A DNA stretch of 64,000 nt from contig NZ_FWEX01000006.1 of the NCBI RefSeq assembly GCF_900170025.1, positions 1,263,089 through 1,327,088 of the forward strand, given 5' to 3'. Of this stretch, positions 1-64,000 are shown one piece after another (position 1 is the stretch's first letter; the number at the start of each line of letters is the position of its first letter). The notes beneath the pieces were generated by a model. That model worked only from the letters and a program-made list of their open reading frames with translations, had not been told where the DNA came from and made no database searches. The translations under genes were made by a program, and so were the position numbers. The stretch is from Nitrospira sp. ND1. Lineage in GTDB: Bacteria > Nitrospirota > Nitrospiria > Nitrospirales > Nitrospiraceae.

Positions 1-329
1 CCCCCATTGCCACCGCCACCCCCATTTCCCGGGAGCGTTAGGGCCGCAATGTTCAGGTACTCGTAGGGATTGCCCCAGGGATCGACCATCTCCCCGGCAC
101 CCGCATCGGCCAAGCTGTTCGGAAGGGTATCATAGGCGGCTTCGTACGAATCGATCACCCGCTCGATGTAGCGTATTTCGGCGATCGCTCGCGCCACTCG
201 CGCCTTATCGAGAAATCCCAGATAGTTGGGAATCGCCAGACCCGCCAACGCCCCGACGATCGCCATGGCGATCATCAATTCGATGATGGTAAAGCCCTGC
301 TGCCTGCGGCAGTGTGTACTGTGCGCCAT
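1..329 (-). CDS. Type IV pilin-like / GspG-type pseudopilin, 3' end outside window
   Basis: The first 109 codons are visible; the C-terminus lies beyond base 1. A short basic leader (MAHSTHCRRQQG) ends in Gly12, followed by FTIIELMIAMAIVGALAGLA with Phe at +1 and Glu at +5. This is the prepilin peptidase site and hydrophobic stalk helix of type IV pilins and type II secretion pseudopilins. A later DPWGNPYEYL segment is typical of GspG major pseudopilins. The visible end becomes Gly/Asn-rich (GNGGGGGNG). The start codon lies 7 bp after the stop of the HAMP gene, so the two are probably co-transcribed. GspG versus a minor type IV pilin cannot be settled without the C-terminus. Confidence 0.8.
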   Translation of the reverse strand, partial: MAHSTHCRRQQGFTIIELMIAMAIVGALAGLAIPNYLGFLDKARVARAIAEIRYIERVIDSYEAAYDTLPNSLADAGAGEMVDPWGNPYEYLNIAALTLPGNGGGGGNG

Positions 330-336
330 ACGCAAC

Positions 337-972
337 CTAAAATCCCGACGCAGAGGGCAACTGCACCGGCCGGGCCTCGATGACATTCGGCGTGGTCTGA
401 AACGGTTCCATCGCCCGCGTGAGCTGTTCGACGGTCGCACGTAATCGGTCGGCCTCCTGCTCCACTTCCCGCAACGCCCCACAGGCTGCGGCGGCTTTCA
501 ATCGTTCCAACTGCGGAGCGATGTCGGCATGGTGCGCCTCGATCCGGCCGATCTTCTCCCGCAACGCGTCGACCATTTCACCCAAACATTGCGCTTCCAC
601 ATGGAGATAATCGGCCTTGCGAATTGAGGTGCGCACGGTCAGATCGCCGCTCGCGACGGACTGGAAAATCCGGCGAAAGCGATAGAGCGGACCGGCAATA
701 CGGTGCGAGAAAAACACGCCATGCACGATCAGCAGGAGGGAAACGACGAACACCACCGGCCAAAACCGGCTGTGCAGCAATTCGAACTGATCGGCCACTC
801 GTTGGGCTTCGATGGAGGAAAGCGGCAGGTGATTAAGTTCCAGCATCAACGGCACGAAGAGCGCCCCCGCCACGGCCGCAATGACCACCACCACGTAGCA
901 GAAGCTCAACCCCAGGAAGCGTGGCTGCACCGTATCCCACAGGAAATGCCGTCTGAATCGTGGCCGGCTCAT
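337..972 (-). CDS. HAMP-domain membrane protein without an output domain
   Basis: The 211-aa product has a first TM helix at about residues 18-45, a short extracytoplasmic stretch, a second TM at about 70-92, then a HAMP-like linker (about 90-140, beginning AGPLYRFRRIFQSVASGDL). A Glu/Arg/Ala-rich coiled coil (about 140-190) and a Pro-rich tail follow. No kinase, methyl-accepting, GGDEF or other output module is visible, so it may act through protein contacts. Its ATG overlaps the stop of the upstream lipoprotein gene (ATGA), and the pilin-like gene follows 7 bp downstream, suggesting a three-gene unit. Function unknown. Confidence 0.7.
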   Translation of the reverse strand: MSRPRFRRHFLWDTVQPRFLGLSFCYVVVVIAAVAGALFVPLMLELNHLPLSSIEAQRVADQFELLHSRFWPVVFVVSLLLIVHGVFFSHRIAGPLYRFRRIFQSVASGDLTVRTSIRKADYLHVEAQCLGEMVDALREKIGRIEAHHADIAPQLERLKAAAACGALREVEQEADRLRATVEQLTRAMEPFQTTPNVIEARPVQLPSASGF

Positions 973-1388
973 GTGGTCGCGACCTTTCTCGTCCAGACCA
1001 AATGGTCCTGATTCTTATAGATAATCCTGCCGCCAGCGGCCGGCTCATAAAAAAAGGCCAGTTGGTACTTAGTTTGGTCTTCACCCTGATAGGAGACGAC
1101 GAAGAGGGTCTTGGTCCCCTCACGGCTTTCATCGATCTGCGTGATCACATACCCATCCGCCGTGACGGCACTGGTACCGAATCCGATCCGGTGCTCATCG
1201 ATAAACATATGCTGGTCCGTGTAACCTTCGGCCGCCGTTTCCCACACCCCGACGAGATATGACGGCGCCGCCTCCGGCTCAGGCGCACAGGCCGCGCACA
1301 GCCAGAGGGCGAGCAGACAACTCACCCGCGAGATCGACCACACGATACACCTCTTTGAGTTGGAGTCTTCTGAGTCTCTCTCCGGCAC
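969..1388 (-). CDS. Small predicted lipoprotein, unknown function
   Basis: The 139-aa product has an N-terminal hydrophobic segment ending in LWLCAACAPEPEAAP, consistent with a lipobox (C-A-A-C or L-W-L-C) and a mature lipid-anchored protein. The rest resembles small lipocalin-like or Sensor-type periplasmic domains (YLVGVWETAAEGYTDQHMFI... DHLVWTRK) but no family is recognised with certainty. It overlaps the HAMP gene by 4 bp, so translation is likely coupled. First gene of the unit that runs into the pilin-like gene. Confidence 0.6.
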   Translation of the reverse strand: MPERDSEDSNSKRCIVWSISRVSCLLALWLCAACAPEPEAAPSYLVGVWETAAEGYTDQHMFIDEHRIGFGTSAVTADGYVITQIDESREGTKTLFVVSYQGEDQTKYQLAFFYEPAAGGRIIYKNQDHLVWTRKVATT

Positions 1389-1516
1389 CGACTCAGTATG
1401 CCGTACCTGCGTCCAAACTCAATTTCTTTAAGAATTCTCGCAGGAAATCAGCACCGACCCGGCGGCACATTCAGCCGTGAGTGCAGGTCGATTCTTGAGA
1501 GAGGACAAGAACCCGG

Positions 1517-2950
1517 TTATTCGCTTTGAATGGGGATGTAGAGCAGACTGCCCTGGCGGTTGATGAGCAACAGTGCGAGATCGGTGGACCGGAGCGGTTC
1601 AGCGAGTCGCTGAAACGTGCTGAAGTTGGGGATGGGCTGTCGATTGAGTTCCAACAGAAGATCGCCGGGCTGAAGCCCCGACACCTCGGCGAGGCTGCCG
1701 TCTTCGATATCCGTGACCACCAGGCCGCTGTTGGCAGGAAGATCCATCTGTCGCGCCAGCGCTGGAGTGACTTCATCGACGATCACGCCGGACAGGGGAT
1801 GCGCGGTGGCACCGGCGGCGTCGGCCGTCTGCGTTTTCTTGGGCCGCTCGCGCGGCGCTTCCTGCACGGTGAGGTCCGTCTGCATCAACTTGGCATCGCG
1901 GAGCAACTCGATCCGGTGTTTGCTGCCGATGGCCGCCGTGGCCATCAGATTACGCAAATGGCCGCTGTCCATCACATCGCGCCCGTCGAAACGCACCACG
2001 ACATCGCCGCGCTTCAATCCGGCCCGTTCGGCGGACCCCTTCGCCTGCAGATCGGTAATGATCGAGCCCTTCACATCCGGCAGGTGGAAGGTCTTGGCGA
2101 GCAAGGGCGTGACATCCTGCGTGGAGGCCCCCAGAAACCCCCGGACGACCCGGCCCGTCTTGATAAGACTCTGCATGGCGGTTCTCGCCATGTTGCTGGG
2201 AATCGCAAATCCGACGCCGACGCTGCCGCCCGTCGGACTGGCAATAGCCGTGTTGATCCCGACCAACTCGCCGTTGGTGTTCACCAGCGCTCCACCGGAG
2301 TTCCCGGGATTGATCGGCGCATCGGTCTGAATGAAATCTTCCACATCGGCCACTCCCACATCCGCACGGCCGACCGCGCTGACGATGCCGAAGGTCACGG
2401 TGCGACTCAAGCCGAGGGGATTGCCGATTGCGAGGACGAAGTCACCGACAGCCAGCGCACTGGAGTCACCCCAGGCCGCAGCGGGAAGACCGGTGGCGCT
2501 GATTTTTACCACCGCGACATCGGTTTTCGGATCGGTCGCCACCACGCGGCCCTTGAACTGCCGTCGGTCCGCGAGAATGACTTCCACGTCCACCGCATCG
2601 GCTACGACGTGGTTGTTGGTGATGATGTACCCGTCCGACGAGACGATGACCCCGGAGCCCTGCCCGTATTGGCGGCGCGGCGGCACGTCTTTGAACATGC
2701 CGAAAGGCAGCCCCTCATCGGTGAAGGCTTGATCGTGCACCATCACCGTCGAGGCGATGCTGACGACGGCGGGGAGCACCTTGGCCGCGGTGGCCCGCAC
2801 CTGGGCCTGCAAATCACCGGCCGTGCTGACCTTTGACAGACGCGGTGCAAGCAAATCAGCAGCCGAGGCTGAACTCTCAGCCCACCAGCCCAGCAGGACG
2901 CCCGCGATTCCCAGAGCCAACAGGCCCGTTTGTGATCCACGTGACGACAT
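1517..2950 (-). CDS. HtrA/DegP-type periplasmic serine protease with two PDZ domains
   Basis: Chymotrypsin-like protease of envelope quality control. From the ATG at 2950 the product is 477 aa. A signal peptide covers about the first 30 residues. The catalytic triad is visible as His114 (TNNHVV), Asp144 (TDVAVV) and Ser218 (GNSGGAL). Two PDZ domains follow (about 270-360 and 380-470), the usual DegP/DegQ layout. An in-frame TTG at 2980 and ATG at 2962 exist, but 2950 has a TAGGGA at suitable spacing and begins the signal peptide cleanly. It lies downstream of the metal ATPase with about 140 bp between and is probably transcribed separately. Confidence 0.92.
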   Translation of the reverse strand: MSSRGSQTGLLALGIAGVLLGWWAESSASAADLLAPRLSKVSTAGDLQAQVRATAAKVLPAVVSIASTVMVHDQAFTDEGLPFGMFKDVPPRRQYGQGSGVIVSSDGYIITNNHVVADAVDVEVILADRRQFKGRVVATDPKTDVAVVKISATGLPAAAWGDSSALAVGDFVLAIGNPLGLSRTVTFGIVSAVGRADVGVADVEDFIQTDAPINPGNSGGALVNTNGELVGINTAIASPTGGSVGVGFAIPSNMARTAMQSLIKTGRVVRGFLGASTQDVTPLLAKTFHLPDVKGSIITDLQAKGSAERAGLKRGDVVVRFDGRDVMDSGHLRNLMATAAIGSKHRIELLRDAKLMQTDLTVQEAPRERPKKTQTADAAGATAHPLSGVIVDEVTPALARQMDLPANSGLVVTDIEDGSLAEVSGLQPGDLLLELNRQPIPNFSTFQRLAEPLRSTDLALLLINRQGSLLYIPIQSE

Positions 2951-3088
2951 GGTGTGAAACATCCCTAGCAGGAGGCACAAAAACTAGCTTGTCGCGCAAT
3001 AGCTTGGACTGAGCTCCGGTGCCGTCTCGCGTCAAAATAAACCGCAGGTCCCAGCCTATCACGCGGCAGAGGCTTGCACACTCAGAAC

Positions 3089-5983
<2,895 letters not shown>

Positions 5984-6000
5984 ACCCCCGCACCTCATCT

Positions 6001-6056
6001 CGCGTCGTTCGTATCTCGTTCCGGTCGAGGGACGCTTCACACTTCACGAGATACGA
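6001..6056. repeat. TTCAC-type intergenic spacer repeat
   Basis: The gap between the DsbA-like gene and the metal ATPase contains GACGCTTCACACTTCACGAG and an opposed CGTATCTCG/CGAGATACG inverted repeat. It resembles the TTTCACG heptamer spacers found between other genes of this window (22.5, 25.7, 53.0, 53.5, 56.5 and 57.9 kb). Confidence 0.4.
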
Positions 6057-6059
6057 CCC

Positions 6060-6704
6060 TTACTTCTTGCCGTCTCCGTCCAGAATGCTGTGAATGATCA
6101 GCTTCAAATTCTCCGGATCGATTTGCTCAACCTTGATGTTGCCGTCGAGCAGAACGGTGGGCGTCTGTTGAATCTTGATGCGATCGCCCCATTTCCGTCC
6201 GTCTTCGAAGGCCTTCGCCGGCTTGGCGCTGGCCAACCCTTCTTCGAACGCCGCCGGGTCGAGCCCGACTTCACGAATCAACACTTCGCGGATCGCCTTG
6301 TCGATGATGCCGATCTTGTCCTTATGGATGGTCCGGAACAACGCGCGCTTCATCTCAGCGCCCTTCCCCATCGTCTTGGCCTGTTCATACATATCGAAGG
6401 CGGTCGGCAACTTGCCGGGAATCACGGGATACCCCACCATGACCGCTTCCAGCTTATGGCCGAATTCCTTCTCCAGAATCGCCAGCCCCTCGCCGTCGAA
6501 CCGGTGACAATGCGGGCAGTAGAAATCTGCGAATTCAGTCAGTTGCACTTTCCCCGGCTTGTGCGTCGACTTCTCGTCGCTCAGCACCTGAAAGTTGCCC
6601 TTGAGTTCCGCCTTCCCCGCCTGCGCGGTTCCCACGAACCCGAGAGCCGCCACCGCCATCAGGCCCATCAACAGACTGCCCCGCCATCCACGACGCTTCG
6701 CCAT
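6060..6704 (-). CDS. DsbA-like exported thiol oxidoreductase
   Basis: 214-aa periplasmic thioredoxin-fold protein. A signal peptide (MAKRRGWRGSLLMGLMAVAALGFVGTAQA) precedes a DsbA-type active site FYCPHCHRF near residue 60. The helical insertion and the cis-Pro loop (QQTPTVLLDG) are also present. The ATG at 6704 is preceded by AAGGAG at 8 bp, so the ORF extension to 6764 is not used. It is directly upstream of the metal ATPase on the same strand. This fits an exported oxidoreductase working in a metal-stressed envelope, though substrate and redox partner are unknown. Confidence 0.88.
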   Translation of the reverse strand: MAKRRGWRGSLLMGLMAVAALGFVGTAQAGKAELKGNFQVLSDEKSTHKPGKVQLTEFADFYCPHCHRFDGEGLAILEKEFGHKLEAVMVGYPVIPGKLPTAFDMYEQAKTMGKGAEMKRALFRTIHKDKIGIIDKAIREVLIREVGLDPAAFEEGLASAKPAKAFEDGRKWGDRIKIQQTPTVLLDGNIKVEQIDPENLKLIIHSILDGDGKK

Positions 6705-6791
6705 ACGCTGCACTCCTTTTTCAAACTTGGTTCGGTTCAACAGGCTCATCGGCATTATAAACAATGCTCGTCCACTTATGCGTCTGATATA

Positions 6792-7352
6792 ATGCCAACG
6801 ATGCGAGTGAAACTTCTACAGGGGATCGGCATTTTGTGGTTCGCCGCGATCCTGGCGGCCTGCGCGTCGTCCGGCGACATGCACGAGTCGGCCGACGGCG
6901 GCCCGCACGTTCCGCCGTTTTCTCAAATCAAGGCCGCACCGGACTCGTTCAAAGGGCAGACCCTCGTGCTCGGCGGGCAAGTGCTCGCCGCGCGACGCAT
7001 GAAAGACGGCACGCGGATCGAAGTGTTGCAGTTACCGCTCAACGACTCGCAACAACCGACGCTCGATCTGATGAAATCTCAGGGGCGCTTTGTCGCGGTC
7101 CAACGGGACTTTCTGGATCCGGCAACCATTCCCCAGGGAACGTTCCTGACCATCACCGGTGAGCTCACCGGCTCGATGACCTTGCCGCTCGACGAGACCG
7201 ACTATACCTATCCCGTCATCGACATCAAATCGTTCCGCACCTGGATTCCATCGCAAGACTCGACTATGTCCCGTATCCGTCCCTACCCCTATTACAGTCC
7301 GTTCTGGCATCCCTACTGGGGACCCTACGGGCGCTTTCCCTACTATTGGTAA
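6792..7352 (+). CDS. Slp-family outer-membrane lipoprotein
   Basis: 186-aa lipoprotein: hydrophobic leader ending ILAACASSG (lipobox L-A-A-C), then the Slp-type core (FSQIKAAPDSFKGQTLVLGG, TRIEVLQLPL, then GTFLTITGELTG). The C-terminus is rich in Tyr, Pro, Trp and Phe (PYPYYSPFWHPYWGPYG). It is the only plus-strand gene before secA and is divergent from the DsbA-like gene. A second in-frame ATG at 6801 is possible. TATAAT at 6788-6793 overlaps the first ATG; if it is a -10 box, the 6801 start would be nearly leaderless. Physiological role of Slp proteins is poorly known. Confidence 0.82.
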   Translation: MPTMRVKLLQGIGILWFAAILAACASSGDMHESADGGPHVPPFSQIKAAPDSFKGQTLVLGGQVLAARRMKDGTRIEVLQLPLNDSQQPTLDLMKSQGRFVAVQRDFLDPATIPQGTFLTITGELTGSMTLPLDETDYTYPVIDIKSFRTWIPSQDSTMSRIRPYPYYSPFWHPYWGPYGRFPYYW

Positions 7353-7400
7353 ACCCGGCCGTCTGTCGATCATCGTTTCGACAACGGTGAAGAAACGACA

Positions 7401-7434
7401 ACGCCCCGTCCATCCCTGCGGATGAACGGGGCGT
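7401..7434. terminator. Bidirectional hairpin terminator between convergent genes
   Basis: ACGCCCCGT-C-CATCC and GGATG-A-ACGGGGCGT form a long stem around a 4-nt loop. It lies between the convergent ends of the Slp-like gene (7352) and the gene ending at 7462. On the minus strand it is followed by a moderately T-rich stretch; there is no clear U-tract on the plus strand. Confidence 0.6.
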
Positions 7435-7461
7435 GTGTACTCGCACTACAGACAGGGTCTG

Positions 7462-7941
7462 TTACTTGATCATCAGCAGTTTGCCGCCGGGCTGCTTGGG
7501 ATTGAGCTGGTCGCGGTACTCAAGCGTATTGCCCTGGGTTTGATTGAACAAATCGCTGGTCGGCACGCCGATGTACTTCGTCTCACCGGGCTTCAACCGG
7601 ACCTCGGCCTTTAAGACGAACGGCGACGCTGCATTGACTGTATCGATCATTTGAAAACCACGCTCCGTTGCGGTGGTATTCGTGACCTTGATCAACAGCG
7701 GACGACCCGGCCGGACTTTGAAATCGATGACCGTGGTCGGCGGATACCACGCCTTCATGTTGCCGATCTCAACGGCATATAATTCCGCATCCACGACCAA
7801 TTCCTTAAACGGCTGACCGACGACGGAACCGGTTTCGAGGTCACCGACTTCGACACCGCCGGCCTGCAGCGCCAACGCAGACGTTCCGCTCGCCAACACG
7901 CCCAACACGCCCATGAAAAGGACCGCAATCCTGCTCAACAT
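7462..7941 (-). CDS. Exported protein with cupredoxin-like features, unknown function
   Basis: 159-aa product with a clear signal peptide (MLSRIAVLFMGVLGVLASGTSALA). The mature part reads like a small beta-sandwich: VRPGRPLLIKVTNTTATERG, FVLKAEVRLKPGETKYIGVP. This resembles cupredoxin-like domains, but no obvious type-1 copper Cys-His-Met set is visible. The ATG at 7941 has a strong AGGAGGT. It begins 16 bp after the preceding gene, so both share the promoter near 8.33 kb, which has the island's common architecture. No confident family assignment. Confidence 0.7.
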   Translation of the reverse strand: MLSRIAVLFMGVLGVLASGTSALALQAGGVEVGDLETGSVVGQPFKELVVDAELYAVEIGNMKAWYPPTTVIDFKVRPGRPLLIKVTNTTATERGFQMIDTVNAASPFVLKAEVRLKPGETKYIGVPTSDLFNQTQGNTLEYRDQLNPKQPGGKLLMIK

Positions 7942-7957
7942 AGAACCTCCTGTCAGG

Positions 7958-8302
7958 TTAAAGAGATGAGGACGGACGATGCTCCTGTGCCAGGCACGGA
8001 GGAAGACCGGTGCCTTCCAACACCTGGCCACCGACAATGTGACCATCGACGATGAGAAACAGCACTTTCATACGCTTCGTATTGTCTGAAAATTTTCCGC
8101 TGGCCACCGCCAGCACTTCATGCGACCCGTCAGGCTGGGGCTGATCCGCTTCGATCTTTACGTAGTACGAATCGAATCCCTCGAATTCCCGATTGAACGC
8201 CTGCGCCCGTAACAACCGTTCCAGTGAATCGTCGGCGGCCCACACTCCTGACCCGCCGGCCAGCACGAGGATCTGAACCACGGCCACGAAGAGTTTTCGC
8301 AT
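7958..8302 (-). CDS. Small exported protein of unknown function
   Basis: 114-aa product. A signal peptide (MRKLFVAVVQILVLAGGSGVWA) precedes a short domain (SYYVKIEADQPQPDG... KVLFLIVDGHIVGGQVLEG). A strong AGGAGGGG precedes the ATG. It is the first gene after the regulated promoter at 8327-8391 and is followed 16 bp later by the cupredoxin-like gene. No family recognised; the shared promoter type links it to the RxPP/TonB-receptor island. Confidence 0.7.
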   Translation of the reverse strand: MRKLFVAVVQILVLAGGSGVWAADDSLERLLRAQAFNREFEGFDSYYVKIEADQPQPDGSHEVLAVASGKFSDNTKRMKVLFLIVDGHIVGGQVLEGTGLPPCLAQEHRPSSSL

Positions 8303-8326
8303 GGGGGACCCCTCCTAGGGAGTCGA

Positions 8327-8391
8327 GTTATAGCCCCTGCACGCTCAACCGTCTACAGATGCGCGCTTACGGATGCCTACCGATGCTACAG
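8327..8391 (-). promoter_or_regulatory. Regulon promoter with one extra helical turn between boxes
   Basis: On the minus strand: TGTAGC-n14-GTAAGCG-n7-GTAGACG. TAGACG at 8350-8355 serves as the -35 box, a 17-bp spacer follows, and TATAAC at 8327-8332 is the -10 box. The six other copies have n4 or similar where this has n14, an insertion of exactly 10 bp. It drives the genes starting at 8302 and 7941. Confidence 0.65.
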
Positions 8392-8502
8392 GATCGTGTC
8401 GTTGAAACGTGGCTTCCGCAGCCGACCAGAACTTGGCTGGGCTTGACCCGTCTCACGAAGCCGAACACGTCAACTCACGCAAGCGGAAGGACCCCCGGCA
8501 CG

Positions 8503-8547
8503 GTTCCAAGGGGGAACGCCGGATGGGACTCACCTCCCCCTTGGAAC
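8503..8547. terminator. Inverted repeat downstream of the SmbP-like gene
   Basis: GTTCCAAGGGGGA (8503-8515) and TCCCCCTTGGAAC (8535-8547) are a perfect 13-bp inverted repeat with a 19-nt loop. It lies 11 bp after the SmbP-like stop codon. It probably ends that transcript, although no U-tract follows. Confidence 0.5.
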
Positions 8548-8557
8548 AGAGATCGCG

Positions 8558-8860
8558 TTATTTGCCCTTTGCTTTCCCTTTGTGGCTCGAAGCCTGTTCC
8601 GCATGCGCCAGGGATTCCTCCGCATGTTTGACGGCTTCCTTCGCATGCTCCAGCGCTTCTTTCGCATGCGGATCGTTGCTGGCCTTGACCGACTCTTCCA
8701 GATGCTTGATCGCTTCCTTCTCGTGCTCCACGCCTTCCTTGGCGTGCTTGATCGTTTCCTTCACGTGCCCGCCGCCGTCGGCCAGGGCGTATCCCACCGG
8801 CGCAGTCGCCACCAGCGCGGACACGGCGAACGCGAGCATGCCTGAACGCAATACAGTCAT
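8558..8860 (-). CDS. SmbP-like His/Glu heptad-repeat periplasmic protein
   Basis: 100-aa product with signal peptide (MTVLRSGMLAFAVSALVATAPVGYALA). The mature part is a chain of 7-residue units in the style of H-A-K-E-x-[VL]-E/K-H-[AE]-[KE]-E-A, ending in a Lys-rich tail. This layout matches the small metal-binding protein SmbP described from Nitrosomonas europaea, a periplasmic helical protein that binds several copper ions through regularly spaced histidines. Role here is inferred: metal buffering or scavenging. Single gene with a hairpin downstream and no relative next to it. Confidence 0.75.
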   Translation of the reverse strand: MTVLRSGMLAFAVSALVATAPVGYALADGGGHVKETIKHAKEGVEHEKEAIKHLEESVKASNDPHAKEALEHAKEAVKHAEESLAHAEQASSHKGKAKGK

Positions 8861-9085
8861 CAGAATTCCTCCTGTGTGATAAGTGGATGTAGCACTCGAT
8901 TGGGCGGCATTCTACCGCATTTGTCATGTCTTGTTCAGTAGGGAAAGAGGAGGCCGCACTCACCGTGAGGGCAACGCATGCCTGAGAAGAAGATGGTGGG
9001 AGAGGGAAGCGCATGGGCGTACGCTTCCCTCATCGGAGCTCACTGCGTGGTCAGCGCAGTCCAACCGTCGAGCCCCGTCCACCGA

Positions 9086-9613
9086 TCATCGAACGTCAGC
9101 GGGCGTCAGCCAGGGCAGTCGACAGACGCCGCATCGGCCACGATCCGCCATGGCCTGCTGAGCGGGCGAATCCCAGCTCGCATACATCCATGATTCGTAC
9201 TGCCTCGTCCCCGCGCCATCCATCGTGAGACCGGCACACTTCTCCATCGCAAACACGGACGGCCTGGCCCGATAGGATCCGGGGCCTTCCGGATAGGGCT
9301 CGGACTCCACGACGAACGTGGTCCCCACGGGAAACGATTCATAGTCCGGCGTGAGCAGTGCCTTGGGGCACACGTAGAACCGGAGCCGTTTCCGCCCGCC
9401 GGGCGATTCCACCGTAGAGGTCAAGCTCGGCCAGTCCCGATACCCGAACGGAATCAAGAGCGTCGCAGCGGGAGGCGCCGGGGACCAGCCCTCGCTGATA
9501 TCGAGGGCGACCGCCAGCAATCGCACGACTGCCACACTCAACCCCGCCCTGTGTTGAGCGCCCTGAGCCATCTCCGCCCGACGCGGTGACGCCACCGCAG
9601 CACTAACCGGCAT
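9086..9613 (-). CDS. Cytochrome P460-like protein with a broken heme motif
   Basis: The 175-aa product aligns along its length with the P460 gene at 11.3-11.8 kb: IPFGYRDWPS versus LPADYKTWPK, FPVGTTFVVE versus FPQGTQLVME, VFAMEKCAG versus VFVMEKNEG. The C-terminal c-type heme site is CGVCR where the paralog has CRACH, so the proximal His is replaced by Arg and the protein ends soon after. The N-terminus is a weak or atypical signal sequence. An AGGGAGGT precedes the ATG. It lies 31 bp after the TPR gene and is probably co-transcribed with it. It may be a non-heme derivative or a decaying copy. Confidence 0.7.
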   Translation of the reverse strand: MPVSAAVASPRRAEMAQGAQHRAGLSVAVVRLLAVALDISEGWSPAPPAATLLIPFGYRDWPSLTSTVESPGGRKRLRFYVCPKALLTPDYESFPVGTTFVVESEPYPEGPGSYRARPSVFAMEKCAGLTMDGAGTRQYESWMYASWDSPAQQAMADRGRCGVCRLPWLTPADVR

Positions 9614-9644
9614 GGAGCACCTCCCTTCCTGACGCCTTCACTAC

Positions 9645-10799
9645 CTATCGCGTGAGTTCTCCGACCGCAGGCCCCTGGCGCATGGCCGAACCCTGCCGCA
9701 CGACTCCCGGCTGAACCCGCGCCCGGATCGATGCGGCCCGCGCAGCGAACAATCCGGCTTCAACCGGCTGCCCGAGAGTATCGAGCACGCGCGCATACCG
9801 CTCCACCAACAACCCGACGGTGGGATGATGCAAGCCCAGTTGCGCCTGTTGAACGACGAGCGCGCGCTGATACAACAACTGCGCCTGGGTCCATAGTCCC
9901 TGCTCATCGGCGAGAAACGCCATATTGCCGACAATCGTGCCGGTCAAGGAGGCCTGGGGTCCGGACGTCCGTTCCGCAATGGCCAGTGCCTCATCGAAAT
10001 ATCGTTGAGCCGACGCGTAGAGTCCTTCGGCCTGGTAGAGGCAGGCGGCGTTATTCAAACTCATCGCCACCGCCGGATGTTCATCGCCGAATCGCAGGCG
10101 GCGCATCTTCAGCGCGCGCAGGTAGAACGGTTCCGCCCAGGCATAGAGTCCGCGCCCCTTGTACAAGACGGCAAGGTTGTTGAGCACGGGCCCCAGATCG
10201 GGGTGATCCGTGCCACGGGCCTCTTCCATGAGAATCAGGGCCAGGTGATACATCGATTCGGCCGCTGTCTCCCGTCCCTGCTTGCGGTACAACTCGGCCA
10301 GATTGTTCAGGCTGATCGCGACATCGGGGTGCGCCGCGCCCAGCACCTTGCGCTCGATTGCCAGCACCCGTTCATATAGCGGCTCCGCGCGGCCCCAATC
10401 GCCTTCGGCATGGGCGATTTCCGCCAGGTTGTTTAAGGCCGCCGCGACATCTTCGTGTTCCGGCCCCAAGTGTTGTTCCCACATGGCCAGCGCACGGGTG
10501 TATAACGATTGCGCCTCCTGGAGACGACCCTGGTCGTGATACAGCAGTCCGAGATTGTTGGCTGCCGTGGCAACGCGGGCGTCGTCTGGACCGGCCTGCT
10601 CAGCCTCGCGGAGAGCGCGCTGCAAGAGCTGCTCAGCTTCGGCATAGTGCGCCGCTTCCCTGGCCTTCACACCATCAGTAAACAACTGCTTCCAAGCATC
10701 CGGCTCATTAGCCCAGCCCCCATCAACGCCGCACAAAGCCATGCCGACCACCAATGCCATGAGTAACCACCGCGGGGTTTTCTTCGTGCAATCAGCCAT
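9645..10799 (-). CDS. Exported tetratricopeptide-repeat protein (kinesin-light-chain type TPRs)
   Basis: 384 aa. A signal peptide or anchor (WLLMALVVGMALCGVDGGWA) is followed by about six or seven 42-residue TPR units carrying the NNLAxLY...G...A...Y.RAL pattern typical of kinesin-light-chain/TPR_12 repeats. Such repeats mediate protein-protein contacts; no enzymatic domain is visible. It precedes the P460-like gene by 31 bp. The transcription unit is preceded at 10884-10970 by the 87-bp leader repeat that also precedes the intact P460 gene. Confidence 0.85.
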   Translation of the reverse strand: MADCTKKTPRWLLMALVVGMALCGVDGGWANEPDAWKQLFTDGVKAREAAHYAEAEQLLQRALREAEQAGPDDARVATAANNLGLLYHDQGRLQEAQSLYTRALAMWEQHLGPEHEDVAAALNNLAEIAHAEGDWGRAEPLYERVLAIERKVLGAAHPDVAISLNNLAELYRKQGRETAAESMYHLALILMEEARGTDHPDLGPVLNNLAVLYKGRGLYAWAEPFYLRALKMRRLRFGDEHPAVAMSLNNAACLYQAEGLYASAQRYFDEALAIAERTSGPQASLTGTIVGNMAFLADEQGLWTQAQLLYQRALVVQQAQLGLHHPTVGLLVERYARVLDTLGQPVEAGLFAARAASIRARVQPGVVRQGSAMRQGPAVGELTR

Positions 10800-10883
10800 G
10801 GTGCGCCGCTCCCTCCACCGACTCCGTCGATTCTCTGTCCTGTATTCCCTGTCTCCGGCCTCTCCGCACTAACAGCCCGGAAA

Positions 10884-10970
10884 GCCCCGAAGGGCCGGGG
10901 TGGAGGGGGAGGCCATCCCACTCACCCCGGGAGGCAGATCCTGAAGAAGGGTGCACAACCTCAGGATCCG
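10884..10970 (-). repeat. 87-bp structured leader repeat, copy 1 (before TPR-P460-like operon)
   Basis: This is 84/87 identical to 11842-11928. Read on the minus strand it can fold into three stems: GATCCTGA/TCAGGATC, CCGGGGTG/CACCCCGG, and GCCC-UUCG-GGGC with a UUCG loop. It lies 85-171 bp upstream of the TPR start codon. The remaining 10971-11134 holds no gene that I can support. Confidence 0.75.
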
Positions 10971-11134
10971 AGGGACCTGTGACTCAAGCGGCCGATGGGC
11001 GGGGAACGGCCAACCACCGCTCCCCCATGGGACTCCTGCGAGGAGGTAGGTCAAGACCCGCACACAGGCCCCATCTGTCCTGCTCGTGGTCATGATGAAC
11101 GACCTGCTATTCCAAATCGGTATCAGCATCACCC

Positions 11135-11259
11135 GCAGGATGCGAAAAAAGGCCGTCCAGCAAGGCCGCAGCGAGCGAAGGGGCGAATCGTACTCGTGCG
11201 GTACGGTGAGCCGCGAAGCGATGCGAGAACGCCGCTGGCGGACTTTTTCCGCATCCTGC
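11135..11259. repeat. Dispersed ~125-bp palindrome-ended repeat, copy 1
   Basis: Ends are GCAGGATGCG-A-AAAAA and its near-complement TTTTT-C-CGCATCCTGC. The interior contains GGCCGTCCAGCAAGGCCGCA and GAGCGAAGGGGCGAA, shared with the inverted copy at about 45561-45686. Spurious ORFs run through it. Its last base coincides with the final G of the P460 stop codon (TAG). Confidence 0.75.
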
Positions 11260-11816
11260 TAGTGCGCCTTATGGCCCTGCGCACAAAACTCATCATACCG
11301 GTGCACGAAATCTTTCTGCGCGAGCGGGGCATGGCAGGCCCGGCATTTCGTAAAATCTTCGGCCAGCGCCTTGCCGTCCGGCCCATAGGCCCCGAGCACC
11401 CAGGCGCCGTTCTTCAAATTGTCCGGGACGTCCTGCCCCCACCCCTCGTTCTTCTCCATGACGAACACCTTCAGCAGGTCGCCTTTCACCAGCTTTCCGT
11501 CCGCCCCCTTGGCCAAGGCCTCGCCTTCCGCTTTAGCCTTGTACAACTCCATAACCAGTTGCGTGCCCTGCGGAAACGCGGAGGCCGGACAAGCCTTGGC
11601 GCCGGCTGGGCTCACGAACAATTCCCGCACCTGCTTGGCATCCTCACGCTGTACCTCGCTCAAAAACTTCGGCCAGGTTTTGTAATCGGCCGGGAGCGCG
11701 ATTTCGCCGTCCTTGGGGGCCGCCCCCGCTTCAGCAACCGTCGTCACGATCCCGCCGTTCCACGCCACCCCCATCACCACAATGAGGCTTAGTATCTCTC
11801 TCACCATCATGTTCAT
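11259..11816 (-). CDS. Cytochrome P460 family c-type heme protein
   Basis: 185-aa periplasmic protein: signal peptide (about 1-30), P460 fold (LPADYKTWPKFLSEV..., FPQGTQLVMELY, KVFVMEKN, GAWVLGAYGPDG) and the C-terminal heme-binding motif CRACH. Family members carry a Lys-cross-linked heme and, in ammonia oxidisers, oxidise hydroxylamine; the cross-linking Lys cannot be assigned by eye. The ATG at 11816 has AAGGAG at 7 bp, so the upstream extension encoded by the leader repeat (residues MGWPPPSPRP...) is not translated as part of it. The stop codon abuts the dispersed repeat. Confidence 0.88.
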   Translation of the reverse strand: MNMMVREILSLIVVMGVAWNGGIVTTVAEAGAAPKDGEIALPADYKTWPKFLSEVQREDAKQVRELFVSPAGAKACPASAFPQGTQLVMELYKAKAEGEALAKGADGKLVKGDLLKVFVMEKNEGWGQDVPDNLKNGAWVLGAYGPDGKALAEDFTKCRACHAPLAQKDFVHRYDEFCAQGHKAH

Positions 11817-11841
11817 CTCCTTCCTCCCGGTCTTGCCGTCG

Positions 11842-11928
11842 GCCCCGAGGGGCCGGGGTGAAGGGGGAGGCCATCCCACTCACCCCGGGAGGCAGATCCT
11901 GAAGAAGGGTGCACAACCCCAGGATCCG
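11842..11928 (-). repeat. 87-bp structured leader repeat, copy 2 (before cytochrome P460)
   Basis: Near-identical to 10884-10970 with three differences. One change turns an A-U pair of the first stem into a G-U pair, one restores an A-U next to the second stem, and one extends the hairpin GGCCCC/GGGGCC. It lies 26 bp upstream of the P460 start codon and 13 bp after the HTH gene stop. This suggests a cis-acting RNA leader rather than a random duplication. Confidence 0.75.
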
Positions 11929-11940
11929 TTTCCGACAGAC

Positions 11941-12189
11941 CTATCGTTTCATCGCCCTGCGCCCGCTGAGCGGCACCGCCTTAAGGTGCGGCGTCGGTTC
12001 TTGTGGACGCGGATCCGTTCGATTGCCTTCCACCAGCGCCGTCACGGAGACACGAAAAATGCGGAGGCTGCCTCCACCGATCTTCGTGGCATTGAGCCGT
12101 CCTTCATCGATCCACCGGTAGATCGTCCACTTACTGACTTGGAGCAATTGCGCGGCCTCTTTCACACGCAACAGCGGCTGTTCCACCAT
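11941..12189 (-). CDS. Excisionase/MerR-type helix-turn-helix DNA-binding protein
   Basis: 82 aa. The first 55 residues form an excisionase-family winged HTH (LLRVKEAAQLLQVSKWTIYRWIDEGRLNATKIGGGSLRIF) and a basic tail follows. A paralog lies at 38.6-38.8 kb with the same core. No recombinase is nearby, so a transcriptional or architectural role is more likely than excision. Its stop is 13 bp from leader repeat 2 and it points toward the P460 gene; the two may form one unit. Start codon choice is moderately certain (GTAGGCGAG upstream). Confidence 0.8.
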   Translation of the reverse strand: MVEQPLLRVKEAAQLLQVSKWTIYRWIDEGRLNATKIGGGSLRIFRVSVTALVEGNRTDPRPQEPTPHLKAVPLSGRRAMKR

Positions 12190-12561
12190 CTCGCCTACCC
12201 CTTCAACACCTTGGCGGTGGATAGGAGCGGTCCGTTACCGCTCCTCCCCCGACTGCAGGAAGGGGCACGAGCCTCCCGCACAACCGGGTCCACCATTCAG
12301 GACCGATACAAAACACATCGCGGTTCCGTCGTGGGAACCGGCAGCGGAGGTCACAGGAAACGCGCCTGCGCTGCCGGGCGGTCCGGGATCGGAGGGCAAT
12401 CCCATCCTCGGACTCAACATGCTTGAGTGAAATAGCTCGGGCCGAACGCCCGGACATGGCGGAGCACGGGACCGATATGACTCCCATTCGGCCTCTGGCC
12501 TGGACGACGGGATCGGATTCCTCTGTGCGATGAATCGGTGGCGACGCGCGCCCCGCCCGAA
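12190..12561. other. Gene-free stretch
   Basis: About 370 bp between the HTH gene and the RxPP gene at 12.6 kb. A small GGTTCC/GGAACC hairpin lies near 12322-12339. Open frames here have no recognisable protein features. I see no convincing RNA gene. Confidence 0.4.
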
Positions 12562-12894
12562 CTATCCCCTCACGGGGATGGGCGGCGCACGGGCATGAAG
12601 GGACGTGGGGTCCCCGGAAGTCAGGAAGAGCGGAGGGGTAATCAACGTGTGGGATTGAGCGACCCAGGCCGTGCCCACATCACCCTGGGAAATCGGGCCG
12701 ACATCTGATGTCGCCTGACAGGCCCAGGAGCAAAGGGTGGAATGGGATTCCGTGCCTGAATGCTGATGATGACTATCGGACGGGGTGGCATGGGCGAAGG
12801 AACAGCCCGGAGCCACAAGCGCCAGCACCACATACACCCAGACGATTCCGAGTGCGAGACCGGCCACTGAGGTTTGGGAGATTCGTCGGTTCAT
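12562..12894 (-). CDS. RxPP small exported Cys/His protein, type B (copy 1)
   Basis: 110 aa. One hydrophobic N-terminal segment (SVAGLALGIVWVYVVLALVA), a His-rich stretch (HATPSDSHHQHSGTESHS), a CSWAC pair and a C-terminal ARAPP. Related type B proteins lie at 32.2, 41.3 and 47.2 kb. Cys and His spacing suggests a metal-binding exported or membrane-anchored protein; no established function is known to me. It follows a regulon promoter (12921-12974) and appears to be monocistronic. Start at 12894 is chosen because the ORF extension to 12939 runs back through the -10 region. Confidence 0.6.
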   Translation of the reverse strand: MNRRISQTSVAGLALGIVWVYVVLALVAPGCSFAHATPSDSHHQHSGTESHSTLCSWACQATSDVGPISQGDVGTAWVAQSHTLITPPLFLTSGDPTSLHARAPPIPVRG

Positions 12895-12920
12895 GGTCTG
12901 ATAGTTCTCGCGTGCCGTAT

Positions 12921-12974
12921 CAATTACGCCGTTCGACACAAGTTGTCTACCGACGGATGCTCACGCGTGCTACA
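12921..12974 (-). promoter_or_regulatory. Regulon promoter for the type B RxPP gene at 12.6 kb
   Basis: Minus strand: TGTAGC-n4-GTGAGCA-n7-GTAGACA. TAGACA (12944-12949) is the -35 box, with a 17-bp spacer and TAATTG (12921-12926) as -10. Same order and spacing as the copies at 19.5, 22.5, 25.6 and 28.8 kb. Confidence 0.6.
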
Positions 12975-13044
12975 AAATGTGCGGCCTTGGTCAAACGCCT
13001 GTCCATCGAAAGTAACATATTCACGCGATGCCCGATCTCCCTGC

Positions 13045-14217
13045 TCAGAACGTTCGTTCCCCCAGCGCCTGCACGATGACGAGACGCGCGGCGCGGGTGG
13101 CCGGAACGATGCCGCCGACGATGCTCATGAGCATCGCAAAGACGAGGGCGATCGCGATCATCTCGCCCGAGAGGTGAAAACCGAAGACCAGTTCGGTCCC
13201 GGTGTCGAAGTTCATGGTGGAGATCGTCATCGACTGCAGTCCCACCGCGGCGACGACTCCCAGCACACCTGCAATCGCACCCAGCGCCATCGATTCCAGC
13301 AGAAACGCCTGCAGGATGGCCACCCGCGTGAACCCGATGGTCCGCAGCGTGCCGATCTCGGTCGTCCGTTGGGCCACCGACGCCGACATCGTCATCGTTG
13401 CGCCGAGCACCGCGCCGACGCTGAAGACCACGGTTAGAAACAGCCCCGTGACGCGAATCATTCTAGCGAGGCCCTCCGCCTTGCCTTCGTAATACTCCGG
13501 CTCGCGCTTCACCGAGAATTTAAACCGTGGGTCCCGCTCGATCCGGTCCTTGAAGGCGGGCAGCGTCGCAGGGTGTGCCAACCGGAGGGTCATGGACGAA
13601 AAGGTGGCGCGATGGAACGTCGCCAAGAATTGTTCCGCATCGCCCCAGACCTCGGAGTCGAACCCGCTGCCGCCGGCCTCGAACACCCCGACCACGGTCC
13701 AGGCCCAATTTCCGAAGTGCAACACCCGATCGACGCGGGCGTCCGGAAACTGCCTGGCGATGGAGGCACCCACGACGATTTCGGTGGTGCCCGGCTTCCA
13801 CAGCCGCCCCTGGATCAGCCGGATCGCCGGCCGCACCGCCAGCGCCTCTGGTGCCGTGCCCCGCAAGGTCACGCTGGTCAGACTGCCGCCCTGCCCCTTC
13901 CGCAGCGTCAATTGCAGTCCGACTTCAGCGACCGCCAGCGGCCGGCCATCCGCCGTCAGTCGAACATCCGGCTGAGCTGCCACAGCGCGTATTTCCTCGC
14001 GGGACAGGCTGCTGCCGATTTCCGAGAGCGCGCCTTTACGCAGAACGATCACGTTCTCCGGATCGCCCGTCTTCCCCAGTGTCTGCTCCAATCCATGGGC
14101 CAACATCAACACGGCCAGTAACACGAACACCACCAGCCCCAAACCAACGACGGTCAACGCCGTCGTCACACGGCGAGCCCACAGATTTCTGAGGCTGTAC
14201 AGACCCCACCGGAACAT
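13045..14217 (-). CDS. MacB/FtsX-family ABC transporter permease
   Basis: 390-aa inner-membrane permease: TM1 at about 13-37 (VTTALTVVGLGLVVFVLLAVLML), a large periplasmic domain (about 45-260) and three C-terminal TM helices ending in a conserved PATRAARLVIVQAL segment. This is the MacB/LolCE-type mechanotransmission permease. It is the last gene of the MFP-ATPase-permease-permease set. A GGAGGTAGGGAC precedes the ATG, only 17 bp from the end of a MITE-like element that separates it from the first permease. Substrate unknown; probably exports or transfers an envelope or metal-related compound. Confidence 0.88.
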   Translation of the reverse strand: MFRWGLYSLRNLWARRVTTALTVVGLGLVVFVLLAVLMLAHGLEQTLGKTGDPENVIVLRKGALSEIGSSLSREEIRAVAAQPDVRLTADGRPLAVAEVGLQLTLRKGQGGSLTSVTLRGTAPEALAVRPAIRLIQGRLWKPGTTEIVVGASIARQFPDARVDRVLHFGNWAWTVVGVFEAGGSGFDSEVWGDAEQFLATFHRATFSSMTLRLAHPATLPAFKDRIERDPRFKFSVKREPEYYEGKAEGLARMIRVTGLFLTVVFSVGAVLGATMTMSASVAQRTTEIGTLRTIGFTRVAILQAFLLESMALGAIAGVLGVVAAVGLQSMTISTMNFDTGTELVFGFHLSGEMIAIALVFAMLMSIVGGIVPATRAARLVIVQALGERTF

Positions 14218-14234
14218 GTCCCTACCTCCGCCTC

Positions 14235-14416
14235 GGAGCCTGTCTGAGTAATGCCATTCTGCTGCGGCAAATGATCTGCCGGCATCTGCGTCGTTCTCGG
14301 CCCGTAAAAATCCTCAACGTATTCAGCGAATACATTTCCGGTTTTTTCGAGCCTGCGGCCTCGCATCCGCCGGCAACTCCTCCGCCTCGCTACGAAGGAT
14401 TACTCTGACAGGCTCC
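14235..14416. mobile_element. MITE-like element, 182 bp, 18-bp terminal inverted repeats
   Basis: Left end GGAGCCTGTCTGAGTAAT (14235-14252); the right end read in reverse complement is GGAGCCTGTCAGAGTAAT, 17/18 identical. No coding capacity. It sits exactly between the stop of one permease gene (its last base is the G of TAG) and the ribosome-binding site of the next. No clear target-site duplication is visible. Confidence 0.8.
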
Positions 14417-15582
14417 TATCCCGCATGCCGCAGCCCGTCCAACGTCGTCATCCGGATGAGACGGACCGCCGGCCAGATCGCCGCGCCCAAGGCCACCAGC
14501 ACCATCATGCCCAGACACAACCCCACCGTCTCCATCGACACCGCGTAAGTGGCCACATACCCGTTCGATTGGGTCATCTGCGCGTAGAGCCGCGAGGCGG
14601 GGACGAGCAGGCCCAATCCCAGGGCCCCGCCGGAGAGGGCCAGCAACAACGACTCGCCCAACACCAGGATGCAAAAATGCCGTGGCTGAAATCCCAGCGT
14701 CTTGATCACGGCATATTCCCTGGTCCGTTCCCGGATCGCCATGGCCAGCGCGTTCACCAGGACCAGGAGCGCGATCCCGTTGATGACCGCGGACACCGCT
14801 TCCAGGCCGTACAGCAGTGCGCTCGACCGCTCGACCCACCCGGCAATGAACGCCTGCTCCAGTTCCGTGCGTGTCTCGGCAAACGAGTTCGCAAACAGCG
14901 CATCGATCGCCAGGGCCACCGCCCGTGGATTACTCCCCTCGTTCACATCGATCGCGTACCACGACACCTGATCGGCGCGGTCTGGCTGTGTCGTCTTCAC
15001 CTGTTCATTGAGATACTCCCACTGCAGAAACAATTCCTGATCCGACCAGATCATGAGGTTGCTGCTGCGGTAAATGCCACGCACAATCACTTCCCATTGC
15101 CCCGGATAGCTGGTCCCGGTCAGCGGAATGACATCGCCGAGTTTCCATCCGTACCGCTCGGCCAGGGACAGGCCGACGATGCACCCGCGGCGATCCTGTA
15201 CAAAGGCCAGACGCTCCCTCTCGGAGAGCAGAATTTCAGGATATGTGGTCAGCAATGTCGCCGCCGGCTCGGCGAAGGAGGCCAACGGCTGCTTGGGATC
15301 CTTGTAGATCCCGCCGAACTCGACGCCATAGTGCACGGACCGCACCCCCGACAGCACCGCCATGCGATCTCTGTATGCCAACGGAAGCGGCAAGGCCCCC
15401 GACATCGCATGGACCGTGATCAGCCGGTTCTTGCTGGCCGCTTTTGCCGCCCCCTGCCATTCGTCGAGCGTCAGACGGATGAGGCCGAACGCCAGCACGA
15501 CCATGGCGAGCCCCCAGACCGTCAAGGCCAGCCGGACCGGGCGGCGCAACGTATTGCGGAGCACGAGCCGGCCGAGCGTCAT
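14416..15582 (-). CDS. MacB/FtsX-family ABC transporter permease
   Basis: 388-aa permease with TM1 at about 18-40, a periplasmic domain, and C-terminal helices with the FtsX-type core (NALAMAIRERTREYAVIKTLGF). A conserved end PAVRLIRMTTLDGLRHAG follows. The ATG overlaps the ATPase stop (ATGA), indicating translational coupling. The stop codon TAG is completed by the first base of the MITE-like element. With the ATPase, MFP and second permease it forms a tripartite-type ABC system. Confidence 0.9.
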   Translation of the reverse strand: MTLGRLVLRNTLRRPVRLALTVWGLAMVVLAFGLIRLTLDEWQGAAKAASKNRLITVHAMSGALPLPLAYRDRMAVLSGVRSVHYGVEFGGIYKDPKQPLASFAEPAATLLTTYPEILLSERERLAFVQDRRGCIVGLSLAERYGWKLGDVIPLTGTSYPGQWEVIVRGIYRSSNLMIWSDQELFLQWEYLNEQVKTTQPDRADQVSWYAIDVNEGSNPRAVALAIDALFANSFAETRTELEQAFIAGWVERSSALLYGLEAVSAVINGIALLVLVNALAMAIRERTREYAVIKTLGFQPRHFCILVLGESLLLALSGGALGLGLLVPASRLYAQMTQSNGYVATYAVSMETVGLCLGMMVLVALGAAIWPAVRLIRMTTLDGLRHAG

Positions 15583-16262
15583 GGCGGAGATTCCAGGATG
15601 CCCTTTTCCAGATGACGAATCATCTGCGCACGCTCGGCGGCGCGAGGGTCGTGCGTTACCATCACGATGGTTTTCCCCAGTTCCCGATTCAATCGACCGA
15701 ACAGGGTCAGAATATCCTCGGCGGATTCACGATCGAGATTGCCCGTCGGCTCGTCCGCCAGGATCATGGTGGGGTCGCTGACGATGGCGCGGGCAAGACC
15801 GACGCGTTGCTCCTGCCCACCTGAAAGCTGGCGCGGGTAATGGTCCATCCGCTCCCCCAGGCCCACCAGCCGCAAGGCCGTCTTCACATGCTCCCTCCGT
15901 TCCTGCCGCGACAGATGTGTGAGCAGGAGCGGCAGTTCCACATTCTCCGAGGCGGTGAGCACCGGAATGAGATTGTACGATTGGAACACGTAGCCGATGT
16001 GCCGGGCCCGCCATCGCGCCATGTCGCCCTCGGAAAGGTCGTCGAGTCGGGTGCCGGCCACGACGACCGACCCGCTGGTCGGCCGATCGATCCCCGCCAT
16101 CACATTGAGCAACGTACTTTTTCCGGACCCCGAGGGCCCCATGATGGCGAGGAACGTTCCCGCGGGAATCGTGAAGGAGAGATCGCGCAACACGGACACG
16201 TCCGTGCCTGCCCGCGAATAGGTTTTCGAGATCCGTTGGAGCGTGACGACGGGATCGTACAC
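15579..16262 (-). CDS. LolD/MacB-type ABC transporter ATP-binding protein
   Basis: 227 aa. Walker [11 protein letters not shown]-loop ([20 protein letters not shown], hallmark of LolD/MacB ATPases), signature [15 protein letters not shown], Walker [13 protein letters not shown] and the H-loop ([10 protein letters not shown]). GTG start 10 bp after the MFP gene stop; overlaps the first permease by 4 bp. It powers the two adjacent permeases. Confidence 0.95.
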
Positions 16263-16271
16263 GGTGCAGCC

Positions 16272-17546
16272 TTATAACGTCCGCCGCCGGATGGTCACCG
16301 GGGCACCGGCCCGCAGGTCGGCCGGCGGCGCCACGACGACCTCATCGGCCTGAGTCAACAGGCCGTGAACGGCTTGTATCGGCCCCGAGGTCGAGACGGC
16401 CTCCACCACGCGTTCCGTCACCACCGCGTCTTTGACGACGAATACGATCTGACGGCCATCGCGACTCACGACGGCCGTCGGGGGAACCCCCCAGGATTCT
16501 CTGTCCTCCTCGACCGATCCGGGCTTCGGCCCGAACGTCACTTTTGCGCTGAGTTCGGCGCGGACCCGTTCATCCAATTCGAGGAATCGCACCCGCGTCA
16601 GAATCGTCGCCTTGGCCCGATCGGCAATGGGCATCACCTGGACCACTTCGCCGCGATACCGGTGTCCCGGAACGGAATCCAACTGAATCTCGGCGGACTG
16701 CCCGGCCTGGACGCGGTTGATCATGGATTCCGACACCTCGGCATCGACCATCACGGACGCGGGATCGACGATGGTGACGACGGAGCCGCCGGAACGGACC
16801 GACGCGGTCATCGGAGAGACGACTTCGCCCAGTTCCGCCAGTTTCTTCACGACAATCCCGTCGAAGGGCGCGCGGATGTTCGTGTTTTCAAGCTGAACCT
16901 CGGCCGCTTTCCGTTCCGCTTCCGCCGCCATCACGGACGCTTCGGCCGATCGGACCGCTGCGGCCGCGCGCCGGACTCGCGCCCCGGCGATATCGTATTC
17001 CGATTTGGTGATGAACGATTTCTCCAACAGCATCTTCACCCGTTCGAAGTGGAGTGTGGCGTCTTCCAGTTCCGGCTTCGCCGCACCCAGCTGCGCCCGC
17101 GCCACGTTGAGCTTCGCCACCATCTGCTGCAACAGCGCATCGATATCCGAATGTTCGAGCCGCGCAATGATCTGGCCTTCCTTCACCGGGTCGCCGACCT
17201 TGACCCCGAGATACTCCAGCCGACCCGTGCCTTTGGAAGCGATCAACGCCTGGCGCTGCGCGACGACGTACCCTGTGGCGGCGAGCCCTGAGACGCCGCC
17301 TGCCGGCATGCGCACCACCGGGGTCACCTCAACCGCCTCACCGTAGCCGGTGAGACCTGACTTCCAGGCCACAAACGCGCCGCCCGTCACCAGGGTCAGG
17401 AGCAGGAGCCACAGCCACCACCGGCCCCGCCCGTTGCGCCGGGGCAGATGCGGTTCAGTTCGCCGGATGGCCAACCCGTCCAAGTCCGCGTCATGAATAC
17501 TGGGCTTCCTCGGTTCCGGTTGTTCTATCGTCGGTTGTGCAGACAC
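16272..17546 (-). CDS. HlyD/MacA-family periplasmic adaptor (MFP)
   Basis: 424 aa. A cytoplasmic N-terminus precedes one TM helix (about 43-60, WWLWLLLLTLVTGGAFVAW). Then come lipoyl/barrel-sandwich halves flanking a long alpha-hairpin (about 135-225, Ala/Glu/Arg-rich), a beta-barrel (DSVPGHRYRGEVVQVMP) and a membrane-proximal domain. This is the adaptor of MacAB-like ABC exporters. It is followed at once by the ATPase and permeases, and preceded by the PepSY gene. Confidence 0.92.
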   Translation of the reverse strand: MSAQPTIEQPEPRKPSIHDADLDGLAIRRTEPHLPRRNGRGRWWLWLLLLTLVTGGAFVAWKSGLTGYGEAVEVTPVVRMPAGGVSGLAATGYVVAQRQALIASKGTGRLEYLGVKVGDPVKEGQIIARLEHSDIDALLQQMVAKLNVARAQLGAAKPELEDATLHFERVKMLLEKSFITKSEYDIAGARVRRAAAAVRSAEASVMAAEAERKAAEVQLENTNIRAPFDGIVVKKLAELGEVVSPMTASVRSGGSVVTIVDPASVMVDAEVSESMINRVQAGQSAEIQLDSVPGHRYRGEVVQVMPIADRAKATILTRVRFLELDERVRAELSAKVTFGPKPGSVEEDRESWGVPPTAVVSRDGRQIVFVVKDAVVTERVVEAVSTSGPIQAVHGLLTQADEVVVAPPADLRAGAPVTIRRRTL

Positions 17547-17611
17547 AAGACCTCCATTTTCAGGCGGCTGACACTCTACCGCAGAGAAACGTCACTCCGC
17601 ACGCACCCCCT

Positions 17612-18829
17612 TCAGGCCGGACGCATGCGGCGTGCCGACCGCTTTCGCCACCACATCCGCACGCCGGTCACATAGATGACCGGACAGGCCAATCCGCTCA
17701 GACAGACCATCAGGCGACCGGGTAATCCGAATGCCTGGCCGGAATGTAACGGCCATTGCCAGTCCGCAAACGTCTCCCCGGCGCTTCGCCGGGTGGCGGG
17801 CTCACGCACATCCAGAATGGCGCCGCTGTACTGATCGATACTCACCGTTCGTTCAGACCAGAAGGGGCTGAGGCCCGACACCTCCTTCCGGCCCACCAGA
17901 TAGATACCCGTCGAATCCTCCGGCATCACGAGACTGTTCAGCACTCCTTCCGGGTAACGAGCCGTCGCAAGCGCCAGCGCCTGCGCGGGAGTGATCGGTT
18001 CCCGGCCTTCGAGCGGAATGGACACCGGAGCCTGCTCAGGCCCACGGGTGGCAGGGGACAAGAGCCGGACCACCCACACGAACGGATCGTTCCAGTTCAT
18101 CCAGACGCCCGAAAGCAAGACCGCGCCGAGCACGAGACAGGTGTAGAGCGAAAAGGTCTTGTGCAGGTCGAAATTCAGACGGACCGGAGTACTGGGCCAT
18201 CTCAAAACGAAGGCCTGCCGCCACTGGCCGGTGAGCGGCCACCAGGCAATCACCCCGCTGATCAACGACAGCAGCAGGAGCAATGCGCCCACGGCAGCGA
18301 CGATCAGCCCGTTCTCACCCAGAAACAGCGCAAAATGAAGCTGAAAGACGACGTCCATCAGATAGTGCGGCACCCATTCATAGGCAGCGTAACTGCGGAC
18401 GCCCGTCACAGCGGCCCGGTAAGGGTCGACATAGATTCGTTGCCAGGCTTTCGACGGATGCTCGGCATAGACCGCAAACACACCGGTACGATTCCGGGGG
18501 CCGTACAACTGAACGATCCGGCTCCCCGGTGTCGCCGCCTGCTGAGCTGCAGTCACAATGTCCTGCAGCGGACGAACGGGAGCAGACCCCGGCGACGGCA
18601 CAGACACCGTCAGCAGGACTGGATTCAGCCACTCATCGATCTCCTGGAAAAATACGAGGATACTGCCGGTCACGCCGAACACCACCAGCAAGGCCCCAAC
18701 GGATAATCCCAAGTAGAGGTGCACCTGCACCCACCACGTGCGCCACACATATTTCCAGACAGGTCGCGCCTGCGTCTTCCCGGCCTGGTTTCCTGCCAGG
18801 GACGCCGGTGCGGCGATCTCTTGCGCCAT
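17612..18829 (-). CDS. PepSY-associated TM protein (siderophore-reductase-like)
   Basis: 405-aa inner-membrane protein with four TM segments (first at VHLYLGLSVGALLVVFGVTG). It has paired HLYLG/HKTFS-type helices and two periplasmic PepSY-like segments. The family (PepSY_TM, PiuB/FsrB-like) is often found beside TonB receptors and is implicated in periplasmic ferric-siderophore reduction. That role here is inferred from context. ATG at 18829 has GGAG at 9 bp; the ORF extension to 18910 is rejected. It follows RxPP type A1 and precedes the MFP gene, taking the place a receptor occupies in the neighbouring cassettes. Confidence 0.88.
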   Translation of the reverse strand: MAQEIAAPASLAGNQAGKTQARPVWKYVWRTWWVQVHLYLGLSVGALLVVFGVTGSILVFFQEIDEWLNPVLLTVSVPSPGSAPVRPLQDIVTAAQQAATPGSRIVQLYGPRNRTGVFAVYAEHPSKAWQRIYVDPYRAAVTGVRSYAAYEWVPHYLMDVVFQLHFALFLGENGLIVAAVGALLLLLSLISGVIAWWPLTGQWRQAFVLRWPSTPVRLNFDLHKTFSLYTCLVLGAVLLSGVWMNWNDPFVWVVRLLSPATRGPEQAPVSIPLEGREPITPAQALALATARYPEGVLNSLVMPEDSTGIYLVGRKEVSGLSPFWSERTVSIDQYSGAILDVREPATRRSAGETFADWQWPLHSGQAFGLPGRLMVCLSGLACPVIYVTGVRMWWRKRSARRMRPA

Positions 18830-19011
18830 TGTTACTACTCCAACGAATCGAGCCGGAATGCGCCGCGAGGTTCCTGACGCCGCCACGCGTCCACGCCCTG
18901 CCGACCCCACGGGGATGGAGCCTGAGGATAGTGAAACGATCCGGCACAGGACCGCATGAAATGCGACCCGAGCCGGATTGGTGACCGTTCAGAAGCGTTG
19001 CGTAACTGGAA

Positions 19012-19410
19012 TCAGGCGATGACAGGAGGAGGGCTACGGCCATGGGCCGCAATCAGCAGTCGGTTTCCATAAGACACCACGAGGAGCAACAGGGGAACAA
19101 ACAGCGAGACCACGACCGGCAGCAGAGGAACATCGGGCAGGATGAACGCCGTGTCATCCTGCGTAACGGTGCAGGCCCAGTTGATGAGGGGGCCGGCCTC
19201 CACCCGGCCATGGTGGCACGGATTCAGGTCTCCCCCGGCGTGGAGATGAAAACTGCGGCTGGTCGGCTTCTCGAAATCGGTAAAACAGGTCACACACACA
19301 AAGCCAGCCGCCAACCGGATGGCAACCAGGAGACAGGCAAGTAAGAGCAGGAGCGACGGAGTTCGTCCCGTTCTCCCACGGAGGGACATGAGCCGGAAGA
19401 TGTCGTTCAC
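19012..19410 (-). CDS. RxPP small two-TM Cys/His protein, type A (A1)
   Basis: 132 aa from a GTG at 19410. TM1 at about 19-37, then CVTCF, FHLHAGGDLNPCHHG, WAC, TM2 (about LPVVVSLFVPLLLLVVSYG) and the tail AHGRSPP. The GTG start is chosen because all four type A proteins then align without gaps to the CxxCF motif at residues 39-43. In addition, the upstream ATGs at 19467 and 19491 lie before the -10 box. Located between a regulon promoter and the PepSY gene. Likely metal-linked inner-membrane protein; function unknown. Confidence 0.68.
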   Translation of the reverse strand: MNDIFRLMSLRGRTGRTPSLLLLLACLLVAIRLAAGFVCVTCFTDFEKPTSRSFHLHAGGDLNPCHHGRVEAGPLINWACTVTQDDTAFILPDVPLLPVVVSLFVPLLLLVVSYGNRLLIAAHGRSPPPVIA

Positions 19411-19443
19411 CAGACACACTTTCGATGTAGGTTGAGACACACT

Positions 19444-19497
19444 ACCATACGAAACTACTTCCCTCATGTCTACTGCCTCCTGCTCACGCATGCTACA
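19444..19497 (-). promoter_or_regulatory. Regulon promoter for A1-PepSY-exporter unit
   Basis: Minus strand: TGTAGC-n4-GTGAGCA-n7-GTAGACA. TAGACA (19467-19472) is the -35 box, spacer 17 bp, TATGGT (19444-19449) the -10. Start codon of A1 is 34 bp downstream of the -10. Confidence 0.62.
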
Positions 19498-19528
19498 TCC
19501 GAGGGTCCGTCGCGGAGATGGATGGGCC

Positions 19529-19554
19529 CCGCACCTGCCGGTCGGCAGGTGCGG
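19529..19554 (-). terminator. Hairpin terminator of the receptor gene at 19.7-21.9 kb
   Basis: CCGCACCTGCC and GGCAGGTGCGG form a perfect 11-bp stem with a 4-nt loop, 100 bp after the receptor stop and just before the next regulon promoter. No U-tract. Confidence 0.55.
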
Positions 19555-19656
19555 AGGCTGAGAGCAGGGCCAGTTATCGCATTGAGGCTTCCTTCAAACA
19601 GTCACGCTCCCACCTGAAAAACAGCGGCATTGACGATCGTTGGGCGGAGATCGCAA

Positions 19657-21891
19657 TCAGAACTTCATGTTGTAACCGACTGTCACTACGGTGCCTCGCC
19701 CACCCGTAATCCCGGTTCCCACGATTTGTGCCTGCGGCAGAAAATACATCTTGTTCAGAAGATTCTCGACCCCGAGCCGCAGATACCCGGGCCCGGCCTT
19801 GATCGTACTGTAGAGATCCACGATCACATAGCTCGACACCGCCAGACCATCCCCGCCGCGTCCCGCCAGAAATGCCTCGTGGGACTGACTGCGCGTTCCG
19901 GAGTACAGCATCTGAATGCGATTGCGCCATTGCCACTCCGGCACGGTCTCGTGCTCAAGGTACGCAGTCAATTTGAGCGGCGGAATACGAGCCGTAGTTA
20001 GAGGCGTGTAATTCCCATCATTCGTGAGGTCGGCTTTCCCCTTTTGATAGGTCAGGGTCCCGCCGATTCGCAGGCGATCGCTTGGCCGCGCATCCACCGC
20101 CGCCTCGATGCCTTCGATGACTTCCGGCACCTGTTGGAGTTGCCCCGTCAGGAGATTGAACACGGCCCCGAATTGAGAGGTGCTGCGGAATAGCGACAAG
20201 GAGGCGGTCAAAGGGCTCCACGTGCCGCGAAGTCCAACTTCATAATTCCGCACGCGAATGGCCTTCGGCTTCACCGATTCCAAACTACCCGACGGCTGGA
20301 AAGCAAACGAGTCGGCCAGGCTCGGCAGCGAAAAGCCTTCGGAGTAGTTAAAGAACGTGTTGATTTCCTTTGTGAGATCAACCACTGTCCCCGCGTTGAA
20401 CACCGTGGCGCTGTACCCGACCGTCCCGCCCTGAATGGTGTTCTGAATGAAGTTGATAAAATCCGATGCCTCCAGGCGGACATCTTCGTATCGTACGCCG
20501 CCCCGCAGCAGCCATCGCTCATGAGGATGCCACTGCATCCGCGCGAACGTCCCGATATTCCGAAGTAAGGTTTTGCCGGTTTGCTCGACACCGTTTTTCG
20601 TGAAGATACGCCCTCCGCTGGCATCGAATTGCGCATTATCGAAGAACGTTGAACGGCTCCCGCCGTTTTCCACGATGTAGTCGGCGCCCCACAGAATCTC
20701 AGGATCGCCGTAGAGGGGAATCGGCGTCGTCGCCCAGAACCGACCGCCCCATTTACGCGAGTCCTGCGAGCCTTGCTGGAGAGGTCCTCCGAACGCACGC
20801 GCATCCCATGGCTGATACCGGGTCGAATTATTCATGTGAAACAGCTGCGTCTTGATCTGACTTCCCCATAACGACCGGTGCGTGTACTCCAGATTCACAT
20901 TCGTGTTCTCCCCAAGCTGTTGGTCGTCCAGCTGCATCCCAGATAGATACCGCTGTTTGCTGCGAAAGCAGCCGGGACTCTGCGGAGTAGGGCATACCAA
21001 AGAGCCAGCCCCGTCCACGATGAAATCCGAGTGCTGGCGGTGTTGTAGATAGTTCACGGAGAGTTGCAACCGCTGCTCCTCGGTGAACTGATAGCCGATC
21101 TTGGCAAACAGGTTATAGGTAGTAGAGTTCGCCACACTCCCGATGCCGCCGCCATGACTGGGCATCGATCGATCTCCCTGGGCATCAAACGTCCCGCCGA
21201 TATGATTGAATGCGCCGGTCACCACATAGTCGACCGCGCCTTTTTTCCCCGAGACTCCTTGCGTGATGGTGCCGCCGATGCTCTGCCCCGGGCGGCGCGG
21301 CGCGATGTTGAGGCTCGTATCGCTCGTATAGACCGGCTTGCCGTCCGTCCCTTTCCTGGTGATGATGTTGACAAGCCCGCCGGTCGCGCCGTTGCCATAC
21401 ACCGCCGTGGCGCCGCGAATCACCTCGATTCGCTCGATCGCGCTCGGATCGATCGTGAACAGATCGCGACCCGTCATCGGACTGGTGTTTTGCGGCACCC
21501 CGTCCACCAACACTTGAATGTCACGCCCGCGCAAGGTTTGTGCAAACGACGTGGCGGTGCTCTGCTCCGCCTGGCTGAAGCCCGGCACCAATTTCCCCAA
21601 CAGATCATTTAACGCTCGCGTGGGCGAAATCGTGTTCTGTTGCTGAATCTGCTGCTCCGTGATGACGGTGACCGACCCCGGAATCGTCGCAATCGACTGC
21701 GGTGTGCGCGTGGCGGAGACCACCACTTCAGGCATACCGACCTCCGGTACCGTTTCAGCGTCAGCCGTGGGCGCTGGCAGCGGCTCCGCCGACAATCCAG
21801 GCCCTGCCCCCAGTACCCCTAAGACAATACCCATCCCCATGACACATCGAGACAAAACGACGCCTCTCGCGGCGCAGGCTGACCAACGCAT
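19657..21891 (-). CDS. TonB-dependent outer-membrane receptor (FepA/FhuE-like)
   Basis: 744 aa. Signal peptide (about 1-35), TonB box-like PEVVVSATRTPQ (about 54-65), plug domain with LRGRDIQVLVDGVPQ and IERIEVIRGATAVYGNGATGGLVNIITRKG, then a beta-barrel ending in an aromatic residue (GYNMKF). An extracellular loop carries a Cys pair (VCPTPQSPGCF). Plug and barrel pattern fit iron-siderophore-type receptors, but the ligand is not determinable. AAGGGGAACGC precedes the ATG. It follows RxPP A2 by 131 bp and ends before a hairpin terminator. Confidence 0.93.
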   Translation of the reverse strand: MRWSACAARGVVLSRCVMGMGIVLGVLGAGPGLSAEPLPAPTADAETVPEVGMPEVVVSATRTPQSIATIPGSVTVITEQQIQQQNTISPTRALNDLLGKLVPGFSQAEQSTATSFAQTLRGRDIQVLVDGVPQNTSPMTGRDLFTIDPSAIERIEVIRGATAVYGNGATGGLVNIITRKGTDGKPVYTSDTSLNIAPRRPGQSIGGTITQGVSGKKGAVDYVVTGAFNHIGGTFDAQGDRSMPSHGGGIGSVANSTTYNLFAKIGYQFTEEQRLQLSVNYLQHRQHSDFIVDGAGSLVCPTPQSPGCFRSKQRYLSGMQLDDQQLGENTNVNLEYTHRSLWGSQIKTQLFHMNNSTRYQPWDARAFGGPLQQGSQDSRKWGGRFWATTPIPLYGDPEILWGADYIVENGGSRSTFFDNAQFDASGGRIFTKNGVEQTGKTLLRNIGTFARMQWHPHERWLLRGGVRYEDVRLEASDFINFIQNTIQGGTVGYSATVFNAGTVVDLTKEINTFFNYSEGFSLPSLADSFAFQPSGSLESVKPKAIRVRNYEVGLRGTWSPLTASLSLFRSTSQFGAVFNLLTGQLQQVPEVIEGIEAAVDARPSDRLRIGGTLTYQKGKADLTNDGNYTPLTTARIPPLKLTAYLEHETVPEWQWRNRIQMLYSGTRSQSHEAFLAGRGGDGLAVSSYVIVDLYSTIKAGPGYLRLGVENLLNKMYFLPQAQIVGTGITGGRGTVVTVGYNMKF

Positions 21892-22022
21892 GCGTTCCCC
21901 TTTCGACCCGATTCATGTAGGTCGCGCAAGAATGACCTCGACACAAATCGCGCAACTAGCCGACGAGCGCAGGCCGTCTGCATGGCAACGGATCGGTCGA
22001 GAAACAAGTGACTGTAATTGAA

Positions 22023-22421
22023 TCAGTGCACGAGGAACGGGGGACCGCGGCCATGAGCCGCGACCAGCGGGCGGCCAGGATAGGACCACATCAGCAGGAT
22101 CAACGGCACGAAGAACGATACAAGGACCGGCAAACGAGGGATTTCCGGCAACACACATGCTGGTTCATCTTTGTTGACCTGACAGGCCCAAGCGGTTACC
22201 GGATCGACTTCGACGCGGCCATCGTGACAGGGGGACCGGTCGCCGTCGGTATGTAGATGGAAGGAGCGGCGCTGTGGCTCTTCAAAGTCGTAGAAACAGG
22301 CCGCGCAGACCACCGCCGCGATGAGCCGAATGATGATCAATAGGCAGGCCGTGCCGACCGCCAAAAATGACAACCGTCGATCAAGCGGCCTATGGGGGAT
22401 GAGGCGTACCGGCGAATGCAC
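22023..22421 (-). CDS. RxPP small two-TM Cys/His protein, type A (A2)
   Basis: 132 aa from GTG at 22421, which has GGAGA at 7 bp. TM1 (about 20-38), CAACF, FHLHTDGDRSPCHDG, WACQVNKDEPACVLPEIP, TM2 and AHGRGPP. The ATG at 22469 is upstream of the -10 box (22450-22455) and so cannot be on the transcript. Sits 131 bp before the receptor at 21.9 kb. Same alignment as A1, A3 and A4; presumed metal-responsive or metal-handling membrane protein. Confidence 0.7.
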   Translation of the reverse strand: MHSPVRLIPHRPLDRRLSFLAVGTACLLIIIRLIAAVVCAACFYDFEEPQRRSFHLHTDGDRSPCHDGRVEVDPVTAWACQVNKDEPACVLPEIPRLPVLVSFFVPLILLMWSYPGRPLVAAHGRGPPFLVH

Positions 22422-22449
22422 GAATTGATCTCCGCAGTAATACTGTTCG

Positions 22450-22505
22450 ACTGTACGCAGCCATTCCAAGGCCTGTCTACGGATGCCTGCTCACAGTTGC
22501 TACAG
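22450..22505 (-). promoter_or_regulatory. Regulon promoter for A2 and its receptor
   Basis: Minus strand: CTGTAGC-n4-GTGAGCA-n7-GTAGACA. -35 TAGACA at 22474-22479, spacer 18 bp, -10 TACAGT at 22450-22455. It directly abuts the preceding terminator hairpin. Confidence 0.65.
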
Positions 22506-22533
22506 TCCGCACCGCGTTCTCGCGGTGCGGACT
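22504..22533 (-). terminator. Perfect 13-bp hairpin after the receptor at 22.6-24.9 kb
   Basis: AGTCCGCACCGCG - TTCT - CGCGGTGCGGACT. A near copy with one mismatch lies at 25651-25680 in the same position of the next cassette. Confidence 0.65.
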
Positions 22534-22548
22534 GCATTCCCCATCGCC

Positions 22549-22596
22549 GAAACGTGTGACGTCTTTCTTCCCACGTTTCACGATTCACGTTTCACG
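22549..22596. repeat. TTTCACG heptamer spacer
   Basis: GAAACGTG ... CACGTTTC inverted arms, then tandem heptamers TTTCACG, ATTCACG, TTTCACG at 22576-22596, filling the gap after the receptor stop codon. Confidence 0.6.
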
Positions 22597-22599
22597 CCG

Positions 22600-24933
22600 T
22601 CAAAACTCCATCCGGACCGACCCCATGAAGAACCGCGGCACGCCGTAGTAGGTCGGTCCATAGGAAAAGACTTGTCCGATGTAATTCTTGTCGAGCAGAT
22701 TATCCACGTTCAACTGTGCGGTGTACCGAGCTGTGCCGACACGCCATTGATAACTCGCCATCAAGTTGGTCACGACATATCCCGGTGCCTGCGCCGTTTC
22801 ACCGAACCCGATCTGGCGCTCGCCGACCCCTTGCACCCCTACTCCGATTCGCAGCCCCTGCAGCCTGTCCTCCTGGAACTGATAGACGGTCCATAGACTG
22901 CCGCTGTTGACCGGCGCGTTGTTGAGACGTTTGCCCATTGTTCCCAGATCGGGATCGTCCTTCGTGGTCTTAGCAAAAGGCATATAGGCATAGGCGCCGA
23001 TGACGCTCCAGCCCGGTAGAATCTCCCCGCTGACATCCAATTCCAAGCCGCGGCTCTCTCCCTCACCCACCGCCCTGGTTCCACCCGAGAAAAAGACCGG
23101 CAGGTTTTGCTTGGTCAGGTCGAAGTAGGCCAACGAGCCGACAAACCGACCCCCGAAGAGTTCCGTCTTGGCCCCCACCTCCCATTGTTGGGCCGTTTGC
23201 GGCGGCAGCGGTACGAGAGACCCGGCCGTGAACGTGTTCGAGGCCCCGAAGTTTTCCGTATAACTGCCATAGAGCGAAAACTCGGGAACAGGGCGCCACA
23301 AGACCCCGGCTCGGGGTGAAATCCGGTCGTTGGTATCCTTGATCGTCGACGTCCGGACCCCTAGGTTCTCGTTGGATGTAGAGGTTTTTGCGTTGTCGTA
23401 CCGGAATCCCGCCAGGATGTGGATGTGGTAGGGCAACTCGATTTGATCCTGCGCATAGAGGCCGAACCACGGGAGCGACCAATTGAACGTCGTCACGTCG
23501 CCGGGCGCGATGACCGGCGGCCCGGCCGTATGAATCGGGTTGAAGAGATTGATCACGTCGTCGGTGCCCGGCGTAAATCCGGCCATCGTCGCGCGGATGT
23601 CGCTGTGAAGATAGTCTCCACCGAACAAGAGCGTATGCTTGATCGGGCCGGTCGAGACGTGGCCGGTCAGTTCGAGGGCATTAAAAAAGTTGCGCGTATA
23701 GTCCCGGCCATCCGTATTCTGCGCGAAGAAGAATCGACTCACATCCCCGTTGGCCGCGGCATTCCCCACATTCTGCCCGGTCAACGTCAATTGGTGGTTA
23801 CTGAAATTGAAGCGATGCCGGATCGACCAGGCGTCGTTGAAGGCATGCTCGGTGACCAATGAGACGAGGTGATACTTGTCGTTCTGCAGGTTCCAGCGTT
23901 CGCCGAGATTCAGCTCCCGCGCAATGGGGGCGGGACGGTTGCCCAGCAAGGGAATATTCCCCTTTCCGGTGAGCGAAAGATCGCTGTATTCATACTTCAG
24001 TGTGGACGTGGTGCGGTCGCTGATGCGCCATCGTACCTGCGGGGAAATAATCAGCCGTTCGTTGCCGCCGAACTGCTGAAACGTCTGGTTTGTTTGATAC
24101 CCGATATTCAATCGGTAGGACACCGTGTTATCCGCAGTAAGGGGGCCGGTGAGATCGGCGTTGGTCCGATACCAGCCATACGAACCGAATTGCTGTTGGA
24201 GCGAATAATTCGGCTGATCCAGCGGTTGCTTGGTCACGAAATTGATGATGCCGCCCGGCTCGGCCCGCCCGTAGAGAATGGAGCCCGGGCCTTTCAACAC
24301 TTCAACCCGCTCGATATTCGTCAGGTCTTCCGCATGAAAAAACTGTCCCTGGAAAGGATACCCATCGCGATAGAAGTTGAACTGGTCGAATCCGCGCACA
24401 TTAAATTGCATGTCACCCTCGGCGCCGCTGATCACGCCGCTGACGTTTTTCAACGCCTGGTCGACCCGCACGACCTGCTGATCCCGCATCACCTGCTGAG
24501 GCACGACCTTCACCGACATCGGCGTGTCCATGATCGGGGTATCGGTTTTGGTCGCCGTCACGGCGTTCGTCACGCGGTAGGACTCGGCCTGCGCGACCAC
24601 ATACACGGGTTTCACCTCCACAACGGGAGCCTCGCTCGTTCTGGAGGCTTGTGCCTCGGCCGAAGCCTCGGCCGGCAGGGGCACGGGAAGCGGAAGAGGC
24701 TGAATCGGCGCAGCCACCTCCTGCCGGCTGGTCTCCTGAACCGAGTCTCCCTGAGCCGATTCGGCGGAGGGAGAACGATGGTCCTGTTCAATCTGGACCG
24801 GCTTCTGCGGACCAATGCAGGCCGTCAACAGCACGAGACAGGCCGGTACGGCCAGCCTGCCGATGACCGAGGCCCGCGGTGCGCTATGTGGTTCGGATAG
24901 GAATTTTTCCTGGGACGACTCTGCTGACTTCAT
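22600..24933 (-). CDS. TonB-dependent siderophore-type receptor with lipobox leader
   Basis: 777 aa from ATG 24933 (AGGAG upstream). The leader reads ACLVLLTACIGPQKP, a signal-peptidase-II-like lipobox (L-T-A-C), unusual for a receptor. A Pro/Glu/Ala-rich linker follows, then a TonB-box region (AQAESYRVTNAVTATKTDTPI) and plug (LKNVSGVISGAEGDMQFNVRGF, IERVEVLKGPGSILYGRAEPGGIINFVTK). A barrel ending VRMEF closes the protein. Close paralog of the receptor at 25.8-28.1 kb. The ORF upstream of 24933 overlaps RxPP A3 and is not coding. Downstream of A3 by 229 bp; followed by terminator hairpin. Confidence 0.93.
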   Translation of the reverse strand: MKSAESSQEKFLSEPHSAPRASVIGRLAVPACLVLLTACIGPQKPVQIEQDHRSPSAESAQGDSVQETSRQEVAAPIQPLPLPVPLPAEASAEAQASRTSEAPVVEVKPVYVVAQAESYRVTNAVTATKTDTPIMDTPMSVKVVPQQVMRDQQVVRVDQALKNVSGVISGAEGDMQFNVRGFDQFNFYRDGYPFQGQFFHAEDLTNIERVEVLKGPGSILYGRAEPGGIINFVTKQPLDQPNYSLQQQFGSYGWYRTNADLTGPLTADNTVSYRLNIGYQTNQTFQQFGGNERLIISPQVRWRISDRTTSTLKYEYSDLSLTGKGNIPLLGNRPAPIARELNLGERWNLQNDKYHLVSLVTEHAFNDAWSIRHRFNFSNHQLTLTGQNVGNAAANGDVSRFFFAQNTDGRDYTRNFFNALELTGHVSTGPIKHTLLFGGDYLHSDIRATMAGFTPGTDDVINLFNPIHTAGPPVIAPGDVTTFNWSLPWFGLYAQDQIELPYHIHILAGFRYDNAKTSTSNENLGVRTSTIKDTNDRISPRAGVLWRPVPEFSLYGSYTENFGASNTFTAGSLVPLPPQTAQQWEVGAKTELFGGRFVGSLAYFDLTKQNLPVFFSGGTRAVGEGESRGLELDVSGEILPGWSVIGAYAYMPFAKTTKDDPDLGTMGKRLNNAPVNSGSLWTVYQFQEDRLQGLRIGVGVQGVGERQIGFGETAQAPGYVVTNLMASYQWRVGTARYTAQLNVDNLLDKNYIGQVFSYGPTYYGVPRFFMGSVRMEF

Positions 24934-25162
24934 CGACGACACTCCTCTTCCAGTCCACGCCGGTACGCGGTCGTGAACGCAACTCGTCGAGCCGGGGAGA
25001 CCGGTGTCGAAGACCGACGCCTGACGCCCAGGGTGTGCGGGACGGTCCACGAAAGACCCGCCCCTTCCGACATCGAGTGATGCCGGTTCCCTGGCGCGCG
25101 CATCGCCTCCGATGCAGCGGTCCTGCGGCTCAGACTGAGGTGATATGTATGGGAACCCTGAC

Positions 25163-25567
25163 CTACAAGACGAGGACGCAACGAGGAGGGCCGCGGCCGT
25201 GCGGGATAATCGGCGAGCGACTCCCGAACGAGAGACTGAGCGGCAGTAACGGGAGAAAGAGCGACACGACCACCGGCAGGAGCGGAACGTCGGGCAGGAT
25301 AAAGGCAGACTCATCCTGATTGACTGAACAGGCCCAATCACTCAGAGGGCTCGTTGGAGCCTTACCGTGATGACAGGGAATTCTGTCGCCTCCCGCATGG
25401 AGGTGAAACGACCGCGCGGGTGGTGGCTCGACTTCGTTGAAGCAACTGACATGGATGAACCCGGCCACGAGACGAATGCCGATCAGGAACAGGGCAAGCA
25501 GCACGACATCGCGCGATGCGCGGCCCTGATATCCCGGAAGATGCATGAATCGACAGACCTGTTTCAC
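25163..25567 (-). CDS. RxPP small two-TM Cys/His protein, type A (A3)
   Basis: 134 aa from GTG 25567. TM1 (about 19-37), HVSCF where the other type A proteins have CxxCF, FHLHAGGDRIPCHHG, WACSVNQDESAFILPDVP, TM2 and PHGRGPP. The Cys-to-His exchange at the first position keeps a plausible metal ligand. It lies between the promoter at 25.6 kb and the lipobox receptor gene starting at 24933. Confidence 0.7.
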   Translation of the reverse strand: MKQVCRFMHLPGYQGRASRDVVLLALFLIGIRLVAGFIHVSCFNEVEPPPARSFHLHAGGDRIPCHHGKAPTSPLSDWACSVNQDESAFILPDVPLLPVVVSLFLPLLPLSLSFGSRSPIIPHGRGPPRCVLVL

Positions 25568-25596
25568 GGGCAGTCTCGAGAAAAGTAAGGGGCCTC

Positions 25597-25652
25597 ACCC
25601 TACGGAACGACCGGGAGAATTGTCTACAGACGCCTGCTCACCGTTGCTACAG
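25597..25652 (-). promoter_or_regulatory. Regulon promoter for A3 and its receptor
   Basis: Minus strand: CTGTAGC-n4-GTGAGCA-n7-GTAGACA. -35 TAGACA at 25621-25626, spacer 18 bp, -10 TAGGGT at 25597-25602. Confidence 0.62.
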
Positions 25653-25680
25653 TCCGCACCGCGTTTTCGCAGTGCGGACT
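25651..25680 (-). terminator. Hairpin after the receptor at 25.8-28.1 kb
   Basis: AGTCCGCAC-C-GCG - TTTT - CGC-A-GTGCGGACT, a 13-bp stem with one mismatch. Near-identical to the hairpin at 22504-22533. Confidence 0.6.
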
Positions 25681-25755
25681 GGGCTCTCCGCCGGAGGCTC
25701 GTGAAACGTACGATGTGCGCTTCAGTTCACGTTCATCATGTCACCTTTCACGCCT

Positions 25756-28131
25756 CTAGAACTCCATCCGGATCGACCCCATGAAGAAGCGCGGCATGCC
25801 GGGCATGATGAAATACGGCCCTCCGATGGTGCCGGCATAATAGGTCTTATCGAACAGATTGCTGACATTGAGCTGAGCCGTCATTTTGGTCATCCCCATC
25901 CGCCATTCGTAGCTGGCCATGGCATTCGCGATGGCATATCCCGGGAGTTGAAAGAGATTCCCGGCATCGCCTTGCCGTTCTCCAGCCGCCTGCATCCCCG
26001 CTCCGACCTTGAGGCCACGCAGCTTCACGCCTTGGAGTTCCTCATCCTGAAACGCGTAGGTGGTCCAGAGACTGCCCATGTTCCTGGTCGTATTGAACAG
26101 CCGATTACCCGTATTGCCAGGGGTGGGATTGCCGCTCCCATCGTCGCCCACATCGTTGGTGACCTTGGCAAATGGCATGTAGGTATAGGAGGCAATGGCG
26201 CTCCAGCCCGGCAGAATTTCGCCGCTGACATCGAGCTCGATGCCGCGTGTCTGCGCCTCACCGATCGCACGGGAGAAAAGCGTGCCTGGCACGGGCACAG
26301 CAATATTCTGCTTGGTCAGGTCGAAGTAGGCCACGGTCGTTCTCAAGCGGCCGTCAAAAAACTCCGTCTTAACGCCCGCTTCAAATTGCTGCGCCGTTTG
26401 TGGAGGCAGCGGCTGCCGACTTGCATCGAAGGCATTCTGGAGTCCGAAGTTCTCCGTGTAGCTACCATAGAGCGAGAGCCAGGTCATCGGTTGCCACACC
26501 AGGCCGACCCGCGGAGACAGGCGATGGTCCTTTCCGGTTTTCTCGTTCAACACGGTGTCATGCGACACGGCATCATCGTATCGAGCACCCGCGAGCGCAT
26601 GCAGGTTGAAGGGCAACTTGACCTGATCCTGCACATAGACTCCGTGCCACGACCGAGACGACCCGAACGGGCCGTTATCGGGGATTTGATCGAGACTCGG
26701 GATCCCCAGGCCATAGACCGGATTGAACACATTGATCGGGAAATTGGATGCCGGATCGGTATCACAGCATTTGGCCACGCTATATTTGTCGGTCTGATAC
26801 AGAAAATCGTACCCGAACAACAACGTGTGCTTGACCAGGCCTGTATCGAAATGACCGATCAGGTTGAGGGAGCTTTGATAGCGATTTTCCTGCTGCCCCG
26901 GCGGAACGTCGGCCAGAAAGCGCTGAACGGTGCCGTCCGGTTGAACGGAAGTAAACGGCACGATCTCTCGATGGCCACGGCCGTGAATGAACTCCCCGGA
27001 TAGCCGATGGGTGATTTTCCAGTCGTCATTAAATTCGTGCGACCAGTTGAGGCCCGTGAAGAACCGTTCATTGGCGCTTTTGCTGAAGCTCGGCTCATCC
27101 AAGTACCGACTGATCGGAATCGGAGCCGGACGGTTGCCGAGCGCCGGGAGGAGGCCATCCGATTTCGTATTGATGTTGTGATACTCCATCTCAGCCGTGA
27201 TCTGCGTGCGGGGACTAACGTTCCATTTCACGACCGGGGCAAAGAAGATCGTCTTCCGATCGACGAAGTCTCGGAACGATTCCGAGTTCTCATAGGCTAA
27301 ATTGAACCGGTAGAGGAGACTCCCGTCTTTGGTGAGTGGGCCGGTCGCATCGCCGGTCGTCCGGAAGAAATTATACGACCCGATTTGCTGTTGGAACGAA
27401 TAGTAGGGCGTGGCCTGCGGCTGCTTCGTGACCACGTTGATGATGCCTCCCGGGTCCGCCCGGCCATAGAGAATCGACGCCGGTCCTTTCAACACTTCCA
27501 CCCGCTCGATGTTCGAGGTTTCGACCATGTTGTTGGTCGGTCTCAATACACCGTTTCGATAGTACGCCAAGGAGTCGAAGCCCCGGATCATGTAACTGTC
27601 GGTCCCCTCGATCGAGCTCGGGAACACGCTGACGCCGCTCACGTTCTTCAGCGCGGTCTCCAAACGCACAGCCTGCTGGTCCCTCAAGACCTGCTGCGGG
27701 ACGACCTGCACCGAATAGGGCGTTTCCATGATCGGCGTGTCGGTCCTCGTCGCCGTGGTGGTACGGTCCACCTTGTAGGATTCTTGCTGCGCCACGACAT
27801 AGACCGGTTTGACGTCCACCACCGGCACCTCGCCACCCGTCGGCGCCGCGGCCTGAGTCGGCGCCTCCGCCATCGGCGGGACGGGAAGTGGCACAGGGGG
27901 CACTCCGGAAGGCGGTGCCTCAGCCGAAGCCGCTTCGGGGACGGTGGACGGTTCTGTCGCTCCTCCAGACTGAGCTGCGGGTTCTTGCGCCCGTTGAGTC
28001 GGCACCGGTTTATGCGGCCCGATACAGGCCGTGAATGTCATCATGATGGCGCAGGCGGCGGCGATCCGGCCGACCGGCCCCAAACTTCGACAAGGGCGAT
28101 GTACTTCTTGCACTGATTCGACTGACTTCAT
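25756..28131 (-). CDS. TonB-dependent siderophore-type receptor with lipobox leader
   Basis: 791 aa from ATG 28131 (GGGAGGAG upstream). Leader AIMMTFTACIGPHKP resembles a lipobox (F-T-A-C). A Pro/Ala-rich linker follows, then AQQESYKVDRTTTATRTDTPIMETP and the plug (LKNVSGVSVFPSSIEGTDSYMIRGFDS, IERVEVLKGPASILYGRADPGGIINVVTK). The barrel ends SIRMEF. A periplasm- or surface-exposed CCDTD pair occurs in a loop (AKCCDTDPAS). Duplicated relative of the neighbour at 22.6-24.9 kb. Lies 225 bp after RxPP A4. Confidence 0.93.
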   Translation of the reverse strand: MKSVESVQEVHRPCRSLGPVGRIAAACAIMMTFTACIGPHKPVPTQRAQEPAAQSGGATEPSTVPEAASAEAPPSGVPPVPLPVPPMAEAPTQAAAPTGGEVPVVDVKPVYVVAQQESYKVDRTTTATRTDTPIMETPYSVQVVPQQVLRDQQAVRLETALKNVSGVSVFPSSIEGTDSYMIRGFDSLAYYRNGVLRPTNNMVETSNIERVEVLKGPASILYGRADPGGIINVVTKQPQATPYYSFQQQIGSYNFFRTTGDATGPLTKDGSLLYRFNLAYENSESFRDFVDRKTIFFAPVVKWNVSPRTQITAEMEYHNINTKSDGLLPALGNRPAPIPISRYLDEPSFSKSANERFFTGLNWSHEFNDDWKITHRLSGEFIHGRGHREIVPFTSVQPDGTVQRFLADVPPGQQENRYQSSLNLIGHFDTGLVKHTLLFGYDFLYQTDKYSVAKCCDTDPASNFPINVFNPVYGLGIPSLDQIPDNGPFGSSRSWHGVYVQDQVKLPFNLHALAGARYDDAVSHDTVLNEKTGKDHRLSPRVGLVWQPMTWLSLYGSYTENFGLQNAFDASRQPLPPQTAQQFEAGVKTEFFDGRLRTTVAYFDLTKQNIAVPVPGTLFSRAIGEAQTRGIELDVSGEILPGWSAIASYTYMPFAKVTNDVGDDGSGNPTPGNTGNRLFNTTRNMGSLWTTYAFQDEELQGVKLRGLKVGAGMQAAGERQGDAGNLFQLPGYAIANAMASYEWRMGMTKMTAQLNVSNLFDKTYYAGTIGGPYFIMPGMPRFFMGSIRMEF

Positions 28132-28356
28132 GACAAGACTCTCCTCCCTGTTCACGCCGGCATGCGGCAATAACAGGCTGACATAGCGCCGGCGGACCGG
28201 GACTGGGTCCGCGACCGGGCCTGCGGGGGAACGGCGACAATCTGCGAGCAGACCGCGCCCGCTCATATCGCAAGATATGAGCGCCACGGCACAGGCATGG
28301 CCCCGGACTCAACCGATGGCGGCTTGTGTTTCGTTGTGACGGTGTTAGGTACTGGG

Positions 28357-28755
28357 CTAGCAGGCGCTGAGGGGAGGACCGCGGCCATTGGCCGTAATCG
28401 GTATGAGACTACGATAACTGATCAACAGGAACACGAGCGGGACGAAGATCGACACGACGACCGGCAAGCGGGGAATCTCCGGCAGGACAAACGCCGATTC
28501 ATCTTCGTTGACGGAACAGGCCCAGACGATCCACAGGCTGGCCGGAGCCAGCCCATGGTGGCATCGATCACGATCCCACCCGCTATGGAGATAGAAGGCC
28601 CGCGTCTTCGCCTGCTCCCAATCGGTAAAGCAGGTCGAGCAGACGATGCTTGCCGCGAAGCGAATGCCGATGAGCAGGCAGGCAAGCAGCGCAACCAGCC
28701 GAGGGGTCCGGCCGGATCGATCGGTCGCATGCATGGCGCGAAGAAACTCGTTCAC
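28357..28755 (-). CDS. RxPP small two-TM Cys/His protein, type A (A4)
   Basis: 132 aa from GTG 28755 (AGGA at 8 bp). TM1 (about 19-37), CSTCF, FYLHSGWDRDRCHHG, WACSVNEDESAFVLPEIP, TM2 and NGRGPP. First gene of the cassette with the receptor at 25.8-28.1 kb. It establishes the type A length and start used for A1 and A2. Confidence 0.7.
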   Translation of the reverse strand: MNEFLRAMHATDRSGRTPRLVALLACLLIGIRFAASIVCSTCFTDWEQAKTRAFYLHSGWDRDRCHHGLAPASLWIVWACSVNEDESAFVLPEIPRLPVVVSIFVPLVFLLISYRSLIPITANGRGPPLSAC

Positions 28756-28783
28756 GGAATAGTCCTACAGAAAAAAGGAGAGT

Positions 28784-28839
28784 AGCCTACGACACCGCGT
28801 AGGAAATGGTCTACAGACACCTGCTCACGGATACTACAG
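28784..28839 (-). promoter_or_regulatory. Regulon promoter for A4 and its receptor
   Basis: Minus strand: CTGTAGT-n4-GTGAGCA-n7-GTAGACC. -35 TAGACC at 28808-28813, spacer 18 bp, -10 TAGGCT at 28784-28789. Confidence 0.6.
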
Positions 28840-28855
28840 TTTCAGACCCTGAAAC
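28839..28855 (-). terminator. Short hairpin after exbD
   Basis: GTTTCAG-ACC-CTGAAAC, a perfect 7-bp stem, 48 bp after the exbD stop and next to the following promoter. Moderate candidate only. Confidence 0.4.
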
Positions 28856-28903
28856 GTCAGACGCGAAAGGTTTAAAGTGAGCGACCTTCGGACACGTGAC
28901 ATC

Positions 28904-29278
28904 TCACCACTTCATCACCTCCAGACTCACCTGTTGGAATCCAAGTCCACGGATGCGATCGACGACGGCGACAAATCGTTCCAGTCGGGTGACCTTGTCT
29001 GCCCTGACCAGGACAGGAGATTGGCGTGAATGGGTTGCCAGGGCAGTATCCAGTTGTTCGTCGGTGATGGCCCGATCCTCCACGAAGACCGTGCCCTCTG
29101 CCGTGACCGTCACGACAATCGGCCGGTCCTGCCGGTCGCTCGAAGTCGAGGCTTTGGCAAGATTGACCGGGATCTGTCCCGTCGTGATGAACGTCGCGGT
29201 GGTCAGCACGATCACGAGCAGCACCAGCATGATATCGACCAGCGGAATCACATTGATTTGATCGACCTCACGCTCCAT
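28904..29278 (-). CDS. exbD: ExbD/TolR-family proton-channel protein
   Basis: 124 aa. One TM helix (about 10-34) with the conserved Asp in INVIPLVDIMLVLLVIV, followed by the periplasmic ExbD domain (GQIPVNLAKAS... RADKVTRLERFVAVVDRIRGLGF). Partner of ExbB in energising TonB. Its ATG lies inside the end of exbB (11-bp overlap). The TonB gene itself is 15 kb away at 43.9-45.0 kb. Confidence 0.93.
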   Translation of the reverse strand: MEREVDQINVIPLVDIMLVLLVIVLTTATFITTGQIPVNLAKASTSSDRQDRPIVVTVTAEGTVFVEDRAITDEQLDTALATHSRQSPVLVRADKVTRLERFVAVVDRIRGLGFQQVSLEVMKW

Positions 29279-29699
29279 GGTACGCCTTGTACTGCGCGAG
29301 CAGCTCGCTGACGCGCCGCCGGAGCACGTTGTTCATGACGACGCAGGGAATCGCGACGACCAGTCCTGCCGCGGTCGCCTTCAACGCGAGACTCAAGCCG
29401 ATCATGATCGTGGTGACCGCCAGCGCGCCGGACGTCCCCATCGTGTGGAACGTGAGCATGATGCCCAATACGGTGCCGAGCAGGCCGATGTAGGGTGCGT
29501 TGGCCGCCACGGTTCCGATCACCACCAGCCGTTTGGTCAACGCGATTTCACATGCGTCGAGCGACGGGTACGCATGCACATCGATCCGCCGGTAGCACAA
29601 CCACCGCTCGATCGCCACCGCCACCGCCCAGAAACTCAGCCCGATCAACAGGCCGATCACACCGTACTCCACCAGTTCCTTCATGCCTTCCACGATCAC
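29268..29699 (-). CDS. exbB: ExbB/TolQ/MotA-family proton-channel protein
   Basis: 143 aa, near the lower end of ExbB sizes. TM1 at about 13-33, and the paired C-terminal helices with APYIGLLGTVLGIMLTFHTMG and LALKATAAGLVVAIPCVVMNNVL, the ExbB signature. GTG start behind a G-rich SD. It follows the coiled-coil receptor gene by 55 bp and overlaps exbD. Together they transduce the proton-motive force to TonB. Confidence 0.92.
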   Translation of the reverse strand: MIVEGMKELVEYGVIGLLIGLSFWAVAVAIERWLCYRRIDVHAYPSLDACEIALTKRLVVIGTVAANAPYIGLLGTVLGIMLTFHTMGTSGALAVTTIMIGLSLALKATAAGLVVAIPCVVMNNVLRRRVSELLAQYKAYHGA

Positions 29700-29754
29700 C
29701 CCCCTGACGTGTGACGTCTTACCGTTCTCGTCTCACCGTTACTGGCTCCTCCTG

Positions 29755-32079
29755 CTAAAACCCCAGCGTCACGCCCGCGTAGAACGCCCGCCCGATCCCC
29801 GCGTAGAATGCCTGTTTGTTGGCATCCGCCACGCTGTCGGCCACCGGCGTGGCCCACGCGACATAGGCCTTGTCGAAGATATTGTCTAGTTCCACATACG
29901 TCTTAATAAACTTGATGTAGCGGTTGTTGTGGGTGCGGTAGTAATGGTGCGCGTTGGCATTGAACAGGACATAGGAGGGAGCGCCGAGCGTATTGTTGTT
30001 ATTGACGTAGAAACTGTCGATCCAACTCCCCTCGACCCAGCCGCCGAGCCCGGACGGCGTATGGTCGTAGGCCGCCTTTATGTTGAAGACATTCTTTTCC
30101 ACCGACGGAACCTGGCGTCCCGATTGATTGACCCGCGTCACGACCCCGCCGGTCCCGAATTGATCGACGAACCGAATGTACTGACTATCCATGTGCGTAT
30201 AGGCACCGGTGAGTCGCAGTCCTTCCAAAGGCATCCAACGCCAACCGAGTTCGATACCACGATATTGGGACTCCTTCGCATTGACGGCGAAATTGCCGGC
30301 CGTCGTCGGCGTGATCGGCACACTTTGCGTAATGATTTCGTCTTTAAAGAAGGTCCAGAACCCGACCGCTTCGACCCAGAGGGTGGGCGTCAGTTGCGTG
30401 TTGGTGCCGATTTCGACATTGAAGTTCTTTTGCGGCTTGACGTTATTGTTGAAGCCGGGATTGCCGTCCAGGCCCACCGTCATATTGCTGAACTGCGGGA
30501 TGCCATACCCCACGGATGCACGCGTCCAGATGTTCGTCCCCTCGTTCAGCCGGTAGGTGAGGGAGATGTCGGGAGCCCAGTTGTCGAACGACCGGTTGAC
30601 GCCGACGGTGCTGGTGAGCGTGCTGGTCGTGGTCGTCGCGGAAAAATTGTTGACGAAGCCGGAGATATCCGAGCGTTCATAACCCAAGCCCACCGCCAGG
30701 ATCCATTTCGGTGTGAATTCCAATTCTTCGCGAAACCTCCCTCCGATGTTGCGCACCGAGAAGCGGTTCTGCTGAGTCACCGGCCCGAACGCCCCGGACC
30801 CATTGTTGAGATTGAGATTATTCACCCCTTCCTGTTCGAGATAGTTGGCGAAGAACCCGAGGTAACTCTTCAAGGGCATGCTGCCGAGTTTTCCGTCGTG
30901 CCGCAGGTCCGTATAGTGTTTGAAGCTCGGGTTGACGGTGGTACCGACCGGCTGGTTGATATCCTTCACGTGATAATCGGCCTCTGTCGTCAGCACCGTA
31001 TTGGCGTCGATTTGTCGCTCGTAGATGGCGCCCACCATCGTCAAGCGGTCGCGTAGCTTTTGCCCCAATGTGACCGGATTGGTCGTCGAAGTACCGCCCA
31101 TTTGTCTTGGGTTCGCCCTGAATTGGCTGAGGGTCAGACGAGTGGGAAATTTCTCATCCTCGTCGACATTGACCGCTTTCACATACAACGTCTGGCGGTC
31201 GTCGATGCGGTACCGGATATTGAGATTGACCGTGGACATCCAATATTGGCTATGGTCTCGCCACCCGTCCTCACGCTGATAACTCGAAAACAACGCGATG
31301 TCCAAATTGCCGTATTCCTTTCCGATCGCAATTGCCTGTTTGTGATAGCCATATGATCCGGCCGTGACGAACGTTTCCACCCCGTCGATATCCCTGCCGC
31401 GCCTGGTCCGGAGATGCACCATCCCACCCAGCGCATAGTTGTCGTACAACGACGATGACGGTCCACGCCGCACCTCGATGCTCCGGAGGAACCAGGGATC
31501 ATGGAGTTCGGGCCGCGCCGTGCCGTCGGGCTGCGTCACGGAAAAGCCGTCTTCGTACATTTTGATGTTGCGAACGCAGCAGCCGGTCTTGTTGCCCGAC
31601 CCACGAATCGAGAGATTTACCTCGCGCCCGCCATGTTCCTGCCGGGGCACAATGCCGGGTATCGATTCCAGCGATTCCCGGAGATGCCGGGTCGGCTGCG
31701 ATTCGTGTTCGCTCCGGTCCGTCGAAGACTGCGTTACCCCAGTCGGCCGGCTCTCGACCCGCTGGCTCATCACCCGGATGTCGGTCAAGGCGATTTCCGG
31801 GACTGTTCCCGGCGGTCCTTCCGCCTGCTGTTCTTGGATCACACTCGGCTCGGGCGCTTGCCGCCCTCTCGCCCTGCGCATGTCTTTGACTTCTTCTAGT
31901 TGGTCGATGATCCCCTTCAGCTTTTGCTTTAGCGCCTGTTCGCGCTGATCCAGTACAGCCTCTTCTACAACCTCTTCGCCTCCGCTCGACACTTCCGCCG
32001 CGCGGGCAGGATGAGGCCCCGAACCTATCTGCATAAAAGTGAGACCCAGTATGACGATAACCCATCGGAACAATGACAT
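29755..32079 (-). CDS. TonB-dependent receptor with N-terminal periplasmic coiled coil
   Basis: 774 aa from ATG 32079 (AAGGGAG upstream). Signal peptide (about 1-27), a Glu/Lys/Gln-rich coiled coil (about 35-72), linker, then the plug (ESQPTRHLRESLESIPGIVPR, VNLSIRGSGNKTGCCVRNIKMYEDGF, IEVRRGPSSSLYDNYALGGMVHLRTRRG). The barrel ends in VTLGF. Plug contains a GCC pair not present in its paralog at 38.9-41.2 kb. The coiled-coil insert is unusual in receptors. It follows RxPP type B3 and precedes exbB-exbD, suggesting one transcript. Confidence 0.92.
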   Translation of the reverse strand: MSLFRWVIVILGLTFMQIGSGPHPARAAEVSSGGEEVVEEAVLDQREQALKQKLKGIIDQLEEVKDMRRARGRQAPEPSVIQEQQAEGPPGTVPEIALTDIRVMSQRVESRPTGVTQSSTDRSEHESQPTRHLRESLESIPGIVPRQEHGGREVNLSIRGSGNKTGCCVRNIKMYEDGFSVTQPDGTARPELHDPWFLRSIEVRRGPSSSLYDNYALGGMVHLRTRRGRDIDGVETFVTAGSYGYHKQAIAIGKEYGNLDIALFSSYQREDGWRDHSQYWMSTVNLNIRYRIDDRQTLYVKAVNVDEDEKFPTRLTLSQFRANPRQMGGTSTTNPVTLGQKLRDRLTMVGAIYERQIDANTVLTTEADYHVKDINQPVGTTVNPSFKHYTDLRHDGKLGSMPLKSYLGFFANYLEQEGVNNLNLNNGSGAFGPVTQQNRFSVRNIGGRFREELEFTPKWILAVGLGYERSDISGFVNNFSATTTTSTLTSTVGVNRSFDNWAPDISLTYRLNEGTNIWTRASVGYGIPQFSNMTVGLDGNPGFNNNVKPQKNFNVEIGTNTQLTPTLWVEAVGFWTFFKDEIITQSVPITPTTAGNFAVNAKESQYRGIELGWRWMPLEGLRLTGAYTHMDSQYIRFVDQFGTGGVVTRVNQSGRQVPSVEKNVFNIKAAYDHTPSGLGGWVEGSWIDSFYVNNNNTLGAPSYVLFNANAHHYYRTHNNRYIKFIKTYVELDNIFDKAYVAWATPVADSVADANKQAFYAGIGRAFYAGVTLGF

Positions 32080-32172
32080 GACTTTATGCTCCCTTTGCGC
32101 AAGGACGCGCCCGGCACCCAGGGGGCAGGACAACGTCCGCAAGCCAGAGTCGAGGACATGGAGAGGCGATCG

Positions 32173-32508
32173 TCACGACGCGAGGGGAGCCGGAGGAGCA
32201 CGTGAACGAATCACGGAAGAACGGGAATGGGCGCTCGGGGAAAAGCGCGTCTCTGCCCCGATCGCTGCCGAGACAACCGGTGCATCCGGAGGCATGTCCG
32301 GGACTAGTCCCGTGTCGGCTTGGCTCTGGCAGACCGCGCTACAGGGAAGGGCATGGGCTGTGTCGTGGGAATGGGTCTGTGAACCCGGTACGGGAACAAG
32401 ACCCGTGCCGACGCAGACCGGGGAGGCAGCCAGGACAAGGGCGTAGAGGACGACGAACAGCCCTGTCCCGATACGACACTGCCCGCTCCCTCGAACCACT
32501 GCTTTCAT
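32173..32508 (-). CDS. RxPP small exported Cys/His protein, type B (B3)
   Basis: 111 aa. Hydrophobic N-terminal segment (LFVVLYALVLAASPVCVG), a His-containing stretch (SQTHSHDTAHALPCSAVC) and a C-terminal RSRAPP. The Cys pair is CSAVC rather than the CxWxC of the other type B proteins. Start at 32508 lies only about 10 bp below the -10 box, so the mRNA may be almost leaderless, in keeping with the lack of an SD. It precedes the coiled-coil receptor by 93 bp. Confidence 0.58.
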   Translation of the reverse strand: MKAVVRGSGQCRIGTGLFVVLYALVLAASPVCVGTGLVPVPGSQTHSHDTAHALPCSAVCQSQADTGLVPDMPPDAPVVSAAIGAETRFSPSAHSRSSVIRSRAPPAPLAS

Positions 32509-32517
32509 AGCGGCGGC

Positions 32518-32570
32518 AGTGTAATGGGGGGGGGCCGGAGCTGTCTACCGACGGATACCTATGGATGCTC
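32518..32570 (-). promoter_or_regulatory. Degenerate regulon promoter for B3-receptor-exbBD
   Basis: Minus strand: TCGAGC-n4-ATAGGTA-n7-GTAGACA. -35 TAGACA at 32542-32547, spacer 18 bp, -10 TACACT at 32518-32523. Upstream boxes are weaker than in the other copies but keep the same spacing. Confidence 0.5.
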
Positions 32571-32585
32571 GACCGTGAGGCAGAT

Positions 32586-34559
32586 TCATTCGAGGTGGGA
32601 CTTCAGAAATTGTTCCAGTTCCGTAAACACCTGCAGGCGGTCCTGTTCCCGACTCAGCGTCTGATCGGCGAAGGGAAGTTCCACGTATCGATAGGTCGTG
32701 ACGTTGGCCGCTTTCAGCGCCTCGGCCATGTCTCGACCATGCGACACCGGCACCGCCCGGTCCATGGCGCCGTGCATCAGGAGCAGCGGGGTGCGAATCT
32801 CCTTCGCATGAAAGACCGGCGAGGTATCGCGCAGCCGCTCACGGTCGGTCCACCAAGAGCCGACACGCATTTCGGCCATCGGTTTCTGATTCAAATACCA
32901 ACGGCTATCAGATACGACCTGCGACAAGTCCGTCACCCCGCCCAGGCTGACGGCGCAGCGATAGAGATCCGGCGTCTTCACGGCGCCCATCAGGGCGGCA
33001 TACCCTCCATAGCCCGATCCGACGATACAGATACGGTTGGCATTGGCGATGCCGGAGCGGATGGCGTACTGCACCGCATCGGTCAGGTCGTCCTGCATCT
33101 CCAAGCCCCAGCGTTGAAATCCGGCACGCAGAAATTCGTCTCCATACCCTTCGGTTCCTCGAAAGCGAGGCTCCAGCACGGCCCAACCGCGACTGACAAA
33201 CCACTGCGTCCAATAATTGTATGCACCTGGCGATCGCGAGGCAGGGCCGCCATGAGGGAATAGAATCATCGGAAGTTGGCGCGGGTCCCGATCCTTGGGA
33301 ACGGTCAGGAAGACCTGCAACTCCTTGCCGTCCCGCGCCGTCACATAGGTCGTAGTAGGAGCAGACAGCGCGGCCGTCTCCAGATCGGGGTACGACCTGC
33401 CGAGCAATACCATCCGCCCGTCGTGTTCATCGAAGAGCGACCATTGCGGAGGATGCGCCGCGCCGCTCGATTTCACGATGTGAAGCCGGCCGTCGTCGCT
33501 GCTGCTGTGAATCACATTGACGCGCCCTGGAATCGCCCGATCGATGCGGGCCTGCAGCCGCTGCGCGTCGAAGTCCCAAAACAAAACCCGCTCGTCCGCC
33601 GCGCTGTAGCGGACCCCGACTACTTTCTTACGTCCAGGCGCATACACCAACTCGCCGGTTAAATCACGCTTCGCATCGGCGACAACGAGGAGACGGTCCA
33701 CTCGACGATCGACGACGTTCATTTTGAAGATGGCCGCCTTGCCCTGATGCTGATCTCTCACATAGAGCCAGTCCGGGTCGGCATCGAAGGCCAAGGGCAA
33801 CATTCCGGTTTCTTTCGCCAGGTCATACTCCCCCAACTCACGCCAGAGCGTGGATTCCGGCACCTTGTAAATCACCCGCACGGTGGTGCCGAATTGGCCG
33901 ACTCCGACCCTCAACCGGCCTTCGCGATCGGCTATCCACTGCAACACATTCCGTGGCCCTGGCTGTAGACCTGGATTGGTCTGCACCAGCGTCCGCTCGC
34001 CGGAATAGATATCCACTTTATATACATCAGGAGAGTTCGGACGCTCCAGGTCAAGCGCAATCAAGACATGCCTGGGATCGCCGGGAATGGTGCCCACCAG
34101 GCGATCCTGGAATTGAGGAAAGTGCTTTTTCCCGAAGATCGAAGGAAAGGAACTCACCCTGAGGAGATTGCCGTTCTGTTGCGTTCCATCCCGGTTCACT
34201 GCCAACAGTCTGGTTTCCTGCGAATCGACACCCTCACGCGAATCGGCAAAACGCACGCTGACCAACACCCGTTCCTCATTGGCCCATCGGAACCAGGTAA
34301 TGACATATTCCTGGTTGTCCGTTGTGACGACGCGATGCGCATCCTGCCCCGTGACGGTTTGGGTGTCCAGATAGGTCTTTCCCTCGTGGTGGCGAAGCAC
34401 GGCCAGGTGCCGACCCGAGGGAGAGAGTTGGATGGAGGCGATACGGGGAAGTGAGGCGAAGGCTTCGACAGGTGGAGGCCCGGAGCTGGAATCGGCATAG
34501 ACCGGTACCACGCTCCAGACAAGCACAAAAAAAATGAAAAGTCCGTACATGGCCGGCAC
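32586..34559 (-). CDS. S9 (prolyl oligopeptidase)-family protein with degenerate catalytic triad
   Basis: 657 aa, signal peptide (about 1-22), beta-propeller-like N-terminal region, and a C-terminal alpha/beta-hydrolase domain (about 410-657). In active S9 enzymes the elbow reads G-x-S-Y-G-G; here it is CIVGSGYGGYAAL, so the nucleophile position (516) is Gly and a Ser stands one residue earlier. The acid is kept (Asp600, HGAMDRAVP). The His position reads Gln633 (ELPFADQTLSREQ). Probably inactive or altered. It precedes the promoter of the B3 cassette and follows the receptor terminator at 34.7 kb. Confidence 0.85.
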   Translation of the reverse strand: MPAMYGLFIFFVLVWSVVPVYADSSSGPPPVEAFASLPRIASIQLSPSGRHLAVLRHHEGKTYLDTQTVTGQDAHRVVTTDNQEYVITWFRWANEERVLVSVRFADSREGVDSQETRLLAVNRDGTQQNGNLLRVSSFPSIFGKKHFPQFQDRLVGTIPGDPRHVLIALDLERPNSPDVYKVDIYSGERTLVQTNPGLQPGPRNVLQWIADREGRLRVGVGQFGTTVRVIYKVPESTLWRELGEYDLAKETGMLPLAFDADPDWLYVRDQHQGKAAIFKMNVVDRRVDRLLVVADAKRDLTGELVYAPGRKKVVGVRYSAADERVLFWDFDAQRLQARIDRAIPGRVNVIHSSSDDGRLHIVKSSGAAHPPQWSLFDEHDGRMVLLGRSYPDLETAALSAPTTTYVTARDGKELQVFLTVPKDRDPRQLPMILFPHGGPASRSPGAYNYWTQWFVSRGWAVLEPRFRGTEGYGDEFLRAGFQRWGLEMQDDLTDAVQYAIRSGIANANRICIVGSGYGGYAALMGAVKTPDLYRCAVSLGGVTDLSQVVSDSRWYLNQKPMAEMRVGSWWTDRERLRDTSPVFHAKEIRTPLLLMHGAMDRAVPVSHGRDMAEALKAANVTTYRYVELPFADQTLSREQDRLQVFTELEQFLKSHLE

Positions 34560-34719
34560 GGCCTATCCCTGAAGTTACCAGGACATGTCCATATCCGGGA
34601 ACACCCGTCGGCTTTCTTTATCCCATGTTCGGACGACGATCGTCTATCCCATTTTTCGAGCAGCATCACCCCGCCAGGAGCGATGCGTGGCTGATTCACC
34701 ACCTTTCGCGAACGGTGCA

Positions 34720-34749
34720 GCAGGAGCCCATCCGACGATGGGCCCCTGC
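34720..34749 (-). terminator. Hairpin after the receptor at 34.8-37.1 kb
   Basis: GCAGG-A-GCCCATC - CGAC - GATGGGC-C-CCTGC, a 13-bp stem with one mismatch, 44 bp beyond the receptor stop codon. Confidence 0.5.
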
Positions 34750-34792
34750 GTGCCATGCGAGCACGCTGCCTGCAGCCTGCTTCCACAGCCGG

Positions 34793-37054
34793 TTAGAATT
34801 TGTACTCGACTCCTCCAAACGCGCTGATGCCCAATCCCGCGTTGGCATACCGATTGAACTGATCGTTCACCACCACCGCGCCGGCATAGGTCTTATCGGT
34901 CAAATTACGTCCTTCGGCAAAGAGCGTCCAGTGTTCATCGACGTTCCATCCAGAACGCAGATTGATAAGCGCATAGGAGGGGTTCTTGATGGTGTTTTGA
35001 TAGTCCGTATAAAAGCCGGACAGCGACCATTCGATATTCGGCGCGATCCACCAGCCTGACGGATGGTCGTACCGGAACTCCACGTTCAGGCTATGTTCCG
35101 GCGCGCCGGCGACCGTATTCCCATCCTTGGCGATCAGTACATTCGGACCCACCGCTCCGCCGCCCCGCACATCGTCGGTGAATTTGAAACGCGACCAGGT
35201 GTAGGCCACACGCGTCTGCAGGCTGTCCTCTCGTCCGGCTCCGCCTTGCGCGAACAGACCTTTCCCCAAGACCATCCCGCCACCGGCTTCCACGCCGGTA
35301 TGCCGCGTGCCGTTCGCATTTTGGAACGTTCCTTGGTTGTTGATGATCGAGGCCAGAATTTCCTTCTGCATTTCCAAGTTGTAGACGGTCACATCCCAGG
35401 TGTAGCGCTTGTCCGCTGATGTTCCTCGGTGACCGAGTTCCAATTGCCATGCCCGCTGAGCATCGAGGTTCAAGAAGCCTGTATTCGGCGTGCCGTTCGC
35501 ATTAACCGAGGAGAGCAACTCCAGATTGAGCGGCGCCTCATAGGCCCGGCTGGCATTGAAATACAATTGCGAGGTCGGCGTTGTGCGATACACGAACCCG
35601 ATCTTCGGGCTGATTGCATCGAAATGCTGTAACGGCCGGTTCGTGCCGGTCGGCGTGGACGGCGTATTGGGATTGAAGGGATTCCCGGCCGGCCCGAAAT
35701 TATCCACCGTCGCCTGACGCCCTGTGTAATCCCACCGGCCGCCGAGCACGATGGTGAAATCCTTGGTGGCATCAAACGCATCTTCTGCATACATCCCGAA
35801 ATACGTCGTCTTGGCCGTATAGTTCTGCGTCAGCGCCCCGATACTGCCGTTGATGTTCACGAACCGCTGCTGCCGCTGATTGCCGTATCGCGGCTGGAAT
35901 CCGGCGACGAACGAGTTGTTCTTACCGAACAACGAGTTGGAGTTCACGTACCGGAACTCACCGCCGACGTTATTGTTCTCCTGTCGGATCGTCTGAAAGA
36001 TAGGATGGTCCACATACTGGTTCGAGAAGTAGGGAATGATCTCAAAATATTGGTTCGGGGCGAACTCGTTGTGGTACGCGATTCCGATACGCTGCAAGTT
36101 ATAGTACCGCCCGTAGTTACAGACTTGGTTATTCTGATTACACGCAAAAAACGGCGGGGTGCCGGGAGGGCTCTGCCCGCCCGCCTGCTGCCGGTTTTGA
36201 AACAGCTGTCCCGTGGTCAACGATCCAGGAATGCGCTCCGCCACATTCGCCTGCAGAAAGTAGGCGCGGATCTCCTGGTGGTTGCCGAGCTGCAGGCCGA
36301 TGTTGGCATTGATGCGCTCCCGGGCCTGCTGACTGTTGTCTTGATATCCGTCCTGGCGATTGCCTGACACGCTGATGTAGTAATCCATCGTCGCGCTCAT
36401 GTTGCCCACCTGGAAGGGCTGCAAGACCTTGCCACTGGACACCTGGCCGCTCACCATGCCGAAGCTGCCGCCGAGCATCCGCATTTGCAGGGTGGAGGCG
36501 CTATACCCGGTGCGCGGCACGAAATTGATCGCGCCACCGATGCTGTTCGCGCCGTACCGCAGGGCGTTCGCGCCCTTGTAAACTTCGATACGTTCGTAGG
36601 CCAAAAGGTCGATCGATTCGAAGTCTGAAAATCCGTCGGCATCGCCGAAGAAGATTCCGTTGATGAGAATATTGATCCCGCGATGGTGAAAGTTATTGCG
36701 CAACGAGGTGCCACGAATTTGGAACTGCCCTTCATCGGCACCGAAACGCGATTGAAACCTGACACCTGGCGCGAACTGCAGCACGTCCTGCAGATTCAGC
36801 GCGCGCGATTCGGTAATCTCCTTCTCCTGGATGAGGATGTTGCTGCCGGGACGACGCGCAAATTCCCGCTTCACATCCTCGACGTTTTCAATCCGCTTGC
36901 CCTTTACCTCCACCGCATCGACCACGACAACCGGCGCCTCCTGATCCGACGGCTCCCCGGCCGCCTGCGCAACAGACGGTTCGATCCCCACCATCAAGGC
37001 CGCGGCCAGACAGGCCGCCGCCGTTCCTCTTCCCCACAAGACCACTGACTTCAT
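34793..37054 (-). CDS. TonB-dependent receptor (FecA-like plug)
   Basis: 753 aa from ATG 37054 (AGGAGGAG upstream). Signal peptide (about 1-32), TonB-box-like VVVVDAVEVKGKR, plug (LNLQDVLQFAPGVRFQSRFGADEGQFQIRGTSLRNN, YERIEVYKGANALRYGANSIGGAINFVPRTG), barrel ending GGVEYKF. Loops are Asn/Gln/Tyr-rich with a Cys pair (FFACNQNNQVCNYG). Plug wording resembles FecA-like ferric-citrate receptors, but the ligand is inferred only. It lies downstream of the amidohydrolase gene by 75 bp, so it may be co-transcribed with it. Confidence 0.92.
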   Translation of the reverse strand: MKSVVLWGRGTAAACLAAALMVGIEPSVAQAAGEPSDQEAPVVVVDAVEVKGKRIENVEDVKREFARRPGSNILIQEKEITESRALNLQDVLQFAPGVRFQSRFGADEGQFQIRGTSLRNNFHHRGINILINGIFFGDADGFSDFESIDLLAYERIEVYKGANALRYGANSIGGAINFVPRTGYSASTLQMRMLGGSFGMVSGQVSSGKVLQPFQVGNMSATMDYYISVSGNRQDGYQDNSQQARERINANIGLQLGNHQEIRAYFLQANVAERIPGSLTTGQLFQNRQQAGGQSPPGTPPFFACNQNNQVCNYGRYYNLQRIGIAYHNEFAPNQYFEIIPYFSNQYVDHPIFQTIRQENNNVGGEFRYVNSNSLFGKNNSFVAGFQPRYGNQRQQRFVNINGSIGALTQNYTAKTTYFGMYAEDAFDATKDFTIVLGGRWDYTGRQATVDNFGPAGNPFNPNTPSTPTGTNRPLQHFDAISPKIGFVYRTTPTSQLYFNASRAYEAPLNLELLSSVNANGTPNTGFLNLDAQRAWQLELGHRGTSADKRYTWDVTVYNLEMQKEILASIINNQGTFQNANGTRHTGVEAGGGMVLGKGLFAQGGAGREDSLQTRVAYTWSRFKFTDDVRGGGAVGPNVLIAKDGNTVAGAPEHSLNVEFRYDHPSGWWIAPNIEWSLSGFYTDYQNTIKNPSYALINLRSGWNVDEHWTLFAEGRNLTDKTYAGAVVVNDQFNRYANAGLGISAFGGVEYKF

Positions 37055-37129
37055 CGCTCGACTCCTCCTGCGCAAATAAATAAAAAAGACACGATCATAT
37101 CGACTGACCGGTCCAGGCCGCCTGACGTG

Positions 37130-38533
37130 TCAGTGAGCCCGGTGACCGGCCCCTGAAGGGGCGGCGTCATGACGGAAGGAACGATCGAGATTCACACCCT
37201 GCTTGAATCGCCGCACGATACGCTGCACTTGCGAAAAATCCTCGACGGGGTTGCCGGCCAAAGCGACAAAGCTGGCCTCGTACCCTTCGTCGAATCGCCC
37301 GATCCGACGGTCGGGAAAAATCGAAGCCGGCGTGTCCTCACACCACATCTTGAGCAGCGTCAGGTTGTCGAAGAGATGAAACCTGCCCAGCTGCATCACC
37401 TCCGCCAGCGATGTCTCGGCATGGTCGCTGCCCACCACGACGCGCACTCCCACGCGATGGAGCAACGCGATGTTGTCCTTGAGAACCTGTGACAATGATT
37501 CATCCGGCGCCGTTGCGTGATGATCGGACGGCCCGGTGGCATGCCCTTCGTAGTGCCCGTGCGGGTGATGTCCTGTCACGGAGGGCATGGCGCTTCCCGC
37601 CACAGCGGTGGTCACGACCCGCACGTGACGTTCCAAGGCCAACCGCGCATCCGCTTCCGTGAGTCGGGCGGACTCCGCATCGGCGGCACTGTTCACCAAC
37701 CATCCCGGCACATGCGCAATCTCATCGACTCCCGCACGGATCGCATGGCGAAAGTCCGCCGCCGTTTCGACATGGGCCGTCACCTGTAGCCCTGCCGCAT
37801 GGGCCTTGGCGACAATCTGTGCCACGAGTCGAGGATGCAAACCGCTTCGCTGCGGGGAATGTCCGGACTTCCCGGTCGCGTCATCGTCTTCGGAATGCAC
37901 GAGATACACTTTCAGGAAGTCAGGCCGGCCACTCGTGATCACCGGCCACTTCGTCTCCACATCGGCATCGGTGTCGAGCACGATGTACGACCGGTTCTCA
38001 AACCAGCCTCGCTCGACCGTCCCGATGGCCGGTTCGTACCGGCCCAGGCGCAACACATCCTCATACAACGCGATGGGATGGCCTCCTTGCCCCGTCAGCC
38101 CTGCGTGCGCAAAGGTCGCATCGATGCTCGTCGGTCGATTGACCGCGCCGCGAGTTTCCAGGGCGAGGTCCCGGACGTTGTTCGGATTCTTCACATAGAA
38201 CACGCCGTCCTTGAGGTACCGCTCTGCCACCGCCTGAATATTCCACGAACCTTCCACGTTATGATTGTGCGCTTCACCGAACGGCGGCACGACGAACAGG
38301 CCGGAGAGATCCACCGTCTCGACTCGCCCCTGCGGCGGGGTGCGGGTCAAACGTCCCTGGACTGAATACCAAGTGGCCGCCTGAAACCCTTTCCCGTCGA
38401 ACCATCGGCCGTTGGTGAAGGCATAGGAATCGCTCCCGGACGGCCCGGTCTGCTGCGAGGCCTTCGACGATAGGCCCGTCCCTCCCGCGCAACCGGCCAG
38501 CAGACACACCAGACACAACAGAATGCGATGCAT
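37130..38533 (-). CDS. Metal-dependent amidohydrolase lipoprotein with His-rich loop
   Basis: 467 aa from ATG 38533 (GAGAGGACCT upstream). Leader LCLVCLLAGCAGG is a clear lipobox, predicting a lipid-anchored envelope protein. Amidohydrolase signatures: HNHN (metal ligands), Lys in FLKVYLVHSED, TAHVETAADFRHA, DEIAHV and VGSDHAETS. A His-rich insert sits near residues 325-350 (TGHHPHGHYEGHATGPSDHHATAP), which could bind metal. Substrate unknown. It follows the HTH gene by 73 bp and precedes the FecA-like receptor. Confidence 0.85.
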   Translation of the reverse strand: MHRILLCLVCLLAGCAGGTGLSSKASQQTGPSGSDSYAFTNGRWFDGKGFQAATWYSVQGRLTRTPPQGRVETVDLSGLFVVPPFGEAHNHNVEGSWNIQAVAERYLKDGVFYVKNPNNVRDLALETRGAVNRPTSIDATFAHAGLTGQGGHPIALYEDVLRLGRYEPAIGTVERGWFENRSYIVLDTDADVETKWPVITSGRPDFLKVYLVHSEDDDATGKSGHSPQRSGLHPRLVAQIVAKAHAAGLQVTAHVETAADFRHAIRAGVDEIAHVPGWLVNSAADAESARLTEADARLALERHVRVVTTAVAGSAMPSVTGHHPHGHYEGHATGPSDHHATAPDESLSQVLKDNIALLHRVGVRVVVGSDHAETSLAEVMQLGRFHLFDNLTLLKMWCEDTPASIFPDRRIGRFDEGYEASFVALAGNPVEDFSQVQRIVRRFKQGVNLDRSFRHDAAPSGAGHRAH

Positions 38534-38606
38534 AGGTCCTCTCACTCGCGCACACAAGCCCGCATCGACCTCTCACGGGCCGGGTGCAGCCTTTGCGAGA
38601 CACGCA

Positions 38607-38801
38607 TCAGACGGTCAGGTTCATTTCCTGCGTCTTATTGTTTTGCACCAGGCGTTCCAGCGACGTGCGGAACACCCTGAGGCTGCCGCGCCCGATCTTG
38701 GTGCCTTCCAACCGCCCTTCTTCCACCCACCGATAAATCGTCCAGCGGCTCACGGCCAACACATCCGCCGCCTCACCGACCCGCAAGAGTTGCTTGTTCA
38801 T
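38607..38801 (-). CDS. Excisionase-type helix-turn-helix DNA-binding protein
   Basis: 64 aa from ATG 38801 (AAGGAG upstream); the longer ORF start at 38858 lacks support. HTH core LLRVGEAADVLAVSRWTIYRWVEEGRLEGTKIGRGSLRVFR is closely related to the protein at 11.9-12.2 kb. It sits inside the receptor-amidohydrolase run (61 bp after the receptor). No integrase nearby; a role in controlling the island is possible but inferred. Confidence 0.82.
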   Translation of the reverse strand: MNKQLLRVGEAADVLAVSRWTIYRWVEEGRLEGTKIGRGSLRVFRTSLERLVQNNKTQEMNLTV

Positions 38802-38862
38802 GGCAATCTCCTTGTTAAGCGCGCGAGCGGCCTCGCATCCGGGCACCGCTCGCGCCACGTGG

Positions 38863-41187
38863 TTAAAACAATCCCAACGTCACCCCGGCATAAAACGACC
38901 GGCCATACCCGGCAAAGAACAACGTCTTGTTCGCATCCGCCGTGCTATCGGCCACCACGTTGCCGGAGGCCGCATATTTCTTGTCCGCAATATTGTCGAT
39001 CTCAGCAAAGAACTTCGCGAAGCGGATCCACTTGTTATTGTGGAACTCGAAGTTCTTATGGATATTCAGGTTGGCGATGACATAGGCAGGGATGCCTACC
39101 GTGTTGTTGTTGTTCAAGAAGTAACTATTCATATAGTTGACTTCCACCCAACCGCCCCACCCGCTGGCGGCATGATCGTAGGACTCCTTGAAATTGATGG
39201 TGTCCGTCGGCACGTTCGGCACCGCCTTGCCGTCCCGCACGAATGCCGTCGGAATCCCGCCGGCCAGGAATTGATCGCTAAAATTGATGTACCGGGCGTC
39301 GATATGCGTGTAGGCACCGGAGAGCCGCAACCCGTCCAATGGACGCCAGTCGTAGAACAACTCAATGCCCCGATACTGCGACGAGTCCGCGTTGATCGCG
39401 GCCTGGCCGCCGGTATTGGACACGACCTGGGTGATGATTTCGTCTTTGACGAACGTGACGAAGCCGACCAACTGCACCGTCAAGGTCTTGTGCAGCCGGG
39501 ACTCGGTGCCGATTTCGACGTTGAGGTTTTTCTGCGGCTTCAGATCGAAGTTGGTTCCGGCAAGACCCGTAAAGGGATTGGTCAACAGATTGCCAAACCC
39601 CGGAATGGCATACCCGGTGGAAGCGCGCACCCAATGGCGATACCCATCGGCCGGCTTCCAGCTGACCGACAGTTCCGGCGCCCAGTTGCTGAAGCTTCGT
39701 TCGGCTCCGGACCGGCCACTCACCGCCCCAGCCGTGTAGTTGATCGTCTGCACGCTCAACTGCGATTGCTCGAACCCGAGGCCTGCGGCCAGGGTCCACT
39801 TCGGAACAAATTCTAATTCTTCTCGAAACCGTCCGCCGATGTTCCGGATCGTCCCGCGGCTGTTCTGTGCCAATGTGCCGCGCGTACCGAAAAAGTCCTG
39901 GAGGTTATTGAAGGTCTGCCCTTCCTGCTCCATCTGATTCACAAAAAATCCGACGTAACTGCGCAAGGGCATGTCGAACAGCCGCCCGTCATGACGTAGA
40001 TCGGTGTAGTGTTTGTAGTTCGGATTGATGTTGTCGCTGATCTGCGTGAAGGTCTGATTGATGTCCTTCACGTCGTAGTCGGCTTCCATCGTCAAGACGG
40101 TGTTGGCATCGATCTGCCGTTCATACATTCCACCGATGATATTCCGCCGGTCCAATCGACGCTGGCCCAAGAGCACGGCATTCGTGGCATTGTTGATCCC
40201 GCCGGCTTGCCGGTGGTCGGCATCGAACTGCGACAGCGTCAGCCGCGTCGGCACCCGCGAGTCCAGCCAGTTCGTAATCGCCTTGAAATACAGGTTCTGC
40301 TTGTCGTCCACCTTCACGCGAAAATTAAAATTCATCGTTTGCGTGCTGTAGTCGCTGTGGCGAATGAATCCGTCCTCGGCGACGTGACTGCCGAAGAGCG
40401 AGATGTCCACATTGTCGAATTGCTGGCCGACGGCGAATCCGTATTTCTGATAGCCGTAGGACCCGCCGCTGATGAAACTCTCCATCCCGTTGATGTCACT
40501 GCCACGCCTCGTACGGAAGTGCACCATGCCGCCCAGTGCGTAGTTGTCGTAGAGAGAGGAAGACGCGCCTCGCGTGACTTCGACGCTCCGCATAAACCAG
40601 GGATCGTGGATATCCAGACGGGACAATCCATCGGATTGCGTTTGAATGAATCCGTCTTCGTACATTTTGATCTCACGCACCGCAAACGAGGTTTTGACGC
40701 CCGAGCCACGGATCGAAATACTGAAATCCCTCGGTCCGTTGGCCTGTCGCAGGATCACGCCGGGGAGCGACTCCATCGACTCACGAAGCGTCCTGGTCGG
40801 CTGCGATTCGGTTTCCGACTGCTCCGTCGCCGACAGCGTGATCCCTTCCGGACGCCGCTGCACCCGGTCGCTCACGATGCTGACATCGGCCAGTTCAAAT
40901 TGCGGAATCGCTTCGGCGGCTTTTCCTTCCGACGGCTCCTGCACCACCGACGGCTGTACCGGCGCGGCGGTCGCGCCACCTGCAGGCGCCTGTCGGAGTT
41001 CCTCCAGTTCATGAAGAATTTTCTGTAGCTGATCCCTCAAGTCCCGCTCCCGCGCGCTTTTTTCAACGACCGCGCCGGCCGCCGCTTCCTCCTGCGCAAG
41101 TGCGCGGGAGGCTGTGAACGGCAGTGCCACTACCAGGGTGAACAGCAGAATGAATTGAATTTGAGATGAATTCCGACGGGCCCACAT
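38863..41187 (-). CDS. TonB-dependent receptor with N-terminal periplasmic coiled coil
   Basis: 774 aa from ATG 41187 (GGGAGGACG upstream). Signal peptide (about 1-31), coiled coil (about 40-70, ARERDLRDQLQKILHELEEL), linker, plug (ESQPTRTLRESMESLPGVILR, FSISIRGSGVKTSFAVREIKMYEDGF, VEVTRGASSSLYDNYALGGMVHFRTRRG), barrel ending VTLGLF. Full-length paralog of the receptor at 29.8-32.1 kb and the intact counterpart of the truncated gene at 43.5-43.8 kb. Preceded by RxPP B2. Confidence 0.92.
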   Translation of the reverse strand: MWARRNSSQIQFILLFTLVVALPFTASRALAQEEAAAGAVVEKSARERDLRDQLQKILHELEELRQAPAGGATAAPVQPSVVQEPSEGKAAEAIPQFELADVSIVSDRVQRRPEGITLSATEQSETESQPTRTLRESMESLPGVILRQANGPRDFSISIRGSGVKTSFAVREIKMYEDGFIQTQSDGLSRLDIHDPWFMRSVEVTRGASSSLYDNYALGGMVHFRTRRGSDINGMESFISGGSYGYQKYGFAVGQQFDNVDISLFGSHVAEDGFIRHSDYSTQTMNFNFRVKVDDKQNLYFKAITNWLDSRVPTRLTLSQFDADHRQAGGINNATNAVLLGQRRLDRRNIIGGMYERQIDANTVLTMEADYDVKDINQTFTQISDNINPNYKHYTDLRHDGRLFDMPLRSYVGFFVNQMEQEGQTFNNLQDFFGTRGTLAQNSRGTIRNIGGRFREELEFVPKWTLAAGLGFEQSQLSVQTINYTAGAVSGRSGAERSFSNWAPELSVSWKPADGYRHWVRASTGYAIPGFGNLLTNPFTGLAGTNFDLKPQKNLNVEIGTESRLHKTLTVQLVGFVTFVKDEIITQVVSNTGGQAAINADSSQYRGIELFYDWRPLDGLRLSGAYTHIDARYINFSDQFLAGGIPTAFVRDGKAVPNVPTDTINFKESYDHAASGWGGWVEVNYMNSYFLNNNNTVGIPAYVIANLNIHKNFEFHNNKWIRFAKFFAEIDNIADKKYAASGNVVADSTADANKTLFFAGYGRSFYAGVTLGLF

Positions 41188-41296
41188 ACACGTCCTCCCG
41201 GCACAACTGTGCACACGACAGCAGAGACATACCCTTCCCGCCCCTGTCTGGCCGGACGAGAAAAGCTGCTAGAACACCTAGCGATCTGAAATGGAA

Positions 41297-41617
41297 TTAC
41301 GATTGAACGGGCGGCGCGCGAGAGGCGGCGTGGAAGCCCGCGCCGCCGGCGATGACGGTATGATCGCGCTCGACAAACAGCGCGACCACAAGGAACGGAT
41401 GAAGCACCAGTGCGGACGCCGCAGCATCCGACGTGGGATTGGCCTGACAAGCCCAATTACAGAAACTGGAGTGAGAGACCGTTCCGCCATGATGATGGCC
41501 GGCCGACATGGGGTCGGCATGGTCGAAGGCGCAGGCCATGGAGAACGCCGCCAGGACCAGATAGATCCCCGCAAGTGCGGCCGCGAGTCCGACGGAGGGT
41601 GTCTTGAGACGGCTCAT
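41297..41617 (-). CDS. RxPP small exported Cys/His protein, type B (B2)
   Basis: 106 aa from ATG 41617. Hydrophobic N-terminus (AAALAGIYLVLAAFSMACA), a His-rich stretch (DHADPMSAGHHHGG), SFCNWACQ and a C-terminal SRAPP. Its ATG overlaps the stop codon of the TlpA gene (ATGA), so translation is coupled. It precedes the coiled-coil receptor gene by 110 bp. Same family as the proteins at 12.6, 32.2 and 47.2 kb. Confidence 0.62.
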   Translation of the reverse strand: MSRLKTPSVGLAAALAGIYLVLAAFSMACAFDHADPMSAGHHHGGTVSHSSFCNWACQANPTSDAAASALVLHPFLVVALFVERDHTVIAGGAGFHAASRAPPVQS

Positions 41618-42159
41618 GGCATCAGCCCCTGCAACGCCTGCACCGCCTTGGGCGCATCCCACTCACGCGGTCCGACAGCGCGGCCCAGCAAGGCCCCCTG
41701 CCGGTCGATGAACACCGTGGTCGGCAAGGCCCGCACCAGATAGGCTTGCGAGACATCCTGCTGCTCGTCGAACAACACGGGGAGTTGCACGTTGAGATTA
41801 GCCAGGAACTGCTTGATGCCGGCGCGCTGCAAGTCGGTCGTGATGGTCAGCAACACGAAGCGGTCGGGGTCCAGCTGCCGTCGCAGACGCTCAAAGGCCG
41901 GCATTTCTTCTTTGCAGGGCCCGCACCAGGTGGCCCAGAAATTCACCACGACGACTTTCCCCTTCAAGTCCGCGAGTTGCACCGACCGGCCATCCAGCGA
42001 CTGTAGCTCAAAGGCCGCAGCGGCAGTGCCCGGTGCAACCCGCGCGATTTTCAACGCGGCGAAAGGATCATCCGCCCATACAGGACCGGCCGTCGTGCTC
42101 AGCACAACCGCCAGCATGAGGCCTCTCAACAATCCCGTCGGCATCATCGTTCCAATCAC
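41614..42159 (-). CDS. TlpA/ResA-type exported thioredoxin
   Basis: 181 aa from GTG 42159 (177 aa if ATG 42147 is used). Signal peptide, then a TlpA-like thioredoxin domain: FELQSLDGRSVQLADLKGKVVVVNFWATWCGPCKEEMPAF with WCGPC active site, and the cis-Pro loop LPTTVFIDRQG. Periplasmic thiol reductase, probably keeping Cys residues of neighbouring exported proteins reduced (inferred). It lies 12 bp after the BNR protein gene and overlaps the RxPP B2 start. Confidence 0.9.
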   Translation of the reverse strand: MIGTMMPTGLLRGLMLAVVLSTTAGPVWADDPFAALKIARVAPGTAAAAFELQSLDGRSVQLADLKGKVVVVNFWATWCGPCKEEMPAFERLRRQLDPDRFVLLTITTDLQRAGIKQFLANLNVQLPVLFDEQQDVSQAYLVRALPTTVFIDRQGALLGRAVGPREWDAPKAVQALQGLMP

Positions 42160-42171
42160 AAACCCACCCAG

Positions 42172-43449
42172 CTAACGCACCGGTTCAGCCGCCACCTTCA
42201 CCGAAGGCACCTTCACGGTCTGCATCACAATTTTATGACCTGGCATGCCATGCTCCATCCAGGCCAAGGCAAACAGGCCCTGACTATTCACCGCCACGAC
42301 CGGAGTCTGGCTTTTTTTCTCGTTTACCTTGTGCGGCGCCGTAAACGTTGCCCCACGATCCATCGAGACGCTCATCACCACATCCCGCTTGACCGGAGCC
42401 TGCTCCTCCCACACCACCACGATCCGTCCTTCGGGATCGACCGCAATCTGCGGATGGTCGGGAAAGGTGTTTTTCGAGACGTTCAACTTCCGCTTTTCAG
42501 AAAAACTCTTCCCCCGATCGTCCGAATAGGCGATGTAGACGGCGGGGATTTCGTCCGTTCCTTCGGTGTACCAGACGACGTAGAGACGACCCTGACGGTC
42601 CACACCCATCGAGGCCGGACGATGCGGGCAGGCCGGGAACACCCATCGATCATGCCCCACGATCACGGGCGCCTCGAAGGTCTCCCCGTGGTCCGTCGAA
42701 CGGGCGACCACAGTTTCACGAACATTGCCTTCAAAAATCTTGCGCCAAGCTACGTAGACCATGCCCTCAGGACCACTCGTCACCGCCGTGCGGCAGCAGA
42801 CACAGGTACCCTCGTCCACCTTGAGATTCCTGGTGATCGTCGCGCCACGGTCCAACGAACGGGCCACGTAGGTACCCGGCTCCTTCTTTCCTTCACGCCC
42901 GTCGATCCAGGAGAGGTGCAACCGTCCATCCGCATCACGATGCAACGCATCGAAGGTATGTTGAATGACCCCCGGATCGTCGTTCACCGCGACGGAGGGC
43001 TGAAACGTCTTGCCCCCATCGATCGAGCGGCTCAATCGCAATTCCGTCGCGAAGGGCTGTTGCGGCGTGGCTTTCGGATGGGCCAGGCCCCAGGTGACAA
43101 ACACGTCTTCCCCCTGCACAACCAGCGCCGGCGCTTCCTGGCGCCAATAGGGCACGTCCTCCGGGCGGTTGATGCGCACCGGCACTCCCATCGGCCCGCC
43201 TGCCTCCGCGCTGCGGGCGTACAGAACCGACCGCACATCCTTCTCCTCTTCCATCCAGGCCAAGGAGACTTGCCCCTGCTCATCCACCTGCACGGACGGA
43301 CCCACCAGGCTCTTCACCTTGTGTTCGGTCACAAACTTCTGGCTGAGTTCGAAGGGAACGGCCGACTCCGCCTGCGCGGCCGCAATAGGGATCGCCGCAG
43401 CGAGGCACAGGGCCAACAGACCGCCCAGGCTTGTTTCAGACTGTCCCAT
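42172..43449 (-). CDS. BNR/Asp-box propeller protein with Cys motifs (copy 1)
   Basis: 425 aa from ATG 43449 (GGAAAGGG upstream). Signal peptide, then a six-bladed-like propeller with Asp-box repeats (SIDGGKTF, SLDRGATI, STDHGETF, SDDRGKSF, SMDRGATF). Automated annotation would call it sialidase, but no sialidase active-site Arg triad is recognised. Conserved EGTCVCCR and FPACPHR motifs are shared with the paralog at 45.8-47.1 kb and may bind metal or heme. It sits between the truncated receptor gene and the TlpA gene in one run. Confidence 0.82.
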   Translation of the reverse strand: MGQSETSLGGLLALCLAAAIPIAAAQAESAVPFELSQKFVTEHKVKSLVGPSVQVDEQGQVSLAWMEEEKDVRSVLYARSAEAGGPMGVPVRINRPEDVPYWRQEAPALVVQGEDVFVTWGLAHPKATPQQPFATELRLSRSIDGGKTFQPSVAVNDDPGVIQHTFDALHRDADGRLHLSWIDGREGKKEPGTYVARSLDRGATITRNLKVDEGTCVCCRTAVTSGPEGMVYVAWRKIFEGNVRETVVARSTDHGETFEAPVIVGHDRWVFPACPHRPASMGVDRQGRLYVVWYTEGTDEIPAVYIAYSDDRGKSFSEKRKLNVSKNTFPDHPQIAVDPEGRIVVVWEEQAPVKRDVVMSVSMDRGATFTAPHKVNEKKSQTPVVAVNSQGLFALAWMEHGMPGHKIVMQTVKVPSVKVAAEPVR

Positions 43450-43471
43450 CACTGCCCTTTCCTTCCCACAT

Positions 43472-43840
43472 TCATTTTCCGGCTCCTCTGATGGAGAGAT
43501 CGACGGATCGTCCCTCTGCTCCCGGAGACGACGCAACCCCCGGAACCGACTCCATGGATTCTTTCAGCGTCCGCGTGGGCTGGTTGCTCAGTTCGGTCCT
43601 CGGCACCGACGAGCGGCTGACCCCGTCCGGCTGCTGTTTCAATTGATTCAATTCCCGCTCAATGCGCTCCCGATGCTTCTGAAGTTCCTCGATCCGCTGA
43701 GCCCGAGCAGAATCGGAACCGACGGCCTGCCCATCTCCAGCCCACACACAGCCCGCGGCAATCCACCAGGCCGCGAGAATCCCCGCACAGACAAGAATCG
43801 GGAAACCGACCGGTCGCAGATCTTTGCTTACTCTATCCAT
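43472..43840 (-). CDS. Truncated TonB-receptor N-terminus: signal peptide, coiled coil and plug start only
   Basis: 122 aa. Signal peptide (about 1-34), coiled coil (AQRIEELQKHRERIERELNQL), then SNQPTRTLKESMESVPGVAS and VDLSIRGAGK followed by a stop. This matches the start of the two coiled-coil receptors (ESQPTRTLRESMESLPGV... SISIRGSGVKT) but ends where their plug continues. No barrel follows; the next gene begins 22 bp later. Either a deletion relic or a small coiled-coil periplasmic protein still expressed between tonB and the BNR gene. Confidence 0.65.
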   Translation of the reverse strand: MDRVSKDLRPVGFPILVCAGILAAWWIAAGCVWAGDGQAVGSDSARAQRIEELQKHRERIERELNQLKQQPDGVSRSSVPRTELSNQPTRTLKESMESVPGVASSPGAEGRSVDLSIRGAGK

Positions 43841-43906
43841 GATCAGCGACTTACTCTTTCCCGGACGGTCCGCAGGATGGTCAACATGGTCATCCAGCGA
43901 GGCGGC

Positions 43907-45049
43907 CTAGCGATTCAAACTGTAACTGACCGGCAGATGCAGCACGACCATCGGCGCCGTCAACTCGTGCTTCATATGCAGAGGACAGGCGCGCCGCACC
44001 GCTTCCATCGCCGCCTGATCCAACGACTCATGCCCTGAACTTTTCACCACCTCGACGTCTTTGAGTTGGCCGTCCTGGCGGATCGAGACCTTCAAGACGA
44101 CTTTGCCTTCCCAGCCGTTCAAGCGCGCGGTGCTGGGATAATGCCGGAGTTCGATGATGCGGCGATGCAGCGATTCGGCCAACCAGCCATAATCGGCTTT
44201 GGTGGCGGGCCTCGGCGTCGCCACGCGCGCCACGACTTGATGTTCTTGTAACGTCGCTGGATCCGGCTGCGCTGCCGCCACTGGCGCGGGGACGGCAGCG
44301 ACCGGGGCCGTCGGGGCAGGAGGGGCAGGCGCCGGCTCACTGACGGACGCGACGGCCTCCACGGCCGGAGCGGGACTCGCCGGGGCCGGTTCAGCCGCCG
44401 GAGCAGCGTGCACGACCGGCGCACTCGCCGTAACAACCGGTTCAGGCCTCGTCTCCATCACCGTCGGCTCGCTGATCACCGCCTGGGCCTGATAGGTCTG
44501 AGCCGTTGCAGGCGCCGCCTCCACAATCGTCTGCTCGACGGCCGCAGCAGTTTCCCGTACCACCTCAGCCGGCATCGCCGCTTGCATCAACGGCTCCGTT
44601 TTTTGAACCTCTTGCGGCTCGATGGGCTTGGCTTGCACCTGCACCACTTCCCTGGTCGGCTGAATCTGTTCTTGAGGACGAACCGTTTCGACGACCGGCT
44701 GCACCTCACGTTGGATCGCCTGCGGCACGACCCGCGTTTCCACCTGACGTTGCACCGGCTGAGGCGGCGGTGGCACGGCACGTACCGGCTCAGGTCGCGG
44801 CTTCACCGGAGTCGGAACGGGAGGCTGCACCTGCGGCACCGGAGCCGGCTCTTCCTGGCGCACCACTTCACGCGGAGCCTCGACCAGCGCCACATCCCAT
44901 TTGAACGGCTCTTTCTCCACCACCATGGCCATTTTCGGCATCAGCCCGAATGCCGCCAGCGCGAGGCAGGCATGCAACAGGAGCGATGCTCCCCACCCTG
45001 TCATCGACCGCTTCGGTTGCCACGATTGCGCCACGAGCACATTCTCCAT
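43907..45049 (-). CDS. tonB: TonB energy-transducing protein
   Basis: 380 aa, longer than typical TonB. N-terminal TM (SLLLHACLALAAFGLMP, about 22-38) with the conserved His, then a very long Pro/Glu/Val/Ala-rich periplasmic spanner (about 55-285). The TonB C-terminal domain follows (about 290-380, YGWLAESLHRRIIELRHYPSTARLNGWEGKV and later VVKSSGHESLDQAAMEAVRRA). It couples ExbBD to the receptors of this island. It follows the small exported gene by 34 bp. Confidence 0.93.
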   Translation of the reverse strand: MENVLVAQSWQPKRSMTGWGASLLLHACLALAAFGLMPKMAMVVEKEPFKWDVALVEAPREVVRQEEPAPVPQVQPPVPTPVKPRPEPVRAVPPPPQPVQRQVETRVVPQAIQREVQPVVETVRPQEQIQPTREVVQVQAKPIEPQEVQKTEPLMQAAMPAEVVRETAAAVEQTIVEAAPATAQTYQAQAVISEPTVMETRPEPVVTASAPVVHAAPAAEPAPASPAPAVEAVASVSEPAPAPPAPTAPVAAVPAPVAAAQPDPATLQEHQVVARVATPRPATKADYGWLAESLHRRIIELRHYPSTARLNGWEGKVVLKVSIRQDGQLKDVEVVKSSGHESLDQAAMEAVRRACPLHMKHELTAPMVVLHLPVSYSLNR

Positions 45050-45083
45050 GGGACACTTCCTTTCGAAACGAGACGGTCCGCCC

Positions 45084-45542
45084 TTACTTGAACATCACCT
45101 TGGATACAGACCCGATCGGCACCTCGACCTGGCCGAAATCCGACTCGCCCTTGAAGCTGCCGCTGACGGCAGGCGTAAATTCCCCGTTCTTGCCGTTCGT
45201 TAAGGTCACCGTCATGGCCGGCGCAGTCTTGTCGGCACCGGGCTTGATCTCAATCTGCTTGATCTGGTCGAACTTGATATTGACCGTCGCCGTGCCGCGC
45301 TTGGCCGGCAGGTGCCGCAACTCATGCGGGACGAACGAGGTCTCACTCATTTTTTCTTCCCAATAGAAGATGCCGTTCTTCAACTCGGTCTCGACCCCCT
45401 GCTGGTCGGTCACGGCAATGGTGAACGACTTCTCCGCCTTTCCATCGGCGGCGGACACGCCCGGCGCCCACAGTATGATCGCCAATCCCACCAACCCGTA
45501 CAGCCCCATCCGTCCCACCCGCTGATTCACCTGCGTCCTCAT
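45084..45542 (-). CDS. Exported protein of unknown function
   Basis: 152 aa with a signal peptide (about 1-32). The mature part is a compact beta-rich domain (SFTIAVTDQQGVETELKNGIFYWEEK, RGTATVNIKFDQIKQIEI, MTVTLTNGKNGEF, GQVEVPIGSVSKVMF). No family recognised. First gene of the run leading to tonB; a repeat element (about 45561-45686) lies just upstream. Confidence 0.7.
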   Translation of the reverse strand: MRTQVNQRVGRMGLYGLVGLAIILWAPGVSAADGKAEKSFTIAVTDQQGVETELKNGIFYWEEKMSETSFVPHELRHLPAKRGTATVNIKFDQIKQIEIKPGADKTAPAMTVTLTNGKNGEFTPAVSGSFKGESDFGQVEVPIGSVSKVMFK

Positions 45543-45560
45543 GACTCCTCCCCTTGCTCC

Positions 45561-45686
45561 TGCGGAATACTGAAAAAGTCCGTCAACTTTGTTCTCGCTG
45601 CGTTCAGAGGCTCACCGTGCGGGAACAGTACGCTTCGCCCCTTCGCTTGCTGCGGCCTTGCTGGACGGCCTTTGTGAGCATCCTGC
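45561..45686. repeat. Dispersed ~125-bp repeat, copy 2 (inverted relative to copy 1)
   Basis: Reverse complement shares GGCCGTCCAGCAAGGCCGCA, GCGAAGGGGCGAA, CGGTGAGCC and GACGGACTTTTTC with 11135-11259. Ends have diverged (TGCGGAATACTG on one side, GCATCCTGC on the other). Lies between the BNR copy 2 stop and the small exported gene. Confidence 0.7.
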
Positions 45687-45787
45687 AAATTATCCGGTCG
45701 TGGTCGTCGCACTTCAGATAACGACGGCTATTGAACGAACCCCGAGTGTTTCCGCAACCTGCTACAAATAGGAATCGCCGGACCGCG

Positions 45788-47062
45788 CTAGGGTGTCACC
45801 ACGCGCGACAGTTGCCCCTGTTGTACGATAATTCTGTTGTACGGAAAGGCATGTTCGGTCCAGCCCAACGCCACCGTTCCACTGTCGTGGATGGCCACGG
45901 TCGGATGCTCGGCCTTGGAGCCGCTGCTCAAGGTCTGCATCGGGCTGAATGTCTGCCCGCGATCGTCAGAAACCCGCATCACCACACGCTTTCGCACCCC
46001 CGTCACTTCCTCCCACACCGCCACGACCCGGCCATCCGGATGGACGGCCATGTGGAGATTGTCCGGCAAAGAGGTTGTGGCATTGTGTAGCGCTACCGGC
46101 GCGGAAAACGTCGTGCCCTGATCGTCCGATGTTGAAATAAAGAGGCGCGGCTGTTCGTCCTTGCCCTCGGTGTACCACCCGATATAGAGGCGTCCCCGGC
46201 CATCGAATGCGATCGAAGGGCCCCGATGGGGACAGGCGTCAAAGACCCATCCGTCCCGACTGACGACGGTCGGCGGGGAAAACGTCCGGCCCTGGTCGGT
46301 TGAATGCGCAATCACAATGTCCCGCACATTGCCCTCGAAGGTCTTGCGCCAGGCGGCCCACAGCGACCCATCCGACGCCTGCGCGAGCATCGGACGGCAA
46401 CAGGGACAGGCCATCCCGTCGAGGACGAGATTCTTATCGACCGTGGCGCCGTGATCCCGGGAGCACGCGAACATGATCCCTGCCCCGCTCCGGTCCTTGT
46501 TCCGTCCATCCAGCCATGCAAGATAGATCTCGCCATTTTTTCCGGCAATCACATGCTCAAAGGTATGCGAAATGGCCAAGCCATCGTCATTGACCTGCAC
46601 CGGCGGCTGAACACGCGCGCCCCCCGAGTCCAATCGCGCGAGGCGGAGATCCGACGCGAATAAGGCTCCGGGTGTCTTATTGGCAGAGGACCAGGTGACA
46701 AACTGTTCTCCGTCCACGCCTATGGCGAAACCCGGTGATTGATGCACGGCTTCCGGCCCGGCACCCGGCGGATTGACGGAAACCTGGGCGACCGCCGAGT
46801 GATCAGCGGAAATAACTGCGGTCTTCACCTCCCCCTGCACCCCGTTTTTTTCAATCCAGGCCGCGTGCAGCCTTCCATCGCGATGAAACCGAAGTGTGGG
46901 GGGAGAGAGGGCCGTGGTGGACTGGACGAGTGTGAGCGGCGCCCCAAGCATCGTGACCGCCTGGGATTCATTGTGGGCAGAGGCTCCGCTGCTGAAGCCG
47001 ACGAGAGCCAGCAGGGTCGCAGCACCACACACGGCAACGCCGATCTCACTCACAGGGACCAT
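45788..47062 (-). CDS. BNR/Asp-box propeller protein with Cys motifs (copy 2)
   Basis: 424 aa from ATG 47062 (GAGGACACTGTG upstream). Signal peptide, propeller with SRDHGATV, STDQGRTF, SDDQGTTF, SDDRGQTF repeats. Conserved GMACPCCR and FDACPHR match the EGTCVCCR and FPACPHR of copy 1. Shared WRK-[IT]-FEGNVR and WYTEG segments confirm paralogy. No sialidase catalytic set is recognised. It follows RxPP B4 by 132 bp. Confidence 0.82.
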   Translation of the reverse strand: MVPVSEIGVAVCGAATLLALVGFSSGASAHNESQAVTMLGAPLTLVQSTTALSPPTLRFHRDGRLHAAWIEKNGVQGEVKTAVISADHSAVAQVSVNPPGAGPEAVHQSPGFAIGVDGEQFVTWSSANKTPGALFASDLRLARLDSGGARVQPPVQVNDDGLAISHTFEHVIAGKNGEIYLAWLDGRNKDRSGAGIMFACSRDHGATVDKNLVLDGMACPCCRPMLAQASDGSLWAAWRKTFEGNVRDIVIAHSTDQGRTFSPPTVVSRDGWVFDACPHRGPSIAFDGRGRLYIGWYTEGKDEQPRLFISTSDDQGTTFSAPVALHNATTSLPDNLHMAVHPDGRVVAVWEEVTGVRKRVVMRVSDDRGQTFSPMQTLSSGSKAEHPTVAIHDSGTVALGWTEHAFPYNRIIVQQGQLSRVVTP

Positions 47063-47194
47063 CACAGTGTCCTCGTATTCCGACGATCTGAAAGAAGGAA
47101 TGCACCCACAGCATGCGAGACACCTCGCCGAACTGTTTCCTCGGGCTCTGCGACATCGAGTCACGGAGCGAGACAGGCACCACGGAGACTTGGA

Positions 47195-47500
47195 TTAGGC
47201 GAACAGGGGTGGAGCGCGAGGCCGACTCGGGGCGAGTCGCTGGGGCAAGAGCACAGTATCAGAGCGGAACGAAGCGTCACCGGCCACGGTGAACAGATGC
47301 GTCGAGTGAACGGGGGTCACCACGTGCACCCCGGCCGTCGCACACATCCAGGCACAAATGCCTGACCCATGCATCCCGGCATCGTGATGCGCGGCATGTT
47401 GAAGTTCGTGCGCGACCGCGTTCACGGTCGTCACCGCCAATAAGGCAATGACGGCGAATGCGACCAACCAGACGATGCTTTTAAAACGGGAACTTCGCAT
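47195..47500 (-). CDS. RxPP small exported Cys/His protein, type B (B4)
   Basis: 101 aa from ATG 47500. Hydrophobic N-terminus (WLVAFAVIALLAVTTVNAVA), HELQHAAHHDAGMHG, CAWMC and a C-terminal RPRAPP. Behind a sigma-70-like promoter rather than the regulon type. Precedes BNR copy 2. Confidence 0.62.
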   Translation of the reverse strand: MRSSRFKSIVWLVAFAVIALLAVTTVNAVAHELQHAAHHDAGMHGSGICAWMCATAGVHVVTPVHSTHLFTVAGDASFRSDTVLLPQRLAPSRPRAPPLFA

Positions 47501-47527
47501 AAGGACAGGCCCAAAATCTGGCCCGCA

Positions 47528-47556
47528 TGCTAACAAACTGACCGACGGAGCGTCAA
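47528..47556 (-). promoter_or_regulatory. Candidate sigma-70 promoter for RxPP B4
   Basis: Minus strand TTGACG (47551-47556), 17-bp spacer, TTAGCA (47528-47533). Start codon 28 bp downstream of the -10 box. Confidence 0.35.
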
Positions 47557-47596
47557 CGCCACTTTTGGCCTCCAAGGGCCATTCGGCCGGGGCCGG

Positions 47597-48676
47597 TTAC
47601 GGTCCGCCCATGCCGATGATGCGCTCGACCCGCTCGTCGCGGCCGCCGAGGTCCCGATAGCGCCGGTATTGCGCCAGCGCCCGCCCCATGTCCTTGCGAT
47701 GAAGCTCGTAAAAGACCCCGAGGTTATAGTGGGCCTCCGCCGATTGAGGCTTGAGAGCCACCGCCCGCTCGTGCTCCTTCTCCGCCTCCTCCAGCCGGTT
47801 CAAACTGGTGTAGACCATGCCCAGATTCAAGTGCGCCTCCGCATATTCGGGGCGATACCGGATCACCTCCAGAAATTCCCGCTCCGCCTCAGCCAGCAGG
47901 CCCTGACTCCGATAGACAAACCCCAGGTTGTAATGGGCATCGACCAGATCGGCCTTGACCGCAATGGCTTCTTTGAATGCGGCGGCGGCGGCGTTGAGGT
48001 CGTTGCCGCGCTCGGCCAGTCGCCCGAGGAGATACCAGGCATCCGCATGCCCGGGGTTCGCCTGGGTGAGACGGGACAAATACTCGCGGGCCAGCTTGAG
48101 ATCACCGTGACTGTCATAGAGACTCGCCAAATGATACAGGGCCTCCGCATGGTCAGGACGCACCCGGAGAAGGGACTGATACATCTTCAGGGCATTCGCG
48201 CGATCATGCCGTGCTTCATAGAGGTGCGCCAGATCCAGATGGGCTTCTTCATTTCCGGGCGCGATATCCAGCGCCTGCCGCAACACCCCTTCCGCGTCGC
48301 TGCCACGCCCTTGCGCCAGATACACATCGGCGAGATCGTTCAGAATCTCCGCGGAAGCCGGCCCCAATTTCAGCGACTGCTTGTAGGCCTGAATCGCCTC
48401 GTCGGGATTGCGCTTACTCTGAAAATACACCAGTCCCAACACATGGTACGCCTCGGCCAGCTTGGGATTCTGTGCCACGGCCTTTTTCAACGCCTCGATC
48501 GCGCCGTCGGCATTGCCTTCACGAAACAATGTCACGCCCCGCTCGTAACTGCGCCGCGCCGAATCGGACGAAGCGGATGAGGCGTCCGAGACGGGTACGG
48601 CTGAGACGAAAACAACCAGGTAGAAGAGCGGAACGCTCGTGATGAGGCTGAGAGAGGAGGTGGCCCTTTGCCGCAT
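47597..48676 (-). CDS. Exported tetratricopeptide-repeat protein
   Basis: 359 aa if the ATG at 48676 is used; an ORF extends to 48796 but no convincing SD is visible for either. From 48676 a standard signal peptide forms (MRQRATSSLSLITSVPLFYL...SDA). About nine 34-residue TPRs follow (AEAYHVLGLVYFQ, AEILNDLADVYLAQG, EEAHLDLAHLYEA, AEAHLNLGMVYTS, AEAHYNLGVFYEL). Scaffold or lipoprotein-assembly role possible; no partner indicated. Separated from secA by its divergent orientation. Confidence 0.85.
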   Translation of the reverse strand: MRQRATSSLSLITSVPLFYLVVFVSAVPVSDASSASSDSARRSYERGVTLFREGNADGAIEALKKAVAQNPKLAEAYHVLGLVYFQSKRNPDEAIQAYKQSLKLGPASAEILNDLADVYLAQGRGSDAEGVLRQALDIAPGNEEAHLDLAHLYEARHDRANALKMYQSLLRVRPDHAEALYHLASLYDSHGDLKLAREYLSRLTQANPGHADAWYLLGRLAERGNDLNAAAAAFKEAIAVKADLVDAHYNLGFVYRSQGLLAEAEREFLEVIRYRPEYAEAHLNLGMVYTSLNRLEEAEKEHERAVALKPQSAEAHYNLGVFYELHRKDMGRALAQYRRYRDLGGRDERVERIIGMGGP

Positions 48677-48853
48677 CGAAGTCCGCAGTGGAATCCGTGG
48701 GTGACCTTCGCCCATAAGAGCCGGCGAAGCGGTGAGCCCCACTATAAATCGCAGCGCATGCGAAAGCAACGACAGGAGCCCGTCGGCCCCGTTCATTGCA
48801 AAGCAGTTGAGACCTCCGGCGCTGTTTGGGTAGGATTCCCCTATCGATTCCTG

Positions 48854-48859
48854 TATACT
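48854..48859 (+). promoter_or_regulatory. Candidate -10 box of secA
   Basis: TATACT preceded directly by TG, 73 bp before the secA ATG. No good -35 box at standard spacing, so support is weak. Confidence 0.25.
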
Positions 48860-48931
48860 CCGCCGCCGAGCCCATGCTCAAAGGGTGAGTCTCGCCCGTG
48901 AGAAGGTTCATGTGAATAAAGGTGCGTCTGC

Positions 48932-51637
48932 ATGTTGACCCAAGTCCTGAACATCATCTTCGGAAGCAAAAACGACCGCGAGATCAAAGCGTTGCGCCCG
49001 ATCGTCGAGCGTATCAACGGACTCGAATCCAGCTTCACGCCCTTGTCCGACCAGGCACTGGCCGAGAAGACGCAAGAGTTCAAGAAACGGCTCGAAGACG
49101 GAGAAACGCTGGAAGATATTCTGCCCGAAGCGTTCGCCGTGTGCCGGGAAATGTCCCGTCGTCGCTTGAATATGCGGCATTTCGACGTGCAGCTCATCGG
49201 CGGCATGATCCTGAATAAAGGCCGGATCGCCGAAATGAAGACCGGTGAGGGCAAGACCCTGGTCGCCACATTGCCCCTCTATTTGAACGCGCTAGAAGGC
49301 AAAGGCGCCCACCTGGTCACCGTCAACGATTACCTGGCCAAACGCGATGCCCAATGGATGGCGCAGCTCTATCACGCGCTCGGCCTCTCCGTCGGCATCA
49401 TCCAGCACGATGCGTCCTTTTTGTATGATCCGACCTATGAAGCGTCGGACAAGCGCCTGCAACATTTGCGGCCCTGCACCAGACATGAGGCCTACCGCGC
49501 CGAGATCACCTACGGCACCAACAACGAATACGGGTTCGATTACCTGCGCGACAACCTGATCGTCAGCGACCTGAGTCAATGCGTCCAACGCCCGCTGAAC
49601 TTCGCCATCGTGGACGAAGTCGACAGCATTCTGATCGACGAGGCGCGTACGCCATTGATCATCTCCGGTCCCACCGATCAAACGACCGATCTGTACTACC
49701 GCATCAATTCGATCATCCCGCAGCTCAAGGCGGAGCACGACTATACGATCGAAGAAAAGACCAAGACCGCCTCGCTCACGGAAGAGGGCAACGTCCGTGT
49801 GGAGAAACTATTGGGCGTGGACAACCTGTACGACCTGCAGCACATGGATTTGGTCCACCACGTCGTCAAGGCGCTCCAGGCCTATTCACTCTACAAGCGC
49901 GATGTCGACTATGTGGTCAAGGACGGCGAAGTCATCATCGTCGATGAGTTTACCGGCCGATTGATGCCGGGCCGCCGGTGGAGCGACGGGTTGCACCAGG
50001 CCGTGGAAGCCAAAGAAGGCGTCAAGATCGCCAACGAGAACCAGACTCTGGCCTCCGTCACCTTCCAGAACTACTTCCGTATGTACAAGAAACTGGCCGG
50101 CATGACCGGTACGGCCGACACGGAAGCGGGAGAGTTCGCCAAGATCTACAATCTGGACGTCAACGTTGTGCCGACCAACCGGTCGATGGTCCGCAAGGAT
50201 TACGCCGACGTCGTCTTCCGGACGGAAAAAGAAAAGTTCACGGCGATCGTCGAGGAAATTAAAGACTGCAACGAACGTGGGCAACCGGTCCTGGTCGGCA
50301 CCGTCTCCATTGAAAAATCCGAGCGGCTGTCCGGCTACCTGAGCCGAAGCGGCGTGAAGCACAATGTCTTGAACGCCAAGTTCCATGAGAAAGAAGCGGA
50401 GATCATCGCGCAAGCGGGACGCAAGGGCGCCGTGACCATCGCCACCAACATGGCGGGCCGCGGCACCGACATTCTCCTGGGCGGCAACGCCGACTTCCTG
50501 TTCAAACGGATCCTGTACCAGGACGAAAACCTCACGGACGCACGGAAACAGGAAATTTTCGACCAGATTAAGGCCGATTGCGAAAAGGACAAGCAGGAAG
50601 TGGTCGCAGCCGGAGGGCTGCATATCCTCGGCACCGAACGGCACGAAAGCCGCCGCATCGACAACCAGCTCCGTGGCCGCGCCGGCCGTCAGGGCGATCC
50701 GGGCTCCTCGCGCTTCTACCTGTCGCTCGAAGATGATCTGATGCGCATTTTCGCCTCCGAGCGCGTGTCCCAGTTGATGCTCAAGCTGGGCATGGAAGAA
50801 GGCGTGCCGATCGAACACGGGATGGTCACCAGAGCCATCGCCAACGCTCAGAAAAAAGTCGAGGCGCACAACTTCGAAATCCGCAAACAGCTCCTTGAAT
50901 ACGACGACGTGATGAACAAGCAGCGGGAAGTGATCTACCAGCACCGCCACGCCGTGCTGGCCGGCGAGCACATCCAGCAGGATATTCACGACATGATGCG
51001 GGACATCGTGAACGCCTTCGTGGAGACCTACTGCCCGGCCGATCAGTACCAGGAAGAATGGGATTTCAACGGCCTTGGCGAAGCGCTGCAGGGCCAGTTC
51101 GCTCTGGACGTCACGCAGGGTCACGGCAGCGTCGCAGACCATTTCAAAGACGTCGGGCGGGATGCGCTGATCGAGGACATTCAGAACCAAGTCCGGCGGG
51201 CCTACGATCACAAGGAACAGGAACTCGGCTCCGAGCTGATGCGGTATCTGGAAAAGATGCTGCTGCTCCAGGTGATCGACCACCACTGGAAAGATCACTT
51301 GCTGGGCATGGACCATTTGCGGGACGGCATCGGCCTGCGCGGATATGGGCAAAAGGACCCGCTGATCGAGTACAAGCGCGAAGGGTTCGACATGTTCTCC
51401 TCCATGATGGACCGGATCAAGTCGGATGTGCTGGAGCGGATGTTTCGCGTCCAGGCCGTGCGGGGCGAGCAACCGCCCCCTCCCGCACCCGAGCCGACCC
51501 CTCCGCCTCGCATGGTGCTCAATCGCAGCGACGAACCAGCCACGCAAACGGTCCAGAGCCAGGCGGACAAAACCGGTCGCAACGATCCCTGCCCCTGCGG
51601 GAGCGGAAAAAAATTCAAGAAGTGCCACGGGGCGTAA
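48932..51637 (+). CDS. secA: Protein translocase ATPase SecA
   Basis: 901 aa, usual SecA length. Motor domain with Walker [16 protein letters not shown]-like box [15 protein letters not shown], preprotein cross-linking domain, second motor half with [14 protein letters not shown] and [12 protein letters not shown], helical scaffold, and a C-terminal zinc-binding [19 protein letters not shown] precedes the ATG. It powers Sec export of the many signal-peptide proteins of the window. Divergent from the TPR gene. Confidence 0.98.
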
Positions 51638-51708
51638 CAGGGAACAGGCACTCCCCCTTCACTCACGACGGATCGAGCAAACACTCCGTCGAACATCGAG
51701 ATTCTCCC

Positions 51709-51759
51709 ACCTGATCAGGTCTTTTCGCCTTGACTTGCCGCTGAGGCAGCGGCTAATCT
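51709..51759 (+). promoter_or_regulatory. Promoter of the methyltransferase-nuo operon with operator-like palindromes
   Basis: TTGACT (51730-51735) and TAATCT (51754-51759) with an 18-bp spacer. The spacer contains a perfect GCCGCT-n5-AGCGGC palindrome (51737-51753). A 12-bp palindrome ACCTGATCAGGT (51709-51720) followed by CTTTT lies just upstream and could be an operator or a weak secA terminator. Confidence 0.5.
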
Positions 51760-51814
51760 AACCCCCTCTTTTCCCTAGAGAATCCGGTAGAAGTGCTGTT
51801 TCTAGCGATGGCGC

Positions 51815-53077
51815 ATGAAACGGGAGGCGACTACCGACAAGGGTGGTGTCACTTTGAGCACTGGGCATCCACAACTCCTGGCGGAAATCAGGGCTGAAAT
51901 TGCAGCCACTGGTCCGATTCCGTTCGCCCGTTTTATGGACCTCGCCCTGTATCATCCGAAGTACGGCTACTATGTTCGCCCCGTCGATGATCCGACCCAG
52001 GAACGCATCGGATGGTCGGGCGATTTTTACACGAGTTCCGACGTGCATCCGATCCTCGGCCAGGCGTTAGCCAGACAGGCACAACAACTCGACACGCTCC
52101 TCGGGCATCCAGACCCCTTCACGGTGGTGGAGATGGGAGCGGGCAAGGGACTGCTGGCGCGGGATTTCCTGACCGCTTGCCGGAACGCGCCCGCGAACCT
52201 CCGCGACCGTCTTCGATACATCTTGATCGAGCGCAGCGCCGCAATGCGCACCCAGCAGCAAAACAATCTGGCGCCCTGGGTGGGACAGGCCGGTCGCGTT
52301 GCCTGGCTCGACCGCCTGGAAGATCTGCCGCCGAACAGCGTCACCGGACTCTTTTTTTCGAATGAACTCGTGGATGCCCTTCCTGTTCACCGGCTCGCAG
52401 TGCTCGACGGCCGGCCGCAGGAGGTCTATGTCGAATATCGCGACGAGCGATTCAGCGAGGTCTACCGCCCCCTCTCCAATGAACTCACCGCCTACCTGCG
52501 AGAGGGCGGGATCAACCTGCCGGACGGCTATCGGGCTGAAATCAATCTCGACGCGGTCGATTGGATGACGCAGGTGGCACAGGTGATGGCGCGCGGCGCC
52601 GTGCTGACGATCGATTACGGCCACACCGCCGAAGACCTCTATGGCCCGGACCGCAAGAACGGCACGTTCCTCTGCTACTACCACCAAACCACCTCTGAGG
52701 ATGCGTACGACCGGGTGGGGGAGCAGGACATGACCGCCCACGTGGACTTCACCGCCCTGGCGCAAACGGGCCACCAGGCCGGATTGGACGTCACCGGGTT
52801 TACGAATCAGATGAGTTTCTTGATCGGCTTGGGCGCCGAACAATTGCTGGAATCGCTCCAGCCGGAATCGCCGGAGTTTTACGCGGCGATACACCTGCTG
52901 CGGCCGGACGGCATGGGTCGCACATTCAAAGTATTGATACAGCACAAGGGCATGGCCAAGCCCGAGTTGGACGGACTGAAGTTCCAGCCGTTCTTCGGAT
53001 CGATTTTGCGAACAAACGCGCCGGTACACGACGCTTCACGAACGACGCTTCACGATTCACAGGTCTGTCATGGGTAG
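51815..53077 (+). CDS. MidA/NDUFAF7-type SAM-dependent methyltransferase (complex I assembly)
   Basis: 420 aa. COG1565-type features: FARFMDLALYHPKYGYY, GDFYTSSDVHPILG, SAM motif VVEMGAGKGLLARDF, LFFSNELVDALPVHRL, and VLTIDYGHTAEDLY. Eukaryotic NDUFAF7 and Dictyostelium MidA methylate an Arg of the NuoD homolog during complex I assembly. Gene position fits that role: its last 8 bp overlap nuoA. Its C-terminal tail (DASRTTLHDSQ) is encoded by a TTCACG spacer repeat, so the 3' end seems to have been extended through intergenic DNA. Confidence 0.9.
   Translation: MKREATTDKGGVTLSTGHPQLLAEIRAEIAATGPIPFARFMDLALYHPKYGYYVRPVDDPTQERIGWSGDFYTSSDVHPILGQALARQAQQLDTLLGHPDPFTVVEMGAGKGLLARDFLTACRNAPANLRDRLRYILIERSAAMRTQQQNNLAPWVGQAGRVAWLDRLEDLPPNSVTGLFFSNELVDALPVHRLAVLDGRPQEVYVEYRDERFSEVYRPLSNELTAYLREGGINLPDGYRAEINLDAVDWMTQVAQVMARGAVLTIDYGHTAEDLYGPDRKNGTFLCYYHQTTSEDAYDRVGEQDMTAHVDFTALAQTGHQAGLDVTGFTNQMSFLIGLGAEQLLESLQPESPEFYAAIHLLRPDGMGRTFKVLIQHKGMAKPELDGLKFQPFFGSILRTNAPVHDASRTTLHDSQVCHG
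53030..53060. repeat. TTCACG spacer repeat within the methyltransferase 3' end
   Basis: GACGCTTCACGAAC followed by GACGCTTCACGATTCAC. Two near-identical units, in frame with the methyltransferase. Confidence 0.5.
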
Positions 53078-53441
53078 CGAAGCCGCACCGCTGAACTACA
53101 TCCCGATCCTGATTTTTATCGTGATCGCGTTTGCGTTCGGCGCCGTCCAGATTCTCCTGGGACGCATCGTTCGTCCGAGCCGGCCCTATCGCGCCAAACT
53201 CGCGCCGTACGAGAGCGGCAGCCCGCTCTTCTCCGATGCCCGGGTGCAGTTTCCGATCCGGTATTACATCATTGCGATGCTGTTCGTGATCTTCGATATC
53301 GAAATCGTCTTCATGTTTCCCTGGGCCGTGGCGTTCAAGAAGTTGGGACTGGTGGGGCTCGTCGAAATGGTCGTGTTTATCGGCATCCTGATCGTCGGGT
53401 TCTGGTACGCCTGGAAAAAGGGGGCGCTCGAATGGGACTAA
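53070..53441 (+). CDS. nuoA: NADH-quinone oxidoreductase subunit A
   Basis: 123 aa, three TM helices. Conserved [39 protein letters not shown] includes the flexible loop and acidic residues of NuoA. Membrane arm subunit. Starts inside the methyltransferase gene. Confidence 0.97.
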
Positions 53442-53447
53442 CGGCCG

Positions 53448-53527
53448 TAAAACGAGAGACGTCAAACGTGCACGGTGCGGACGATGCTCTGCCGTCTTTC
53501 CTTTCACGTTTCACCTTTCACATTCCA
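53448..53527. repeat. TTTCACG heptamer spacer between nuoA and nuoB
   Basis: AAACGAGAGACGTCAAACGTG on the left and CTTTCACGTTTCACCTTTCAC on the right, with AAACGTG/CACGTTT arms able to pair. Confidence 0.55.
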
Positions 53528-53538
53528 CAAGGTCAGAT

Positions 53539-54018
53539 ATGAGTTTTTTGGAACGGCAGCTTGATGCCAATATCATGACGACGAATCTCGACGCCCTCGT
53601 CTGCTGGGCGCGCAAATCTTCTTTATGGCCCATGACGTTCGGCCTGGCCTGCTGCGCGATCGAGATGATTGCGAGCGTCTCCTCGCGCTACGACATCGAC
53701 CGATTCGGCGCGGGTGTCTTCCGCGCATCGCCTCGCCAATCAGACTTGATGATTGTGGCGGGAACGGTCTGTCGAAAGATGGCGCCGGTCATTCGCCGCA
53801 TCTATGATCAGATGCCGGAACCGCGTTACGTCATCTCCATGGGATCCTGCGCGACCTCCGGCAATCACTACAACAGTTACGCCGTCGTGCAGGGCGTGGA
53901 CCAGATCGTTCCGGTCGATGTGTATATTGCCGGTTGCCCGCCGCGGCCTGAAGCGCTGTTGGACGGGTTGTTGAAATTGCAGGAAAAGATTCAGCGCGAA
54001 AAGATCTTTGTGAAGTGA
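53539..54018 (+). CDS. nuoB: NADH-quinone oxidoreductase subunit B
   Basis: 159 aa. Cys ligands of cluster N2 are visible: [29 protein letters not shown] and [13 protein letters not shown]. Peripheral arm subunit at the quinone site. It begins 97 bp after nuoA across a spacer repeat. Confidence 0.98.
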
Positions 54019-54096
54019 GAGAGGAACAGAGGAGTATCGCTTGTGAGCGCGAGCTTCTCTTACCATCGGCTATAGGCCATCGGCTCTTTGAGGAAG

Positions 54097-55848
54097 ATGC
54101 AACCGCTGCTTGAACGACTCATGACTACTTTTCCCGACGCCGTCCGCGGCGTGGAAGTGGATACCGCCCGAAACGAGATCACGGCCCGCGTCGCCGCCGC
54201 TCGAATCGTCGACGTTGCGCGGTGGCTGCACGACACGCCGGAGGCCTCGTTCGACCATATCACCGATATCTGTTCGGTGGACTACCCGAATGACCCGGAA
54301 CGGTTTGAGGTAGTCTATCAACTCCTCTCGCTCGCGCACCGCCGACGCATCCGATTAAAAGCCCGCGTGACTGAAGATGCACCACAGATCGCCTCCGTGA
54401 CCGGTATCTGGAAGGGCGCCGAGTTCATGGAGCGTGAGGTCTACGACCTGATGGGCATCACCTTCGTCGGTCACCCCGATCTTCGACGCATTCTCCTGCC
54501 GGAGGATTACGAAGAGGGCCATCCGCTACGTAAGGATTTCCCGACCGAAGGTCGTGGCTGGCGCAGCTCGTTCCCGTTCATTCCGCGCCTGGACGAAGCT
54601 CCCGAAGAACAGACGGAAGGGGAAGTTCCGGAGCAGGAGAAGCAGGCGTACCTCGTCGCTGAGCACCAGGGCGGCACGCGTCGCCGTGAAGAACTGTTGT
54701 TGAACATGGGGCCGCAACACCCCAGTACCCACGGCGTGCTCAGAGTGGTGCTGGAACTGGACGGTGAACGGATCGTCAAGGCCACGCCGGATCTCGGCTA
54801 CTTGCATCGCGGCGTCGAGAAGCTGGCGGAAGGTCTGCACTATATGCAGGTCATCCCGCATACCGACCGGCTCGATTATGTCTGCGCGATGACGAACAAC
54901 TATGCTTACGTCCGCGCGGTGGAGAAGCTGCTCGACATCACCGTGCCGGAACGGGCGGAATACGTCCGCACGATCGTCGCTGAGATGCAACGCATCATCG
55001 GCCACCTCTTCTGGCTCGGCACCCAGGCGCTCGACATCGGGGCCATGACCGTCTTCTTCTGGACGTTTCGAGAACGCGAAGTGCTGCTGGACATGTTCGA
55101 AAAGCTCTGCGGCGCGCGGCTGACCTTGAACTACTATCGTATCGGCGGGGTGGACAGCGATTTCACCCCGGATCTCGTGGTCCGCCTGAAAGCGTTCCTG
55201 CAGACGTTCCCCGAGAAGGTCAACGAATACAACCAGCTGCTCATGTCCAACCGGATCTGGGTCGGACGGACCAAAGACGTGGCCGTGATTTCGGCGGAAG
55301 ACGCGATCAATTTCGGGCTCACCGGGCCGTCGCTCCGAGGATCGGGTGTCGATTACGATGTGCGCAAATACGAGCCCTACGGAGTCTACGACAAGGTCGA
55401 ATGGGAAGTGCCGGTCGGCAAACGCGGGGACACGTACGATCGCTACTGGGTACGCATGGAGGAGATGCGGCAGAGCGCGCGGATCATCGCCCAATGCCTC
55501 GACCAGATGCCGGAAGGCCCGATCATGGCGGACGTGCCGCACGTGATTCCCCCGCCCAAGGCGAAGGTCATGCGCGACATGGAGAGCCTGATTCACCACT
55601 TTATTATTTTCACGCAGGGGTTCAAGCCGCCGAAAGGCGAAACCTACTGCGGTACTGAAGCGCCCAAAGGAGAACTCGGGTTCTTCATCGTCAGCGACGG
55701 AAGCCCGCGACCCTACCGCTTGAAAATTCGCGCCCCCTCATTCATTCACATGGGCGCTTTCGACCACATGGCCCGCGGCTACCTGATCTCGGACATCATC
55801 ACCATCTTCGGAACCTACGACATCGTGATGGGAGAATGTGATAGATGA
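54097..55848 (+). CDS. nuoCD: NADH-quinone oxidoreductase fused subunit C/D
   Basis: 583 aa. Residues about 1-165 are NuoC (FDHITDICSVDYP, EREVYDLMGITFVGHPDLRRILLPEDYEEGHPLRKDFP). A short acidic linker follows (about 175-190). The rest is NuoD (MGPQHPSTHGVLRVVLELDGE, PDLGYLHRGVEKLAE, RIGGVDSDF, GTEAPKGELGFF, QGFKPPKGETYCG, DIVMGECDR). The fusion is known in E. coli and some other bacteria. ATG 54097 is preferred over a TTG at 54088. It forms the quinone-binding interface with NuoB. Confidence 0.96.
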   Translation: MQPLLERLMTTFPDAVRGVEVDTARNEITARVAAARIVDVARWLHDTPEASFDHITDICSVDYPNDPERFEVVYQLLSLAHRRRIRLKARVTEDAPQIASVTGIWKGAEFMEREVYDLMGITFVGHPDLRRILLPEDYEEGHPLRKDFPTEGRGWRSSFPFIPRLDEAPEEQTEGEVPEQEKQAYLVAEHQGGTRRREELLLNMGPQHPSTHGVLRVVLELDGERIVKATPDLGYLHRGVEKLAEGLHYMQVIPHTDRLDYVCAMTNNYAYVRAVEKLLDITVPERAEYVRTIVAEMQRIIGHLFWLGTQALDIGAMTVFFWTFREREVLLDMFEKLCGARLTLNYYRIGGVDSDFTPDLVVRLKAFLQTFPEKVNEYNQLLMSNRIWVGRTKDVAVISAEDAINFGLTGPSLRGSGVDYDVRKYEPYGVYDKVEWEVPVGKRGDTYDRYWVRMEEMRQSARIIAQCLDQMPEGPIMADVPHVIPPPKAKVMRDMESLIHHFIIFTQGFKPPKGETYCGTEAPKGELGFFIVSDGSPRPYRLKIRAPSFIHMGAFDHMARGYLISDIITIFGTYDIVMGECDR

Positions 55849-55912
55849 GGGGCGCGCGCAGGAAGAAGACAACCTCACGATTCATTGTGGTGTTGGCATA
55901 GGGACACGATAG

Positions 55913-56452
55913 ATGCTGAAAGAGACGCACAAGGCAGAGATCGAAGACATTCTGTCCCGCTATCCAGTGAAACGGTCGGCATTGCTGCCTCTGCTGTACA
56001 TGGCGCAGCGGGAACAGGGCTACGTCACCGAAGCGGCGATGCAGGAAATCGCCGGGATCTTGAGGCTGACTCCGCCGCAGGTGTACGAGACGGCCACGTT
56101 TTATACGATGCTGAACTTGAAGCCGGTGGGGACATTCCACCTGCAGGTCTGCAAGTCGCTCATGTGCGCGCTCGTCGGCTCAGACACGATTATCGGCTGG
56201 ATCAGCGCGAAACTCGGCATCAAGCCGGGCGAGACGACGCCGGACAAACTCTTTACCTTGAGTATCGTGGAATGTCTGGCGGCATGCGGAACCGGCCCGA
56301 TGATGCAGGTCAACGACGACTATTACGAGCGGCTGACGGAAGAGAAGCTGGATCGCATTCTGGCCGACCTACGACAGACCGGCACCTGTTCGCTGAAGAC
56401 CGGCCCCTTCATGTGGCCGGAACCGGCGAATGCCGTGAAACATGAGGCGTAA
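55913..56452 (+). CDS. nuoE: NADH-quinone oxidoreductase subunit E
   Basis: 179 aa. Thioredoxin-like [2Fe-2S] subunit (cluster N1a) with Cys in LQVCKSLMCALVGSD and VECLAACGTGPMMQVN, and the N-terminal helical domain SALLPLLYMAQREQGYVT. NADH-binding module with NuoF. Confidence 0.96.
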   Translation: MLKETHKAEIEDILSRYPVKRSALLPLLYMAQREQGYVTEAAMQEIAGILRLTPPQVYETATFYTMLNLKPVGTFHLQVCKSLMCALVGSDTIIGWISAKLGIKPGETTPDKLFTLSIVECLAACGTGPMMQVNDDYYERLTEEKLDRILADLRQTGTCSLKTGPFMWPEPANAVKHEA

Positions 56453-56518
56453 AACGTGAGACGACGCAACACTATAACGGGCCTCAACCTTTCACCTTTC
56501 ACTTTTTTCGTTTCACGC
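56453..56518. repeat. TTTCACG heptamer spacer between nuoE and nuoF
   Basis: AAACGTGAGACG on the left; CTTTCACCTTTCAC and CGTTTCACG on the right. Confidence 0.55.
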
Positions 56519-56525
56519 TGAAGCT

Positions 56526-57833
56526 ATGCCCAAGTACGAACCTATTCTGCTGAAAAACATGCTGCAACCCGGCTATACGGGTTCGTTGACGGAGTATGAA
56601 CGCGTCGGCGGCTACCAGGCGATCCGGAAGGTGCTGGGCAAGGTGAGCCCTGCGGACGTGACTGCGGTGGTCATGAAGTCCGGCTTGCGCGGGCGCGGCG
56701 GCGCCGGCTTCCCGACCGGAGTCAAATGGGGGTTCCTGCCCAAGGACTACCAGGGTCCGCGCTACCTCTGCTGCAACGCCGATGAAAGCGAACCGGGTAC
56801 CTTCAAAGATCGGCAGCTCATCGAACGTGACCCGCACCAATTGCTCGAAGGCATGTTGCTCGCCTGCTACGCCATCGGCGCGGCCAGCTCCTACATCTAT
56901 ATTCGCGGGGAATTTGTCCTGGGGGCCAAGATTCTCGAACAGGCCATCAATGACGCGCGCGCCGCGGGATATGTCGGCAAGAACATTTTCGGCTCGAACA
57001 CCACGATCGACATTTGGGTACACCGCGGAGCGGGCGCCTATATTTGCGGCGAAGAGACGGCGCTGTTGGAATCGCTCGAAGGCAAGCGCGGCCTCCCGCG
57101 TGTCAAGCCGCCGTTCCCCGCCACGCACGGGCTCTACAACAAGCCGACCGTGGTGAACAATGTCGAAACCCTGGCCAATCTGCCGCACATCCTGAACCGG
57201 GGCGCCGAATGGTTCGCCTCGATCGGGTCACCGCCGAAGAGCACCGGCACACGCGTCTTCTGCGTCAGCGGGCATGTCGCGAGGCCCGGGAATTACGAAG
57301 TCCCGATGGGTATCACCTTTCGCGAACTGATCTACGAACAGGCCGGCGGTATGCGGTCGGATAAGAAATTGAAGGCCTTCATTCCCGGAGGCGCCTCAGC
57401 GCCCTTCCTGACGCCCGATCACCTGGACGTCAAACTGGATTTCGAATCCGTCGCGTTGGCCGGGTCCATGCTGGGGTCCGGCGGTGTGACGGTCATGGAA
57501 GAGGGCACCGACATGGTGTGGGCGGCCCTGCGGCTGATGGAGTTTTTCTATCACGAGTCCTGCGGCAAGTGCAGTCCCTGCCGCGAAGGCAGCTCGTGGC
57601 TCGTGCAGATCATGCGCCGGATCGTCAACAAGCGGGGGCAGATGGCGGACCTTGAAACCCTGACCGACCTGTGTAAAAACATCGCCGGTCGAACAGTCTG
57701 CGCCTTCGGCGATGCCGAGGTATCGCCGATTCTGAGCACGCTCAAACATTGGCGGCACGAGTATGTCGCCATGATCCATGCGGCCGAGGCGGCAAATTTA
57801 ATACGGCCGGAACCGGCGGGAGCCAAACATTGA
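56526..57833 (+). CDS. nuoF: NADH-quinone oxidoreductase subunit F
   Basis: 435 aa. FMN/NADH site with GLRGRGGAGFPTGVKW and CNADESEPGTFKDR, GAYICGEETALLESLEG, SLBB-type domain, and cluster N3 ligands ESCGKCSPCREG plus RTVCAFGDAE. Electron entry subunit of complex I. Confidence 0.98.
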   Translation: MPKYEPILLKNMLQPGYTGSLTEYERVGGYQAIRKVLGKVSPADVTAVVMKSGLRGRGGAGFPTGVKWGFLPKDYQGPRYLCCNADESEPGTFKDRQLIERDPHQLLEGMLLACYAIGAASSYIYIRGEFVLGAKILEQAINDARAAGYVGKNIFGSNTTIDIWVHRGAGAYICGEETALLESLEGKRGLPRVKPPFPATHGLYNKPTVVNNVETLANLPHILNRGAEWFASIGSPPKSTGTRVFCVSGHVARPGNYEVPMGITFRELIYEQAGGMRSDKKLKAFIPGGASAPFLTPDHLDVKLDFESVALAGSMLGSGGVTVMEEGTDMVWAALRLMEFFYHESCGKCSPCREGSSWLVQIMRRIVNKRGQMADLETLTDLCKNIAGRTVCAFGDAEVSPILSTLKHWRHEYVAMIHAAEAANLIRPEPAGAKH

Positions 57834-57937
57834 CGTATCTCCTGAAGCGTCTCTCGTCGTTCGAGAAGATCGACAACGAGACGGGCGACGGCTCCCCGCC
57901 GTTCACGGCGTTTCACGTTTCACGTTTCACGAATGAC
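57834..57937. repeat. Spacer with three tandem TTTCACG heptamers before nuoG
   Basis: TTTCACG occurs three times without a break at 57911-57931, after GTTCACGGCG; a GTCTCTCGTCG stretch lies on the left. Confidence 0.6.
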
Positions 57938-60614
57938 GGCCACTATGCCTGATCCAAAACCAGAAACAGTCCGGCTCACTATCGACGGCACGACGGTCGC
58001 GGTTCCCAAGGGAACCCTGGTGATCGAAGCGGCGCGGCGCGTCGGGGTGATGATTCCGCATTTTTGTTACCACCCCAAGCTGAAGCCGGACGCCAACTGC
58101 CGGATGTGTTTGGTCGAAGTCGAGAAGATGCCGAAGCTCCAGACCGCCTGCAGCACGCCGGTCGCCGAAGGCATGGCCGTGCGCACCGCCACCACCACGG
58201 TGGACGACGCCCACAAGTCGGTCCTGGAATTCATCCTGGCCAACCATCCGCTGGATTGCCCGGTCTGCGACCAGGGCGGCAAATGCGACCTCCAGGATTT
58301 CTCGCATCAATACACCCCGACGACCAGCCGGTTTACGGAAACCAAACGCATCTTCCAGAAAGAGTACTTCAGCCCCCTCATCGAAACGCAGATGAACCGC
58401 TGTGTGCAGTGTTTGCGCTGCGTCCGGTATTGCGATGAGATCATGGACGTGAAAGCGCTGGCTCCGGTGGGGCGCGGCACCATGACCGAGATCAAACACT
58501 TCGGCCCGCATGAACTGGACTGCGAATTCTGCGGAGGCTGCATCCAGATCTGCCCCGTCGGCGCCATCACGAGCCGGCTCTCCATGTATGAGTATCGCCC
58601 CTGGATGCTCAAGCGGGCCGACACGATCTGCACCTTCTGCGGCGACGGCTGCCGGATCACCGTGCAGACCAAGGACAATGAACTGATCGAGGTGAACTCC
58701 GCACACGGAGCCGGACGGAATAACGGCGACCTCTGCGCCCGGGGCTTCTTCGGCTTCCATGCCAGCAGCCACGCCGACCGCCTTACACATCCGTTGATCC
58801 GTCGCGAAGGCAAGTTGGTCGAGACCACCTGGGAAGACGCGCTGGAATATGTTGCCGAACAGGCGCTCCGCCTGAAGCTGGCGCAGGGCGCGGATGCGTT
58901 CGGTGGGCTTATCAGCTCCCGTTGCACGAACGAAGACCTCTATGTGTTCCAAAAGTTCATGCGCCAGGTGATCGGCACCAACCGGATCGACAGCAGCGCG
59001 CGGTATGGCCACCTCAACGGAGTGCAGGCGCTCCGACGCGTGCAGGGTACCCATCGCTGGACCATCGCCTTTGAAGACATCGTCGCCGCGAATGCATTGC
59101 TCCTGGTCGGTACGAACATCACCGAGACCAGCCCGATCACCGGGCTCAAGGTCAAAGAAGCCGTCAAGAAACGGCAGGCCAGTCTCGTGACCGTGGAAAC
59201 GCTCCAACCGGCCATCGATACTCTGAGCAACATCACGAACCTGGCCCTGCAGCATTTCCCGACGCATCCCGCGCAATTCGGCAATACCGTGTTAGGCGTC
59301 ACCAAGGCCGTCCTCGAAGCCAACCTGGTCGATGCCGCCGTCGCGCAGCAGGCGCCCGCCTTCGTGCAGCGTCTGACTTCCGCTCTGCAGGGCACCTCGT
59401 GGGAGGCCCTGGAGGCGGCGACCGGCCAGAGCCGCGCCCAATGGGCAGAGGCCGCCAACATACTGGCGAAAGCCAACCGGCTGGTCATCCTGGTCGGCAA
59501 CGGTGTGCTGCGCCATCCTGGCGGAGACGCGACGGTCACGAATCTTCTGGACCTGCTGATTCTGCTTGGAAAACTCGACAAGCCGGGCTGCGGACTCGGG
59601 CCGCTCGCCGAAGAAAATAACGATCAAGGTGCCGTCGAAATGGGCGCCGTCGCCGAATTCTTTCCCGGGCCCGCTCCGCTCGACGACCAGCCCGTCCGCG
59701 ATCGCATCGCAGCCATGTGGCGAGAAGACTTACCGCGCACTCCCGGCGCCTCGCTGACCGAGATGCTTGCCGCCGCAAACAAGAGCACTCTCAAGGCCAT
59801 GTTCGTGGTCGGGGAAAACCCGGTCGGCACCCTGCCCGCCGCGGCCCAGGCCAAAGAAGCCCTGGGGAAGTTGGACCTGCTGGTCTGTCAGGAATTGTTC
59901 CTCACCGAGACGGCGGCGATGGCCCATGTGGTGCTCCCCGCCTGCTCCTATATGGAAAAGGACGGCACCTTCACGAATTCCGAAGGCCATGTTCAGGGGG
60001 TTCGGCAAGCGATCAATCCCGTGGGCGACAGCCGCCCCGACTGGGAAATGTTATCGGCGCTCTCCGTGCTGATGGGCTCGCCGCTTGAATATGGCGACGC
60101 GCGGGAGATCCTGAAAGAGATTCGGACGGTCATCCCCGGTTATGGACTGTTAGGACCGACTCCTACGCCACCCAAAGTCGACCCAATGGTGTTGAACCGA
60201 TATCTGACGGAAGGGTTTGCAGTCGACGCGGCCACACGCTATGCCGTGAGCCAGCCTCGGCAGACTAACGACGGCCCGTTCACGCTGATGTTCGTGCAAA
60301 CGCTGTTTCACTCCGGGAAGCTGTCCACACGCGCCAAGGGGCTCCTCCAATTGCAGCAGGAAGGGTTCCTCTCCATCAATCCGGCGGATGCAGCTCAGCT
60401 CGGCCTGGCGGACGGCGGGCAGGTCACAGTCTCCAACTCACGCGGCGCCATCACTACGACGATAAAGATTCGCGAACGGGTGCCGGCCGGCCTGCTGTGG
60501 TTTCCGGAACATTTCGACGGCGAGGCCAAACAGCTCGCTGAATGGACGATTGATCCCCGGACTCAAATCCCCTATTTTAAGCTCGCGCACGTGTCTCTCG
60601 CGAAGGTCTCGTAG
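57933..60614 (+). CDS. nuoG: NADH-quinone oxidoreductase subunit G
   Basis: 893 aa (889 if ATG 57945). N-terminal [2Fe-2S] domain (HFCYHPKLKPDANCRMC, cluster N1b), His-Cys3 cluster N5 (HPLDCPVCDQGGKC), cluster N4-type ligands (RCVQCLRCVRYC, DCEFCGGCIQICPVGAI) and the N7-type CTFCGDGC with a downstream Cys. A molybdopterin-oxidoreductase-like domain follows (about 220-893, RYGHLNGVQ..., ENPVGTLPAA, VVLPACSYMEKDGTFTNSEG). Completes the NADH-oxidising arm. Confidence 0.97.
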   Translation: MTATMPDPKPETVRLTIDGTTVAVPKGTLVIEAARRVGVMIPHFCYHPKLKPDANCRMCLVEVEKMPKLQTACSTPVAEGMAVRTATTTVDDAHKSVLEFILANHPLDCPVCDQGGKCDLQDFSHQYTPTTSRFTETKRIFQKEYFSPLIETQMNRCVQCLRCVRYCDEIMDVKALAPVGRGTMTEIKHFGPHELDCEFCGGCIQICPVGAITSRLSMYEYRPWMLKRADTICTFCGDGCRITVQTKDNELIEVNSAHGAGRNNGDLCARGFFGFHASSHADRLTHPLIRREGKLVETTWEDALEYVAEQALRLKLAQGADAFGGLISSRCTNEDLYVFQKFMRQVIGTNRIDSSARYGHLNGVQALRRVQGTHRWTIAFEDIVAANALLLVGTNITETSPITGLKVKEAVKKRQASLVTVETLQPAIDTLSNITNLALQHFPTHPAQFGNTVLGVTKAVLEANLVDAAVAQQAPAFVQRLTSALQGTSWEALEAATGQSRAQWAEAANILAKANRLVILVGNGVLRHPGGDATVTNLLDLLILLGKLDKPGCGLGPLAEENNDQGAVEMGAVAEFFPGPAPLDDQPVRDRIAAMWREDLPRTPGASLTEMLAAANKSTLKAMFVVGENPVGTLPAAAQAKEALGKLDLLVCQELFLTETAAMAHVVLPACSYMEKDGTFTNSEGHVQGVRQAINPVGDSRPDWEMLSALSVLMGSPLEYGDAREILKEIRTVIPGYGLLGPTPTPPKVDPMVLNRYLTEGFAVDAATRYAVSQPRQTNDGPFTLMFVQTLFHSGKLSTRAKGLLQLQQEGFLSINPADAAQLGLADGGQVTVSNSRGAITTTIKIRERVPAGLLWFPEHFDGEAKQLAEWTIDPRTQIPYFKLAHVSLAKVS

Positions 60615-60638
60615 GACGGGACGAGGAGTAATGTTGTC

Positions 60639-61706
60639 ATGGAAATCGGATTACGACTGGCGGTGTCGTTAGCTCAAATCGCCGCGGTAATGGGAGTGGT
60701 GATGCTGACCGTCATGGTCCTCACCCTCGCGGAACGGAAAGTTCTGGGCTGGATGCAGGATCGTATGGGCCCGATGGAAGTCGGCCCTTACGGGGTGCTG
60801 CAGCCGATCGCCGACGGACTCAAACTCTTCTTCAAAGAAGACATCATCCCGGCGGGAGCCAATAAGTTCCTGTTTACCCTTGCACCGATCCTGGCCCTGG
60901 TGCCGGCCATGATCGGATTCGCCGTCATTCCCTTTGGCCCGAGCCTGACCATCGAATTGTTCGGGATGCAGATCAAGCCGTTCGTGATCAGCGACATCAA
61001 CATCGGCATCCTGTACATCCTGGCCTTTGCCTCGATCGGCGCTTACGGAATCATTCTGGGTGGCTGGTCCTCGAACAGTAAATACTCCCTCCTCGGCGGA
61101 CTCCGCTCCGCCGCACAGGTGATCAGCTACGAATTGTGCGTTGGCCTGGCGATCGTCGGAGTCATTCTCCTGTCCGGCTCGCTCAGCCTGGTGAAGATCA
61201 CGGAAGCGCAGGCCGGCGGGTTCTGGAACTGGTTCGTCATCGCCATGCCCTTCCCGCAGATTTTCGCCTTCGTGGTCTACGTCATTTCAGCGGTCGCTGA
61301 AACCAACCGGGTGCCGTTCGACCTGCCAGAAGCTGAAAGCGAACTCGTCGCGGGCTTCTTCACCGAATACAGCGGCATGCGCTTCGCCTTCTTCTTCATC
61401 GCGGAATACGCCAACATGATTCTGGTGTCCTGCGTCGCGGCGGCCCTGTTCCTCGGCGGATGGAACGCGCCCTACCCGGGCACCATCCTGGGGTACATCG
61501 GCCTGGACAGCCTCGCCTGGATTGAAAACGTCGTCTGGTTTGCCGCGAAGGTCTACTTCTTCCTGTTCCTGTTCTTCTGGTTGCGGGCGACGCTGCCCCG
61601 CCTGCGGTATGACCAATTGATGCGGTTCGGCTGGAAAGTGATGCTCCCGATCGCACTGGGCAACATCGTCCTGACGGCCATTGCCGCCTATTTCTTCCCG
61701 CGGTAA
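60639..61706 (+). CDS. nuoH: NADH-quinone oxidoreductase subunit H
   Basis: 355 aa, eight or more TM helices. Conserved ERKVLGWMQDRMGPMEVGPYGVLQPIADGLKLFFKED and PFDLPEAESELVAGF. Links the quinone site to the proton channels of the membrane arm. Confidence 0.98.
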   Translation: MEIGLRLAVSLAQIAAVMGVVMLTVMVLTLAERKVLGWMQDRMGPMEVGPYGVLQPIADGLKLFFKEDIIPAGANKFLFTLAPILALVPAMIGFAVIPFGPSLTIELFGMQIKPFVISDINIGILYILAFASIGAYGIILGGWSSNSKYSLLGGLRSAAQVISYELCVGLAIVGVILLSGSLSLVKITEAQAGGFWNWFVIAMPFPQIFAFVVYVISAVAETNRVPFDLPEAESELVAGFFTEYSGMRFAFFFIAEYANMILVSCVAAALFLGGWNAPYPGTILGYIGLDSLAWIENVVWFAAKVYFFLFLFFWLRATLPRLRYDQLMRFGWKVMLPIALGNIVLTAIAAYFFPR

Positions 61707-61715
61707 CGGAGCGAA

Positions 61716-62291
61716 ATGAACGTCGCCGTCACAACGCAACCCAAGCGGAAACCGTCGTTCAGCGATTGGCTGAAGACGCTGACCTTCTACGAACTCCTGG
61801 TGGGCATGAAGGCGACACTGACACACCTGCTCAACTACAAGCCGATTACGCTGCAATACCCGCATGAGAAGCGCCTGCTGCCCGACAACTACCGGGGCAT
61901 GCTGGCGTTGCTGCGGTATGACGACGGGACGGAAAAATGCGTGGGCTGCGATCTGTGCGAAGCGGCCTGTCCCTCGCGGGTCATCCGGGTCGTCAGCGGA
62001 GAAGTCCCCGGGGAACCGACCAAACGGTATTCGAAGGAATACTACATGGATATGACGCGCTGTCTGTTCTGCGGTCTCTGCGTCGACGCCTGTCCCGTGG
62101 ATGCCCTGGGCATGACTCGCGAGTTTGAATGGGCCGTCTACGATAAGCGCCAGCTGCACCTCAACAAGCAACAACTGCTCGCCATCGGCGACCGTTCATT
62201 TCCCGTCCGGGAAAAACGCCTCGAGCTGCAGCATCCGAACGTGGCGTTTTTCAACGTCACCTTCACGCATCTCCCGCAAAAGGAGAACTAG
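61716..62291 (+). CDS. nuoI: NADH-quinone oxidoreductase subunit I
   Basis: 191 aa. Two ferredoxin-type [4Fe-4S] motifs: CVGCDLCEAACPSRVI and CLFCGLCVDACPVDAL (clusters N6a, N6b). Begins 9 bp after nuoH. Confidence 0.98.
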   Translation: MNVAVTTQPKRKPSFSDWLKTLTFYELLVGMKATLTHLLNYKPITLQYPHEKRLLPDNYRGMLALLRYDDGTEKCVGCDLCEAACPSRVIRVVSGEVPGEPTKRYSKEYYMDMTRCLFCGLCVDACPVDALGMTREFEWAVYDKRQLHLNKQQLLAIGDRSFPVREKRLELQHPNVAFFNVTFTHLPQKEN

Positions 62292-62421
62292 GCCACCCGC
62301 CTCGTCCTCCGTGCTGGCCCCCCACACCGAGACGACCGAGGCGGAACAGGCTGCCACCGGGCAGGGCGCAAGGGCAACAGGGGGCAGGACCTTCATCTGA
62401 TTCGGAAGAGACGACGGACGC

Positions 62422-62934
62422 ATGGACCACATTTTCTTCTTCTATTTCGCCGCAGTGATCGCAGCCACCTCCCTGCTGGTAGTCGCGTTGCGAAACCCGG
62501 TCTATAGCGCGTTGTCCCTGCTGATCATGTTTTTTCACGTGGCGGGGCTCTATATCACCCTGCATGCGGAGTTTCTGGCCGCGGTGCAGATCGTCGTGTA
62601 TGCCGGCGCAATCCTGGTGCTCTACCTCTTCGTAGTCATGCTGCTGAGCATCAAGTCGGAGGAGCGCTACCACAACCAGCTCCCGGTGGCGGGATTGCTA
62701 GGGGTGGTGCTGTGTACCGAAGTGATCCTGCTGTTCATCAAGTCGCAGACCAGCGGGATGGCTCCGGCAGCTGCAGCCGATCCCGTCGCAGGACCAGGCA
62801 ATACGGAAATGATCGGGGAAGCCTTGTACTCGACCTATTTGTTCCCGTTCGAGGTCGCGTCGTTGATCCTGCTGGTGGCCATGATCGGGGCCATCATCCT
62901 GGCGAAGAAAGACATCAATGAACCCGTGCAGTAA
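62422..62934 (+). CDS. nuoJ: NADH-quinone oxidoreductase subunit J
   Basis: 170 aa, five predicted TM helices. Hallmarks NPVYSALSLLIMFFHVAGLYI, AEFLAAVQIVVYAGAILVLYLFVVMLL. The 130-bp gap after nuoI holds no gene. Confidence 0.97.
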   Translation: MDHIFFFYFAAVIAATSLLVVALRNPVYSALSLLIMFFHVAGLYITLHAEFLAAVQIVVYAGAILVLYLFVVMLLSIKSEERYHNQLPVAGLLGVVLCTEVILLFIKSQTSGMAPAAAADPVAGPGNTEMIGEALYSTYLFPFEVASLILLVAMIGAIILAKKDINEPVQ

Positions 62935-62948
62935 CAACCGGTAATCCC

Positions 62949-63254
62949 ATGGCTGTACCCTTATCCTACTATCTGATCCTGAGCGGATTCGTGTTTCTCA
63001 CGGGTGTGGTGGGCGTGTTGATCCGGCGCAACATCATCGTGATCCTGCTGTCGGTTGAATTGATGCTGAATGCCACGAACATCAACTTCGTGGCCTTTTC
63101 CGAATACTTTCACAATGTGGCGGGGCAGGTGTTCGTCTTTTTCGCCTTGACCGTCGCGGCGGCGGAAGTGGCCGTGGGCCTGGCCATCATCATCGCCCTG
63201 CACCGGTCGAATTCATCCATTTACGTCGACGACCTGAACCTATTGAAACGTTAG
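62949..63254 (+). CDS. nuoK: NADH-quinone oxidoreductase subunit K
   Basis: 101 aa, three TM helices. VLIRRNIIVILLSVELMLNATNINFVAFS and VFFALTVAAAEVAVGLAIIIAL carry the conserved membrane Glu residues. Confidence 0.98.
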   Translation: MAVPLSYYLILSGFVFLTGVVGVLIRRNIIVILLSVELMLNATNINFVAFSEYFHNVAGQVFVFFALTVAAAEVAVGLAIIIALHRSNSSIYVDDLNLLKR

Positions 63255-63270
63255 ACCGACTACGCCGACC

Positions 63271-64000
63271 ATGCTGTATGCGTTGATTCCATTTCTGCCG
63301 TTGTTCGCCTTTCTGATCGTCGGTATCGGCGAACAGTGGATCAAGGACCGTGCGCATCTGGTGGCGGTTCCGGCCATGGTGGGTTCGTTTCTGCTCTCAC
63401 TCCTGGCGTTGCATGACGTGGCCACGGGCCAGGCCATCAACGTGCCCCTCTACACCTGGTTGACCTCCGGCAACCTGGACATCCACATCGGGATTTCCAT
63501 CGATCGCCTCACCGCCGTCATGTTGATTCTGGTCACCACCGTCAGCACGCTGGTGCACATCTACACGATCGGCTACATGCATGGCGAACCGGGCTACGCC
63601 CGGTTCTTTGCCTATATCGCCCTGTTCACCTTCTCCATGCTCATGCTGGTGATGGCGGACAATCTGCTCCAGCTGTTCGTCTTCTGGGAAGCGGTGGGAC
63701 TCTGCTCCTACCTGCTGATCGGCCATTGGTATGAACGGGCGAGCGCCTGCGCCGCCGCCACGAAGGCCTTCCTGGTCAATCGCGTGGGAGACTTCGGCTT
63801 CATCCTCGGCCTGTTCCTCGTCTGGTACTCCTTCGGCTCGCTCGATTACGCCACCGTGTTCGCGCACGCGCAGGACCTGGCTTCCAAGACCACGAATCTC
63901 CTCGGCCCCTTCGGCGGCACCTGGGAGGTCTCGGTCATGACCATGATTTGCCTCCTGCTCTTTACCGGAGCGGTGGGTAAATCCGCGCAGGTCCCGCTGC
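63271..64000 (+). CDS. nuoL: NADH-quinone oxidoreductase subunit L, 3' end outside window
   Basis: The first 243 codons are visible (MLYALIPFLPLFAFLIVGIGEQW...). Antiporter-like proton-pump subunit: DRLTAVMLILVTTVSTLVHIYTIGYM, RFFAYIALFTFSMLMLVMADNLLQLFVFWEAVGLCSYLLIG with the channel Glu, and KAFLVNRVGDFGFILG. The open frame runs off the window end. It starts 16 bp after nuoK. Confidence 0.96.
   Translation, partial: MLYALIPFLPLFAFLIVGIGEQWIKDRAHLVAVPAMVGSFLLSLLALHDVATGQAINVPLYTWLTSGNLDIHIGISIDRLTAVMLILVTTVSTLVHIYTIGYMHGEPGYARFFAYIALFTFSMLMLVMADNLLQLFVFWEAVGLCSYLLIGHWYERASACAAATKAFLVNRVGDFGFILGLFLVWYSFGSLDYATVFAHAQDLASKTTNLLGPFGGTWEVSVMTMICLLLFTGAVGKSAQVPL

Follow-up and report, generated by a model that had tools for sequence, protein, structure and literature searches.

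The closest described counterparts of the locus analysed here are bacterial systems in which a short upstream open reading frame (uORF) acts on the genes behind it. CruR is defined by a CXXC motif and a C-terminal RAPP sequence; its peptide senses copper while still being synthesised and governs Rho termination, and copper had no influence on transcription termination in vitro (PMC9426467). In the CutF system a CxxxC motif and a proline-rich end unfold a stem-loop that masks a Shine-Dalgarno (SD) sequence (PMC9973294). Tandem hairpins are also known from the ar14 sRNAs, in which an unpaired CCUCCUCCC motif is carried by each of three hairpins (PMC10746234). CruR/CutF-like ORFs are a recently described type of copper-sensing uORF, and the RNA element reported here lies in clusters that have such ORFs at their head. 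Post-transcriptional control of metal homeostasis is little known in Nitrospira-type bacteria, and a full-text literature search on Nitrospira with the terms "structured RNA" and "covariance model" returned nothing beyond a general review.

Element A and its gene neighbourhood in the window

The window, i.e., the whole 64,000-nt stretch of Nitrospira sp. ND1 DNA that was analysed, belongs to a genome close to Candidatus Nitrospira defluvii (its P460 is 95% identical to the P460 of FP929003.1). The sequence-only reading of this DNA had described a duplicated 87-bp stretch ahead of two P460 transcription units, and the duplication was reproduced. The copies at 10884-10970 and 11842-11928 (87 nt each, 84/87 identical, 97%, spacing 958 nt), hereafter element A, do lie upstream of the TPR/P460-like genes and of the intact P460 gene: copy 1 is separated by 84 nt from the TPR ATG at 10799, and copy 2 by 25 nt from the P460 ATG at 11816. 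The order on the minus strand is CruR/CutF-like ORF, type-B element, HTH_17, copy 2, P460, a REP-like inverted repeat, copy 1, TPR, degenerate P460 and SmbP-like gene. Bit scores marked CM refer to home-made covariance models (R1 and R2), which were calibrated short, so that their E-values are rough.

12562-12939 (-), CruR/CutF-like ORF; motifs CSWAC and, at the C-terminus, ARAPP; unmatched in Pfam
12339-12413 (-), type-B element, a twin hairpin between the CruR/CutF-like ORF and HTH_17; CM R2 53.4 bits, E 3.5e-7 (filters off)
11941-12189 (-), HTH_17 (excisionase/MerR-like) gene; PF12728, E 4e-13; stop codon about 12 nt before copy 2
11842-11928 (-), element A copy 2, putative 5' UTR/intercistronic twin-hairpin RNA between HTH_17 and P460; CM R1 93.1 bits
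11259-11816 (-), intact cytochrome P460, first cistron after copy 2; CRACH haem motif; PF16694, E 3.3e-26
10884-10970 (-), element A copy 1, putative twin-hairpin RNA before the TPR and P460-like genes; CM R1 90.9 bits
9645-10799 (-), exported TPR protein, first cistron after copy 1; TPR_12/TPR_10
9086-9613 (-), degenerate P460-like protein with CGVCR and no CxxCH; PF16694, 20 bits, below the cut-off
8558-8860 (-), SmbP-like small metal-binding protein; PF16785, E 2.2e-8

From its motifs, the 9086-9613 protein is probably a degenerate or repurposed P460 paralogue. The inverted repeat at 11130-11264, between P460 and copy 1, has 26-nt arms that are 85% complementary and looks like a dispersed palindromic repeat. 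A strong hairpin pair at 8985-9085 (-) precedes the SmbP-like gene, and a similar sequence follows the element in a relative from another genus (L096), upstream of an F7 gene; this pair is possibly a further structured RNA of the cluster.

The whole 4.45 Mb genome was found to contain two copies of element A only, the remaining matches being 14-26 nt long with E > 2, and the many unlinked copies that would have spoken against an RNA role did not appear.

Folding, conservation and distribution of element A

When folded with 4-5 nt of flanking sequence, both minus-strand copies form three adjacent hairpins, and their stability exceeds that of dinucleotide-shuffled sequences (z about -3). The structure consists of a 12-bp stem 1, a stem 2 of up to 15 bp and a 3-bp UUCG mini-hairpin, located in copy 2 as follows.

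11893-11928 (-), stem 1, 12 bp, loop UUGUGCACCCUU at 11905-11916
11853-11888 (-), stem 2, up to 15 bp, apical loop UGGCCUC
11843-11852 (-), stem 3, 3-bp mini-hairpin with a CUCG loop (UUCG in copy 1 and in most relatives)

Three stems, one of them with a UUCG loop, had been proposed from the letters of the two copies, and the three hairpins stand in both copies, the UUCG loop in copy 1 only. The three differences between the copies had been proposed to keep or improve pairing. At minus-strand position 10 (A/G between copies) an A-U pair of stem 1 becomes G-U, and at position 68 (C/U) stem 2 of copy 2 is improved and a pair is added; the third difference, at position 80 (U/C), falls in the stem-3 loop, which reads UUCG in copy 1 and CUCG in copy 2.

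Covariation was examined in two alignments. In the first (A1), which was not fitted to the structure and was controlled by shuffling and sliding, both-side changes were found in 98 cells as compared with 38 in the shuffled and at most 28 in the slid controls, and 90% of the cells were paired as compared with 35-67% on sliding. The second (A2) comprised 95 distinct relatives and was fitted to the model, hence leaning towards the model structure; in it, both-side changes occurred in 29 of the 30 pairs (375 cells vs 117 in shuffles), including 11/12 pairs of stem 1, where 94% of the cells were paired, and 15/15 pairs of stem 2, and helix 3 was paired in 95.8% of the cells. G-U cells numbered 285 and A-C cells 65, and since the former far exceed the latter the minus-strand RNA is taken as the selected molecule. 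Among the 95 distinct sequences the stems were more variable than the loops: the stem-1 loop motif UUGYGCACYCUU was present in 58, and 81 had CCUCC in the apical region of stem 2, usually in the form GGCCUCC. Judged by these substitution patterns, element A is a genuine minus-strand structured RNA, and its structure is well supported. The absence of conserved pairs, which would have told against the earlier proposal of an RNA-level function, was not observed, and that function is strongly supported by the covariation in A1 and A2 together with the genome count of two copies.

A pseudoknot between loops 1 and 2 (CACC/GGUG) was considered by eye and discarded, being possible in some genera and impossible in the genus of the window. 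A coding reading of element A was likewise rejected on the single-nucleotide length differences between species and the compensatory nature of the changes.

Within the genus, 25 of the 29 genomes carry element A, and plain DNA comparison detected it in eight genera of Nitrospiraceae. With a covariance model derived from a MAFFT alignment of 33 sequences the count rose to 77 of 175 Nitrospiraceae genomes and 10 of 22 genera, usually with one or two matches per genome; the sample includes many metagenome-assembled genomes, and genes were assigned by local tblastn and Pfam. Among 395 genomes drawn from the phylum no element A was found outside Nitrospiraceae with strict filters, which weak relatives may escape. 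A comparison of window positions 9000-13000 with Rfam, run at a permissive threshold as well, gave a best score of 16.3 bits against a gathering score of 45, i.e., no family, and none was matched at gathering in the loci of twelve relatives (121 kb). Element A is a previously uncatalogued RNA family, absent from Rfam 15. A plasmid collection searched by DNA similarity yielded short GC-rich chance pieces only, and viral contigs scanned for the loop-1/stem-1 pattern yielded none.

The mean identity of element A in 10 genomes of the genus was 93%, as compared, in the adjacent P460 gene of the same genomes, with 87% at codon positions 1 and 2; third positions reached 57% and four-fold sites 55%. 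In twelve two-copy genomes the identity was 91% between paralogues within a genome, 92% and 94% between orthologues, and 90.5% between paralogues of different genomes. Since paralogue and orthologue identities are similar, strong purifying selection rather than recent duplication accounts for the near-identity of the copies; on these figures the two copies are old. The same values (91% for paralogues vs 92-94% for orthologues, 90.5% across genomes) led us to reject gene conversion between the copies.

Downstream genes, the putative copper-type cluster and the type-B element

The next recognised gene downstream of element A was determined for 80 loci: P460-type in 23, TPR in 20, SmbP-like in 18, exported HMA in 14, F29 in four and F31 in one. 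It lay on the same strand in 80/80 loci, 9-258 nt downstream of the element; orientation alone is weak evidence because all genes of the cluster point one way. In many P460 and F29 loci the start codon was 15-30 nt from the element, and in the 50 HTH-adjacent loci measured the HTH stop codon was commonly 6-15 nt before it. The idea of an RNA for P460 expression is therefore too narrow, since orthologues also precede TPR, SmbP-like, exported HMA and F29 genes. What the loci have in common is a cluster with CruR/CutF-like ORFs at its head, not P460.

An ORF with CxxxC and RAPP motifs was present at most 2.5 kb upstream of the element in 82 of 89 loci; the control expectation was 0.07 such ORFs per 2.5 kb, a value that is inflated, all five control matches coming from the rest of the window. 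Both motifs of the 12562-12939 ORF were invariant or nearly so in 12 relatives. Comparison of three RAPP ORFs with Pfam, including DUF2946, gave no match up to E 0.5, and because both motifs are carried and a Pfam match is absent the ORFs are labelled CruR/CutF-like, not members. SmbP, HMA, TonB receptor and PepSY genes surround the element loci, and the copper link of the clusters is drawn by association, from the motifs and neighbouring genes. Six ORFs that resemble CruR and CutF in having CxxC/CxxxC and C-terminal RAPP/RGPP motifs occur in a 35-kb part of the window, all on the minus strand (12562-12939, 22023-22469, 28357-28755, 32173-32508, 41297-41662 and 47195-47575), which suggests a large copper-type supercluster; one of these six was compared with Pfam and gave no match.

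Within the genus, 12 of the 13 two-copy genomes carry the intact P460 and 0/12 single-copy genomes do (a weak match in G002 fits the degenerate P460 after TPR). The intact gene behaves like a cassette with a direct copy of the element on either side. In the single-copy genomes the element has the HTH-side flank of copy 2 at one end and, at the other, the TPR-side flank of copy 1; to judge from these hybrid flanks, the P460 gene was evidently lost (or gained) by recombination between the two copies. In G009 and G015 a P460 gene stands in a different context with no element beside it, which shows that P460 as such can do without the element.

In 18 of 21 SmbP loci (L153-L169, L178, L181) a -10-like box was found between the element and the SmbP-like gene, as compared with 2.2 expected. 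This box, of the TATACT type, is conserved as GTGTATACT / TGTATGAT. Its presence indicates that the element is not simply an SmbP leader in these loci, which belong to other genera; the box may be an internal promoter of a longer operon, or else the element may be part of the upstream transcript. A trans-acting or 3'-UTR role of the element would agree with this arrangement.

A search of the window with R2 (filters off) ranked the two A copies second and third after the type-B element, with E 0.03-0.04, itself a rough value; this is consistent with a common ancestry of A and B. Of the 175 Nitrospiraceae genomes, 101 contained type B according to the R2 model, the number per genome ranging from one to eleven. 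In many loci it lies between the CxxxC...RAPP ORF and the following gene, and copies also occur between other cistrons of these clusters. Its covariation amounted to 47 cells vs 12, with 97% paired. The CCUCC motif was present in 37/45 and 33/45 B elements (the latter for loop 2); the stem-1 loop of A differs. Tandem arrays of type B were seen in two genomes (L219 and L221).

Proposed function and relation to described systems

On balance we favour element A as a cis-acting intercistronic or leader RNA with recognised loops, which would tune the expression of exported metal and haem proteins; judging from its genomic setting it probably helps to set the yield of such exported haem- and metal-binding proteins. 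In the proposed mechanism the 87-nt element would be transcribed from the minus strand within a polycistronic mRNA headed by the CruR/CutF-like copper uORF at 12562-12939. Between the preceding stop codon and the next ribosome-binding site (RBS) the RNA would fold into two adjacent hairpins and the UUCG-type mini-hairpin, and the pyrimidine-rich loops UUGYGCACYCUU (stem 1) and GGCCUCC (stem 2) would present a recognition surface for a protein, another RNA or, by loop pairing, the downstream RBS. Engagement of the loops would then alter the yield of the next exported protein (P460, TPR, SmbP-like or HMA) post-transcriptionally. Transcription as a single unit, recognition of the loops, an effect on expression, copper as the trigger and the direction of control are all parts that we infer. 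A separate promoter would not fit into the 25-nt gap before the P460 ATG, and the element would have to be part of the P460 mRNA unless transcription starts inside it. A simple scan found no promoter consensus around the A copies and no intrinsic (U-tract) terminator at either of them. SD pairing with the element in 80 leaders was 0.197 for real and 0.290 for shuffled elements; simple SD masking is not favoured by these values, and since pairing lies below the shuffled control the element seems to fold as a self-contained module.

This cis-acting module is preferred to a trans-acting RNA or a mere stabiliser. Self-folding in place of pairing with the adjacent RBS would also suit a trans-acting sRNA of the anti-Shine-Dalgarno type, or an sRNA that the uORF transcript releases from its 3' end, with C/U-rich loops that would pair with many RBSs. 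The CCUCC of the stem-2 apical region in 81/95 A elements and of loop 2 in 33/45 B elements, the architecture of the ar14 sRNAs and the position of the element upstream of a promoter-like box in SmbP loci all agree with such an sRNA; nevertheless we consider it unlikely, as the simple scan predicted neither promoter nor intrinsic terminator around the A copies, the stem-1 loop UUGYGCACYCUU is not anti-SD, and the element keeps its place directly before particular genes (25 nt from the P460 start in the window). A passive intercistronic hairpin, stabilising or insulating processed segments of the operon mRNA with no specific partner, would explain GC-rich self-contained hairpins that often start 6-15 nt past the HTH stop, an RBS left free more often than with shuffled elements, and the type-B copies placed likewise between other cistrons. 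Loops conserved over many genera on variable stems are not expected of a mere stabiliser, however, and this account, too, seems to us unlikely.

Least likely are a riboswitch proper and a DNA-level repeat. Aptamer-like conserved loops on covarying stems, in a metal/haem gene context, could point to an RNA that itself binds a metal ion or a haem-related ligand and switches the next gene, but we hold this to be very improbable: the A copies show no U-tract terminator and no conserved SD pairing that could serve as an expression platform, the fold has simple hairpins only, without a multi-helix junction, and in the related CruR system copper is sensed by the nascent peptide and in vitro termination is copper-unresponsive (PMC9426467). 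A REP/BIME/MITE-like repeat or recombination site devoid of RNA function would fit the P460 gene bounded by direct copies and its distribution between two-copy and single-copy genomes (12/13 vs 0/12), the hybrid flanks, as inter-copy recombination would give, and the type-B tandem arrays of two genomes. Such repeats come in many scattered copies, though, and this genome has two A and one B, the A copies at one conserved locus type; the excess of G-U over A-C and the compensatory changes show selection on one RNA strand, which makes a pure DNA repeat scarcely credible. The suggestion that a repeat had been co-opted is not supported either, the locus type being conserved across ten genera.

Beyond the cis-acting module, A and B could be two branches of a new regulatory RNA superfamily, restricted to Nitrospiraceae so far and working with copper-sensing uORFs: the peptide would report copper to the head of the operon, and the iterated twin hairpins would relay the decision from one cistron to the next, to P460, SmbP and further exported metal proteins, via loop recognition or direct metal sensing. 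This extension is speculative and we regard it as doubtful. An RNA family with strong covariation and signs of selection is of interest in bacteria central to nitrite oxidation and comammox, and its defined stems and loops make a second, RNA-encoded layer of control in such operons directly testable.

Among described RNAs, Rfam PhotoRC-I (RF01716) has little beyond a terminal GGCCCYUCGGGGCC hairpin in common with the element, which, scoring 16.3 bits (E 0.82) where the gathering score is 45, is not a member. The alphaproteobacterial ar14/NfeR1 sRNAs resemble it in their tandem hairpins, unpaired C/U-rich CCUCC loops and variable stems; they are free-standing and trans-acting (PMC10746234), whereas element A sits before specific genes and its stem 1 bears a different conserved loop. 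CruR, a DUF2946 uORF of Bordetella pertussis, shares the CxxC-type and RAPP motifs of the head ORF and a place in copper-linked TonB-dependent transporter operons, but works through Rho-dependent termination within a region that is unstructured; the accessible part of the report mentions no conserved twin hairpin (PMC9426467), and the Nitrospira head ORFs lack a Pfam DUF2946 match. In the cutFOG operon of Rhodobacter capsulatus, also of copper type, an exported head uORF with CxxxC and a proline-rich C-terminus is combined, as in Nitrospira, with a structured intergenic RNA ahead of genes for exported metal proteins (PMC9973294). There a single stem-loop right after cutF masks the cutO SD (PMC9973294), whereas the Nitrospira element is an 87-nt twin hairpin without measurable SD masking; it recurs along the operon, is usually separated from the uORF by hundreds of nt, and is conserved in sequence and loops across genera.
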